Source: Blastocatellia bacterium
GTDB taxonomy: Bacteria; Acidobacteriota; Blastocatellia; HR10; J050
Length of the DNA stretch: 42,327 bases
Reading direction: 5' to 3'
Assembly (NCBI GenBank): GCA_026985075.1
Contig: JALSQX010000049.1
Span: 1-42,327 of the forward strand
The notes beneath the pieces are model-generated. The model ran no database searches. It was not told where the DNA came from and was given only the letters and a program-made list of their open reading frames with translations. Both the position numbers and the translations under genes were made by a program. This document shows, piece by piece, positions 1 to 42,327 of the stretch (positions are counted from its first letter, which is position 1; each line of letters opens with the position of its first letter).

Positions 1-2546
1 GCCACCCCGGCACCGCCGTTGAAGGCGATGACATTGCCTTCACCCGCCCCCATCCCGCCAATCCTGTTATCCGATGCGCCATCGGCGATGAGCACGCCAA
101 CGGAACCATTGCCCAGGGCGGCCGTGCCCGTGACGTCCGTGCCAATGAAATTGCCCTGCACCATGTTCCCCGTCGAATCACTGCCAAAGATCCCCACGCC
201 ATCTGAGCCATTCCCCGAGGTGACGTTCCGCGCCCCAGATGCCGTCCCTCCAACTACATTGCTCGGCGCGTTAGCGATGAACACGCCATCGCCGCTATTG
301 CCCAGGGCGGCCGTGCCATCGACGTCTGTGCCAATGAAATTGCCCTCAACCACGTTCCCCGTCGCTCCACTGCCAAAGATCCTCACGCCATCGAAGCCAT
401 TGCCCGAGGTGACGTTCCGTGCCCCGGCCACCGTCCCTCCAACTGCATTGCTCGGCGCGCTATCGATGAACACGCCATTGCTGCTATTGCCCAAGTCGGC
501 CGTGCCCGTGACGTCCGTGCCAATGAAATTCCCCTGCACCACATTCCCCCCAATGCCAAAGATCCCCACGCCATCTGAGCCATTCCCCGAGATGACGTTC
601 CGCGCCCCAGATGCCGTCCCCCCAACTACATTGCTCGACGCGCCAAAGATGAACACGCCATCGTCGCCATTGCCTAGGTCGGCCATGCCATCGACGTCTG
701 TGCCAATGAAATTGCCCTCAACCACGTTGTTTCCATTGGAGGATAACTCAATCCCATCCCCAGAGAATCGATTAATCACCAATCCCCGCACGACGCTGTT
801 CCCGGCAGGAATCGCCAGTCCATCTATAAGTGGGCTACCCGCCATACTCCCATCCAACTCAATCTGCAACACCGTGTTCAACCCCATCCCCACCGGATTC
901 GTGTTCGCACTCGCCCCCGGCTGCGTGTACCCATCGATGGTCACCGCCTCGGTAATATCAGGCAACGCCGACCCCGGCTGAATCGTATGCGGCCCCGCCC
1001 CGGGTATGGCGAACTCGATCACATCCGCCCCGGGGCTGAAATTGGCCTGCTCAATCGCCGCCCGCAACGTGCAATTCCCACTGCCATCATCACACACCCC
1101 ATCGGTCACATCACTGTCGCTCCCATCCCCCGTCGAATTCACCACAAACGTCGCCATCGCCGCCGTCAACACCACCGACGGCACACTCAACCCCTCCTCC
1201 AAAATCACCAGATCGCTCAACGCATCCCTGTTCAACCGCATCGGCAACACCGCCACCGGCGCGCCCACTACATCCAGCGACACCGCCTGTGCCCTGTCGC
1301 CCATCATCCCTCGCCCATCGCCCGTCATCAGAATGTGAAGCTGGCGATTGGCCGGATCGATGACCACCAGATCGTCGGTCGGCCAACTCGATACCCGCGC
1401 TGGGACTAAAAATGCAGGAGAATGGGCATAGGAGAGGCCGAGAGAACCTGAAAGTGGAAACGTCTGGACGCCCTTCCAACCGGCCGCCTCTCCCTTCCTC
1501 CCTTTTTCTTCACTCGTTCGGGCCAGCAGGTGAACGGTTCCATCCTCCCCCAGCAATGCCAGCTCGGACCGATACCCCTCCTCGGACACGAAATCCCCAA
1601 TGGCAATCGACTCGATGCCAAACGAAAACCGGTGCTCATCAACCACCGCCGGTCTCACCTCGGCCGGCCGCTCCTCATCCCAGGACAACCGCCGATCCCG
1701 CCCGTGAATGATGACCACCTCCCGGCCCGCCGCCACCGCCACATCCCGCTCATACCCCTCATCCAACTGCCCCACCGCGATGGCCCGCACCTCGGCCGGC
1801 ATCTCGATCACCTCCGGCTCACTCCGCAACGCCCCCTCCGGCCCCTCAAAAACCAACACCGCCGACCCCCCCTCTCCATCAACCCCCACCACCACATCAA
1901 CCAACCCATCAGGCCGATTCACCTCCCCCACCACCAGCGCCGTCACTCCACCCGGCACCACCACCTCCCGCACCGCCCCAAACCCTCCGCGGCCATCCCC
2001 CGGCACCCACATGAGCCGATCACTGCCCCGCGCCGCCATCACCACATCCTGATGCCCATCGGCATCCAGGTCCCCTACCCCCACAAAATCCACCCCCTCC
2101 GGCACCCCAAACACTCGCACCTCCGGCATAAACGGCCGCCGATCCCCCTCCCCATAGGGAAACAGCAACCCCACATTCCCCCGATGCACCGCCAAAACCC
2201 CTCCCCGGGGCCCCGCATACCCCACCACCACATCCAACACCCCATCCTCATCCACATCGCCCGCCGCCAGCGCCCGCGGCACCACCACGGCCCGCTCCAT
2301 CACCTGCCGCAACCCTGCCGGCCCGGCATACTCGGCCTCCACCTCCACCCCATCCCGCAAATTCACCCATGGCTGCCCTCGCCCAGCCGCCTGCACCACC
2401 ACCCCGGCCGTCCGCCGCACCGAAACCGCCTCCCCCCGCGCACTCACCCGCGGAGAACCCAACAGCACTCCTACCACAATGCCCCCCAGGGCCAATCCCC
2501 ACAGACCTACTATCCGACAAGTCATCGCTCCCTTCATACTCATCAT
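1..2546 (-). CDS. Secreted FG-GAP / CSLREA / parallel beta-helix repeat protein (3' end outside window)
   Basis: The minus frame is open without a stop from an ATG at 2546 to the window edge (at least 848 codons). A stretch rich in hydrophobic residues at about residues 11-30 looks like a signal peptide. It is followed by FG-GAP/VCBS-like calcium-loop repeats (DVDEDGVLDVVVGY, then DLDADGHQDVVMAA), which form beta-propellers in extracellular proteins. Near residue 500 a CSLREA-like segment (CTLRAAIEQAN) precedes near-identical parallel beta-helix repeats of the type GNFIGTDVTGTAALGN and GARNVISGNGSDGV, which continue off the edge. GGAGG at 2551-2555 fits ATG 2546 or 2543. Codons are strongly G-ending (GGG, GTG, CGG), unlike most neighbours. 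Probably exported or surface-attached; ligand unknown. A good sigma70-like promoter and a palindrome lie upstream. Confidence 0.88.
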   Translation of the reverse strand, partial: MMSMKGAMTCRIVGLWGLALGGIVVGVLLGSPRVSARGEAVSVRRTAGVVVQAAGRGQPWVNLRDGVEVEAEYAGPAGLRQVMERAVVVPRALAAGDVDEDGVLDVVVGYAGPRGGVLAVHRGNVGLLFPYGEGDRRPFMPEVRVFGVPEGVDFVGVGDLDADGHQDVVMAARGSDRLMWVPGDGRGGFGAVREVVVPGGVTALVVGEVNRPDGLVDVVVGVDGEGGSAVLVFEGPEGALRSEPEVIEMPAEVRAIAVGQLDEGYERDVAVAAGREVVIIHGRDRRLSWDEERPAEVRPAVVDEHRFSFGIESIAIGDFVSEEGYRSELALLGEDGTVHLLARTSEEKGRKGEAAGWKGVQTFPLSGSLGLSYAHSPAFLVPARVSSWPTDDLVVIDPANRQLHILMTGDGRGMMGDRAQAVSLDVVGAPVAVLPMRLNRDALSDLVILEEGLSVPSVVLTAAMATFVVNSTGDGSDSDVTDGVCDDGSGNCTLRAAIEQANFSPGADVIEFAIPGAGPHTIQPGSALPDITEAVTIDGYTQPGASANTNPVGMGLNTVLQIELDGSMAGSPLIDGLAIPAGNSVVRGLVINRFSGDGIELSSNGNNVVEGNFIGTDVDGMADLGNGDDGVFIFGASSNVVGGTASGARNVISGNGSDGVGIFGIGGNVVQGNFIGTDVTGTADLGNSSNGVFIDSAPSNAVGGTVAGARNVTSGNGFDGVRIFGSGATGNVVEGNFIGTDVDGTAALGNSGDGVFIANAPSNVVGGTASGARNVTSGNGSDGVGIFGSDSTGNMVQGNFIGTDVTGTAALGNGSVGVLIADGASDNRIGGMGAGEGNVIAFNGGAGV

Positions 2547-2600
2547 GATGCCTCCTTTCCCCCGTGGCCCAACGCCACCGGGCAACAAACGACACCCGTT

Positions 2601-2644
2601 ACTTTACACCCTTCCTCTTCTGGCGCAACCATATGATCATATGC
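2601..2644 (-). promoter_or_regulatory. Predicted promoter with upstream palindrome for the FG-GAP protein gene
   Basis: On the minus strand TTGCGC (2628-2623) and TAAAGT (2606-2601) are separated by 16 nt. The palindromic 14-mer at 2631-2644 (ATATGATCATATGC on the plus strand) ends 2 nt upstream of the -35 box. The same spacing occurs at the response regulator promoter near 4.16 kb, so an activator site is likely. Confidence 0.5.
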
Positions 2645-2704
2645 TTTTTGGGGGAGGCGACCAGGAGCCGCCTCTCCGAAGTGGTGGAGCCTCTCCGTTC
2701 TCCG

Positions 2705-2812
2705 TGAATAGCCCACGGATGAACACGGAACCGGCGAGATCACCACCGATCACCCGCTGAGGAAAAATCTGTGCCCATCCCGCCTCTGGCTGTGAAGATC
2801 GGTGGACCATTC
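2705..2812 (+). repeat. Module A palindromic intergenic repeat, copy 1
   Basis: This is an imperfect ~105-bp inverted repeat. The left arm runs from the AATAGCCCACGG motif through GGCGAGAT. The right arm runs from AATCTGTG through ATCCCGCC to ATCGGTGGACCATTC. The two arms are largely complementary. C-type hairpins follow directly. Confidence 0.8.
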
Positions 2813-2940
2813 CCCGCTCAGGCCCCGGAGCTGGTCTCCGGGGTCCCTGACTGGCCAGCTACTCCTACCGCCACTCCCATCTTCTCAGAATGCCCCGCAG
2901 CTCGCCTCCGGGGATCGTTACCTCTCCCTAATAGCTCAGC
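2813..2940 (+). repeat. Module C hairpin repeats (two copies)
   Basis: Two C hairpins. The first has arms CCCCGGAG (2823-2830) and CTCCGGGG (2836-2843) around a 5-nt loop. The second starts near 2892 with CCCCGCAG and ends with CTCCGGGG. The linker between them (CCCTGACTGGCCAGCTACTCC) recurs at 11.4 kb, as does the tail TTACCTCTCCCTAATAGCTC. Confidence 0.75.
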
Positions 2941-3136
2941 ACCTGACCCCTCCCCACAGACAAGCTGTGGGGCTTCCTGGGTAGGGGGAGAGGGGACCAT
3001 CTCACTAGCCAACCACCTGACCCCTCCCCACAGACAAGCTGTGGGGCTTCCTGGGTAGGGGGAGAGGGGACCATCTCACTAGCCAACCACCTGACCCCTC
3101 CCCGCCGTCCGAGCCACAGGGCGTCCAAATGGTACA
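2941..3136 (+). repeat. Module B hairpin repeats: perfect 74-bp tandem duplication plus a third partial unit
   Basis: Units 2941-3014 and 3015-3088 are identical. Each begins ACCTGACCCCTCC and holds a perfect stem CCCCACAG/CTGTGGGG with a 5-nt loop, then a GGGGGAGAGGGG stretch and CACTAGCC. The third unit, from 3089, carries a different stem (GCCGTCCGAGCC type) and is cut short before the next A module. Confidence 0.8.
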
Positions 3137-3445
3137 GGGATCAACACCGAACCGGCGGAATCGACACCGATCACTCAAGGGGAGCAATCTGTGCGAATCC
3201 CGCCTCTCGCTGTGAGAATCGGTGGGCCGATTCAAATAGCCCACGGATCAACACCGAAACGGCGGGATCGGCACCGATCAAGTCCAGGAAAAATCTGTGT
3301 CCATCCCGCCTCTCGCCGTGTCAATCTGTGGGCCGATTCAAATAGCCCACGGATGAACACTGAAACGGCGGAAGCTGCACGGATAAACCAAACGAGGAAA
3401 TCTGTGCCCATCCCGCCTCTGGCTGCGTGAATCGGTGGGCGATTC
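3137..3445 (+). repeat. Module A palindromic repeats, three tandem copies (2-4)
   Basis: Three head-to-tail copies lie at about 3137-3233, 3234-3339 and 3340-3445. Each has CGGCGGGAT-like and ATCCCGCC cores, CACCGAT or CACGGAT paired with AATCTGTG, and a GGGC(C)GATTC end. The block stops about 20 nt from the stop codon of the response regulator gene, so it lies in its 3' flank. Confidence 0.8.
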
Positions 3446-3464
3446 CCTGCGCCCATCCGGGTGG

Positions 3465-4115
3465 CTATCGAATGAGGCCGCTTTTGAGCGCCTTGCGCAC
3501 CGCCTCGGCCTTGGAATGCACGTGCAGCTTGCGGTAAAGCTCCAGAATATACTTGCGCACCGTCCCAATGTGGATGTGGAAATGCTCGGCAATCATCTGA
3601 TAGGTCGCTCCCTCGGCCAGCATCTTGAGAAACTGAAGCTCGTGTGGCCTCAACCGATGCTCGATCTGCTCCGGCGGCCCCGTCTTCTGAAACAGTTGGA
3701 TCACCTTCCGGGCAATCTCCGGCGACATGGGCGCCCCGCCCTCATGCACTTCGCGGATGGCGTCCAGCAATCGTGCCGGCGGCGTCTTCTTCAACAGATA
3801 TCCCACCGCTCCATTACACAACGCCTCGAACACCCGCTCATCATCGGCGTAGACGGTCAGCATCAGAATCTGCAGCGACGGGTACCGCTCCTTCAGCAGG
3901 CGAACGCCCTCGGACCCCGAAATGCCTGGCAACCCGATGTCCACCAGCAGCACATCGGGCACGTTGAGAGGCATCTGCCTCAGGGCTTCTTCCACTGACC
4001 GCCACGCTCCCACACAGCGGTATCCCGGAGTCCCATCCAGCAACGCCACCAGAGCCTGGCGGGTCGTCTGCCGATCTTCGATGATGCCGACACGCACCTC
4101 ATTCTGTTGAACCAT
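3465..4115 (-). CDS. NarL/FixJ-type response regulator (REC + LuxR HTH)
   Basis: This 216-aa protein has a receiver domain at residues 7-122 with acidic residues E13/D14, phospho-acceptor D59 (LLVDIGLPG), switch T87 and K109/K110. A LuxR-type helix-turn-helix covers residues 153-215 (LAEGATYQMIAEHF, then GTVRKYILELYRKLHVHSKAEAV). It should bind DNA after phosphorylation by the HisKA_3-type kinase encoded just upstream on the same strand. AAGGAG precedes the ATG. The 291-nt gap to the kinase gene contains its own predicted promoter, so the regulator can probably be expressed independently. Target genes are not known; the shared palindrome suggests itself and the downstream FG-GAP gene. Confidence 0.93.
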   Translation of the reverse strand: MVQQNEVRVGIIEDRQTTRQALVALLDGTPGYRCVGAWRSVEEALRQMPLNVPDVLLVDIGLPGISGSEGVRLLKERYPSLQILMLTVYADDERVFEALCNGAVGYLLKKTPPARLLDAIREVHEGGAPMSPEIARKVIQLFQKTGPPEQIEHRLRPHELQFLKMLAEGATYQMIAEHFHIHIGTVRKYILELYRKLHVHSKAEAVRKALKSGLIR

Positions 4116-4131
4116 GAGCTCCTTTCAGCAT

Positions 4132-4176
4132 AGGATATCCACCCCCCACGGCGACGACAATGGTATGATCATATGC
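4132..4176 (-). promoter_or_regulatory. Predicted response regulator promoter with palindromic upstream site
   Basis: On the minus strand TTGTCG (4160-4155), a 17-nt spacer and TATCCT (4137-4132). The palindrome at 4163-4176 (GTATGATCATATGC on the plus strand) ends 2 nt upstream of the -35 box, the same position as at the FG-GAP gene promoter. The predicted leader is very short, about 10 nt, and begins with the Shine-Dalgarno sequence. Confidence 0.5.
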
Positions 4177-4406
4177 TTGGACCACCGATTCGATTCACCG
4201 TGAAGTTCACCGCGGCGCAGTGAGCCGAGAATGGCCAAGTGGATGAATGTCCTCTTGCCGCCTCCCCCCGGGTGGCCTCAGAGCGGCAGGTGACATCAGC
4301 ATTCGCCTGGGAGCGGATTCGCCCCGAGGGGGGCCTCAAGACGCTCACATCTCTTGCGCCTCCCCGGCGAGAAGCAGGAGAGCCCACTCTGAACCAGGCC
4401 TCGTTC
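4177..4406. other. Rest of the kinase-regulator spacer
   Basis: This is the remainder of the 291-nt gap between the kinase stop and the regulator start. I see no credible gene, repeat module or terminator with a T-run here. Confidence 0.5.
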
Positions 4407-7400
4407 TCAATCAAGCGGCATGGTCAATCGAATGCGCGTTCCCTGACCCGGGATGGACATAATGTCTAACTGACCGCCGAGTTCTGCCGCTCGCTTCTGC
4501 ATATTCCCCAACCCATTTCCGCCCGATCTCTCCTCATTCTGTATGCGCCGGAGATCGAAACCTCGCCCATCATCCCGAATTTCGAGCCACAGGCGATGAT
4601 CACCCGTCCAGATGCGAATCCACACCGAACGGCACGCCGCATGGCGCAAGATATTATGCACCGCCTCCTTGACGATCAAATAGAGATGATGCCGCTGCTC
4701 GAAGCTGAGCTTGATCCGCTCCGGATGTGGAGGCAACTCAATGTAGCAGCCCACGCCGCTGGCTTCGAGCAGGTCCGACGCCAGGGCATGAATGCGAAAG
4801 ATCACATCCTGAAGCGCATCGCGTTGCGGATCAATCGACCACACAATGTCGCCCATGACACCTATTAATTGACGCGCGCGATCGGCAATCTGCGCGAGCG
4901 CGTCCCCGGCTTCTGGAACGGACGAGGCCACCCGTTGCTTGAGCACCTCGCTGAGCAACGCGATTTCTGAGAGGCTCGCGCCGATATCATCATGCAAATC
5001 GGTGGCAATGCGCGTGCGTATCCGCTCCAGTTGGAGCACCTGCCTCACGCGATAGCGGTGCAGCCCGTATCCGGCGCCGATGAGGGTCATGAAGACGAGC
5101 GCCACAAACCACCATCGTTGCCAGAGTGGCCGGAGGATGCGGAACGAGCATTCCGCCGGTTGGGCGCTGACCGTCCCATCCGGAGCGACGGCCCGCACCA
5201 GGAATCGATACGGGCCCGGCGCCAGTCGGGGGTAGGTGACCGATTGCTCCTCGCTCAGCGGACTCCAATCTCGATCTACGCCTTCCAGCTTGTATTGATA
5301 CCGGAGCGCCAGCCCGCCCTGAAACCACACGGCCGCGTACTCGATGCGCAGATGATTTTGACCGGCCGAGAGCGTCAGTGCAGGCAATCGGCGCGCGCCC
5401 CGCGGCAGTAGCAGCAGATCTTCTCCCGCCACCTGAACCCGCGTCAGGTAGATGGGCGGTGGGAGCGCCGTCATAGTCTCGGCCCGTGGCCTGAGCTTGG
5501 AGAGCCCCGCCGCCGTGCCAATCCACATGGTCCCCCGAGCGTCCTTGAAGCAATATCGGACTTGATCGCTCACTAACCCGTCATTGACCGTGAGACACTC
5601 CATCCGATTGGTCCGCGGATCGAACCGATTGAGCCCCCGCGCGGTACCCAGATAGATTCGGCCGAACTCGTCTTCGGCAATGGCCCCCACGGCATGACCC
5701 AACAAGCCATCCTCTATCGAGTAGTTGACAAACCGGGGATGAGCAGCAGTGGGATCTCTGGTCACTGAGACCCCCCGGTAGCGCAGGCCAATCCACAGCC
5801 ATCCGCGACTGTCCTGAAACAAGACGCGTGGCCGCGTCTCGGGCAATCCCTCGGTGGTTCGAAAGAGTTGGAACCGACCGTTTCGCCAGCGCCCGAAGTA
5901 TTCATGCCAGCCCAGCCAGAGCGCGCCCGAGCGGTCGACGAGCATCACGATGACCGGTGCGCGCGGCGCTCCCGCCAGGTTCACCGGCCAGCCTCGCGGT
6001 CGGCCATCGCTGTTCTGGAAGCGATATACGGTTCCATCCATCAGACCGACCAGAACGTCGCCGTCAGGAGCGCGATAAATCGTCGAAACCTCTACGGAAA
6101 GAAGGCGCTCACCGTCGGCCACCCGCAGTTCGGGGCCGGGGAAATAGTAGAGCCCTTCCTCTGTCCCGATCCACCAATGGCCATGACCGTCCTGGGTGAT
6201 CCGCCGTCTGATCTGATCAAACGGCGGCTTCTGGAATCCTCTGATCGGGCGAGCGCGATCATTCTGGATTTCGGCCAGTCCACCCAACGTGCTCAGCAGA
6301 ATCCGGCCGCTTCTCTCCTGCAGGATCTTCTGGACGCTCACATTGGGCAGCCCATCGGACTGAGTGAAATTGATTATTTGTTCTGGGGAAAGCCGGAAGA
6401 CGCCATTGCCACTCGTCCCGCCCCAGAGAATGCCTTCCCGCGTCCAGCAGAGGGACCAGATATCGTCGCTCGGCAGCCCATGAGCGACCGTGTAGAGTTG
6501 CTGATCGCCCGGCCGGTATCGGATGAGCCCTTTATTGGTGCCAATCCAGAGCGTCCCATCGGGCTCGGCGATCATCGCCTGAATGACCTGACCGGGATGA
6601 AGCTCGATCGGTAATGGCTCCCACGACCCCGCAGCGAGACCATCAGTAGCCTCCACGTATTGGAACACCGCGTCAGGCTGGGCCACCAGAAGGCGCCCTG
6701 AAGGATGTTCTATGATGCTCACGACTTCCCGCTCACCAACCGGGTTCTCGGCACCATATGTGATCATGCCATCCGAATCGAGCCGGAGCAATCCATGGCC
6801 CACGCCAAACCAGAGCCGACCCCACCGATCGGCCAGCGCCGCGCGAGGAAGGAAGCCATCAGGCTTCCGCTCGGAGATGCGCTCGAATCGAGGATGCTCA
6901 AGGGCGTCAGCCGGACAGCGATACAACCCACCATTGGTCAAGCACCAGAGATTGTTCTGGGAATCGAACAGCAGCTTGTTGACTCTGTTGGAGAGGACAT
7001 TCGGGCCGATCCGGTAGCTCACAAACAGCGAAGGTGATGATGCCGTGCAGGTCTCGGATGAACGCATCTCAATCGGCGGTTCAACCAATCGAGCGATGCC
7101 TCCTCCATTGGTGGCCACCCAGAGCCGCCCACGCCGATCTTCGACGATATCATTGATGATGAGATGCCCGAGACCATGCCGGACATCATAGTTGGTGAAG
7201 CGATGCCCATCGAAGCGACTGAGCCCTTCCCAGGTAGCGAACCACACATAGCCTCTGAAATCCTGATAGATGGACGAGATCGTCCCATTGGGGAGCCCTT
7301 CGGCCACTCCATAATGACGGATGGGAAGGTGCTGTGCCCGGACGGTCAGTCCCCACCCAGCGGCAGGAATCAACGAGAGCGTGGACACCACTATGAGGAT

Positions 7401-7427
7401 TGAGCGACTGAAGGCCGCGCTACTCAT
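4407..7427 (-). CDS. Propeller-type sensor histidine kinase (Reg_prop / Y_Y_Y / HisKA_3)
   Basis: This 1006-aa protein has a signal peptide or anchor at residues 1-31, then about 14 periplasmic two-component propeller motifs (for example DFRGYVWFATWEGLSRFDG, DSRGWLWIGLRYRG and DARGTMWIGTAAGLSKL) up to about residue 655. A Y_Y_Y domain follows (about 665-760), then one membrane helix (about 770-790). The HisKA_3 dimerisation box contains phospho-acceptor H812 (ATDLHDDIGASLSEIALLSEVL). A C-terminal HATPase_c domain has the N-box VKEAVHNILRHA, DDGRGFD and GNGLGNMQKRA. It should sense an external ligand, often a carbohydrate in this architecture, and phosphorylate the adjacent LuxR-type regulator. 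Unlike BACON-type hybrid regulators it carries no fused receiver. GGGGAGGGG lies just before the ATG. Confidence 0.93.
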   Translation of the reverse strand: MSSAAFSRSILIVVSTLSLIPAAGWGLTVRAQHLPIRHYGVAEGLPNGTISSIYQDFRGYVWFATWEGLSRFDGHRFTNYDVRHGLGHLIINDIVEDRRGRLWVATNGGGIARLVEPPIEMRSSETCTASSPSLFVSYRIGPNVLSNRVNKLLFDSQNNLWCLTNGGLYRCPADALEHPRFERISERKPDGFLPRAALADRWGRLWFGVGHGLLRLDSDGMITYGAENPVGEREVVSIIEHPSGRLLVAQPDAVFQYVEATDGLAAGSWEPLPIELHPGQVIQAMIAEPDGTLWIGTNKGLIRYRPGDQQLYTVAHGLPSDDIWSLCWTREGILWGGTSGNGVFRLSPEQIINFTQSDGLPNVSVQKILQERSGRILLSTLGGLAEIQNDRARPIRGFQKPPFDQIRRRITQDGHGHWWIGTEEGLYYFPGPELRVADGERLLSVEVSTIYRAPDGDVLVGLMDGTVYRFQNSDGRPRGWPVNLAGAPRAPVIVMLVDRSGALWLGWHEYFGRWRNGRFQLFRTTEGLPETRPRVLFQDSRGWLWIGLRYRGVSVTRDPTAAHPRFVNYSIEDGLLGHAVGAIAEDEFGRIYLGTARGLNRFDPRTNRMECLTVNDGLVSDQVRYCFKDARGTMWIGTAAGLSKLRPRAETMTALPPPIYLTRVQVAGEDLLLLPRGARRLPALTLSAGQNHLRIEYAAVWFQGGLALRYQYKLEGVDRDWSPLSEEQSVTYPRLAPGPYRFLVRAVAPDGTVSAQPAECSFRILRPLWQRWWFVALVFMTLIGAGYGLHRYRVRQVLQLERIRTRIATDLHDDIGASLSEIALLSEVLKQRVASSVPEAGDALAQIADRARQLIGVMGDIVWSIDPQRDALQDVIFRIHALASDLLEASGVGCYIELPPHPERIKLSFEQRHHLYLIVKEAVHNILRHAACRSVWIRIWTGDHRLWLEIRDDGRGFDLRRIQNEERSGGNGLGNMQKRAAELGGQLDIMSIPGQGTRIRLTMPLD

Positions 7428-7528
7428 TATTCACCCCTCCCCGAATGAGAGTAGCCCTACGCCTCAAGCCTCATGTTGACCCCTTCACCCACCATCGACG
7501 CACGGGGATCCGCGCGATTACGCTTTCC

Positions 7529-7557
7529 ATTATAAAATAGACGTAATTTGGCGTAAA
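7529..7557 (-). promoter_or_regulatory. Predicted promoter of the sensor kinase gene
   Basis: On the minus strand TTTACG (7557-7552), a 17-nt spacer and a perfect TATAAT (7534-7529), giving a leader of about 95 nt. Two TTACG copies 10 bp apart overlap the -35 region and could be an operator. The segment is AT-rich compared with its surroundings. Confidence 0.6.
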
Positions 7558-7713
7558 AATTATTTCAACATGTGAAAATTTTTTTTGTGGGCCACTCGTC
7601 GACAGCGGACGAGGTCTCTGAATGCGGAGCCATTCAAGGCGAATGGAAGATCACCCTTACGGACCGGTCGTTGACATGAGGACGAGATCTCCGCGGCGAG
7701 GGGGATTGAGCCT

Positions 7714-7945
7714 CGCCGACCGAGCGGCGGGGCCTCCCAGACAGGGGGAATAGGCACCGTGTGACTAGCTGACATCGTGCCCCCCTGCCGACCGAGCGGC
7801 GGGGCCTCCTCCCAGGCCCCGGAGCGGGCCTCCGGGGTTCGTTACGCTCCTCGCCAGTCACCGACTATGCTCCGGTCTTCCGTCCCCGGTCCGACCAAGC
7901 CGTAGACTATCCTCCACCTCTCGCCGTGGGAATCGGTGGGCTATC
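7714..7945 (+). repeat. Degenerate repeat block (B, B, C and an A fragment)
   Basis: Two B hairpins of the GCCGACCGAGCGGC type lie near 7720-7740 and 7782-7805. A C hairpin with loop CGGGC follows at about 7819-7840. A tail around 7855-7900 (GTCCCCGGTCCGACCAAGCC) recurs at about 9.37 kb. A right-arm fragment of module A (CCTCTCGCCGTG, then ATCGGTGGGCTAT) ends just beyond the PIN-toxin stop codon. The rest of 7558-7713 shows nothing recognisable apart from an 8-T run near 7580. Confidence 0.65.
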
Positions 7946-7952
7946 AGAACAC

Positions 7953-8354
7953 CTACTCCCAGACGGTTTCAACGAGTCTTGATTCAATCACCCATTGATC
8001 ACTCGTAATGAGCGGATAATCTAACGTGAGGGCGGTGGCCACAATGAGTCGATCTCGCTCCTCGCGAATGAGAGGAATGTTACTGGCCGTGAGAACGATG
8101 TCTTCGGTGAGCGGCTCGATCTGATAGAAGCGGGAACGCTTCAACATGTGAATAATCGCCTTGAGGCTATAGGCTAACCGCAGCTTCCCCACTTCAGTGA
8201 GTTCCATGATCTCCACCAGGCAGATTGTGGGGATGACGATCACGGCTTTTTCCTGAACCACCCGGTCGTAGATCCGTCGAGCTTGAGCCCCCAGCTTCTT
8301 ATGTTTGTCCAGAAGGTGAAGCGTCAAAGGATAGGTATCGGTGACGTAAATCAT
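7953..8354 (-). CDS. PIN-domain toxin (VapC-like ribonuclease)
   Basis: This 133-aa protein is close to the usual VapC length. The acidic PIN residues are visible: D6 (VTDTYPL), E48 (CLVEIMEL), D101 (EERDRLIVATAL) and D119 (LITSDQWV). Such proteins are Mg-dependent RNases that block translation when not bound by their antitoxin. The start codon overlaps the stop of the upstream gene by 4 nt (ATGA), the normal arrangement of a toxin-antitoxin operon. The target RNA cannot be inferred. Confidence 0.88.
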   Translation of the reverse strand: MIYVTDTYPLTLHLLDKHKKLGAQARRIYDRVVQEKAVIVIPTICLVEIMELTEVGKLRLAYSLKAIIHMLKRSRFYQIEPLTEDIVLTASNIPLIREERDRLIVATALTLDYPLITSDQWVIESRLVETVWE

Positions 8355-8692
8355 TCCTCCATCATGCGGGCCAATCGTTTTAGCCGTTTCTGAGCTTGTT
8401 TGGCTGCGCGTTTCCTCAACTTCATGATTTCCGCTTCGATATCGACGCCGGACACCAAGCTCGCCACACCCTGCACGCTGATGGGCGGTTCCTCCCCTCG
8501 ACTCCGCCCAACCAAGCCCGACGGGGAACGACCCCCTGTCTGACCAAGAAGGGCTTCAACCTCCTGACGCTCCACCAGTTTCTGACGCCGATCGAGGGGA
8601 TTTTCGTAAACGGTGAGTCGCCCCTCCCTGACCAGTCGGGCCATCTTGGTCTTCGAGACGCCGAGCACAGCTCTTGCTTCGGTCAAGGTCAT
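8351..8692 (-). CDS. Antitoxin with excisionase/MerR-like HTH, partner of the PIN toxin
   Basis: From ATG 8692 the protein has 113 aa. Its N-terminal helix-turn-helix (TLTEARAVLGVSKTKMARLVREGRLTV, residues 2-28) resembles excisionase-family domains, which would bind its own promoter. A linker and a basic C-terminal helix (MKLRKRAAKQAQKRLKRLARMMEE) probably wrap the toxin. A GTG at 8713 is in frame but sits at the predicted transcription start, so it would need leaderless translation; ATG 8692 with AAGG upstream is preferred. The DNA-binding fold is not the classic AbrB or RHH type of VapB, so the pair belongs to the wider PIN/HTH class. Confidence 0.82.
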   Translation of the reverse strand: MTLTEARAVLGVSKTKMARLVREGRLTVYENPLDRRQKLVERQEVEALLGQTGGRSPSGLVGRSRGEEPPISVQGVASLVSGVDIEAEIMKLRKRAAKQAQKRLKRLARMMEE

Positions 8693-8720
8693 GAGCTGAT
8701 GAACCTTACTCACAAGAGCG

Positions 8721-8748
8721 ATTATAGCAAAAAGTCAATTCACGTCAA
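8721..8748 (-). promoter_or_regulatory. Promoter of the PIN toxin-antitoxin operon
   Basis: On the minus strand TTGACG (8748-8743), 16 nt, then a perfect TATAAT (8726-8721). The predicted start of transcription is near 8714, almost on the GTG at 8713. Confidence 0.7.
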
Positions 8749-8828
8749 GAAAAGTCTGTTTGGATCTCAATGGGGCTGGTGGTCGAACTCACCGAAACTA
8801 TCTTTTGTCGTGAGAATCCGTGAGCAAT

Positions 8829-8930
8829 GAATGGCTCACAGAGTGCCACCGAAACGGCGGGATCGACACCGATCAAGGGGAGAAATCTGTGCGAATCCCG
8901 CCTCTGGCTGCGTGAATCTGTGAACAATGT
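8829..8930 (+). repeat. Module A repeat, copy 5 (degenerate ends)
   Basis: The core CGGCGGGATCGACACCGATC and its complement (AATCTGTG, then ATCCCGCC) are intact. The outer arms have diverged (GAATGGCTCACAGAG at left, GTGAACAATGTC at right). Confidence 0.75.
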
Positions 8931-9255
8931 CCCGCTCAGGCCCCGGAGCTCGTCTCTGGGGTCCGTTACCTCTCCCTAATAGCTCAGAACGTGACCCCTC
9001 CCCACAGACAAGCTGTGGGGGTTCCAGGGTAGAGGGAGAGGAGACCGTCTCACCAGCCGACACCGGACCCCTCCCTGCCGACCGAGCGGCGGAGCTCCCT
9101 GGAGAGGGAGGAGTGAGCTCCATGTGACTAGCTGACATCGTGATGCCTCCCCGCCGACCGAGCGGTGGAGCTTCCTGGAGAGGGGGAGGAAAAGCGCCGG
9201 GAACCAGCCAGCAACTGAGTCTCCCTGCCGACCGAGCGGCGGGGCTTCTCTCTGT
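8931..9255 (+). repeat. C hairpin followed by four B units with different stems
   Basis: A C hairpin (CCCCGGAG and CTCTGGGG, about 8939-8960) and the CTCTCCCTAATAGCTC tail are followed by B units at about 8988-9062 (stem ACAG/CTGTG), 9063-9138, 9139-9215 and 9216-9255 (stems CTGCCG or CCGCCG paired with CGGCGG or CGGTGG, loop accgag). The spacer motif CTAGCTGACATCGTG recurs at 7.75 kb. Confidence 0.75.
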
Positions 9256-9460
9256 GTTCATCCCGCCTTTGGCCGTGAAGATCTGTGGGCCATTCCTCCG
9301 CTCAAGCCCCGGAGCGGGCCTCCGGGGTTCGTTACGCTCCTCGCCGGTCACTGACCATGCCCCGGTCCCCGGTCCGACAAAGCCATATGCTTTTTCCGCT
9401 GCTGGCCGTGAAGATCTGTGGGCCGTTCCCCGCCTCTCGCTGTGAGGATTGGTGCCCGAC
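9252..9460 (+). repeat. Module A right-arm fragments and a C hairpin
   Basis: A right half of module A ends at 9295 (TTCATCCCGCC through ATCTGTGGGCCATTC). A C hairpin with loop CGGGC follows (about 9306-9328), then the GTCCCCGGTCCGACAAAGCC tail and further right-arm fragments (GGCCGTGAAGATCTGTGGGC, CCGCCTCTCGCTGTGAGG). These look like truncated copies. Confidence 0.65.
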
Positions 9461-9560
9461 ACCAGAGATTATTCGGCCGCGCAAAGCAGAGTTGGATGCC
9501 CTGCTGAGCCTCAAAGGACGCTGGATCTCCCCGAGCTTGCCCTATCCTGCATCATCCACA

Positions 9561-9619
9561 GTGATCTGATCACGCACCAATATTGCATGAGCTTATCCGA
9601 AATGATAAGATCATGCAAT
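9561..9619 (+). promoter_or_regulatory. Inverted-repeat operator upstream of the AbiE module
   Basis: A long inverted repeat spans 9582-9619. Outer arms ATTGCATGA and TCATGCAAT and inner arms CTTATC and GATAAG surround a 6-nt centre. A second short palindrome, GTGATCTGATCAC, lies at 9561-9573. AbiEi antitoxins are known to bind inverted repeats in their promoter and repress it; that role is inferred here from position. Confidence 0.7.
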
Positions 9620-9644
9620 GTATGAACCCGCGGGAGGAATCCAG

Positions 9645-10286
9645 ATGACGTTCGAACAGTTACTGCGGATCGTCGGGGACGAACCCCTTTTCGAGACGGG
9701 CTTTCTGCTTGCCGGCGATGAGGACCCTGCGACGTTGCGAGTGCAACTTTCCCGTTGGGTGAAAGCGGGCAAGCTGTTTCGTCTCCGCCGCGGGCTCTAC
9801 ATGCTGGCGCCGCCGTACCAGGGGGTGGCGCCTCATCCCTTTCTGGTCGCCAACCGACTGGTGCGCCCCTCTTATGTGAGTCTGGAAGCCGCCCTCGCTT
9901 ATTACGGTCTCATCCCGGAAGCGGTCTACACGGTGACCAGCGTCACTACCGGTCGGCCGGGGCGGCGGGAAACGCCGCTGGGGGCGTTCACCTATCGTCA
10001 CGTTCGGCCTCGGTTTTTCTTTGGTTACCGCCTGGAGGAGGTCGTGCCGGGCCAGCGCGCGTTTCTCGCCTCACCGGAGAAGGCGCTGTTGGACGTGGTG
10101 TACCTGCAACCGGAGAGCGATCTGGAGGCTTACCTGGAGGAGTTACGGCTGCAGAACCTAGAGCGCCTGGACCCCCGACGTTTGCGCCATCTGGCCGAGC
10201 GGATCGATTCGGCTAAGTTGCGCCGGGTGGTGGACATCATCCTGACCCGGCGCGAGCGGGAAGAGGAGGCGTACGAGCTTCTATGA
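9645..10286 (+). CDS. abiEi: AbiEi-type antitoxin (type IV toxin-antitoxin)
   Basis: From ATG 9645, preceded by GGGAGGAAT, the protein has 213 aa. The N-terminal winged helix-turn-helix (LRVQLSRWVKAGKLFRLRRGLYML) and the following block (HPFLVANRLVRPSYVSLEAALAYYGLIPE, ASPEKALLDVVYL) are typical of AbiEi/DUF4095-like antitoxins. These repress their own operon and counteract the cognate nucleotidyltransferase without a stable complex. The stop overlaps the next start by 4 nt. An upstream ATG at 9618 lies inside the inverted repeat and has no ribosome site, so it was not chosen. Confidence 0.9.
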   Translation: MTFEQLLRIVGDEPLFETGFLLAGDEDPATLRVQLSRWVKAGKLFRLRRGLYMLAPPYQGVAPHPFLVANRLVRPSYVSLEAALAYYGLIPEAVYTVTSVTTGRPGRRETPLGAFTYRHVRPRFFFGYRLEEVVPGQRAFLASPEKALLDVVYLQPESDLEAYLEELRLQNLERLDPRRLRHLAERIDSAKLRRVVDIILTRREREEEAYELL

Positions 10287-11104
10287 AGGACTACCTGACA
10301 GAGTTGGTGCGCGAGATGCCTTCTGGCTGGCAGGCGCGCAATCGGGTGCGGGAATATCTCCAGACCCGCATCCTGGAGGTGCTCCAACGGGAAGGCGCCA
10401 TGCGCCCTTTGGCCTTTCACGGGGACACGGCCTTACGGCTACTTTTTCAGGCTCCTCGCTACTCTGAGGATCTGGACTTCACGCTGGAGCGGCCGGAGGC
10501 GGGATATGATTTACGCAGGTACCTGCGAGCCATTCAGAGGGCTCTGGCGGCAGAAGGATATGAGATCACGCTGAAGGTCAACGACCGCAAGGTGGTGCAT
10601 AATGCCTTTGTCCGGTTTCGCGGCTTGCTTCACCAATTGCGGTTATCGGCTCACTCTGATGAAGTGCTGGCCGTCAAAGTCGAGGTAGACACTCAGCCTC
10701 CTGCAGGAGCGGGCCTGGAAATTACGCTGGTACGGCGTTACGTCACCTTGCGCCTGCAGCATCATGACAAGCCGACGCTGCTGGCGGGAAAGCTCCACGC
10801 TCTTTTGCAACGCCGGTATCTGAAAGGACGGGATGTGTACGACCTGATCTGGTTTTTGAGCGATCCGACCTGGCCGTCGCCCAACTTCACTCTCTTGAAC
10901 AACGCTCTTCGGCAAACCGGATGGTCGGGACCGGACGTGGGGGAAGCGAACTGGCGCGATGTGGTCTGGCAGCGACTCTCTCGGGCGTCCTGGCGTCGAG
11001 TGGTGGAAGATGTGCGTCCTTTTCTGGAGCGGGAAGCTGATGTGGCGCTGCTGACGCGGGAGAATCTGGAGCGGGTTTTGAAGCGATCTCCGCGGCCCTC
11101 ATAA
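10283..11104 (+). CDS. abiEii: AbiEii-type nucleotidyltransferase toxin
   Basis: This 273-aa protein is near the family's usual length. The nucleotidyltransferase motif is FHGDTALRLLF followed by SEDLDF (residues 45-66, D63/D65 catalytic). Further conserved parts are VKVEVD (131-136), LLAGKLHALLQR (167-177) and KGRDVYDLIWFL (181-192). AbiEii enzymes transfer nucleotides, tRNA being the known substrate of relatives, and cause growth arrest or phage abortive infection. One oddity: the usual Gly-Gly of the first motif is Gly-Asp (G47-D48). It forms an operon with the antitoxin through an ATGA overlap. Confidence 0.9.
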   Translation: MKDYLTELVREMPSGWQARNRVREYLQTRILEVLQREGAMRPLAFHGDTALRLLFQAPRYSEDLDFTLERPEAGYDLRRYLRAIQRALAAEGYEITLKVNDRKVVHNAFVRFRGLLHQLRLSAHSDEVLAVKVEVDTQPPAGAGLEITLVRRYVTLRLQHHDKPTLLAGKLHALLQRRYLKGRDVYDLIWFLSDPTWPSPNFTLLNNALRQTGWSGPDVGEANWRDVVWQRLSRASWRRVVEDVRPFLEREADVALLTRENLERVLKRSPRPS

Positions 11105-11159
11105 ATCCCGTTGTGCTTCGGTCGTTGAAGGACTCACCAATGGTCGCTTCCTGGTCTCA

Positions 11160-11256
11160 TTCCCCCAGATGCCCCGCAGCTCGCCTCCGGAGATCGTTAC
11201 CTCTCCCTAATAGCTCAGCACCTGACCCCTCCCCACAGACAAGCTGTGGGGCTTCC
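11160..11256 (+). repeat. C and B repeat modules
   Basis: A C hairpin variant (CCCCGCAG and CTCCGGAG) is followed by the TTACCTCTCCCTAATAGCTC tail and one B unit with stem CCCCACAG/CTGTGGGG. The B unit is cut after CTTCC by the next A module. The 55 nt between the abiEii stop and this block show nothing else. Confidence 0.75.
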
Positions 11257-11362
11257 AAGTAGCACACAGATCGGCACAGAAACGGCGGGAGCTACACGGA
11301 TAAACCAAACGAGGAAATCTGTGCTCATCCCGCCTTTCGCTGTGAGAATCTGTGGGCCGTTC
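11257..11362 (+). repeat. Module A repeat, copy 7
   Basis: Full-length copy with CGGCGGGAGCTACACGGAT in the left arm and AATCTGTGCTCATCCCGCC in the right arm, ending TGTGGGCCGTTC. It is inserted between a truncated B unit and two C units. Confidence 0.8.
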
Positions 11363-11600
11363 CCCGCTCAAGCCCCGGAGCTGGTCTCCGGGGTCCCTGA
11401 CTGGCCAGCTACTCCCACCGCCACGCCCATCGTCTCAGAATGCCCCGGAGCTCGCCTCCGGGGATCGTTACCTCTCCCTAATAGCTGTCACCTGACCCCT
11501 CCCCACAGATAACCGGTGGGGCTTCCTGGAGAGGGGGAGAGAAGACCCTCTCACTAGCCGACCACCTAACCCCTCCCCGCGGGCAAGCCACGGGGCTTCT
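11363..11600 (+). repeat. C-C-B-B repeat block
   Basis: Two C hairpins (loops CTGGT and CTCGC) with the same linker as at 2.85 kb are followed by two B units. Their stems are CCCCACAG/CGGTGGGG (one mismatch) and CCCCGCGG/CCACGGGG (one mismatch). With the preceding A module this repeats the order seen at 2705-3136. Confidence 0.75.
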
Positions 11601-11719
11601 GGAGGATCCATGCCCATCCATGTGCGGGGAACGGCCAGAGCCCGAAGTTCAACACTTCCCGTCCCCGGTCCAACAAAGCTCTGTGAATGATTCCCCACCC
11701 AGGCCCTGGCACTCGGTTT

Positions 11720-11747
11720 TTGAATGCAACTGAGAGGTTAATATGCT
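11720..11747 (+). promoter_or_regulatory. Predicted promoter of the TumA/TumE-like pair
   Basis: TTGAAT (11720-11725), 16 nt, then TATGCT (11742-11747). AGGAG at 11766-11770 serves the ATG at 11781. Confidence 0.45.
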
Positions 11748-11780
11748 ATGCTGTATTGTTGTCTCAGGAGATGAGAACAT

Positions 11781-12071
11781 ATGCGGAAAGTGACCCTTCG
11801 GTATAGCAAAACCTCCGAACCTTCTGCCGCCAAGGCCCACAAGGCCCTGCGAGAGGCGGTCCAGCAGGTGAGTGTGCAAGAAAGCATTCAGGCGCTAGTC
11901 CAGCAGTTGACACAATTTGAAGCGCAGTTTGGAATGAGCACCGTCGAGTTTTACACCAAATACCTGGCCGGGAGAATGGGTGACCGTCAAGCCGTCATGG
12001 AGTGGGCCGGGGCTTATGAGGAGTACATGTATCTTGTGCAGCGGTACGGCCACAAGATAGCCCAATCCTGA
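11781..12071 (+). CDS. Probable antitoxin of a TumE-like module
   Basis: This 96-aa, mostly helical protein (AKAHKALREAVQQVSVQESIQALVQQLTQFEAQFGMSTVEFY) has no clear DNA-binding motif. It is called an antitoxin because it is the first gene of a two-gene operon whose second product resembles TumE toxins and because the genes overlap by one base (TGATG). The segment FGMSTVEFYTKYLAGRMGDRQAVMEWAGAYE resembles a family of small partner proteins of such toxins. Function is inferred from context. Confidence 0.6.
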   Translation: MRKVTLRYSKTSEPSAAKAHKALREAVQQVSVQESIQALVQQLTQFEAQFGMSTVEFYTKYLAGRMGDRQAVMEWAGAYEEYMYLVQRYGHKIAQS

Positions 12072-12457
12072 TGAAGACGATCGACCAGTACTTTGACATC
12101 ATCGACAGCGCCATCCGCCACAGCGCCGTACAAGATGTGGAAATCACTTACACTGTGAGTAGTCCCACCTCGGGCACCATCAGCGCAAAATTGATGTTCC
12201 CAGACAACTCGCGCCTGGAGGTTTTTGAAAAAGTGATAATACGGGCTGACCGTCCCATAAAGGACAAGTATCGGTATCAGTATCTCAGAGCAAGACGCAC
12301 AATCTTCCGCTATGACAATTCACCGCACCATCCCGGATTGCCGAACTTTCCCCACCACAAGCACATGGGACGTAGGGTTGTGGGAGCCACCGAACCTATG
12401 CTCGGCCAGGTCCTCAAGGAAATCGCAACGCTCCTGGAACGGGAAGGAACGACGTGA
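12071..12457 (+). CDS. TumE-like (DUF6516) putative toxin
   Basis: This 128-aa protein has the block YRYQYLRARRTIFRYDNSPHHPGLPNFPHHKH (residues 68-98), which I recognise as the signature of the TumE/DUF6516 toxin family. Conserved tyrosine, arginine and several histidines could form an active or metal-binding site. The biochemical activity is not known to me. It overlaps its upstream partner by one base and is the third two-gene module of the island. Confidence 0.7.
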   Translation: MKTIDQYFDIIDSAIRHSAVQDVEITYTVSSPTSGTISAKLMFPDNSRLEVFEKVIIRADRPIKDKYRYQYLRARRTIFRYDNSPHHPGLPNFPHHKHMGRRVVGATEPMLGQVLKEIATLLEREGTT

Positions 12458-12766
12458 GCCATACACCCGATGACCGGAACCGCACACCGGGCTGACGGTT
12501 CACGCTCGTTACTTCCCTCACGGACACGACCCGTTATCATCGATGTTCCGATCCAGGATGCTCCCCAACTCTGGCCCCCGCACCGTGGTCAACTGCGCCG
12601 TCCCTCATCCACCGCAAGAGCGAGACATCGCCCTGTAAAACCTCTCCGCTCATGGTTCCTCCTCATCCCTCTACGGCGCAAAACCGACGGACGGCAACAT
12701 CATACGCCGCCAGCGTTTCAGCGAGACCATATGGTCATATGCCCTCTCTGGCTCCGACTCAGGAGC
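12458..12766. other. Intergenic stretch without recognised gene
   Basis: I see no credible gene here. The only distinct element is a copy of the palindromic 14-mer ATATGGTCATATGC at 12729-12742, not next to a promoter-like sequence. The composition resembles degraded repeat or gene remnants. Confidence 0.4.
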
Positions 12767-12975
12767 GAAATAGCCCATCGATGCACACAGCGGGATGCTC
12801 ACTGATCAGCCAAGGAGGGAAATCCATGTAAATCCCGCTTTTCACTGTGATAATCTGTGGGCTATTCAGGAACGGCACACAGATCAACGCCGAAACGGCG
12901 GGATCACCACCGATCAACCAAAAGGGAAAATCTGTGCTCATCCCGCCTCTCGCTGTGAGAATCTGTGGGCCGTTC
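12767..12975 (+). repeat. Module A repeats, two tandem copies (8-9)
   Basis: Copy 8 (12767-12867) is diverged (CAGCGGGAT left, AATCCATGTAAATCCCGC right). Copy 9 (12868-12975) is close to consensus. A left-arm remnant (ACACCGAACCGGCGGAATC) continues to about 13010. Confidence 0.8.
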
Positions 12976-13055
12976 AACCCGACACCGAACCGGCGGAATC
13001 GGCACCCCTCCAGGCACTGTGGGAGTTCACCCGGGCACGGAAGGGAGTCATCCCC

Positions 13056-13084
13056 TTGCTATCTGCGGGCATGACGAATACACT
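13056..13084 (+). promoter_or_regulatory. Predicted promoter of the 97-aa / nucleotidyltransferase pair
   Basis: TTGCTA (13056-13061), a 17-nt spacer and TACACT (13079-13084) lie 50 nt upstream of the ATG at 13135. Confidence 0.45.
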
Positions 13085-13134
13085 GTATGGAGGATGGGTG
13101 AGAGCGACCCCCCACTCTGGAGAGACCGAGGGGT

Positions 13135-13428
13135 ATGAACGAGCACACTCCATCCCTCAATTCATCCTTTCGAATCGGACCGTTCGTCCTGCGACGTGGT
13201 CCCGAACCTCACCCTCATCTCGGGAACCTCTCGGACGAAGAGGCGGTCAATCAGGCTCTGGCGCTCATGGCCTTCTCGTTGAATCGACTGTGGGAATCCC
13301 TGGCCATTCAATTGAAAACGCAGGATGCCGAGCGGATTCATCGAGAGATGAGGAGACTCCTGGCCCAATGGGCGCAGACGGGGATGCGCTGGCGTCAATG
13401 GAGAGAGCAACATGGGGCCGATTCGTGA
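13135..13428 (+). CDS. Small protein, putative partner of the following nucleotidyltransferase
   Basis: I do not recognise this 97-aa protein. Its C-terminal two-thirds is helical and charged (SDEEAVNQALALMAFSLNRLWESLAIQLKTQDAERIHREMRRLLAQW). It is preceded by GAGGGG and overlaps the next gene by 17 nt, so translation is probably coupled. By analogy with neighbouring modules it could be an antitoxin, but no family evidence supports that directly. Confidence 0.65.
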   Translation: MNEHTPSLNSSFRIGPFVLRRGPEPHPHLGNLSDEEAVNQALALMAFSLNRLWESLAIQLKTQDAERIHREMRRLLAQWAQTGMRWRQWREQHGADS

Positions 13429-13972
13429 AGAAGCCATTCTTGATGTCATCCTGGAGAGCATCGCTGTAGCGCGCCAGGTGCGCCTCCCCCATATGTTGAT
13501 CGGCGCCCTCGCCCTGGTGCTCTGGGGCCAGCCGCGGGCCACGACCGATGTTGATCTCATGATCGGCGTCCGCCCCGACGCTTGGGAGCGAGTCAAACAG
13601 CGCGCGCAACAAGCCGGGTTTGTGATCGATGAGATCTGGGAGCAATATAATCCCATGCTCCGAGGGCGACAGATGCGATTTCACAAAAACAGAATCACCG
13701 TCGACTTTCTGGCGCCTCGCGATGAACACGATCAAGAAGCCCTTCGCCGACGGCGATGGAAATCGTTCGCTCATCATCGCCTGGCCGTCGTCGCCCCAGA
13801 CGATCTCATCTTGCAGAAGCTGAAGACAGGGCGACCTCGGGATCTGGACGATGCGGCCAGCATTCTGGAGCGGAGTCAAAAGATGATCGATTATGACTAC
13901 TTGCGAGCTTGGGCCAAGCGATTGCGAGTTGTGCAAGAGTTGGATTACCTGCTGAACCTCAGAGAACACTGA
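13412..13972 (+). CDS. Nucleotidyltransferase of the AbiEii/MNT superfamily
   Basis: This 186-aa protein has the pol-beta-type motif IGALALVLWGQPRATTDVDLMI (residues 30-51, D46 and D48 metal ligands) and a downstream acidic segment (ITVDFL). The first motif has Gly-Ala (G31-A32) rather than Gly-Gly. The second half (APDDLILQKLKTGRPRDLDDAASIL) matches the AbiEii/DUF6036-like group. A toxin-like tRNA or protein nucleotidyltransferase is plausible, but a housekeeping role cannot be excluded. Confidence 0.82.
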   Translation: MGPIREEAILDVILESIAVARQVRLPHMLIGALALVLWGQPRATTDVDLMIGVRPDAWERVKQRAQQAGFVIDEIWEQYNPMLRGRQMRFHKNRITVDFLAPRDEHDQEALRRRRWKSFAHHRLAVVAPDDLILQKLKTGRPRDLDDAASILERSQKMIDYDYLRAWAKRLRVVQELDYLLNLREH

Positions 13973-13993
13973 CGAGCTGCAGCTCCCTCACAG

Positions 13994-14207
13994 AAATAGC
14001 CCACGGATGAACACAGAAACGGCGGGATCTGCACGGATAAACCAAAAGAGGAAATCTGTGCGAATCCCGCCTCTGGCTGTGTCAATCTCTGGGCCGATTC
14101 AAATAGCCCACGGATCAACACAGAAACGGCGGGATCACCACAGATCAATCCCCCGGGAAAAATCTGTGCCCATCCCGCCTCTCGCTGTGAAGATCGGTGG
14201 GCCATTC
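13994..14207 (+). repeat. Module A repeats, two tandem copies (10-11)
   Basis: Both copies are near consensus. In copy 11 the complementary cores are GGCGGGAT at 14128-14135 with ATCCCGCC at 14172-14179, and CACAGAT at 14139-14145 with ATCTGTG at 14162-14168, around a 16-nt loop. They separate the toxin-antitoxin island from the trehalose operon. Confidence 0.85.
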
Positions 14208-14234
14208 CCCGCTCCTCAGCCACGCCATTCAGGG

Positions 14235-14263
14235 TTCACAGTCATGGCCATTGATGGTATACT
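14235..14263 (+). promoter_or_regulatory. Promoter of the trehalose operon
   Basis: TTCACA (14235-14240), a 17-nt spacer and TATACT (14258-14263), predicting a start near 14270. This supports ATG 14313 over the in-frame ATG at 14244, which lies in the spacer. Confidence 0.7.
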
Positions 14264-14312
14264 CGATTGTGGCCATCGACGAGGAGAACGATTTCACCAC
14301 AGGGTGGTCAAG

Positions 14313-15779
14313 ATGAATTTCAAAGAACTCTGCCCGGCCAGACTCGTTGTCGCGTCGAATCGAAGCCCTTACACTTTTCGCCAGATTGGGCGTTCGATGA
14401 AAGCGGAGCGAGCCATCGGCGGTCTGGTGGCTGCCGTAGAACCCGCCCTTTGCTTCCTCGGGGGCGTCTGGATCGGTTGGAGCGGCCGACCGCAGCACCA
14501 ACCGGAGCGCATGGCCGTCCCGCCCGATGATCCCAAGTACGAACTCCAGTTTGTCGCTCTCTCCAATGAGGAAATCAATCGCTACTACGAGGGGTTCGCC
14601 AATGGGGCTCTCTGGCCGCTCTGCCACTATGCTCTGGACAAGTGCGATTTCTCCCGCGAGCATTGGCAAGAGTATGCTGCCGTCAATCAAAAATTCGCCG
14701 CCGCCATCCTCCAAGAGCTTCGCCCTCAGGATGTCGTCTGGGTCCACGATTATCATCTCGCCCTCGTCCCCCAGTTCGTTCGGGCGGGCGCGCCTCAGGT
14801 TCGCATCGCCTACTTCTGGCACATTCCCTTCCCCAGCGTCGATCTGTTCCGAGCATTACCGTGGCGACAGGACGTCCTGCGAGGATTATTGAACAGCGAT
14901 CTCATCGGTTTCCACACTGAAACCTATGCCCGAAATTTCCTGGACTGTGCCGAGACCATACTGAACGTTCCTGTGGATCGGGAGAGAGGCACGGTCACCA
15001 TCGGGAACCGCACGGTGAAGGTCCGCGCCCTCCCGCTGGGGATCGACTTCGCCTACTGCCAGCAACTCGCCTCGTCGCCCGAAATGCAAGCCAAGGCCGA
15101 GACGATTCGCCGCGCCTTGAAATCGGAGATCGTAGCTCTGGGCGTGGAACGCCTCGATTACACCAAAGGCATTCTCGAACGGATGTGGGCCGTCGAACGA
15201 CTGCTGGAGAAATATCCCGATCTGCGCCATCGGTTCTCGCTGCTTCAAATCGCCGCGCCGAGCCGGACGAAGGTATCCGAGTATCGCCGCCTCAAACGGC
15301 TGGTGGACGAAACGATCGGTCGCATCAACGGTCGTTTCGCTCAATTGGACTGGGCGCCCATCACCTACTTCTACAAGGCCATCCCCCGCGCCGAGTTGAC
15401 GGCCTACTACCAGGCCGCCGACATGGCGCTGGTGATCCCCCTTCGCGATGGCATGAACCTGGTGGCCAAAGAATATGTGGCCTCCCGAACCAACGATGAA
15501 GGTATCATCATCCTCAGCGAGTTCGCCGGCGTCGCCGAAGAATTCGACCGGGAAGCCATCCTGGTGAATCCGTTCGACATCGAGCAAGTGGCCGAAGCCA
15601 TCAGGCAGGCCATCGAGATGGAGCCTTCGGAACGGCGCCGGCGCATGCACCGTTTGCGCGAGAAGGTCAAACGCCACGATCTCACCTGGTGGCTCCGGCG
15701 AATCCTCCGCGAGATCGCCTCTCTCTCAGAGAGCCGAGGAGCAGCCGAATCGCAGGTGATGCGCCATCGAGCTCCATGA
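14313..15779 (+). CDS. otsA: Trehalose-6-phosphate synthase (GT20)
   Basis: This 488-aa protein transfers glucose from a nucleotide sugar to glucose-6-phosphate. Visible family motifs are SNRSPY with the GGLVAAVEPAL loop (residues 15-46), VWVHDYHLALVP (143-153), FWHIPFPS (168-175), GVERLDYTKGI, and the C-terminal LRDGMNLVAKEYVA with the SEFAGVAEE donor-binding region. The ATG at 14313 has no clear Shine-Dalgarno sequence, but the promoter position favours it. It is the first gene of a four-gene operon and its stop overlaps the start of otsB (ATGA). The open frame extends upstream through the A repeats, which is not expected to be translated. Confidence 0.95.
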   Translation: MNFKELCPARLVVASNRSPYTFRQIGRSMKAERAIGGLVAAVEPALCFLGGVWIGWSGRPQHQPERMAVPPDDPKYELQFVALSNEEINRYYEGFANGALWPLCHYALDKCDFSREHWQEYAAVNQKFAAAILQELRPQDVVWVHDYHLALVPQFVRAGAPQVRIAYFWHIPFPSVDLFRALPWRQDVLRGLLNSDLIGFHTETYARNFLDCAETILNVPVDRERGTVTIGNRTVKVRALPLGIDFAYCQQLASSPEMQAKAETIRRALKSEIVALGVERLDYTKGILERMWAVERLLEKYPDLRHRFSLLQIAAPSRTKVSEYRRLKRLVDETIGRINGRFAQLDWAPITYFYKAIPRAELTAYYQAADMALVIPLRDGMNLVAKEYVASRTNDEGIIILSEFAGVAEEFDREAILVNPFDIEQVAEAIRQAIEMEPSERRRRMHRLREKVKRHDLTWWLRRILREIASLSESRGAAESQVMRHRAP

Positions 15780-16555
15780 ACATCACCGTCCCGCAACTCC
15801 TGGAACAGGTTCGCCGGTATGACCGCTTATTCCTTCTGCTCGATTACGATGGCACGCTGGTGCCCATTGCGCCCACTCCCGAGCGCGCGCGTCTCTCCCC
15901 CGATATGATCGATACGCTCGGCGCTCTGGCCGCCACCGAGAGCGTGCAACTGGCCGTGATCAGTGGCCGATCGCTGGCCGATCTCCGCCAACGAGTGCCC
16001 GTCGAAGGACTCTTCCTGGTGGGCGAACATGGTGCCGAGATCTGCACGCCCGCGGGTCAGCGACATTGGCTGGTCGATCCGGTGGCCATCCGGCCCGTCA
16101 TCGATCGACTGGCCACGCAAGCGGAAGCGGCTTTGGCCGGACTCACCGGCTGCCTGGTGGAGAACAAGACGTTGAGCCTGGCGTTGCATTACCGTCTAGC
16201 CGCACCGGCGGTGGCCCGGGAAGCCGTGACGCGCTTCGTTCGCCTCGGCGAAGCCCATGTTCGCGGCGGTCGGTTCCAATGGCTGCGAGGGAAACAGGTC
16301 ATCGAGCTGCGTCCGGCCGGCATTCACAAGGGGCGTGCCGTCGCCTTCCTCCTGGAGCAGTATTCGCGCCCCGGCGAGCATCCAATCTATCTGGGCGACG
16401 ATCGCACAGATGAGGATGCTTTTCGGGTGTTATCGGATGCCGGCATCACTATTCGGGTCTCAGCAGAGGAGAAATCGTCTCGGGCTCAGTACCGGCTGGG
16501 ATCACCGACGGAGGTTCATCAATTTCTCGATGGGTTGAGGAGGCAATATGGTTGA
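15776..16555 (+). CDS. otsB: Trehalose-6-phosphate phosphatase (HAD family)
   Basis: From ATG 15776 the protein has 259 aa. HAD motifs are DYDGTL (residues 23-28), ISGR with the LVGEHGAEI segment, K in KGRAVAFLL, and GDDRTDEDAF. It removes phosphate from trehalose-6-phosphate made by OtsA to give trehalose. The start overlaps the otsA stop by 4 nt, and its end overlaps the next gene by 8 nt, indicating tight translational coupling. A longer upstream frame exists but would overlap otsA extensively. Confidence 0.94.
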   Translation: MNITVPQLLEQVRRYDRLFLLLDYDGTLVPIAPTPERARLSPDMIDTLGALAATESVQLAVISGRSLADLRQRVPVEGLFLVGEHGAEICTPAGQRHWLVDPVAIRPVIDRLATQAEAALAGLTGCLVENKTLSLALHYRLAAPAVAREAVTRFVRLGEAHVRGGRFQWLRGKQVIELRPAGIHKGRAVAFLLEQYSRPGEHPIYLGDDRTDEDAFRVLSDAGITIRVSAEEKSSRAQYRLGSPTEVHQFLDGLRRQYG

Positions 16556-17192
16556 ACAGTTCCTCTTTTACAGCGAAGCGCACATCGCCGTCTGGGCGGG
16601 GCTCACCGCTTCCAACCTCTATTCGCTCTGGACGGGCCTGCAAAAGGTGAGCGGCTCGGCCATCTTCTACCACATGCATCACTCTCTGTTGCGTCGCCAT
16701 TTCACGACGTCCGATTATATGAACGACTTCGCCCGCTGGGTCTGGACTCACCTGAATCAACCGGCGTTGGCCGAAAAACTGGCCAGCATCGATCCCTGGG
16801 AATTCACCAGCGTGCGAGAAGTTCGAGAGAACCTCCTCGCCCACCTGGAGCCCTACGTGGGCGAGATGGAGACGTTCATGCGCGTGCCCGAGCGCGATGA
16901 ATTCCAGTTCATCGAGTTGCGGAGCCTGGCCTTTCCGACTGGGCTCACGGCCACCGACCTGCCGAGCTTTCGCGACTGTCTCCAGCAAGTGGGGCACGGC
17001 TCGCTGTTTTATCACCTCATCGAGGCGCGCCTGCGGCTGGGACGCCGGTCCAATGATTTCTCCGAATGGCTGGCCGATTGTTTGAAAGAAGACGAACTCG
17101 CCGAGCAGATCAACCATCTGAGCCCCTATGCCTACAATCTGTGGCAACTCCGATCCAAAATCATCGAACTCGTCGAAACGAGGCTCTCATGA
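16548..17192 (+). CDS. DUF5752-like protein with internal two-fold repeat
   Basis: This 214-aa cytoplasmic-looking protein has no signal peptide. I recognise it tentatively as DUF5752, a family seen beside trehalose synthases. The sequence contains two homologous halves: FYHMHH at residues 40-45 with MNDFARW (58-64), and FYHLIE at 154-159 with SNDFSEW (168-174). Each is followed by L-x(n)-LAE and P-x(n)-LR. The family's function is unknown; the operon position between otsB and treT suggests regulation of, or a scaffold for, trehalose synthesis. Histidines in the FYH motifs could be functional. Confidence 0.8.
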   Translation: MVEQFLFYSEAHIAVWAGLTASNLYSLWTGLQKVSGSAIFYHMHHSLLRRHFTTSDYMNDFARWVWTHLNQPALAEKLASIDPWEFTSVREVRENLLAHLEPYVGEMETFMRVPERDEFQFIELRSLAFPTGLTATDLPSFRDCLQQVGHGSLFYHLIEARLRLGRRSNDFSEWLADCLKEDELAEQINHLSPYAYNLWQLRSKIIELVETRLS

Positions 17193-18478
17193 AGAAAATC
17201 CGATTAGACGATTACGTTCCTATCGTTGGTTCGGCCGAGATTCAGGAGATTCGGGCATTGGCCGAGTGTGTGGGTCCGGTCTCGATCCAGCACATCAATT
17301 CGACGGCCACCGGCGGCGGCGTGGCCGAGATTCTGTCCTGGGTGGTCGCGCTCATGAAGGATCTGGGATTCAAGGTGAAATGGACGGTCATCGACGGCCC
17401 GCCCACGTTCTTCGAGGTGACCAAAGCCTTTCACAATGCGCTGCATGGCGCGCGCATCTCGGTCACTCCGGAGATGTTCGAAGTGTTCACCGAAGTGAGC
17501 AAACACAATCTCCGGAAAGTCGATCGCCGGGCGGATTTCATCATCGTGCACGACCCGCAACCGGTGGGACTCATTGTGGCCCGAAAAAATCAGGGCACGC
17601 GCTGGATCTGGCGCTGTCATATCGATCTCTCCGAGGCGGATGCCCGCGTATGGGGATTTTTGCGAACCTATGTGGAACGCTTCGACGCCGCCGTGTTTCA
17701 CCTGCCGGAATATGCCAAGGAGCTGCTCATCGACCAGTTCATCATCCCCCCGGCCATCGATCCGCTCAGCGACAAGAATCGAGAATTGAGTCCCTCGGAG
17801 ATTGACCAGGTGATCAACCGCTTCGGCATTGATCCCGGGAAGCCCATCATCCTGCAGGTCTCGCGGTTCGACCGCCTCAAAGATCCCCTCGGCGTCATCG
17901 AAGCCTATCGGATGGTGAAGCACTGGCACGATTGTCAACTCGTCCTGGCCGGAGGCAGCGCCGCCGATGACCCGGAGAGTGGCCGCGTGCTGGCCGAAGT
18001 GCGCGAGCGCGCTGCCGATCTCCGCGATGTGCACATCCTCGACCTGCCCCCGACGAGCCACGTGGAGATCAACGCCCTGCAGCGCGCGGCGACGGTGGTC
18101 GTTCAAAAGTCGGTGAAGGAAGGATTTGGCCTGGTGGTCACCGAAGCGATGTGGAAAGGGAAACCGGTTGTGGGCGGCGCGGTGGGCGGCATTCGGCGTC
18201 AGATCATCCACGGGAGCACCGGATTCCTGGTGCACACGGTCGAAGGCACGGCTTTCCGCGTCCGTCAACTGCTCAGTCATCCGGAGATGGCCGCCCAGAT
18301 GGGGCGGGCCGCTCGCGAGTATGTGCGCACGAACTTCCTCGTCACGCAATACTTGAAAAACTGGCTGTTGCTCCTGCTGGCCGTCAGGAAACCCTGGAAG
18401 GGATTGATGCACTGGCGGAGACCTTTTCCAGAAGCATCGCCTGAGGAAATCCAGGAAGTGAACGAGCTCGAACCGTGA
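17189..18478 (+). CDS. treT: Trehalose glycosyltransferring synthase, TreT-like (GT4)
   Basis: This 429-aa protein starts at ATG 17189, overlapping the previous stop by 4 nt. TreT signatures are IQHINSTATGGGVAEIL near the N-terminus, the GT-B donor-site motif VSRFDRLKDPLGV and the E-x7-E loop EGFGLVVTEAMWKGKPVVGG. TreT makes trehalose in one step from a nucleotide-activated glucose and free glucose, and can run in reverse. Its presence behind otsAB gives the operon two routes. The last codons and stop (ELEP) are shared with an intergenic B repeat, so the natural C-terminus may have been altered. Confidence 0.9.
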   Translation: MKKIRLDDYVPIVGSAEIQEIRALAECVGPVSIQHINSTATGGGVAEILSWVVALMKDLGFKVKWTVIDGPPTFFEVTKAFHNALHGARISVTPEMFEVFTEVSKHNLRKVDRRADFIIVHDPQPVGLIVARKNQGTRWIWRCHIDLSEADARVWGFLRTYVERFDAAVFHLPEYAKELLIDQFIIPPAIDPLSDKNRELSPSEIDQVINRFGIDPGKPIILQVSRFDRLKDPLGVIEAYRMVKHWHDCQLVLAGGSAADDPESGRVLAEVRERAADLRDVHILDLPPTSHVEINALQRAATVVVQKSVKEGFGLVVTEAMWKGKPVVGGAVGGIRRQIIHGSTGFLVHTVEGTAFRVRQLLSHPEMAAQMGRAAREYVRTNFLVTQYLKNWLLLLLAVRKPWKGLMHWRRPFPEASPEEIQEVNELEP

Positions 18479-18765
18479 CCCCTCCCCGCCGTCTGAGCCG
18501 CGAGGGCGCCCCCGGAGAGGGGGAGGAAAAGCGCCGGGAACTAGCCAGCAACTGAGTCTCCCCGCCGTCCGAGCCGCGAGGGCGCCCCCGGAGAGGGGGA
18601 GGAGTGAACCTCCCGGGACTAGCTGATCATATGACTCCTCCCCACGGACCAGCCGTGGGGCTTCCCCGCTCAAGCCCCGGAGCTCGCCTCCGGGGATCGT
18701 TACGTTTCAAGCTATTAGCTCGAACCGTGATCCCTCCCCGCCGTCCGAGCCGCGAGGGCGTCCCT
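18465..18765 (+). repeat. B/C repeat block overlapping the treT 3' end
   Basis: AGCTCGAACCGTGA at 18465-18478 (end of treT) is repeated exactly at 18718-18731, each followed by a B unit. B units occur near 18476, 18555 (GCCGTCCGAGCCGCGAGGGCG type), 18635 (stem CCCCACGG 18640-18647 / CCGTGGGG 18653-18660) and 18732. A C hairpin (loop CTCGC) lies at about 18675-18696. Confidence 0.8.
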
Positions 18766-18905
18766 CTGTGCCCATCCCGCTTCTCGTCAGGGTCATCTGT
18801 GGGTGGTTCAAGAATGGCACACGGATCAGCACAGAAACGGCAGGATCATCGCAGATAAAATCTGTGCCCATCCCGCCTTGGGGCTGTGCCCATCTGTGGG
18901 CGATT
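18766..18905 (+). repeat. Module A right half (12) plus full copy (13)
   Basis: A right-arm fragment (18766-18809) is followed by a full but diverged copy (18810-18905) with CGGCAGGAT left and AATCTGTGCCCATCCCGCC right. Confidence 0.75.
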
Positions 18906-19093
18906 TGCTGTTCGCTGTGGCAATCGCCTGAGCGATTCATCTCTGGCCCATCCCCTCCCCGACAACCACGGCGGCGCCCCGCCCTCCGGGCGACGGGGCG
19001 TCGAGGAAGACGAGGCCCCGCGGCCGATCATCCGTCGGATGGCCTGTCGATCTCTCGACCTTTCAACAGGTTGGACTGGTCAGCCCATGCCAT
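18906..19093. other. GC-rich intergenic stretch with hairpin potential
   Basis: No gene seen. A strong stem-loop is possible around 18972-19000 (GGCGCCCCG with CGGGGCGTC around CCCTCCGGG). It may be a diverged repeat copy or a terminator without a T-run for the trehalose operon. Confidence 0.4.
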
Positions 19094-19179
19094 TTGGTGA
19101 TAACATAGGTTTGTGAGAACGCAGTCGAGCGGCAGCATAGTATCACCAACGGGGTCACTTCCCATCCGAGGAGTGCCCC
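19094..19179 (+). promoter_or_regulatory. Candidate structured leader of the cysteine dioxygenase gene
   Basis: Arms TTGGTGATA (19094-19102) and TATCACCAA (19141-19149) are perfectly complementary over 9 bp. A second hairpin pairs GGGG and CACT (19151-19159, one bulged T) with AGTGCCCC (19172-19179). No known riboswitch consensus is recognised. It could be an RNA leader or a spaced operator. Confidence 0.4.
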
Positions 19180-19218
19180 GATGACGCTGTCCGTATACCA
19201 TGACGGGGAGAGGGAAGA

Positions 19219-19794
19219 GTGAAAAAAGTAAGTATCGATGAACTGATTGCTGGACTCAGCCAGTTCTCTCCTGAGGACTTCACTCAGGACCATGTCTTGG
19301 CGTACTTACGAGAGTATAGGGTAGACGAAGCCTCACTGGAGCCCTACATTCGGTTTGGCGAACGAACGTTCACTCGCAATCCGGTGAGCAAAGACGAACA
19401 TTTCGAGGCCGTCCTTCTCTGTTGGGAACCCGGACAGCACTCGCCGGTGCACCGGCACCTTGGACAGTTGGGATGGATGACCGTCGTCCGAGGTCAGCTC
19501 GTCATCACCACATTCACCAAACTGCGCAGTCGATTCATGGAGAGCGAAGAGCCCGACGTCAACTGGAGCCCCATCAATTCCATCTTCCTCAAGCAGCAAC
19601 ACCGATATGCCGTCCCCGAAGGGGAGGTCATCGTCGAAGTGACCAAGCCAGAGACCATCCACATGACCGAGAATCCGACCGCGCTCAAACAGCAAGCCAT
19701 CAGTTTGCATATTTGTTCGCCGCCGTCGGCCGTCTCCGTCATCTACGATGTCGAAAACCACCGCTGCCGAACGGTTCGTATGGGTTACGTCTGA
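19219..19794 (+). CDS. Cysteine dioxygenase type I family protein (cupin)
   Basis: This 191-aa protein has the cupin iron ligands H78 and H80 (SPVHRHLGQLG) and H148 (ETIHMTENP). Arg53 (TFTRNP) fits the carboxylate-binding arginine of cysteine dioxygenases, whereas 3-mercaptopropionate dioxygenases have Gln there. The Cys that forms the Cys-Tyr cofactor in eukaryotes is replaced by Gly, as in many bacterial enzymes. The expected reaction is oxidation of cysteine to cysteine sulfinate. It starts with GTG after GAGAGGGAAGA. It stands alone downstream of a repeat block. Confidence 0.85.
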   Translation: MKKVSIDELIAGLSQFSPEDFTQDHVLAYLREYRVDEASLEPYIRFGERTFTRNPVSKDEHFEAVLLCWEPGQHSPVHRHLGQLGWMTVVRGQLVITTFTKLRSRFMESEEPDVNWSPINSIFLKQQHRYAVPEGEVIVEVTKPETIHMTENPTALKQQAISLHICSPPSAVSVIYDVENHRCRTVRMGYV

Positions 19795-19908
19795 CGTGGA
19801 GGGCCGGTGAGGGGTTCGCGGCCATCCCATGAGCCCGGGGAAACGATCCCTGCATCGCGCGCATCGTAAATGGACGATGAGTCCACCGAGGGAGGAGAGA
19901 AAAAGGGG

Positions 19909-21501
19909 ATGAGAGCAACCACGCGCTGCCACCATCTATCGATTCGCCTCGTGATATTCCTCATGACTCTGGGAGCGGTCCCCTCCTCAATGGCCGCTCC
20001 CCAGGAGGCGCATGGCGTGATCTCCGGCTATGTGGTTTCGGATGCCGGTCGGCCCGTCAAATACGCCACCGTTCAACTCTACATGACGTCATCGAGCGGC
20101 GGGAAATATCCTCACAGCGTATTGACCGATAAGGATGGAGCCTTCCGGTTCGAGCATCTCCCTCCCGGCACCTATCGGGTGAGCGCCTATCGGGCCGGTT
20201 ACGTGCAACCGGCCCAGACAGAAAGGTCTCCCCTGGAAGTGACGTTGGAGGAAGGTCAAGAGATCACCGACGTGGAAGTGACGCTCATGAGAGGCGGTGT
20301 GATCACCGGGCGCGTCCTGGACGAAGACGGCGATCCCATCGTGAACACTCAGGTCATCGCCTGGCGAAAAGGAGAGAACGGATATTACCAGCAGATGAAT
20401 CAAGCCCGTACCGATGATCGCGGCGTCTACCGCATCTATGGATTGCCGCCCGGCGACTATGTGATCAGCTCACAGATTCCCTTCCGCTGGAGTCGGCACG
20501 CCTCATATGGGATGACGTATTTCCCCGGCGTCGTCTCGCGCAAACAGGCTGAGATCCTGTCCGTCACGGCGGGAAGCGAAATCACGGGCATTGACATCAG
20601 CTTGCAACCGGACCGGGGCGCGAAATTGGTCGGACGGGTGACGCTGGCCGGGAGCAAGCAACCGTTGAGTGGACTGCGCGTCACCCTCTATGGAGAGAAC
20701 CTCTCCCTCTCGGCGACCACCAGATCCGACGGGAGCTACACCTTTGCCAGCCTCCCCAAGGGCACATTTCACCTGCACATCAATCCCATTCAAAAGAACG
20801 TCATTCCGGTGCAAAAGAGAGTGACCATCGAATCGCTCAAGACCGTCCGCCTGGACATTCAGATGGAGGAAGGGGGGCAGATCAGCGGCGTGCTGGAGCT
20901 CACGGGCGGTCGCGCCGTTCCCGATCCGCAGCAACTCACCATCAATGCGCGGCTCACCCCCCTCGATGCCCAACACTCTCTTCTCGTCGGTACGCGAACG
21001 GCGCGCATCAACCCCGATGGCACGTTCACCATCGGCGGGCTCCCTTCGGCCCGCGTCCAGCTCACGGTACACGCCCCGAACAACCGGTACTTCCTGAAAG
21101 CCGTCCGTCGCGGCGAGCGCAAGCTCGCTCAGCCTTCACTGGTCATCGAATCGGGCCAGCATCTGTCTGACCTTCGCCTCATCCTCTCGGATGAGGTCGG
21201 CGAGGTGCGCGGCTACATTCAGTCGGTCGAAGAGGCCACCCGATCCTACCACGTGGTGCTCGTCCCCGCCGATGAATCCCGGTGGCACGATTATGCCGCG
21301 TATCGGCACGCCTGGAGTCATGGCGAGCGACCGGCCATCTTGCCCGGTGTACCCGCCGGACGGTACCTGCTCTTCGCGCTGGATGGAACCGTGGGGTTCG
21401 GTGGCGAGGCCTTCATCCGCGCGCACCTCAGTCAGGCGGTGGAAGTGGACGTTCGCGCCGGCGAGACCCTGGACGTCGAACTCGTCCCCATTTTCAAATA
21501 G
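19909..21501 (+). CDS. Secreted protein with carboxypeptidase-regulatory-like (CNA-B-like) repeats
   Basis: From ATG 19909 (ribosome site GGAGGAG a little upstream) the protein has 530 aa. A signal peptide is present (RLVIFLMTLGAVPSSMAA). Repeated beta-sandwich domains follow, each with the pattern I(S/T)G.V.D..G.P and DG.F/Y.F..LPPG.Y (for example ISGYVVSDAGRPVKYATVQLY, ITGRVLDEDGDPIVNTQVIAW, LVGRVTLAGSKQPLSGLRVTLYG). Such prealbumin-like repeats are abundant in Acidobacteriota surface proteins. No peptidase domain is visible, so it is probably structural or binding. Confidence 0.88.
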   Translation: MRATTRCHHLSIRLVIFLMTLGAVPSSMAAPQEAHGVISGYVVSDAGRPVKYATVQLYMTSSSGGKYPHSVLTDKDGAFRFEHLPPGTYRVSAYRAGYVQPAQTERSPLEVTLEEGQEITDVEVTLMRGGVITGRVLDEDGDPIVNTQVIAWRKGENGYYQQMNQARTDDRGVYRIYGLPPGDYVISSQIPFRWSRHASYGMTYFPGVVSRKQAEILSVTAGSEITGIDISLQPDRGAKLVGRVTLAGSKQPLSGLRVTLYGENLSLSATTRSDGSYTFASLPKGTFHLHINPIQKNVIPVQKRVTIESLKTVRLDIQMEEGGQISGVLELTGGRAVPDPQQLTINARLTPLDAQHSLLVGTRTARINPDGTFTIGGLPSARVQLTVHAPNNRYFLKAVRRGERKLAQPSLVIESGQHLSDLRLILSDEVGEVRGYIQSVEEATRSYHVVLVPADESRWHDYAAYRHAWSHGERPAILPGVPAGRYLLFALDGTVGFGGEAFIRAHLSQAVEVDVRAGETLDVELVPIFK

Positions 21502-21572
21502 CTCGCCAATACGATCCACGAGCGCGGCGGACCGGCTCATCCGACCGGTGGGGACTTCCCCTTGCTCTTTGT

Positions 21573-21592
21573 ACCATCGAGCTGCCGATGGT
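21573..21592 (+). terminator. Possible stem-loop after the carboxypeptidase-regulatory-repeat gene
   Basis: Arms ACCATCG (21573-21579) and CGATGGT (21586-21592) flank a 6-nt loop. No T-run follows, so its role as a terminator is uncertain. Confidence 0.3.
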
Positions 21593-21628
21593 CATGCGTC
21601 ACGATTCTTCGATGACCAGAGCCCCACT

Positions 21629-21657
21629 TTGACAACCCCTCCCTCCGGCACTAGAAT
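21629..21657 (+). promoter_or_regulatory. Promoter of the accD-folC operon
   Basis: A perfect TTGACA (21629-21634), a 17-nt spacer and TAGAAT (21652-21657). The predicted start near 21664 leaves only about 6 nt before the accD ATG at 21670. Confidence 0.75.
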
Positions 21658-21669
21658 GTCTCCTTGAGT

Positions 21670-22527
21670 ATGCCTCTCTTCAGGAAGAAAAAGCGCCTGC
21701 GAAAACTCGAACGCGCAGAGGAGCGCACGGTCCGGACGGAAGGCGTATTCATCAAATGCGAGAAGTGTCGAGAGGTCCTCTATCGCAAGGACGTGGAGGA
21801 GAATTTGCGGGTCTGTCCCAAGTGCGGGTATCACTTCAAAATCAGCGCCCGACGACGGCTCGAACTGCTCTTTGACGAGGGCCAGTATCAGGAGCACGAT
21901 GCGCAACTGGTCACCACCGATCCCCTCAACTTCGTGGACAAGAAGAGCTACAAACAGCGACTCGCCGAAATGCAGAAGGCCACCGGATTGCTCGACGCCG
22001 TGATCACCGGAGAGGGAACGCTCGGCGGCTATCGAACGATCATCGCCGCCATGGAATACCAGTTCATCGGTGGGAGCATGGGTTCGGTGGTGGGCGAGAA
22101 GATCGCCCGAGCCATCGAGCGCGCCGAGCAAGGGCGCATGGCGCTCATCATCGTCTCCTGTTCGGGCGGAGCCAGAATGATGGAAGGCGTGTTCAGCCTC
22201 ATGCAGATGGCCAAAATCGCCGCCGCTCTGGCCCGCCTGGATGAGGCTCGGCTCCCGTATATCTCCGTCCTGACCGACCCCACCACGGGCGGCGTGACGG
22301 CCAGCTTCGCCATGCTCGGCGATCTGAATATCGCCGAGCCAGGAGCCCTCATCGGATTTGCCGGACCGCGCGTCATCCAGCAAACGATCCGACAAAAATT
22401 GCCCGAAGGCTTTCAGCGCTCAGAATTCCTGCTCCGTCACGGAATGCTCGATGCCGTGGTGCCGAGGAAAGAGTTGCGCCCCTATCTCATTCGTGCGTTA
22501 GGATTCATGATGGATGGTCGACGGTGA
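21670..22527 (+). CDS. accD: Acetyl-CoA carboxylase carboxyltransferase subunit beta
   Basis: This 285-aa protein has the zinc ribbon C30-x2-C33 ... C49-x2-C52, typical of AccD. The carboxyltransferase core includes DAVITGEGTLGG, GGSMGSVVGEKI, SCSGGARMMEG and DPTTGGVTASFAMLGD. With AccA it moves the carboxyl group from biotin to acetyl-CoA for malonyl-CoA synthesis. ATG 21670 is chosen because it gives the usual MPLFRKKK start; a TTG two codons earlier coincides with the predicted transcription start. No Shine-Dalgarno sequence is present, so the mRNA may be nearly leaderless. It overlaps folC by 4 nt. Confidence 0.95.
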   Translation: MPLFRKKKRLRKLERAEERTVRTEGVFIKCEKCREVLYRKDVEENLRVCPKCGYHFKISARRRLELLFDEGQYQEHDAQLVTTDPLNFVDKKSYKQRLAEMQKATGLLDAVITGEGTLGGYRTIIAAMEYQFIGGSMGSVVGEKIARAIERAEQGRMALIIVSCSGGARMMEGVFSLMQMAKIAAALARLDEARLPYISVLTDPTTGGVTASFAMLGDLNIAEPGALIGFAGPRVIQQTIRQKLPEGFQRSEFLLRHGMLDAVVPRKELRPYLIRALGFMMDGRR

Positions 22528-23930
22528 ACTATCAGGAAATCCTCGACTATTTGTACAGCCTCGGACACGAAGTGTTGAATGCGGACTACCGGATGGAGCG
22601 CATTCGACGACTTCTGGCCGCCCTGGAGCATCCCGAACGCGCCTATCCCATCATTCTCATCGCCGGCACGAACGGGAAAGGGTCGGTGGCGGCGATGATC
22701 GAATCCATCCTCCGGCGAGCTGGCTGGCGAGCGGGGCTCTTCACTTCGCCTCATCTGGTGAACATCTGCGAGCGGATTCGCATCGCCGGGGAGATGATCC
22801 CTCGGCGAGCGTTCGCCCGCTATGCGACTCGCGTTCACGACATCGCCCGCCACTTGCTCATGCGCGAGGAGATCCCCACCATGCCCACGTTCTTCGAACA
22901 TGTCACGGCGGCGGGGTTCTCCTATTTTCGTGATCGAGGCGTCGATCTGGCGGTGATCGAAGTGGGACTGGGCGGACGACTGGACGCCACCAACACGACC
23001 GCCCCGCTGATCGCCGTCCTCACCGGGATCGATTTCGATCACGAGAAGATCCTGGGGCCGACGCTGGAAGCCATCGCTGCTGAGAAAGCGGCCATCATCA
23101 AACCGGGCACCATCGTGGTGACCGCGCCTCAGCGCCCCGAAGTGCTCTCCGTGATCGAGCGGCGATGTCGAGAGTGCGGCGTGACGTTCTACCAGGCAGT
23201 GGACGATCCGTCTCGCTTGCGCATCCGAGCGAGCAGCCCGGATGGGCGATTCGCGTTCAGCTATCGAAGCCGCCGACAGGTCTACGAGAACGTGCGCCTC
23301 GCCCTGCCCGGTCGCCATCAGATCGAGAACGCGCTGGTCGCCATCGAAGTGGCCGAGGCGCTCAGCGATCGCGGATATCGGCTCCCGCCTCGCGCCATCG
23401 TCGAAGGGCTTCAAACGGTCTCCTGGCCCGGCCGATTAGAATGGCTTCGTCACCATGGCTCCTCATCGGACGGCCGATCGAAGGCTTCTTTGCTGCCGGC
23501 CGTGCTCCTTGACGGGGCGCATAACTTGGCCGGCGTCCGCGCGCTCAGCAGCTACTTGAGAGATTTCGCCCGACGCCCGCTCACGCTCCTGTTCAGCGCC
23601 ATGCGCGATAAGCGGATCGAAGAGATGGCCGCCATGCTCTTCCCTCTGGCCGACCGGGTGATTCTGACGCGGATCGATGATCCTCGAGCGGTGGAACCCG
23701 CGCGCCTGAACGAACTCGCCCATACATATCGGCACGCTCGTCTGATCGAGCCCATTCGATCGGCGCTCAGCCACGCCTTGGCCATCACGCCGCCCGAGGG
23801 AATGATCGGCGTCACCGGCTCGCTCTATCTCGTGGGCGCTGTCAGGGCGGCGTGGTTCGAGATGACCCGATCCGTGCCGGCCAAAAGAGCCGCGACTCGG
23901 GTGCTCGGTCTGGAGTCGTATCATCGCTGA
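22524..23930 (+). CDS. folC: Bifunctional folylpolyglutamate synthase / dihydrofolate synthase
   Basis: This 468-aa protein starts with GTG overlapping the accD stop (GTGA). The Mur-ligase-type P-loop GTNGKGSV lies at residues 48-55. Other FolC signatures are LFTSPHLVNICERIRIAG, FFEHVTAAGF, EVGLGGRLDATN, TGIDFDHEKILG with EKAAIIKPG, and LDGAHNLAGVRAL. It adds glutamate residues to dihydropteroate or folates. The accD-folC pairing is common in bacteria. Confidence 0.94.
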   Translation: MNYQEILDYLYSLGHEVLNADYRMERIRRLLAALEHPERAYPIILIAGTNGKGSVAAMIESILRRAGWRAGLFTSPHLVNICERIRIAGEMIPRRAFARYATRVHDIARHLLMREEIPTMPTFFEHVTAAGFSYFRDRGVDLAVIEVGLGGRLDATNTTAPLIAVLTGIDFDHEKILGPTLEAIAAEKAAIIKPGTIVVTAPQRPEVLSVIERRCRECGVTFYQAVDDPSRLRIRASSPDGRFAFSYRSRRQVYENVRLALPGRHQIENALVAIEVAEALSDRGYRLPPRAIVEGLQTVSWPGRLEWLRHHGSSSDGRSKASLLPAVLLDGAHNLAGVRALSSYLRDFARRPLTLLFSAMRDKRIEEMAAMLFPLADRVILTRIDDPRAVEPARLNELAHTYRHARLIEPIRSALSHALAITPPEGMIGVTGSLYLVGAVRAAWFEMTRSVPAKRAATRVLGLESYHR

Positions 23931-23939
23931 GGTCAATCG

Positions 23940-24896
23940 GTGAACACGATCATCGGAACATCGCCCATGCGCGTTAAACCTCCTCGCCTTCAGCCCGGTG
24001 ACCTCATCGGCATCGTCGCCCCGGCCAGCAATGTCAAACCCGCCTGGTTGGAGGCGGGCATCACCGAACTTCACCGGCTGGGATTCAGGACCCGCTTCCT
24101 CGATTCCATCTTCGATCAACGGAAATACACGGCTGGCGATGACCGGCGGCGCGCCCAGGAACTCAATCACATGTTCGCCGATCCCGAAGTGAAAGCCATC
24201 TTCGCGGCTCGCGGAGGCTATGGCTCGGTCCGAATCCTGCCACTGCTCGATCATCACACCATCGAGGCTCATCCGAAGATCTTCATGGGCTACAGCGATG
24301 TGACCACGTTGCTCCTGTATTTTCAGCGTTTGTTCCATTGGGTTGTGTTTCACGGTCCCATGGTCACGCGCGAATTCGCCCGCGGAGAACCCCATTACGA
24401 CCGCCATTGGCTCCGGCGCGTCCTCGGGGAAGCTCGGGCCCCCGGGAGAGTGGACACCACCGGAACGCACATCCTTCGCCCCGGCGCGGCGCATGGGAAA
24501 CTCGTCGGGGGATGTCTGCCCATGCTGACCAGCAGTCTGGGCACCGAGTACGAACTGGACGCGCGAGGAGCGCTTCTGTTCATCGAGGATTACGCCTCCA
24601 AGCCCTATCAAATCGATCGCATGCTCACGCACTTACGAGCGGCGGGCAAGCTGACCGGCGTTCGCGGACTCATCTTCGGCGAGATGAGAGACTGCACTCA
24701 GCACCCCGATCAAGGGTATACCATCATGGACGTGATCCTGGATTGCGTCGGCGACCTGGACGTGCCCATCCTGTTCGGCCTGCGATCGGGCCATAGCGAT
24801 CACAACAACCTCGTTCTTCCTTTGGGTGTGGAAGCAACGCTGGACTGCCAGGGAACGGAAGCCGTGCTCTCCATCGACGAACCGGCCGTCGTGTGA
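23940..24896 (+). CDS. ldcA: Muramoyltetrapeptide LD-carboxypeptidase (S66 family)
   Basis: This 318-aa protein removes the terminal D-Ala from tetrapeptides during murein recycling. The catalytic triad is visible: S119 (FMGYSDVTTLL), E216 (LLFIEDYASKPYQIDRML) and H285 (GLRSGHSDHNN). It begins with GTG 23940, 9 nt after the folC stop; an ATG at 23967 (MRVKPPRLQPGD) is a plausible alternative, since the family usually starts close to that point. It lacks a signal peptide, which fits a cytoplasmic enzyme. It is co-directional with accD-folC, so probably the last gene of that operon. Confidence 0.9.
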   Translation: MNTIIGTSPMRVKPPRLQPGDLIGIVAPASNVKPAWLEAGITELHRLGFRTRFLDSIFDQRKYTAGDDRRRAQELNHMFADPEVKAIFAARGGYGSVRILPLLDHHTIEAHPKIFMGYSDVTTLLLYFQRLFHWVVFHGPMVTREFARGEPHYDRHWLRRVLGEARAPGRVDTTGTHILRPGAAHGKLVGGCLPMLTSSLGTEYELDARGALLFIEDYASKPYQIDRMLTHLRAAGKLTGVRGLIFGEMRDCTQHPDQGYTIMDVILDCVGDLDVPILFGLRSGHSDHNNLVLPLGVEATLDCQGTEAVLSIDEPAVV

Positions 24897-24942
24897 GGGA
24901 GTGAAGCGGCGGTCATCAGACGTCCGTTTGTGGAGATCCAAC

Positions 24943-25797
24943 TCAACCGACTTCGACGATCAGCTCGTCAGTTTCCACCTCGGCCTGACCGATGAATTCC
25001 TGAATGTACGGATCGGGAGATTGTTGCATCTGTTCCACCGTGCCATTGAAGATGATACGATGGTCTCGCAGAATGATGAACCGCGTGTTGACCAGAGCGA
25101 AATCATCGGACTCTTCCCGGCGACGAGTGATGATCCGACCATCTGCATCCTTGAGATACAGTACGGACGAGAGGAACCGGACATCATCCATCCGGTGCGT
25201 GACGAAGATCGACGCGCCCTCCCGAATATCGCGATACTTGGCGGCCAGTTCACAGAGATTACGCGCCGAGGGAGGATCGAGCCCGGCCGTCGGTTCATCG
25301 AACAGAAGAATGCGCGGATCTCCCACCATGGCGCGAGCGATGGCCACCACGCGACGCATGCCGCCGGACAATTCCGAGGGCATGGCCTCAATATCCTCCT
25401 CGAATTCGGTGAACGCCAATTGTCGACGGACCTCCTGGTCGATCTTCTCTTCGGGCCAGCCTTCTTCGATCAACCGGAATCCGACGTTGTCGCGAATGCT
25501 GAGACTATCAAACAGCGCGCCCAGTTGAAAGACGATGCCCATCTTGCGCCGCACGGCGAACAACTGCTCCTCGGGCATCCGGGTGATATCCTCGCCATCG
25601 ATGAGGATCTCGCCGCGGTCGGGCTTGATTAACCCCAGCACCAGGCGCAGCATCGTCGATTTCCCGCTGCCCGAGCCGCCGAGGACGACCTTCATCTCTC
25701 CATAACGAACAGTAAAAGAGATGTCCTCCAGGACCGGCTCCTCATCGTATGAATGCCAGACGTGGCGAAATTCGATGGCGTAGTGATCTTGACTCAA
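24943..25797 (-). CDS. MlaF-type ABC transporter ATP-binding protein
   Basis: From TTG 25797, with GGGAGG upstream, the protein has 284 aa. It has Walker A GGSGSGKST (residues 40-48), the Q-loop FQLGALFDSLSIRDNV (90-105) typical of MlaF/Ttg2A ATPases, the signature LSGGM (143-147), Walker B ILLFDEP (163-169) and H201 (VTHRM). The family powers phospholipid trafficking between the inner and outer membranes together with an MlaE permease and an MlaD protein, neither of which is encoded next to it here. The upstream frame is open, but a TATACT box lies inside it, so the longer starts are unlikely. Confidence 0.88.
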   Translation of the reverse strand: MSQDHYAIEFRHVWHSYDEEPVLEDISFTVRYGEMKVVLGGSGSGKSTMLRLVLGLIKPDRGEILIDGEDITRMPEEQLFAVRRKMGIVFQLGALFDSLSIRDNVGFRLIEEGWPEEKIDQEVRRQLAFTEFEEDIEAMPSELSGGMRRVVAIARAMVGDPRILLFDEPTAGLDPPSARNLCELAAKYRDIREGASIFVTHRMDDVRFLSSVLYLKDADGRIITRRREESDDFALVNTRFIILRDHRIIFNGTVEQMQQSPDPYIQEFIGQAEVETDELIVEVG

Positions 25798-25822
25798 GAC
25801 GGCACCTCCCGAACGCCAAAGT

Positions 25823-25828
25823 ATAGCA
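25823..25828 (-). promoter_or_regulatory. Likely -10 box of the mlaF-type gene
   Basis: TATACT on the minus strand (plus-strand AGTATA), about 25 nt upstream of TTG 25797. I see no good -35 hexamer at the usual distance, so this is a weak call. Confidence 0.4.
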
Positions 25829-25945
25829 CTGCCGATGGCCATCGGGTAGGTGAGCGACCACGGTGCGGTGGGCCAATCTCGAAAGAGGTGCGAGGCGTGA
25901 GTCTGGTGCACGCGCCTGAAGACGCTGGTTTCCCAAATTAGCCGA

Positions 25946-26057
25946 CACCTGACCCCTCCCCACAGACAAGCTGCAGGGCTTCCCCTAAGAAGCTGGCCTC
26001 CCACGACGAACTGCCAGCATGACCCCCCACAGCCAAGCTGCTGGACTTCCACCGGCG
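25946..26057 (+). repeat. B repeat units, diverged
   Basis: A B unit (ACCTGACCCCTCC with stem CCCCACAG/CTGCAGGG) is followed by a second shortened one (TGACCCCCCACAGCCAAGCTGCTGG) near 26020. Confidence 0.65.
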
Positions 26058-26200
26058 CTCATCCCGCCTCCCGCTGTGAGGATTTGTGGGTGATGAATGG
26101 CCCACTGATGCATGCAGAGACGGCGAGATCACCACAGATCAACCGGGAGGGACAATCCGTGTAAATCCCGCCTTTCGCTGTGAAGATCTGTGGACCATTC
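26058..26200 (+). repeat. Module A right half (14) plus full copy (15)
   Basis: A right-arm fragment (CTCATCCCGCCTCCCGCTGTGAGG) ends at about 26094. The full copy 26095-26200 has CGGCGAGATCACCACAGATC left and GTAAATCCCGCC right. Confidence 0.75.
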
Positions 26201-26532
26201 CCCGGAGCTCAGGCCCCGGAGCTCGCCTCCGGGGATCGTGACTTTCTCGCTTATCGCAATGGCGGAGCTTCCCACACCCCGCAGCTTCGCCTCAGGACGG
26301 TCACCACGCTCTGCCCTGTGAGAATCAAACGTTACCCCCGATGCGCTGCCGACGTGCGTTGTCCCCTGCCGTCAGAACTGTGACTTCAGGAGCGGCCCCC
26401 TCGCTTTACGCTTTTTTACACTCTTCCGGCGCGAAATTCCGTCCCTCCACTTCAAGCGACCGTCTAAATGTTATTGGCATGAGTCATGAAATCCCCGCTT
26501 GAGAGCGCGGGCGCTCGTCCTGGTGAGAAGCT
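26201..26532 (+). other. C hairpin and receptor upstream region
   Basis: A C hairpin (CCCCGGAG/CTCCGGGG, loop CTCGC) lies at about 26215-26235. The rest (26240-26532) carries no gene; I see no convincing promoter, only a short palindrome CATGAGTCATG near 26480. Confidence 0.5.
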
Positions 26533-29412
26533 ATGAGCAAGAAACGAAGAGAGTGGGGGGTGGTCTGGTGGATATTCTTCCTTTCTGGATCTCTGCTGGC
26601 TCAGTCCACGCGCCACGATTTAGTCGGCGTGGTCATGGATCAGACCGGCGCCGTCATCGTGGGCGCTCACGTCCTGCTCACCGATGCTCAAGGCCATGAG
26701 CGGGCGACAGCGACTGATGGTGATGGTGAATTTCGCTTCCATCGCCTCTCCCGGGGAAATTATCGTCTCGTGGTCACAGCACCGGGCTTCGAGCCCTATG
26801 TCAATTCCCATCTGGTGCTGGACGGCCATCTCAACCAACCCTTGGAGATCACGCTCACGGTAGTCATCACCGAGGAGGTAGAGATTCAAGAGCCCGCCGG
26901 CGTCTCGCTGGCGCCGGGGGATAATCTTTCGGCCATTGTTCTCCGGGGCGCGGATCTGGAATCTCTGCCCGATGACCCCGAAGAATTACTGGAGGTTCTC
27001 CGCCAGATGGCCGGTCCCTCCTCGGGAATGGGCGATGCTCAGGTCTACGTCGATGGCTTCGAGCATGAGGGCGAGTTGCCGCCTAAAGAGGCGATTCGCG
27101 AAATCCGCATCAATAGTAATCCTTTCTCGGCAGAGTATAGTCAACCGGGATTCGGTCGGATCGAGATCCTCACGCGCCCGGGAATGGCATCATTCCGGGG
27201 CAACGGATATTTCGGTTTCAACGACGAAGCCCTCAATGCTCGTGAACCCTTCGCGCCTCGGCGAGCGCCCCGGCAAATCCGCCGATTCGGTGGCTCGCTG
27301 GGTGGACCCATCGTGCGAAAGCGAATGGGATTCTTCACTCATCTGGACCGCCGGGCCATCGATGAGAACGCCGTCGTTCAAGCCACCATCCTCGATCCCA
27401 TCAGTCTGCATCCCACATCACTGGCCACGACGGTGCTCACGCCCCAGGTATTGACCCGGTGGGGCCTGCGTACGGACACGCAAGTGACGTCGAATAACAC
27501 GCTCATGGCCCAATATGCCCTCTCGGATAACCGCTCGGAGAATCAGGGTATCGGCGAGTTTCGGCTTCCGGAACACGGTTTCTCCAGCCATAGTCGTCAA
27601 CACGAGCTTCGATTCTCCCTGTCGAGCATCCTGAACAAACGCCTGGTCAACGAGGTGCGCCTGCGCCTCTCGCGCCGAGAGACGCAAACGGTGGCCGCGT
27701 CCGCGGCGCCTCAGATCATCGTCCTGGATGCGTTCACCGGCGGAGGCGCTCAGTCATCGTTGTTCACGCGTGCGCGCCGAGATCGCATGGAATGGGCCGA
27801 TCACCTCTCGGTGGCCCTCGGACGCCACGCCGTCAAACTCGGCCTGCGCATCGACGGTGTGCATCTGGAAGACGTGAATCGAAGCAATTTCGGCGGGACG
27901 TTCATCTTCTCCAGTCTGGATCAGTATCGCGACGTGCTCGGCGGCGTGGAGGGAGCGCATCCCGAACAATTCACGCTCAATCGCGGTGATCCGTTCACCG
28001 CGCTGACGCAATGGGAATTCTCCTGGTTCGTCCAGGAAGACTGGCGCGTGCGCTCGAATCTCACCGTCTCCTTTGGGCTGCGCCACGAATTTCAAACGCA
28101 CTTGCCCGATAAGATGAACGTCGCCCCTCGATTGGGCTTCGCCTGGGCGCCCGGAGGCAGCCGGCGCACGGCCATTCGTGGAGGATTCGGACTATTCTTC
28201 GATCGGTTGCAGGAGAATCTCGTATTGAGCGTGCGACGCAGCCGTCGCCAGGAGCAATTGATCATCCTCGATCCTGGATTCCCCGATCCCTTTGTCGGGA
28301 ACGGCGAAATTCGTCAACGTCCCCGGTCGGTGCGCATCCTCTCGCCGGAATTGAACGCTCCTTACGTGATGCAAGCCACGATCAGTCTGGAGCGTCAACT
28401 CCCCTCGGGGATCGTCAGCAGTGTGACCTATAGCTGGGTGCGCGGCGTCCACCAATTCCGGTCGCGCAACGTCAATGCGCCGTTTCCTGGGACGATGCCA
28501 CGCCCTTTCCCCGATCGTGGACCGATCCTGGCGCTGGAATCCGTGGCGCGATCCGTTCGACACGAACTCCGGGTGAATTTCCGGCGGCGACTGGGCGGGC
28601 GATTCACCGTGTTCGGCAACTATGTGCTCTCGTCCACCCGCAGCGATGGAGACGGCCCCTTTTCGCTTCCCGCCGATTCGTACGATCTGCGGGCCGAGTG
28701 GGGACGAGCGGCCATTGACGCGCGCCACCGTTTCTTCCTCGGGGGATTCGTTCGGTTGCCCTGGTCGCTGCGCCTCGCTCCGTTCATCATCCTTCGCTCC
28801 GGTCAACCATTCAACATCACCACTGGCCGAGACAATAATCATGATACGGCGTTCACCGATCGTCCGGCGCTCGTCGATCCATCGACGCCGGGCGCCATCA
28901 TCACGCCGTTGGGAGCTTTCGATCTCCAACCAACACCCGAATCGCCGGTGATCCCCCGAAACTTCGGCCAAGGCCCGGGATTCGCCAACGTGAATCTCTA
29001 CGTGACCAAGACGTTCGGCTTCGGCCGTCGGAAGTCTCCTCGATGGCCTTCGGCGACCAGAGCGCGAGAGCGAGGCGCCGCGCAGAGAGCGCCACACGCC
29101 GATCGACGATCCCGGTCGGCGACGGCCAATCGCTCTTCGGGCGCGAACCGACCGAGTCGTCCCCGGCCACGACCGGGTATCGGTGGTCGCGGGCGATTCG
29201 GCCGAGGAGCTGGTCGTGGTGGCCGCTGGGGACGGTGGGGTGGTTTCAACGAATATCACTACAACCTGACCATAGGGATACGCATTCGCAATCTATTCAA
29301 TCGACTCAATCCGGGACAACCGAGCGGTGTGCTCACCTCGCCCTTTTTCGGCCGGGCGAATTCGGCACGATCGCCACGCCGGATTGAAGTGCAGTTGAGA
29401 TTCAACTTTTAA
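26533..29412 (+). CDS. TonB-dependent receptor-like protein, Oar type
   Basis: This 959-aa protein has a signal peptide (residues 1-24), then a carboxypeptidase-regulatory-like domain (about 27-110, DLVGVVMDQTGAVIVGAHVLLTDAQG, DGEFRFHRLSRGNYRLVVTAPGF). A plug-like region (DDPEELLEVLRQMAG, VYVDGFEHEGELPPKEAIREIRINSNPFSAEYSQPGFGRIEI) is followed by a C-terminal beta-barrel ending IEVQLRFNF, with terminal Phe as in outer-membrane proteins. It is expected in the outer membrane; substrate unknown, and this group is not clearly tied to iron. Odd feature: residues about 831-902 are an Arg/Gly/Ser-rich low-complexity insertion between barrel strands. The EF-hand gene follows after 24 nt. Confidence 0.88.
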   Translation: MSKKRREWGVVWWIFFLSGSLLAQSTRHDLVGVVMDQTGAVIVGAHVLLTDAQGHERATATDGDGEFRFHRLSRGNYRLVVTAPGFEPYVNSHLVLDGHLNQPLEITLTVVITEEVEIQEPAGVSLAPGDNLSAIVLRGADLESLPDDPEELLEVLRQMAGPSSGMGDAQVYVDGFEHEGELPPKEAIREIRINSNPFSAEYSQPGFGRIEILTRPGMASFRGNGYFGFNDEALNAREPFAPRRAPRQIRRFGGSLGGPIVRKRMGFFTHLDRRAIDENAVVQATILDPISLHPTSLATTVLTPQVLTRWGLRTDTQVTSNNTLMAQYALSDNRSENQGIGEFRLPEHGFSSHSRQHELRFSLSSILNKRLVNEVRLRLSRRETQTVAASAAPQIIVLDAFTGGGAQSSLFTRARRDRMEWADHLSVALGRHAVKLGLRIDGVHLEDVNRSNFGGTFIFSSLDQYRDVLGGVEGAHPEQFTLNRGDPFTALTQWEFSWFVQEDWRVRSNLTVSFGLRHEFQTHLPDKMNVAPRLGFAWAPGGSRRTAIRGGFGLFFDRLQENLVLSVRRSRRQEQLIILDPGFPDPFVGNGEIRQRPRSVRILSPELNAPYVMQATISLERQLPSGIVSSVTYSWVRGVHQFRSRNVNAPFPGTMPRPFPDRGPILALESVARSVRHELRVNFRRRLGGRFTVFGNYVLSSTRSDGDGPFSLPADSYDLRAEWGRAAIDARHRFFLGGFVRLPWSLRLAPFIILRSGQPFNITTGRDNNHDTAFTDRPALVDPSTPGAIITPLGAFDLQPTPESPVIPRNFGQGPGFANVNLYVTKTFGFGRRKSPRWPSATRARERGAAQRAPHADRRSRSATANRSSGANRPSRPRPRPGIGGRGRFGRGAGRGGRWGRWGGFNEYHYNLTIGIRIRNLFNRLNPGQPSGVLTSPFFGRANSARSPRRIEVQLRFNF

Positions 29413-29436
29413 CGTGATGCGTCAGAGGAGGAAACG

Positions 29437-30060
29437 ATGGGACAGAGGATCATCATCAGCGCTCTTCTTCTCGGACTGGCCGGAATAGGCATGGTCTCCG
29501 TCGCCGGCGATCAAAGGGGGCCCGGTCAACGTCGTTTCAACATCGAACGTTTCGACCAGAACGGCGATGGAAAGCTCTCTCGTTGGGAATTCCCCGGTCC
29601 GCCGCGCCTGTTCGATCGTCTGGATGCCGATGGCGATGGCTTCATCAGCAAAGAAGAGGTGGAGCGCTTTCGCCACCGCGCCGCGCGGTTCTCACTGGGC
29701 GAACGTCTCCTTCAGGCTCTGGACGCCGACCATGACGGGAAGCTCACCCGGGAGGAATTCGCCCACATCGTCGAATACTTCGGCCAGTTGGACCGGGATG
29801 GTGATGGAACGCTCACCAGTCAAGAGTTGAGAGCCTTGGCCTTCATACGTCAACCACCCGGCCGCATCGATGTCGCGGCGCTCATCGAGCGATACGATGC
29901 CGACGGTGACGGTAAGCTCTCCAAAGCGGAACTCGAGGCGGCTCCTCAATTCAAGAATCCGCGCTTCTTCACCATGCTGGACGAGAATGACGATGGGTTC
30001 GTGACATCAGACGAGTTGCGGGCATTCGTCGAGAAACATCAGACCAGACCCCCCCGGTGA
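29437..30060 (+). CDS. Secreted protein with six EF-hand motifs
   Basis: This 207-aa protein starts at ATG 29437 with GAGGAGG upstream. After a signal peptide (residues 1-23) six canonical calcium loops begin at D40, D63, D96, D119, D154 and D182 (DQNGDGKLSRWE, DADGDGFISKEE, DADHDGKLTREE, DRDGDGTLTSQE, DADGDGKLSKAE, DENDDGFVTSDE). All carry the acidic residue at loop position 12. It should bind calcium in the periplasm or outside the cell. Its close coupling to the receptor gene suggests they act together. Confidence 0.88.
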   Translation: MGQRIIISALLLGLAGIGMVSVAGDQRGPGQRRFNIERFDQNGDGKLSRWEFPGPPRLFDRLDADGDGFISKEEVERFRHRAARFSLGERLLQALDADHDGKLTREEFAHIVEYFGQLDRDGDGTLTSQELRALAFIRQPPGRIDVAALIERYDADGDGKLSKAELEAAPQFKNPRFFTMLDENDDGFVTSDELRAFVEKHQTRPPR

Positions 30061-30085
30061 GAGCACGGGGAGGAGCGTCCGTCGA

Positions 30086-30112
30086 GGCGGGAGTCACGCC
30101 GGGGCTCCCGCC
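30086..30112 (+). terminator. Probable terminator hairpin after the EF-hand gene
   Basis: Perfect 8-bp arms GGCGGGAG (30086-30093) and CTCCCGCC (30105-30112) with an 11-nt loop, 26 nt past the stop codon. There is no T-run. The rest of the ~300-nt gap to the protease gene shows nothing else. Confidence 0.45.
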
Positions 30113-30357
30113 ACTCTCTCAACCAGGTCCCGCCCCCCTCTCATTCTGCACCGGCGCCAGACGACATCCCGGAGAGCGCTGACACCCACGGTGCGTGCTC
30201 GTAAGGACTTTTCCCTTTTCCTCTCACAGACCGGCTCGATGCCTCGATCCAACGGATTCCCCGGTTCATGATGATGGCGTCATCATCTCCGCCGAGGCTA
30301 GCCAAATATAGCCCGAATGCACTATCCTTAGGAGGAGCATCCCAGGGAGGAAAGGCC

Positions 30358-31776
30358 ATGTGGATACGGAAGACGACATGTCTGGTTTTAGCTTCATCCC
30401 TCATCCTGCTGGCGCTACCCCACCCGGCTCGACCGAGCGATGATCGTCAAACCACGCTGGAGAAACTCGTCGAGAGCCCATATCTGGAGGTGTTGCAGGC
30501 CGCGCCGACCCTTCATATCAGCGAGAGCGCGATCGAACGGTTCCGGAAGAAACTGCTCGAGGAGAGAGCGGCCAAAGAGAGAGAGATCAAGACGAAAGAG
30601 CAAGCCCTCGACGAGCAGATCAAGCGAGCCAAAGCCGAGCTGGCCAAGATGAATAAGCAAGCCTCGCGCGATACGCCGGAGATGGCCAAGCGGCGGCAAG
30701 ATCTCCATTGCCAGATCCTCAAACTTCAGAAACAGAAAGCCCGGTTGAAAGTCGAGCGCGAGCAAGGGCTCAAGGTGCTCTATGAAAACAAGCTGGCCAA
30801 ACTCGACCTGCTTCGGGAATGGCCGAAAGCGAAGGCGGAAATCGAACAGGCCATCGCCTCGGGAACGGCGCGCCAGCGTCGCTTCGGCGATGTCGAAGAT
30901 ATCGGGTTCCGCGACGTCGGTCGAGGCCAGGAAAAAGACATCAAGCGGGGCGAAGAGGCCATCAAGCAATTGAAACTCTACGGACTCTTGCCCCCGGAGA
31001 TCAAAGATGAAGCGATCAACACCTACATCAACAACCTGGCTCAATTGATCGGACGGAACTCGGATCTGAAAGTTCCTCTCAAGGTCAAGGTCTTGCGCAC
31101 CGACGAGATCAACGCCTTTGCTCTGCCCGGCGGTTTCCTCTTCGTGAACTCGGGGCTGATCGAGAAAGCCGAGACCGAGTCGGAGTTGGCCGGCGTGCTG
31201 GCTCACGAGATCGCGCACGTCGCCGCTCGACATTCGGCGCGCCTGATGAAACGGGCTGCCATCGCCGGCATCATCTATCAGGCGGCGCAAATCGCCGCGC
31301 TCATCTTCACCGGCGGCGTGGCCAGCATCGGCATGTACTATGCGCTACAATACGGCTTTTACGGATTGGGGCTCGTGCTCAGCCTGCAATTGCTCGGCGT
31401 CAGCCGAGAGTTCGAGACCGAAGCCGATCAACTGGGCGTTCAATACATGTGGAAGTCCGGCTACGATCCCCGAGGCTTTGTGAGCTTTTTCGATAAGATG
31501 GCCAGCGAGAAGGGCTACGTCAAGAGCCTGAGCTTCTTCCGCACGCATCCACCGTTTTACAATCGCATTGTGGCCACGTTCAAAGAAATCTCCTACCTGC
31601 CACCCAAGGACGACTATATCGTCGATTCCCGGCAATTCCACGAACTCAAGAAACGATTGGCCAAGGTCGTCGAACAAGAGAAGAAGGAAGAGACGGCCGC
31701 TCCGACGCTGAAGAAGACGTACAAATGCCCCGATGAAAAAGAATCAGAGGAGACCGGGCCGGATTACCGACCATGA
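30358..31776 (+). CDS. M48 family metalloprotease, exported
   Basis: From ATG 30358 (ribosome site GGGAGGAAAGG) the protein has 472 aa. A signal peptide (residues 1-27) is followed by a long charged coiled coil (about 60-150, KKLLEERAAKEREIKTKEQALDEQIKRAKAEL). The M48 domain has the zinc motif HEIAH (H283, E284, H287) and EFETEADQLG, which contributes the third ligand. A hydrophobic pair of helices follows the HEIAH motif. BepA/YfgC-like proteins of this family work in outer-membrane protein quality control. The coiled coil before the protease domain is not typical of BepA, which has C-terminal TPRs. Confidence 0.9.
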   Translation: MWIRKTTCLVLASSLILLALPHPARPSDDRQTTLEKLVESPYLEVLQAAPTLHISESAIERFRKKLLEERAAKEREIKTKEQALDEQIKRAKAELAKMNKQASRDTPEMAKRRQDLHCQILKLQKQKARLKVEREQGLKVLYENKLAKLDLLREWPKAKAEIEQAIASGTARQRRFGDVEDIGFRDVGRGQEKDIKRGEEAIKQLKLYGLLPPEIKDEAINTYINNLAQLIGRNSDLKVPLKVKVLRTDEINAFALPGGFLFVNSGLIEKAETESELAGVLAHEIAHVAARHSARLMKRAAIAGIIYQAAQIAALIFTGGVASIGMYYALQYGFYGLGLVLSLQLLGVSREFETEADQLGVQYMWKSGYDPRGFVSFFDKMASEKGYVKSLSFFRTHPPFYNRIVATFKEISYLPPKDDYIVDSRQFHELKKRLAKVVEQEKKEETAAPTLKKTYKCPDEKESEETGPDYRP

Positions 31777-31821
31777 GAGATGCCAAGAGGGGGTGCCAGA
31801 GCCCTTCGTGCTTCGGCCCCC

Positions 31822-33576
31822 TCATCGCTCGCCATGAACGGAATCGGAGCGAATGAGCCGTGTGGCCACTCGCACCGGTTGCATGAGGCGATAGACCGGA
31901 TAGACGATCGTTCCATCCGTTCGAGCGCGAGTGGCGAAATAGTCGTCGAAGGCATTCCAATTGACCAACCCGTCATCGCTTCGAGCTTCCAACAGATAGA
32001 AAGCGAGACGCGCCTTCGGCTGGGCCATAGGGATGAGGAACGACCCTGCAGGAAGTTCGACGTGCCCGCGTTGGAACCTCCCTTCCAGGTGAGTCTGTCG
32101 ATGTCCCTGAAAGGGACGTTGATCATGAATCACGCGCCGAATGATGAACATCTCCACATCGACCGAAAGAGGTTCTCTGATCTCCTCGACGGCGATGCCA
32201 TGAGCCAGCACTCTGTCCACAATCGGTCGCTGATCCGGCAAGAGCAGGTAGGCAGAAGGCACGCGAACGGTCTCTGTGGCCTCGAACAGGCCATAGTCCA
32301 ATGTGCGGATGGTGACGATCTCGCCGGTTCGTCGAGAGACGGTTCGTCCGGTCGTCGGATCGGTCTCGGCGATCATTCTGGGAACCAAGATCTCCACCGG
32401 ATGGGGCAACGGTTTGATCCTGAACCGAATCCCCCATCGATCCGAGGGCTGAGGCGAACGACCGCGCGCAATCGTCTCTCGATCGGCGCGCTGCACGAGA
32501 GCGCGCATCTCACCGGCGTGCGCCGCCGAATATTCCAGGATCGACTGCACGAACCGTTCGGTCGCTTCGATTCTCGTCCGGAAATCGTTGTAGGCATACG
32601 CTTCGCTGAGAATGGTCAATCGGTTGCGTAATCCAACATAGTTATTGCCGAACCGCGGGCGATGATCGAACGTGCGCCACCCTTTGCTCGGATCGTTGGG
32701 ATCGATGAAGTTGCCATAGTAATATGTCTTGAAATGATGCCGCTCATCCATGACGCGAGTGATGGCAGGCAACATTTGACCACGCAAATAGTCGATGAGC
32801 GCCGGATGCGTATTGGGATTGAGCGATGGCGCGTAGGTCAACGCATACCCATGGTGAGAACCGTTGGTCGTATGCAAGTCTACGATCAGAGCGGGGTCCC
32901 AGCTATTGAAGATGTGACCGATGAGGGCTCGCGCTTCTGGCGATTCCAGTTTCATGTAATCGCGATTGAGATCGAGTCCCTGAGCGTTGAAGCGAACGCC
33001 CACGCCCCCCTCCGGTCCTTTCTGCCGGGGACGATGGCGGGAGCTGATGCGTTCATTGCCATCGGCGTTATAGATCGGCGCCATCAGGATGATGAGATCA
33101 TCGAGCAACGATCGAAGGCGGCCGAGCGCAATGGCGCGCATCAGATGGAGACAGGCTTCTTTGCCCTCGACCTCGCCGGCATGAATATTGGCCATGATGA
33201 ACACGACGAGCTTGCCCGAAGCCCACGCCTGGCTGGGTTGATAGATGGGGGGATCGGCCAGGATGACGAGTGGTAACCGACGGCCCTCCACCGTGGTGCC
33301 GAAATCGGTGACGCGGACGCGATCGCTCAATCGCGCGAGGGCCTCGAGAAAGGCGACCACGTCCTGGTAGCGCGAGGTCTCCCGGTAATCGGTCCGTTCG
33401 GCGCGCGAGAGCGGCCATGAGGCATGCTGAAAAGGGCTCGGCGACGGCGCATCATCGCGAGCCTCAATCCTCGCCCGAGCCGCCGGGATCGCGCTCGAAC
33501 GAGTCTCTGGAACGGCCAGAGTGATTGTGCCCAATCCAATGCCAATGGCTAAGACGCAGAGATGATGTCGCCTCAT
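31822..33576 (-). CDS. M14 family zinc carboxypeptidase, exported
   Basis: This 584-aa protein has a short signal peptide (MRRHHLCVLAIGIGLGTITLA). The M14 zinc ligands are H132 and E135 (NIHAGEVEGKE) and H235 (IVDLHTTNGSHHG). Substrate-binding R205 (LDLNRDYMKLES) and catalytic E325 (TILSEAYAYND) are in place. A beta-rich C-terminal region of about 230 residues follows, longer than in simple carboxypeptidases. It probably trims peptides in the periplasm or outside the cell. AAGGAG lies upstream of the ATG. It is convergent with the M48 protease gene. Confidence 0.9.
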   Translation of the reverse strand: MRRHHLCVLAIGIGLGTITLAVPETRSSAIPAARARIEARDDAPSPSPFQHASWPLSRAERTDYRETSRYQDVVAFLEALARLSDRVRVTDFGTTVEGRRLPLVILADPPIYQPSQAWASGKLVVFIMANIHAGEVEGKEACLHLMRAIALGRLRSLLDDLIILMAPIYNADGNERISSRHRPRQKGPEGGVGVRFNAQGLDLNRDYMKLESPEARALIGHIFNSWDPALIVDLHTTNGSHHGYALTYAPSLNPNTHPALIDYLRGQMLPAITRVMDERHHFKTYYYGNFIDPNDPSKGWRTFDHRPRFGNNYVGLRNRLTILSEAYAYNDFRTRIEATERFVQSILEYSAAHAGEMRALVQRADRETIARGRSPQPSDRWGIRFRIKPLPHPVEILVPRMIAETDPTTGRTVSRRTGEIVTIRTLDYGLFEATETVRVPSAYLLLPDQRPIVDRVLAHGIAVEEIREPLSVDVEMFIIRRVIHDQRPFQGHRQTHLEGRFQRGHVELPAGSFLIPMAQPKARLAFYLLEARSDDGLVNWNAFDDYFATRARTDGTIVYPVYRLMQPVRVATRLIRSDSVHGER

Positions 33577-33706
33577 CGGTTGGCTCCTTCCTGCTCATCG
33601 ATCGATGGGAGAGGAGGGTAACATAGCGGAGGGAAATTGACCAGGAAGGATCTCCATCAGAGCAGGTCATCGTGCCGGGAACGGCCCAACGAGCAAGAGT
33701 CAGTTT

Positions 33707-33736
33707 GAGCATCCGGGACGTTGTGTCCCGGCGCTC
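33707..33736 (-). terminator. Terminator-like hairpin between the propeller-like and M14 genes
   Basis: On the minus strand GAGC + CCGGGAC pair with GTCCCGG + GCTC around a 5-nt loop, with small bulges. It starts about 46 nt past the stop of the 361-aa protein gene and is followed by AAACTGACTCTT. It is nearly symmetric, so it could act in both directions. Confidence 0.55.
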
Positions 33737-33781
33737 GTTTCACCGGTTTGGCATCCATCCGCTCTGCCGTAAGGGAGAGAC

Positions 33782-34867
33782 TCAAAAAGCCAGGCGCATC
33801 CTCGTCAATCGGTACTCCTCTTTCTCCCCGTCCCACGAAAGGTAGATGAGCCCTTCGGAAAAACCCGAGCGCGTCAGACTCCCCCGGGGCGCTCCGATCT
33901 CCGGAGAAATCGCCCCCGCCTCCGGATCGATCAGAACGATGAAATTCCGACCAGCCCGCCGACGGGTGTCCTCTTCCCGCCACCGATACGTATAGAAACC
34001 GCCCAGCACCACCCAATCGCCCACCTTCCACACCCCTTTGATCCCGCGCCGAAGTTGCACCTCCCTCCAGCGCGCCTCCTCCGGCAGCGGAAGCCCGGGA
34101 ACCCCGCCAACCTTCAGCCGCTGAACCAGCTCTCCATCCCGGAAAATGAACATCTCATTGACGCCCACACCGTAGTACATCACCTCATGGCCCACCGCCC
34201 CAATCCAACTCACCCCTCCGGCTCGCCGCACCCCCCGCACGGGAATGTCCACCAGATTCAACCGCTCATCGTAGATGCGAATCTGCTCGGCATCGGGCCC
34301 CTCGGTCGGATACCCCCCGGGCCCGGCCAACGTCACCTCCCAACCGGCCACCCACACCCTCTTCCGGCGATCGACGGCAATGGTGAGCGGCTTGAACTCG
34401 CTCAACGCTAACTTGGACACGAGCTTCCCCCGGCGGTCGACGATGATGATCCCGGACTGCTCCATCGACCACTCCACGGCCGCATAGATGTGCCCATCTC
34501 GATCGGCGGCGATGTGCTCGATGCGCACTGGCGGTTGCCAGATCGATCCCGCGCAGTCGAATTCGGCGATGAGCGCACCATCGGGCGAGAAGACCCGCAT
34601 CAGGTAACCCACCGCCGCCGCCTTGAAGACGGCAAACACCATCCCCCGTTCGTTCACGTACCAATCATGAAGTTTCTGATCTGCCGTCCCCGTAAGAGAC
34701 GTCGTCGCCACCGGCATGAAACGCACCTGCCTCATGTCATCGCTCACCCTCAACGGCTCTATCTGTGGCTGGCGTTGAACCGGTGTCACGCCCGAAAGGG
34801 CATGGTATGAACTCACGGCCACCAGACCAGCACCAACAATCATGAGTAAAATTGTTCTCCTCCCCAT
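33782..34867 (-). CDS. Exported beta-propeller-like protein of unknown function
   Basis: This 361-aa protein has an N-terminal signal peptide or anchor (ILLMIVGAGLVAVSSYHAL). The body has repeated strand patterns typical of NHL/6-bladed propellers: MRVFSPDGALIAEFDCAGS, IEHIAADRDGHIYAAVEWS, IIIVDRRGKLVSKLALSE, IAVDRRKRVWVAGWE, IRIYDERLNLVDI. No catalytic motif is seen. GGAGGTGC lies before the ATG. It is encoded 124 nt downstream of the cysteine-rich protein gene on the same strand, and the two may be co-transcribed. Confidence 0.78.
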   Translation of the reverse strand: MGRRTILLMIVGAGLVAVSSYHALSGVTPVQRQPQIEPLRVSDDMRQVRFMPVATTSLTGTADQKLHDWYVNERGMVFAVFKAAAVGYLMRVFSPDGALIAEFDCAGSIWQPPVRIEHIAADRDGHIYAAVEWSMEQSGIIIVDRRGKLVSKLALSEFKPLTIAVDRRKRVWVAGWEVTLAGPGGYPTEGPDAEQIRIYDERLNLVDIPVRGVRRAGGVSWIGAVGHEVMYYGVGVNEMFIFRDGELVQRLKVGGVPGLPLPEEARWREVQLRRGIKGVWKVGDWVVLGGFYTYRWREEDTRRRAGRNFIVLIDPEAGAISPEIGAPRGSLTRSGFSEGLIYLSWDGEKEEYRLTRMRLAF

Positions 34868-34991
34868 AAAGCACCTCCCCTCGAACGCAACGCAATCAAT
34901 ACTCAGCCACCCACCCAGGACCCGAGCGATTCCGAGTGGGACTCTTCACAGGATACCAGATCATGGAAATCCACCGCAGGGCCAATTTTTA

Positions 34992-35525
34992 TTACAATTT
35001 GATGTCGAGACAGAACAACGTCTCCGTACAATAGTCGCGGAAATTTCGACAGTCACACGAATAGACGGGCACACAATCCCCTACACACGTGAACTCGTCA
35101 CTGTCACATTCATTACAATGTTGAGCTACCCAAGCGTTACCACTACAACACATGTTGCTGCCTCCTCCCCCGCCGCCGCCACAGCTTCGAACGTCAGGAG
35201 GACAGGGCAGTATGCAGTTCACCGCCCGGTACTCCCCCGGCCAAAACACCACATTCGAAGGCCCATCGAACTCCTCCTCCTCTCCCCCCGCCACCACCGC
35301 CAGCACCCGCATGCGCCCCAGGACCCCCATCAGCCCCGCATCCGGCACCACCACCCCATACCCGGACACCAACCTGTACGCCACCACACCCCCATCATAC
35401 CGCACTACCCCAAACTCGCTCCCCACCACCCGATCCCGCACTACCTCCATCCCCCACCCAATGGAAGCATCGCTCAAGACCGAACCCGAGCAGCGACGAC
35501 TCTCGGTAGCTCTGGCCGCCAGCAT
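34992..35525 (-). CDS. Cysteine-rich small protein with polyglycine tract
   Basis: I do not recognise this 177-aa protein. The first ~100 residues are beta-prone (EVVRDRVVGSEFGVVRYDGGVVAYRLVSGYGVVVPDAG). The last ~75 residues carry 13 cysteines (CILPCPPDVRSC, a run of seven glycines, NMCCSGNAW, HCNECDSDEFTCVGDC, YSCDCRNF, YCTETLFC), which suggests disulfide bonding outside the cytoplasm. No signal peptide is visible from ATG 35525 and an in-frame stop lies just upstream, so the 5' end may be lost or the start may lie further in. Codons are G-ending, like the FG-GAP gene at the left edge. Confidence 0.6.
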   Translation of the reverse strand: MLAARATESRRCSGSVLSDASIGWGMEVVRDRVVGSEFGVVRYDGGVVAYRLVSGYGVVVPDAGLMGVLGRMRVLAVVAGGEEEEFDGPSNVVFWPGEYRAVNCILPCPPDVRSCGGGGGGGSNMCCSGNAWVAQHCNECDSDEFTCVGDCVPVYSCDCRNFRDYCTETLFCLDIKL

Positions 35526-35669
35526 GCGCCATACTCTTCATTCACAGCGGTCGTTCAGGGCCTGAAGAATCGGCTTCGCCAGGACGGGGCTCGTGCGATA
35601 AAGGCCAGGCGGGACAGCTATTGCCGCGGAGAGAAAGTGCTCAGATGGTCGGACCAGCGGAGGAGGGGG

Positions 35670-36488
35670 TTACTCGTCGGCTGGCGTCCCGACGATAGCG
35701 ATTCGATGGCGGTCAGCCAGAGCAATGAGGTCCTCTTTGTCGAGCAACAGCGTCTTCCCGGCGGTAATGGAGATGGCGGTAGCGCCGGCTTTGATCATCG
35801 TCTCGATGGTCGGAACACCGATGACCGGCACATCGAACCGCATATCCTGATTGGGTTTGGCCACCTTGACGACAGTCAATCCACCGCTACCCACCAACTG
35901 GCCCGCCCGCAAGATCGTGGCGTCGGTCCCCTCCATGGCTTCAATGGCCACCACGGCGCGATCCTTGATCACGATCGTCTGGCCGAGATCGAGACGAGCG
36001 ATCTCTCGGGCCACGGCCCGACCGAACGCGATGTCGGCGCGCTCGCGGCGGGAAGGGCGCCGTCGCGTGAGCGGACCTTCGGGAGCCAACAGCCGGGTGA
36101 GGAAACAGGTGGAATCCACTACGGTGAATCCTTCCTCCTCCAATTCGCGAACCACGGCCCCAATGAGACTATCGGTGTTCTTGCGACCGAGGCCGGCCAG
36201 CATCTTCATCATTCGCCAATCCGGGCGCGCCGGCCCGAAAATTTGTACGTGCTTGACCTGACCGGCCAGAATGACGTGAGTGACGCCTTCCCGGTGGAAG
36301 TAGGCGATGAGCTCACCCAGATGTCCGACGCTCACCCACCGGATGCGTCGGGCGTAACGCTCGATCTCGGGGAAGGTCTCTTCCTTGATGGCGGCGACGA
36401 CGACGTCGATTCCCCGCTCCCTGGCCTCTTCCAAGACGAGGAAGGGGAATCGTCCATTCCCGGCGATGAGCCCGTATTGCTGTTTCAT
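35670..36488 (-). CDS. lpxI: UDP-2,3-diacylglucosamine pyrophosphatase LpxI
   Basis: From ATG 36488 the protein has 272 aa, the usual LpxI (DUF1009) length. Family features are YGLIAGNGRFPFLVLEEARERG at the N-terminus, GQVKHVQIFGP, TDSLIGAVVRELEEEGF, the core RAVVAIEAMEGTDATILRAG and the end segment MRFDVPVIGVPTIETMIKAGATAISITAGKTLLLD. It hydrolyses UDP-diacyl-glucosamine to lipid X in lipid A synthesis, replacing LpxH. It lies 103 nt after lpxA in the same direction. A longer upstream frame exists but lacks family similarity. Confidence 0.93.
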   Translation of the reverse strand: MKQQYGLIAGNGRFPFLVLEEARERGIDVVVAAIKEETFPEIERYARRIRWVSVGHLGELIAYFHREGVTHVILAGQVKHVQIFGPARPDWRMMKMLAGLGRKNTDSLIGAVVRELEEEGFTVVDSTCFLTRLLAPEGPLTRRRPSRRERADIAFGRAVAREIARLDLGQTIVIKDRAVVAIEAMEGTDATILRAGQLVGSGGLTVVKVAKPNQDMRFDVPVIGVPTIETMIKAGATAISITAGKTLLLDKEDLIALADRHRIAIVGTPADE

Positions 36489-36591
36489 GATACCCGTCGC
36501 TCGATCTCTACTGGTCAACCTGGTCTGAGGCTCGAATAGTGAGAACCGCCTTCCCACGCCACTTCTCGATGACGGGTACCCGGCGGCTTCG

Positions 36592-37368
36592 TCACTTGGC
36601 CACACCTCGCTTGGAGTTTTCGATGAAGGCGAGCAGGTAATCGATCTCAGGCTGTCCGCCGAGCTCGGCGCGAATGGCCTCCACGGCCTGAGACGTATTG
36701 AGTTTCGACTGTAACAGCAATCGGAAGGCGCGGTGAATGATCCGAATTTGCTCCTCGGTGAATCCCTTGCGTCGCAACCCGACGAAGTTCGGACCGTAGC
36801 AGCGGGCGTGATCGCCCCAGGTGGTCGCATAGGGCAGCGCGTCTTTGACCAATACGGCATAAGCGCCGATGAACGCATATTTGCCGATCCGGCAGAATTG
36901 ATGAACGCCGACGTGTGCCCCGAGCGTGGCGTGATCTTCGATCGTGACGTGACCGCCGAGAGAAGCTACATTGGCCAGAATAACGTGATCGCCGATCTGG
37001 CAATCGTGAGCCACATGCGCGCCCACCATAAACAGATTATCGTTGCCCACGCGCGTGATTCCTCCGCCGCCTTCGGTTCCCCGATGAATGGTCACGTGCT
37101 CGCGGATGATATTGCGCTCTCCGATTTTCAGATAAGAGCGCTCGCCTTTGTATTTGAGATCCTGGGGATCGAGGCCGATGGTCGCGAAGGGGAAAATTTT
37201 ACAATCCGCTCCGATCTCCGTCGGTCCTTCGATCACGCAGTGAGAGCGGATTTCCACACCATCGTGGATGATGACTTCATCGCCGATGGTGGTATAGGGC
37301 CCGACGGTCACCCGCTTCCCGAGCTCGGCCTTCGGACTGACGATGGCCGTAGGATGAATGCTCGTCAT
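36592..37368 (-). CDS. lpxA: UDP-N-acetylglucosamine acyltransferase
   Basis: From ATG 37368 (overlapping the fabZ stop by 4 nt) the protein has 258 aa. It shows the left-handed beta-helix hexapeptide repeats (IHPTAIVSPKAELGKRVTVGPYTTIGDEVIIHDGVEI and so on). The catalytic His is H121 (GAHVAHDCQIGDHV). The C-terminal helical domain includes GLRRKGFTEEQIRIIHRAFRLLL. It performs the first acylation of lipid A synthesis. The enzyme acts in the cytoplasm, and the operon order fabZ-lpxA is classic. Confidence 0.95.
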   Translation of the reverse strand: MTSIHPTAIVSPKAELGKRVTVGPYTTIGDEVIIHDGVEIRSHCVIEGPTEIGADCKIFPFATIGLDPQDLKYKGERSYLKIGERNIIREHVTIHRGTEGGGGITRVGNDNLFMVGAHVAHDCQIGDHVILANVASLGGHVTIEDHATLGAHVGVHQFCRIGKYAFIGAYAVLVKDALPYATTWGDHARCYGPNFVGLRRKGFTEEQIRIIHRAFRLLLQSKLNTSQAVEAIRAELGGQPEIDYLLAFIENSKRGVAK

Positions 37369-37868
37369 GATGCTTCTGTTGTCGCCGGCCGGACGGTCCG
37401 CTGTCGCGCATTGGCCTTTCGCGCCGACTCTCTGTCTACCAACAGTGAGGTGATCTCGGCTTCGGCCACCAATTGCCCATCGACGAAAGCCTCGCCACGC
37501 AATTTGATGTACCGGGATCGGATGCGTAGCACGGTGAGTTCCAGGCGGAGCGTATCGCCAGGGAATACCGGCTGGCGCCACCTCACCTTATCCAAGCCGG
37601 TGAAGTACATGAGTTTGGTCTGATGATCGGTCACCTCGTGATACATCAAGACGCCCGCCGTCTGCGCCATCGCTTCGAGAATGAGCACTCCGGGCATGAC
37701 CGGCGTCCCCGGGAAATGCCCTTGAAAGAACGGTTCGTTGATGGTCACATTCTTGATGCCCACGATGCGCTGACGCGGCTCGAACTCGATGATGCGATCC
37801 ACGAGCAGAAAAGGGTAGCGGTGGGGCAGGATCTGCATGATATCGGCGATGTCCAATAACGTCTCCAT
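37365..37868 (-). CDS. fabZ: 3-hydroxyacyl-ACP dehydratase FabZ
   Basis: From ATG 37868, with GAGGAG just upstream, the protein has 167 aa. The hot-dog fold motif is PHRYPFLLVDRI at residues 15-26. Catalytic H51 and E65 lie in FFQGHFPGTPVMPGVLILEAMAQ. It dehydrates 3-hydroxyacyl-ACP in fatty acid synthesis, competing with LpxA for the same substrate pool. A GTG at 37958 would add 30 residues without family similarity. The C-terminus (RESARKANARQRTVRPATTEAS) is longer than usual. Confidence 0.94.
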   Translation of the reverse strand: METLLDIADIMQILPHRYPFLLVDRIIEFEPRQRIVGIKNVTINEPFFQGHFPGTPVMPGVLILEAMAQTAGVLMYHEVTDHQTKLMYFTGLDKVRWRQPVFPGDTLRLELTVLRIRSRYIKLRGEAFVDGQLVAEAEITSLLVDRESARKANARQRTVRPATTEAS

Positions 37869-37959
37869 AGCCACTCCTCGCAACGGAGGGTCACCGGGGA
37901 GAGGCGGCTCTTCCATCCCGTGGTCCACCTCAACGGCGATTTCGCGCGCCGCCTCCACC

Positions 37960-38601
37960 TCACCGATGGGTGCCCGAGGACCCAGACCGGGCCGTGGTCA
38001 CCGGATTCGCCGCATTATAGGCCTCGATGAACGCCCGGGTGATATCCAATCCCGGATCGACGTAGACCAGCCCTTGCGCCTGAGAGAGAACCGGCGCATT
38101 GATGACGAGGATGATATTGTGCTGCTTGGCATACTTGTCCAGGAAGGCGTTAATGCGCTCGACCACGGGATTGGTGGCCTCACGGAACGCTTTGGCGTAA
38201 TCTCGATCGAAGTCCTCTTTCTTCCGCTGTAAGTCGACCTTCAGATCTTCGAGCTCCTCCTGCTTGGCCGCCAGGGCCTGAGGCGTCAAATTGGGTCCCT
38301 GGGTTTGGATCTCCCGCTGAAGGGCTTCTACGCGCTGCCGCAGCGCTTCCAATTCGGCGCTGCGATCCTTGAACATGTCATTGACGCGATTGATCTGCTG
38401 GATCAACTGCTCGATCCCATTCTTGGCCGCAAAAGCGGCAGTATTGATGACGGCTACGCGTCCCTGAGGGAGATGCAAAGTATTCGTGGACTGATTCGCT
38501 GTCGGCGCGCTCCCCGGTTGAGGAGGCGTCTGCTGACCGAGAGCGGCCGCCGGCAACGCGACGAAGATCATTCCAATGGCAATGTATATTCTTTTCGTCA
38601 T
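37960..38601 (-). CDS. OmpH/Skp family periplasmic chaperone
   Basis: This 213-aa protein has a signal peptide (MTKRIYIAIGMIFVALPAAALG). After a Pro/Gln-rich linker, the mature part has the OmpH core: GRVAVINTAAF, a coiled coil (about residues 65-145, DRSAELEALRQRVEALQREIQ, KQEELEDLKVDLQRKKEDFDRDY) and VVERINAFLDKYAKQHNIILVINAPVL with a D-I-T-(R)-A-F-I-E-A-Y-N end. It holds unfolded outer-membrane proteins in the periplasm. It heads the fabZ-lpxA-lpxI cluster, where lpxD usually follows but is absent. Confidence 0.9.
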   Translation of the reverse strand: MTKRIYIAIGMIFVALPAAALGQQTPPQPGSAPTANQSTNTLHLPQGRVAVINTAAFAAKNGIEQLIQQINRVNDMFKDRSAELEALRQRVEALQREIQTQGPNLTPQALAAKQEELEDLKVDLQRKKEDFDRDYAKAFREATNPVVERINAFLDKYAKQHNIILVINAPVLSQAQGLVYVDPGLDITRAFIEAYNAANPVTTARSGSSGTHR

Positions 38602-38647
38602 ACGCAGTGACCCTTTTGATGGCTTGCTATCTGCCTACAAATGAGTG

Positions 38648-38677
38648 ATTTTATCACCAAGCGCTGAGATCACACAA
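38648..38677 (-). promoter_or_regulatory. Promoter of the ompH-fabZ-lpxA-lpxI cluster
   Basis: On the minus strand TTGTGT (38677-38672), 18 nt, TAAAAT (38653-38648). The predicted start is near 38641, giving a leader of about 40 nt. Confidence 0.6.
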
Positions 38678-39237
38678 GCACGGTGAAAACCCGCCGGGGC
38701 GACTATCGTACGTGGAGAGGAGGACATCGGCGCAGAGGGAGATGCCGCTCTTATGAGGCGCACGGTGAGGAGTATCGGCGTCTCCCGGGCATGTGACCCA
38801 GCTTCTTTGCCGTGCTCCGGTGAAAAGAAGGTGGCGCCAGCTATCGGTGTGGGCCTCTTCACCTCCACCGCTCGTGGCATGCTTTTGCACATGGGCGATT
38901 CCTTGCAGAGTAAGATGGCCTCTTGCGCTCCATCCTCCGAGCGACCGTTCTCATCTCCCCGGTGTGGCTCGCACGCGCCATGGGCGACCCCTTCGAAGCT
39001 CTCCACTCCCCGTCGAGGTTCCGGCAATGGGCGTCATCTCCCGGATGAGGTGAGGTTGACTCCTGAAGGTTACCGGTCGGCGCCCTCTTTCCCACGGCCC
39101 CCTGGGGGTCACCCGGTCGATCCACAGAAGTTGGCGATTCATTCCCACCCACTCCCTTCTTGCAAATTTTCTCCAGACAGGGCAAACTTATTTCATTTAG
39201 TGACAAATTTAATGGTAGCGGAGGCACAGGAATAAGG
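38678..39237. other. Intergenic region upstream of ompH and dnaJ
   Basis: About 560 nt between divergent genes. None of the A/B/C modules and no credible gene is seen; the possible reading frames have composition unlike the real genes. The last ~70 nt before dnaJ are AT-rich and probably hold its promoter, but I cannot fix the boxes, and no CIRCE-like inverted repeat is visible. Confidence 0.5.
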
Positions 39238-40368
39238 TTGAACAAGCGGGATTATTACGAGGTTCTCGGCGTTCGGCGCGACGCTTCGCTCGAAGAGATC
39301 AAAAAAGCTTATCGCCGGTTAGCGCTCAAATACCATCCGGATCGAAATCCGGGGAACAAAGAGGCCGAAGAGAAATTCAAAGAACTCGCCGAGGCTTACA
39401 GTGTGCTCTCCGACCCGGAAAAACGCGCCCGGTACGATCGGTTCGGTCACGCGGGAATCAGCGCGACGGCGGGAGCTGGATATGCCGGATTCGATCCGTT
39501 CAGCACGTTTGAAGACCTGCTGAGCGAGTTCTTCGGCTTCGGCGACATTTTCGGCACGACCACCCGACGACGATCTCGCGTCCGACAGGGGGCCGATCTG
39601 CGCTACGATCTGGAACTGACTTTGGAGGAAGCGGCTCAAGGGGTGGAGAAGACGATCACCATTCCTCGACTGGAGCGATGCCCCACCTGTCGCGGAGCGG
39701 GCACGGCGCCGGGCACTCACGTGTCCGTGTGCACCACCTGCCACGGCACCGGGCAGATGCGCTATCAACAGGGATTCTTCACGGTGAGCCGAACCTGCAG
39801 TCACTGCCATGGCACGGGGACGCTCATCAAGACCCCCTGTCCCGAGTGCCGGGGCCAAGGGCGCGTCGAACGGGAGAAAACGCTGGAGGTGAGAATCCCG
39901 CCGGGAGTGGACACGGGGGCGCGTCTGCGCATTCAGGGCGAAGGAGAAGCCGGCACCGGTGGCGGACCACCAGGAGACCTCTATATCGTCCTCCACGTCC
40001 GCGAGCATGAGATCTTCCAACGTCAAGGCGCCGACCTCTATTGCACCGTCCCCATCACGTTCTCGCAAGCGGCATTAGGCGCGGAATTGAAAATTCCGAC
40101 GCTGCTCGGCGATGAAGAGACTCTGCGCATTCCGCCGGGCACCCAGTCTGGGTCCGTCTTTCGGCTTCGAGGAAAAGGGATGCCCAAGCTGGGGAAAGCG
40201 AGTTTCGGCGACCTCTACGTCAACGTGAAAGTGGTCACGCCGACGCGACTCACCCGCGAACAGCGACGATTGCTGGAAGAACTGGCCAAGCTGGAGGACC
40301 AGAGCGAGGCCAGCGACGGTGGCAAGAGCGTGTTTGAGAAAATGAAGGATATGTTCACTGGTCAGTGA
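39238..40368 (+). CDS. dnaJ: Chaperone protein DnaJ
   Basis: From TTG 39238, with AGGAATAAGG just upstream, the protein has 376 aa. The J domain has HPD at residues 33-35 ([10 protein letters not shown]). A short Gly/Phe region follows. Four zinc-binding CXXCXGXG motifs are present: [24 protein letters not shown] and CPECRGQG (the last with Arg-Gly-Gln). C-terminal substrate-binding domains include [21 protein letters not shown]. It stimulates the ATPase of DnaK. A longer start at 39160 has no J-domain similarity. No dnaK or grpE is adjacent. Confidence 0.95.
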
Positions 40369-40488
40369 TCGCCCCGTGAGGGGATTCCGTGGACGATGCC
40401 CGGCGAATGGTGATGACAAGAGGCGACCAGCTCAACGGCACACCACCTCTCCCCCTCACCCGGCGCGGCTGACTCTCGAGGATGACGT

Positions 40489-41130
40489 ATGGCCAAGTGT
40501 CCAATATGCAGAACGCGAAAAGCGAAACGAGAGTGTCCGGTCAAACAACAGGAGATCTGCGCCATCTGCTGTGCGGAGAAGCGGATGATCGAATTCGCCT
40601 GTCCCGAGAGCTGCCTCTATCTGCGCGATGCCCGTCAAGCCGCCGGAACGCGCCGGACGCCCAAGCTGCTTCAGTATCTCGTGGCTCAGGACAAGCTCCG
40701 CCTGTTTGAGGCCTTCGATCGATTCCGCGCGGTCATCGCGATGCTCGAACGGGCGATCGTCAAAGTGCAGCGATATCAGTTCCGCGACCTCACCGACGAG
40801 GAGGTCCTGGCCGGCGTCGAGAACGCCATCAAGACCTATGAGACCCTGGATCGTGGCATCATCTACGAACACACCTCGGAATCGCCGCGCATTCAGGCCG
40901 TCACGCGGGCGATTCTGGACGAAATCGAGCGAATGAAGAAAACCCTCCAGGAGCAGCAACGATCCGACCTCGTCAAGACGCGCGATTTTCTCACCTGCCT
41001 GGAGTTCGTCAAAGAGACGCTCCAATTCGAGCGAACGGCGGCCCCGGATGCTCAATCCTGGCTACGCCATGCTGCTCTTTACCAACCTTATCCGGAAGAA
41101 GAAACGCGCTCCCTCATCGTCAGCGGCTGA
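40489..41130 (+). CDS. Uncharacterised protein with Cys-rich putative zinc-binding N-terminus
   Basis: This 213-aa protein has eight cysteines in the first 42 residues (C4, C7, C16, C24, C27, C28, C38, C42), with spacing CPIC ... C ... CAICC ... CPESC that suggests one or two metal sites. The rest is helical and charged (RLFEAFDRFRAVIAMLERAIVKVQRYQFRDLTDEEVLAGVENAIKTYE). I do not recognise a family function. It follows dnaJ by 120 nt in the same direction, so a link to protein or redox stress is possible but unproved. Confidence 0.8.
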   Translation: MAKCPICRTRKAKRECPVKQQEICAICCAEKRMIEFACPESCLYLRDARQAAGTRRTPKLLQYLVAQDKLRLFEAFDRFRAVIAMLERAIVKVQRYQFRDLTDEEVLAGVENAIKTYETLDRGIIYEHTSESPRIQAVTRAILDEIERMKKTLQEQQRSDLVKTRDFLTCLEFVKETLQFERTAAPDAQSWLRHAALYQPYPEEETRSLIVSG

Positions 41131-41178
41131 GCGCCCTTCGCCGACGAGATGAAGAGAGGGTGAAGTCGGTCCCGGGCG

Positions 41179-42066
41179 TCACGTCGCTGGCGCAATGGCC
41201 CTCAACCGGGGATACGTCGTCAACACCGGTTCGGGTACGGGAACTTTTTGACCGGTGATCTCGGCTTTGATCTCCAGGGCATTCGCCACGCCTTTCCCTT
41301 GAAAATGATTGTTGGTGATGACGTAGACCTCCTCAGCATGTTCGGCGATGGCGCGGATATTGTCGATCCACGGTTTCAGCTCTTCGGGCGAGTAGAGATA
41401 ATCGTAGCGCGCCGAGGGCGCTGCCGTGTCGCTGAACCAGTTCTCGTAATTCCGCCCATGCAAGCGCACATAGCCCACTCTTGAGGTCACTCGCGACGTG
41501 GGCCCGAGCGAGCGCCGGAAAACCGGTTGATCGATATTACAGAACCCGACGCCGCGCTCGGCGAGGAATCGGTACACTTCCTCGCGATTCCACGAGGCGT
41601 GGCGAACTTCGACGACCAGCGGATATTCGGCGAAGCGGTCCAGCAGTGACTCCAGATAATGACGCGATTCCTCGGTATTCTTGAATGACCAGGGGAACTG
41701 AATGAGGAGAGCGCCCAACTTCCCTGCGTCCATCAGCGGTTCGATGCCCTGCTTATACGCTCTTTCGTCCTCGGCGGTCGCTTGCCCGCGCTCGTGAGTG
41801 AACCTTTGATAGAGCTTGGCGGTGAATTTGAAGCGAGGGTTCGCTTCCGTCCGCCGCACCCAACTCCGAGCCATGTGAGGCGTCGGCGGGCGATAGAAGG
41901 TGCTGTTGATCTCGATGGTGTCGAAATACGCGGCCAGATAGGCCAACGGATCGAACCGGCGACCGGTCGATTCCGGATAGACGCGCCCTTTCCAATCCTC
42001 ATAATACCACCCGGCGGGACCAACGCGAATGTGTTCAGTGCGTCCAATCATGATTCCGACGTCCAT
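41179..42066 (-). CDS. DUF72 (YecE-like) family protein
   Basis: This 295-aa protein shows the TIM-barrel-like DUF72 pattern: RVGPAGWYYEDWKGRVYPE, FDTIEINSTFYRPPTPHMARSWVRRTEANPRFKFTAKLYQRFTH, GALLIQFPWSFKN, LVVEVRHASWNREEVYRFLAERGVGFCNIDQP, VGYVRLHGRNYENWF and VYVITNNHFQGKGVANALE. The conserved His/Asn/Glu residues suggest an enzyme, but the reaction is not known. Start at ATG 42066; ATG 42051 is possible. It is convergent with the Cys-rich protein gene. Confidence 0.92.
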   Translation of the reverse strand: MDVGIMIGRTEHIRVGPAGWYYEDWKGRVYPESTGRRFDPLAYLAAYFDTIEINSTFYRPPTPHMARSWVRRTEANPRFKFTAKLYQRFTHERGQATAEDERAYKQGIEPLMDAGKLGALLIQFPWSFKNTEESRHYLESLLDRFAEYPLVVEVRHASWNREEVYRFLAERGVGFCNIDQPVFRRSLGPTSRVTSRVGYVRLHGRNYENWFSDTAAPSARYDYLYSPEELKPWIDNIRAIAEHAEEVYVITNNHFQGKGVANALEIKAEITGQKVPVPEPVLTTYPRLRAIAPAT

Positions 42067-42158
42067 GGAAGGATAGCGGCCTCCGATGATTCGGAGGATA
42101 TCCCATCTCAGGGCTCACCGGCGGTTCTCTGCTGATGTTCCAGGACCACTGATGTTGC

Positions 42159-42327
42159 TCATGTCTTGCCTGAGATCTCCCGCAGGCGTTTCCGGGCTTC
42201 GTCGTAGGCGCCATGAGGGATGTCACCGAGATTGACCGCCTTCTCGTATTCGCTTCGCGCTGCTCCTTCCTGACCGACGAACTCCAGGATCTTGCCGATG
42301 GCCACGTGAGCTCGCGAAACGAGCCAT
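42159..42327 (-). CDS. 3' end of a TPR-like protein gene (start outside window)
   Basis: An open minus frame enters from the right edge and ends at TGA 42161-42159. The visible part (AHVAIGKILEFVGQEGAARSEYEKAVNLGDIPHGAYDEARKRLREISGKT) has the alternating helix pattern of a tetratricopeptide repeat, with A-x-S-E-Y-E-K-A-V-N-L at the expected positions. Nothing more can be said about its function. Confidence 0.65.
   Translation of the reverse strand, partial: WLVSRAHVAIGKILEFVGQEGAARSEYEKAVNLGDIPHGAYDEARKRLREISGKT

Follow-up and report, generated by a model that had tools for sequence, protein, structure and literature searches.

The window, by which we mean the whole analysed stretch of 42,327 nucleotides from a Blastocatellia bacterium (contig JALSQX010000049.1), holds four consecutive genes on its plus strand: otsA, otsB, a gene of the DUF5752 (PF19027)/OrfY family and treT (Table 1). 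Neighbouring genes overlap by 4 nt (otsA/otsB), 8 nt (otsB/DUF5752) and 4 nt (DUF5752/treT), and we infer that all four are transcribed as a single unit. A promoter-like site about 50 bp 5' of otsA is compatible with one transcript, being a consensus match only and no proof, as such matches numbered 2 in the region against 1.1 in shuffled sequences. A longer otsA frame is also open from position 14007, while in the version given in the table the GT20 match sets in near residue 10. The same four genes, in the same order and with the same overlaps, are found in a near relative (L031) at 94–96% identity, falling to 82% in the otsB stretch.

Table 1. Location of the operon, its surroundings and the related loci discussed in the text. 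Positions without a locus prefix are those of the window.
Feature	Position	Strand	Remarks
Toxin-antitoxin-like genes	9618–13972	+	5' of the operon
AbiEi/AbiEii pair	9618–11104	+	upstream of otsA
TumE toxin and the small gene before it	11781–12457	+	
DUF6036/AbiEii-like nucleotidyltransferase	13412–13972	+	
Dispersed intergenic repeats, operon flanks	13994–14208; 18482–18900		
Promoter-like site	14235–14263	+	TTCACA-17-TATACT with TG; consensus match only
otsA, GT20 trehalose-6-phosphate synthase-like	14313–15779	+	488 aa; ATG at 14313, stop codon ends at 15779
otsB, HAD-type trehalose-6-phosphate phosphatase	15776–16555	+	259 aa; ATG at 15776
DUF5752 (PF19027)/OrfY-family gene	16548–17192	+	214 aa; ATG at 16548; two tandem repeats
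treT, GT4 trehalose glycosyltransferring synthase	17189–18478	+	429 aa; ATG at 17189
Cysteine dioxygenase-like cupin	19219–19794	+	3' of treT; PF05995, 5.5e-12
DUF5752-treT-treY-treZ cluster	L051:1785–7975	-	genome without detected otsA
Decayed second DUF5752-treT copy (G095)	L058:7470–8367	-	behind otsA
Candidatus Tectomicrobia cluster	L032:6357–8017	+	
Receiver/DUF5752-repeat/PPDK_N protein	L061:4209–7220	+	further examples on L060, L062 and L063
Protein of about one DUF5752 repeat	L064:5812–6093	-	94 aa
TreT-family GT4 gene and MscS-type channel gene	L075:2249–5231	+	
TreT and OtsA 3' of type III-A CRISPR genes	L070:1–8337	-	

The operon is flanked by a nucleotidyltransferase-like gene on its 5' side and by a cupin gene on its 3' side, the latter cysteine dioxygenase-like and with no evident link to trehalose. 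Other toxin-antitoxin-like genes, among them an AbiEi/AbiEii pair and a TumE toxin, lie further 5'. Dispersed repeats occupy the intergenic regions on both flanks of the operon and recur at many further intergenic sites of the window; their units include one of 46 nt with 15 copies and one of 48 nt with 12 copies, alongside others rich in GC.

Trehalose is made by OtsA and OtsB through trehalose-6-phosphate (T6P), and by TreT directly from NDP-glucose and glucose. Both routes look intact in the window as judged by family and motif. The otsA product matched PF00982 (GT20) in Pfam at 4.6e-150 and PDB 5jij at 8.4e-105, with the active-site motifs retained in the alignment. Its TIGR02400 score of 527.4 bits falls a little under the equivalog cut-off of 564.9, so that its identity as OtsA rests on family and motifs, and the score against the model for glucosylglycerol-phosphate synthase was far lower (372 of 569 bits). 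The otsB product matched PF02358 (Trehalose_PPase) in Pfam at 1.2e-45, exceeded the TIGR00685 cut-off of 68.05 with 167.9 bits, matched PDB 5gvx at 1.1e-34 and keeps the HAD motifs DxDGT and GDDxTDEDAF. In the treT product the TreT N-terminal domain (PF21269, TreT_GT1; 4.5e-55 in Pfam) is joined to a GT4 domain (PF00534, 1.6e-26). Its closest solved TreT is PDB 6zj4 (3.1e-127), it matched the Pyrococcus horikoshii TreT (PDB 2x6q) at 1.5e-111, and along with full-length similarity it keeps the GGG loop and the WRCHIDLS and EGFGL...EA motifs of characterised TreTs. The NCBIfam equivalog cut-off for TreT_Thcocales, a model that by its name describes the Thermococcales type, was missed with 411 of 775 bits. 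From domains and similarity the product is a predicted TreT (EC 2.4.1.245) with glucose as the predicted acceptor and trehalose as the predicted product. The original prediction had described two complete trehalose routes with a DUF5752-like gene between them in one tight, operon-like cluster with overlaps of 4–8 nt; families, motifs and exact coordinates all agree with that description.

The third gene is more than DUF5752-like, since its product is a true member of PF19027 (9.8e-65, 218 bits against a cut-off of 23, covering profile positions 2–208 of 208). OrfY of Thermoproteus tenax (PDB 4cso_A) is a full-length homologue, at 2.2e-29 by sequence and 1.2e-46 by profile, and the two proteins have H and NDF..W positions in common. 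This homology to a solved structure means that the family is not wholly unknown. The 2014 entry 4CSO is entitled 'The structure of OrfY from Thermoproteus tenax' and names the molecule 'transcription factor'; no paper on DUF5752, T. tenax OrfY or 4CSO was found in a literature search that left most subscription journals outside. The protein is built of two tandem units of about 100 residues (about residues 3–104 and 117–213), which matched each other in hhalign with 99.7% probability (E 4.6e-27). An invariant His and a DF..W motif recur in both repeats, the invariant residues being H42, D60, F61 and W64 in repeat 1 and H156, D170, F171 and W174 in repeat 2. A fold inference was dropped since the AlphaFold2 model, made from three sequences, was poor (pLDDT 57), and Foldseek with this model returned OrfY only, followed by unrelated ferritins. 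A genome-wide scan with a single DUF5752 protein gave two loci only; there was no match in plasmids or in a viral scan.

A single DUF5752 repeat also occurs in proteins of about 1000 aa, placed between a receiver and a PPDK_N (PEP synthase-like ATP-binding) domain. Weak matches pointed to such proteins in some thirty genomes of the phylum; four of the proteins were read and two scanned. In one genome where DUF5752 is not a neighbour of TreT, a 94-aa protein made up of about one repeat is encoded on the treT contig, some 50 kb away (L064, Table 1).

The distribution of the family was surveyed in 396 genomes of one phylum, with the weak matches in the ~1000-aa proteins, which have a single repeat and another architecture, excluded from the pairing counts. 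TreT was present in 46 genomes and full-length DUF5752 in 32, all of them within the 46, whereas it was absent from all 350 genomes that lack TreT. The co-occurrence involves 27 genera and is strong (Fisher 1.7e-36, uncorrected for relatedness). Every intact DUF5752 copy immediately precedes treT in the same orientation, the two genes mostly overlapping or almost touching, with gap sizes outside the window derived from alignment starts and not from mapped start codons. The ots genes are far less constant. One or both of otsA and otsB adjoin the pair in at least 21 of the 32 genomes, in the orders otsA-otsB-[pair] (the order of the window), otsA-[pair]-otsB or [pair]-otsB-otsA, while 10 of the 32 have no ots gene next to it. 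In one genome (G203) an otsA match is absent and treY-treZ follow the pair (TIGR02401 975 bits, TIGR02402 719 bits; Table 1). With ots varying in position and the pair strict, DUF5752-TreT is what stays constant, and the second route can be exchanged.

Divergence of the proteins points the same way. Where all four genes are present (17 loci), the distances of DUF5752 followed those of TreT when OtsA was given (partial Mantel r 0.68, p 0.0002) more closely than those of OtsA when TreT was given (partial r 0.36); they correlate also, more weakly, with both OtsA and OtsB. Correlated gene trees can, however, mirror joint inheritance alone.

Two further loci are damaged in appearance. G095 has a second, decayed copy in which DUF5752 is broken across two frames and TreT is reduced to its N-terminal part. 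The same cluster is found on a Candidatus Tectomicrobia contig, where OtsA is without its C-terminal part and OtsB is spread over two frames, defects which could be damage or an assembly error; a search in the phylum of this genome returned that genome alone.

TreT-family matches without DUF5752 were found in 14 genomes, in three of which a contig edge hides the upstream neighbour of treT (G005, G048 and G322, the last being a fragment located at contig base 3). The existence of such homologues means that TreT activity as such needs no DUF5752. In a tree with the first seven DUF5752-less TreTs, five of the seven grouped with the P. horikoshii TreT (support 100/99), while the TreT of the window branched among the DUF5752-linked TreTs. 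A single exclusive clade of all DUF5752-linked TreTs was rejected (AU p 9e-6): interspersed with them are the TreT of T. uzoniensis, the group of P. horikoshii and L069, the last of which sits at the end of a contig, with the gene upstream of its treT unassembled. The two kinds of locus differ also in their ots genes. Beside DUF5752-less TreT, OtsA and OtsB are fused in one open frame in 7 of 7 loci with both ots domains assembled, whereas they are separate in the window and in two DUF5752-linked loci checked likewise, and order or frames point to separate genes in the other DUF5752-linked loci, the damaged Tectomicrobia locus aside. Striking as this split is in the phylum, it could reflect inheritance in two lineages, and T. 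tenax has both a fused TPSP and OrfY. Two observations on the surroundings of TreT-family genes may be added. One TreT-family GT4 gene, whose product is 33% identical to the TreT of the window, is followed by an MscS-type mechanosensitive channel gene in a manner that recalls the gt-msc pair of T. tenax (L075), and in another locus (L070) TreT and OtsA lie directly 3' of type III-A CRISPR genes (Csm3 219 bits).

The operon may be best explained as one for the synthesis of trehalose as a compatible solute by two parallel routes, OtsA and OtsB working through T6P and TreT working from NDP-glucose and glucose. One transcript would let OtsA, OtsB, DUF5752 and TreT be made together, and the DUF5752/OrfY protein, a small and presumably soluble protein with two ~100-residue helical repeats, would be made just ahead of TreT from the overlapping gene. 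There it probably binds TreT, or senses a metabolite on its behalf, and so tunes the activity or stability of TreT. We thus propose, at slightly better than even odds (about 0.52), that DUF5752 is a dedicated cytosolic accessory or regulatory partner of TreT. The four genes, their families, the strict pairing, the repeats and the relation to OrfY are established by the sequences, whereas binding to TreT, regulation of TreT activity and synthesis as the operating direction are inferred. Points against the proposal are the name under which OrfY was deposited, the weaker correlation of DUF5752 with OtsA and OtsB, and the TreT homologues that have no DUF5752. The single repeat inside the receiver-PPDK_N proteins suits a sensing or protein-contact domain. 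A bolder form of the proposal, possible though on balance doubtful, takes the repeat as a general sensing domain and DUF5752 as the regulatory subunit of a biosynthetic TreT, the two forming a heteromeric synthase beside, and possibly touching, OtsA and OtsB.

The main rival is that DUF5752/OrfY is a DNA-binding transcription factor for the trehalose genes, autoregulated within the operon, which we consider unlikely but worth keeping in sight. Regulators often adjoin the genes under their control, and the solved homologue was deposited as 'OrfY protein, transcription factor'; that label, however, is a PDB molecule name alone. No DNA-binding family in Pfam or NCBIfam was matched by the protein, members of the family are acidic (median pI 5.8), the gene in the loci read always precedes treT at close range and was in no case divergent or apart, and the same repeat is found within the receiver-PPDK_N proteins. 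These arguments make the transcription-factor reading less probable.

The original prediction took the two routes in one transcript as a sign of switching between synthesis and breakdown of trehalose, or of a multi-enzyme complex with the DUF5752-like protein as its organiser or regulator. The tie to a trehalose enzyme has been upheld, but it is specific to TreT (32 of 32 genomes), and the three-enzyme organiser or switch now appears improbable. In its favour are the overlaps among all four genes, the frequent presence of ots genes beside the pair and the activation of the T. tenax TPSP by a co-encoded GT4 protein in a complex (PMC3634074). Against it, the pair manages without adjacent ots genes in almost a third of its genomes and in one without any detected otsA, fused OtsA-OtsB occurs beside TreT with no DUF5752 at all, and the activating GT of T. 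tenax is PimA-like and not a TreT. Switching in particular lacks support: PMC7688234, citing Kouril 2008, describes the T. tenax TreT as unidirectional, and the few genes searched around the operon included no trehalose-degrading enzyme or sugar transporter. With neither transporter nor TrmB beside the operon and the T. tenax enzyme reportedly unidirectional, breakdown by reverse action of TreT is unsupported. Less probable still is that DUF5752 itself handles a substrate or product of TreT, as an enzyme or as a sugar-binding protein, for example in supplying glucose or preventing trehalose loss; its invariant residues could form a ligand site and the motif is common to the receiver-PPDK_N proteins, but no enzyme family besides PF19027 was matched in Pfam and no other PDB fold was found, albeit with a poor model.

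The pairing with TreT gives this family of unknown function a sharp and testable partner and corrects the choice of enzyme for studying it, and bacterial DUF5752 is now tied to the solved OrfY of T. tenax. TreT homologues can also be told apart as those linked to DUF5752 and those that resemble the P. horikoshii enzyme and do without it. Cells relying on trehalose often keep several routes, and if DUF5752 controls TreT, this would help to explain the choice between two of them in a cell.

A bacterial cluster of ots, DUF5752 and treT was not described in the literature searched, in which subscription journals were thinly covered, and the locus appears to be a recurrent, undescribed gene module made of known enzymes. 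In the Thermococcales, treT is likewise in an operon with a regulatory gene, as part of the trehalose/maltose transporter operon malEFG-treT-trmB-malK (PMC4158304); TreT serves trehalose/maltose uptake there, whereas no transporter or TrmB is seen beside the treT of the window. Sulfolobus acidocaldarius resembles the window in having several synthesis routes per cell, three of which are used together under salt stress (PMC7688234), but the genes named there are scattered (saci_1827, saci_1436, saci_1249) and the TPS belongs to GT4, while those of the window are clustered and the synthase is of GT20. The S. acidocaldarius genome matches both PF19027 and PF21269, and our literature search found nothing on the neighbours of saci_1827. 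T. tenax comes closest. It makes trehalose by TreT as well, and its OrfY is of the same PF19027 family, although archaeal and deposited as a transcription factor while the homologue in the window is bacterial. As in the window, a trehalose-phosphate route and a GT4 protein are encoded in one operon, to which the authors found nothing comparable in other archaea or bacteria at the time (PMC3634074). The differences are that TPS and TPP are fused in TPSP where OtsA and OtsB are encoded separately, that the GT4 protein is a PimA-like activator in T. tenax and a TreT in the window, and that the T. tenax operon includes a mechanosensitive channel gene, of which there is none directly adjacent to the operon described here. 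The TPSP-GT complex of T. tenax is the nearest published trehalose complex in prokaryotes.
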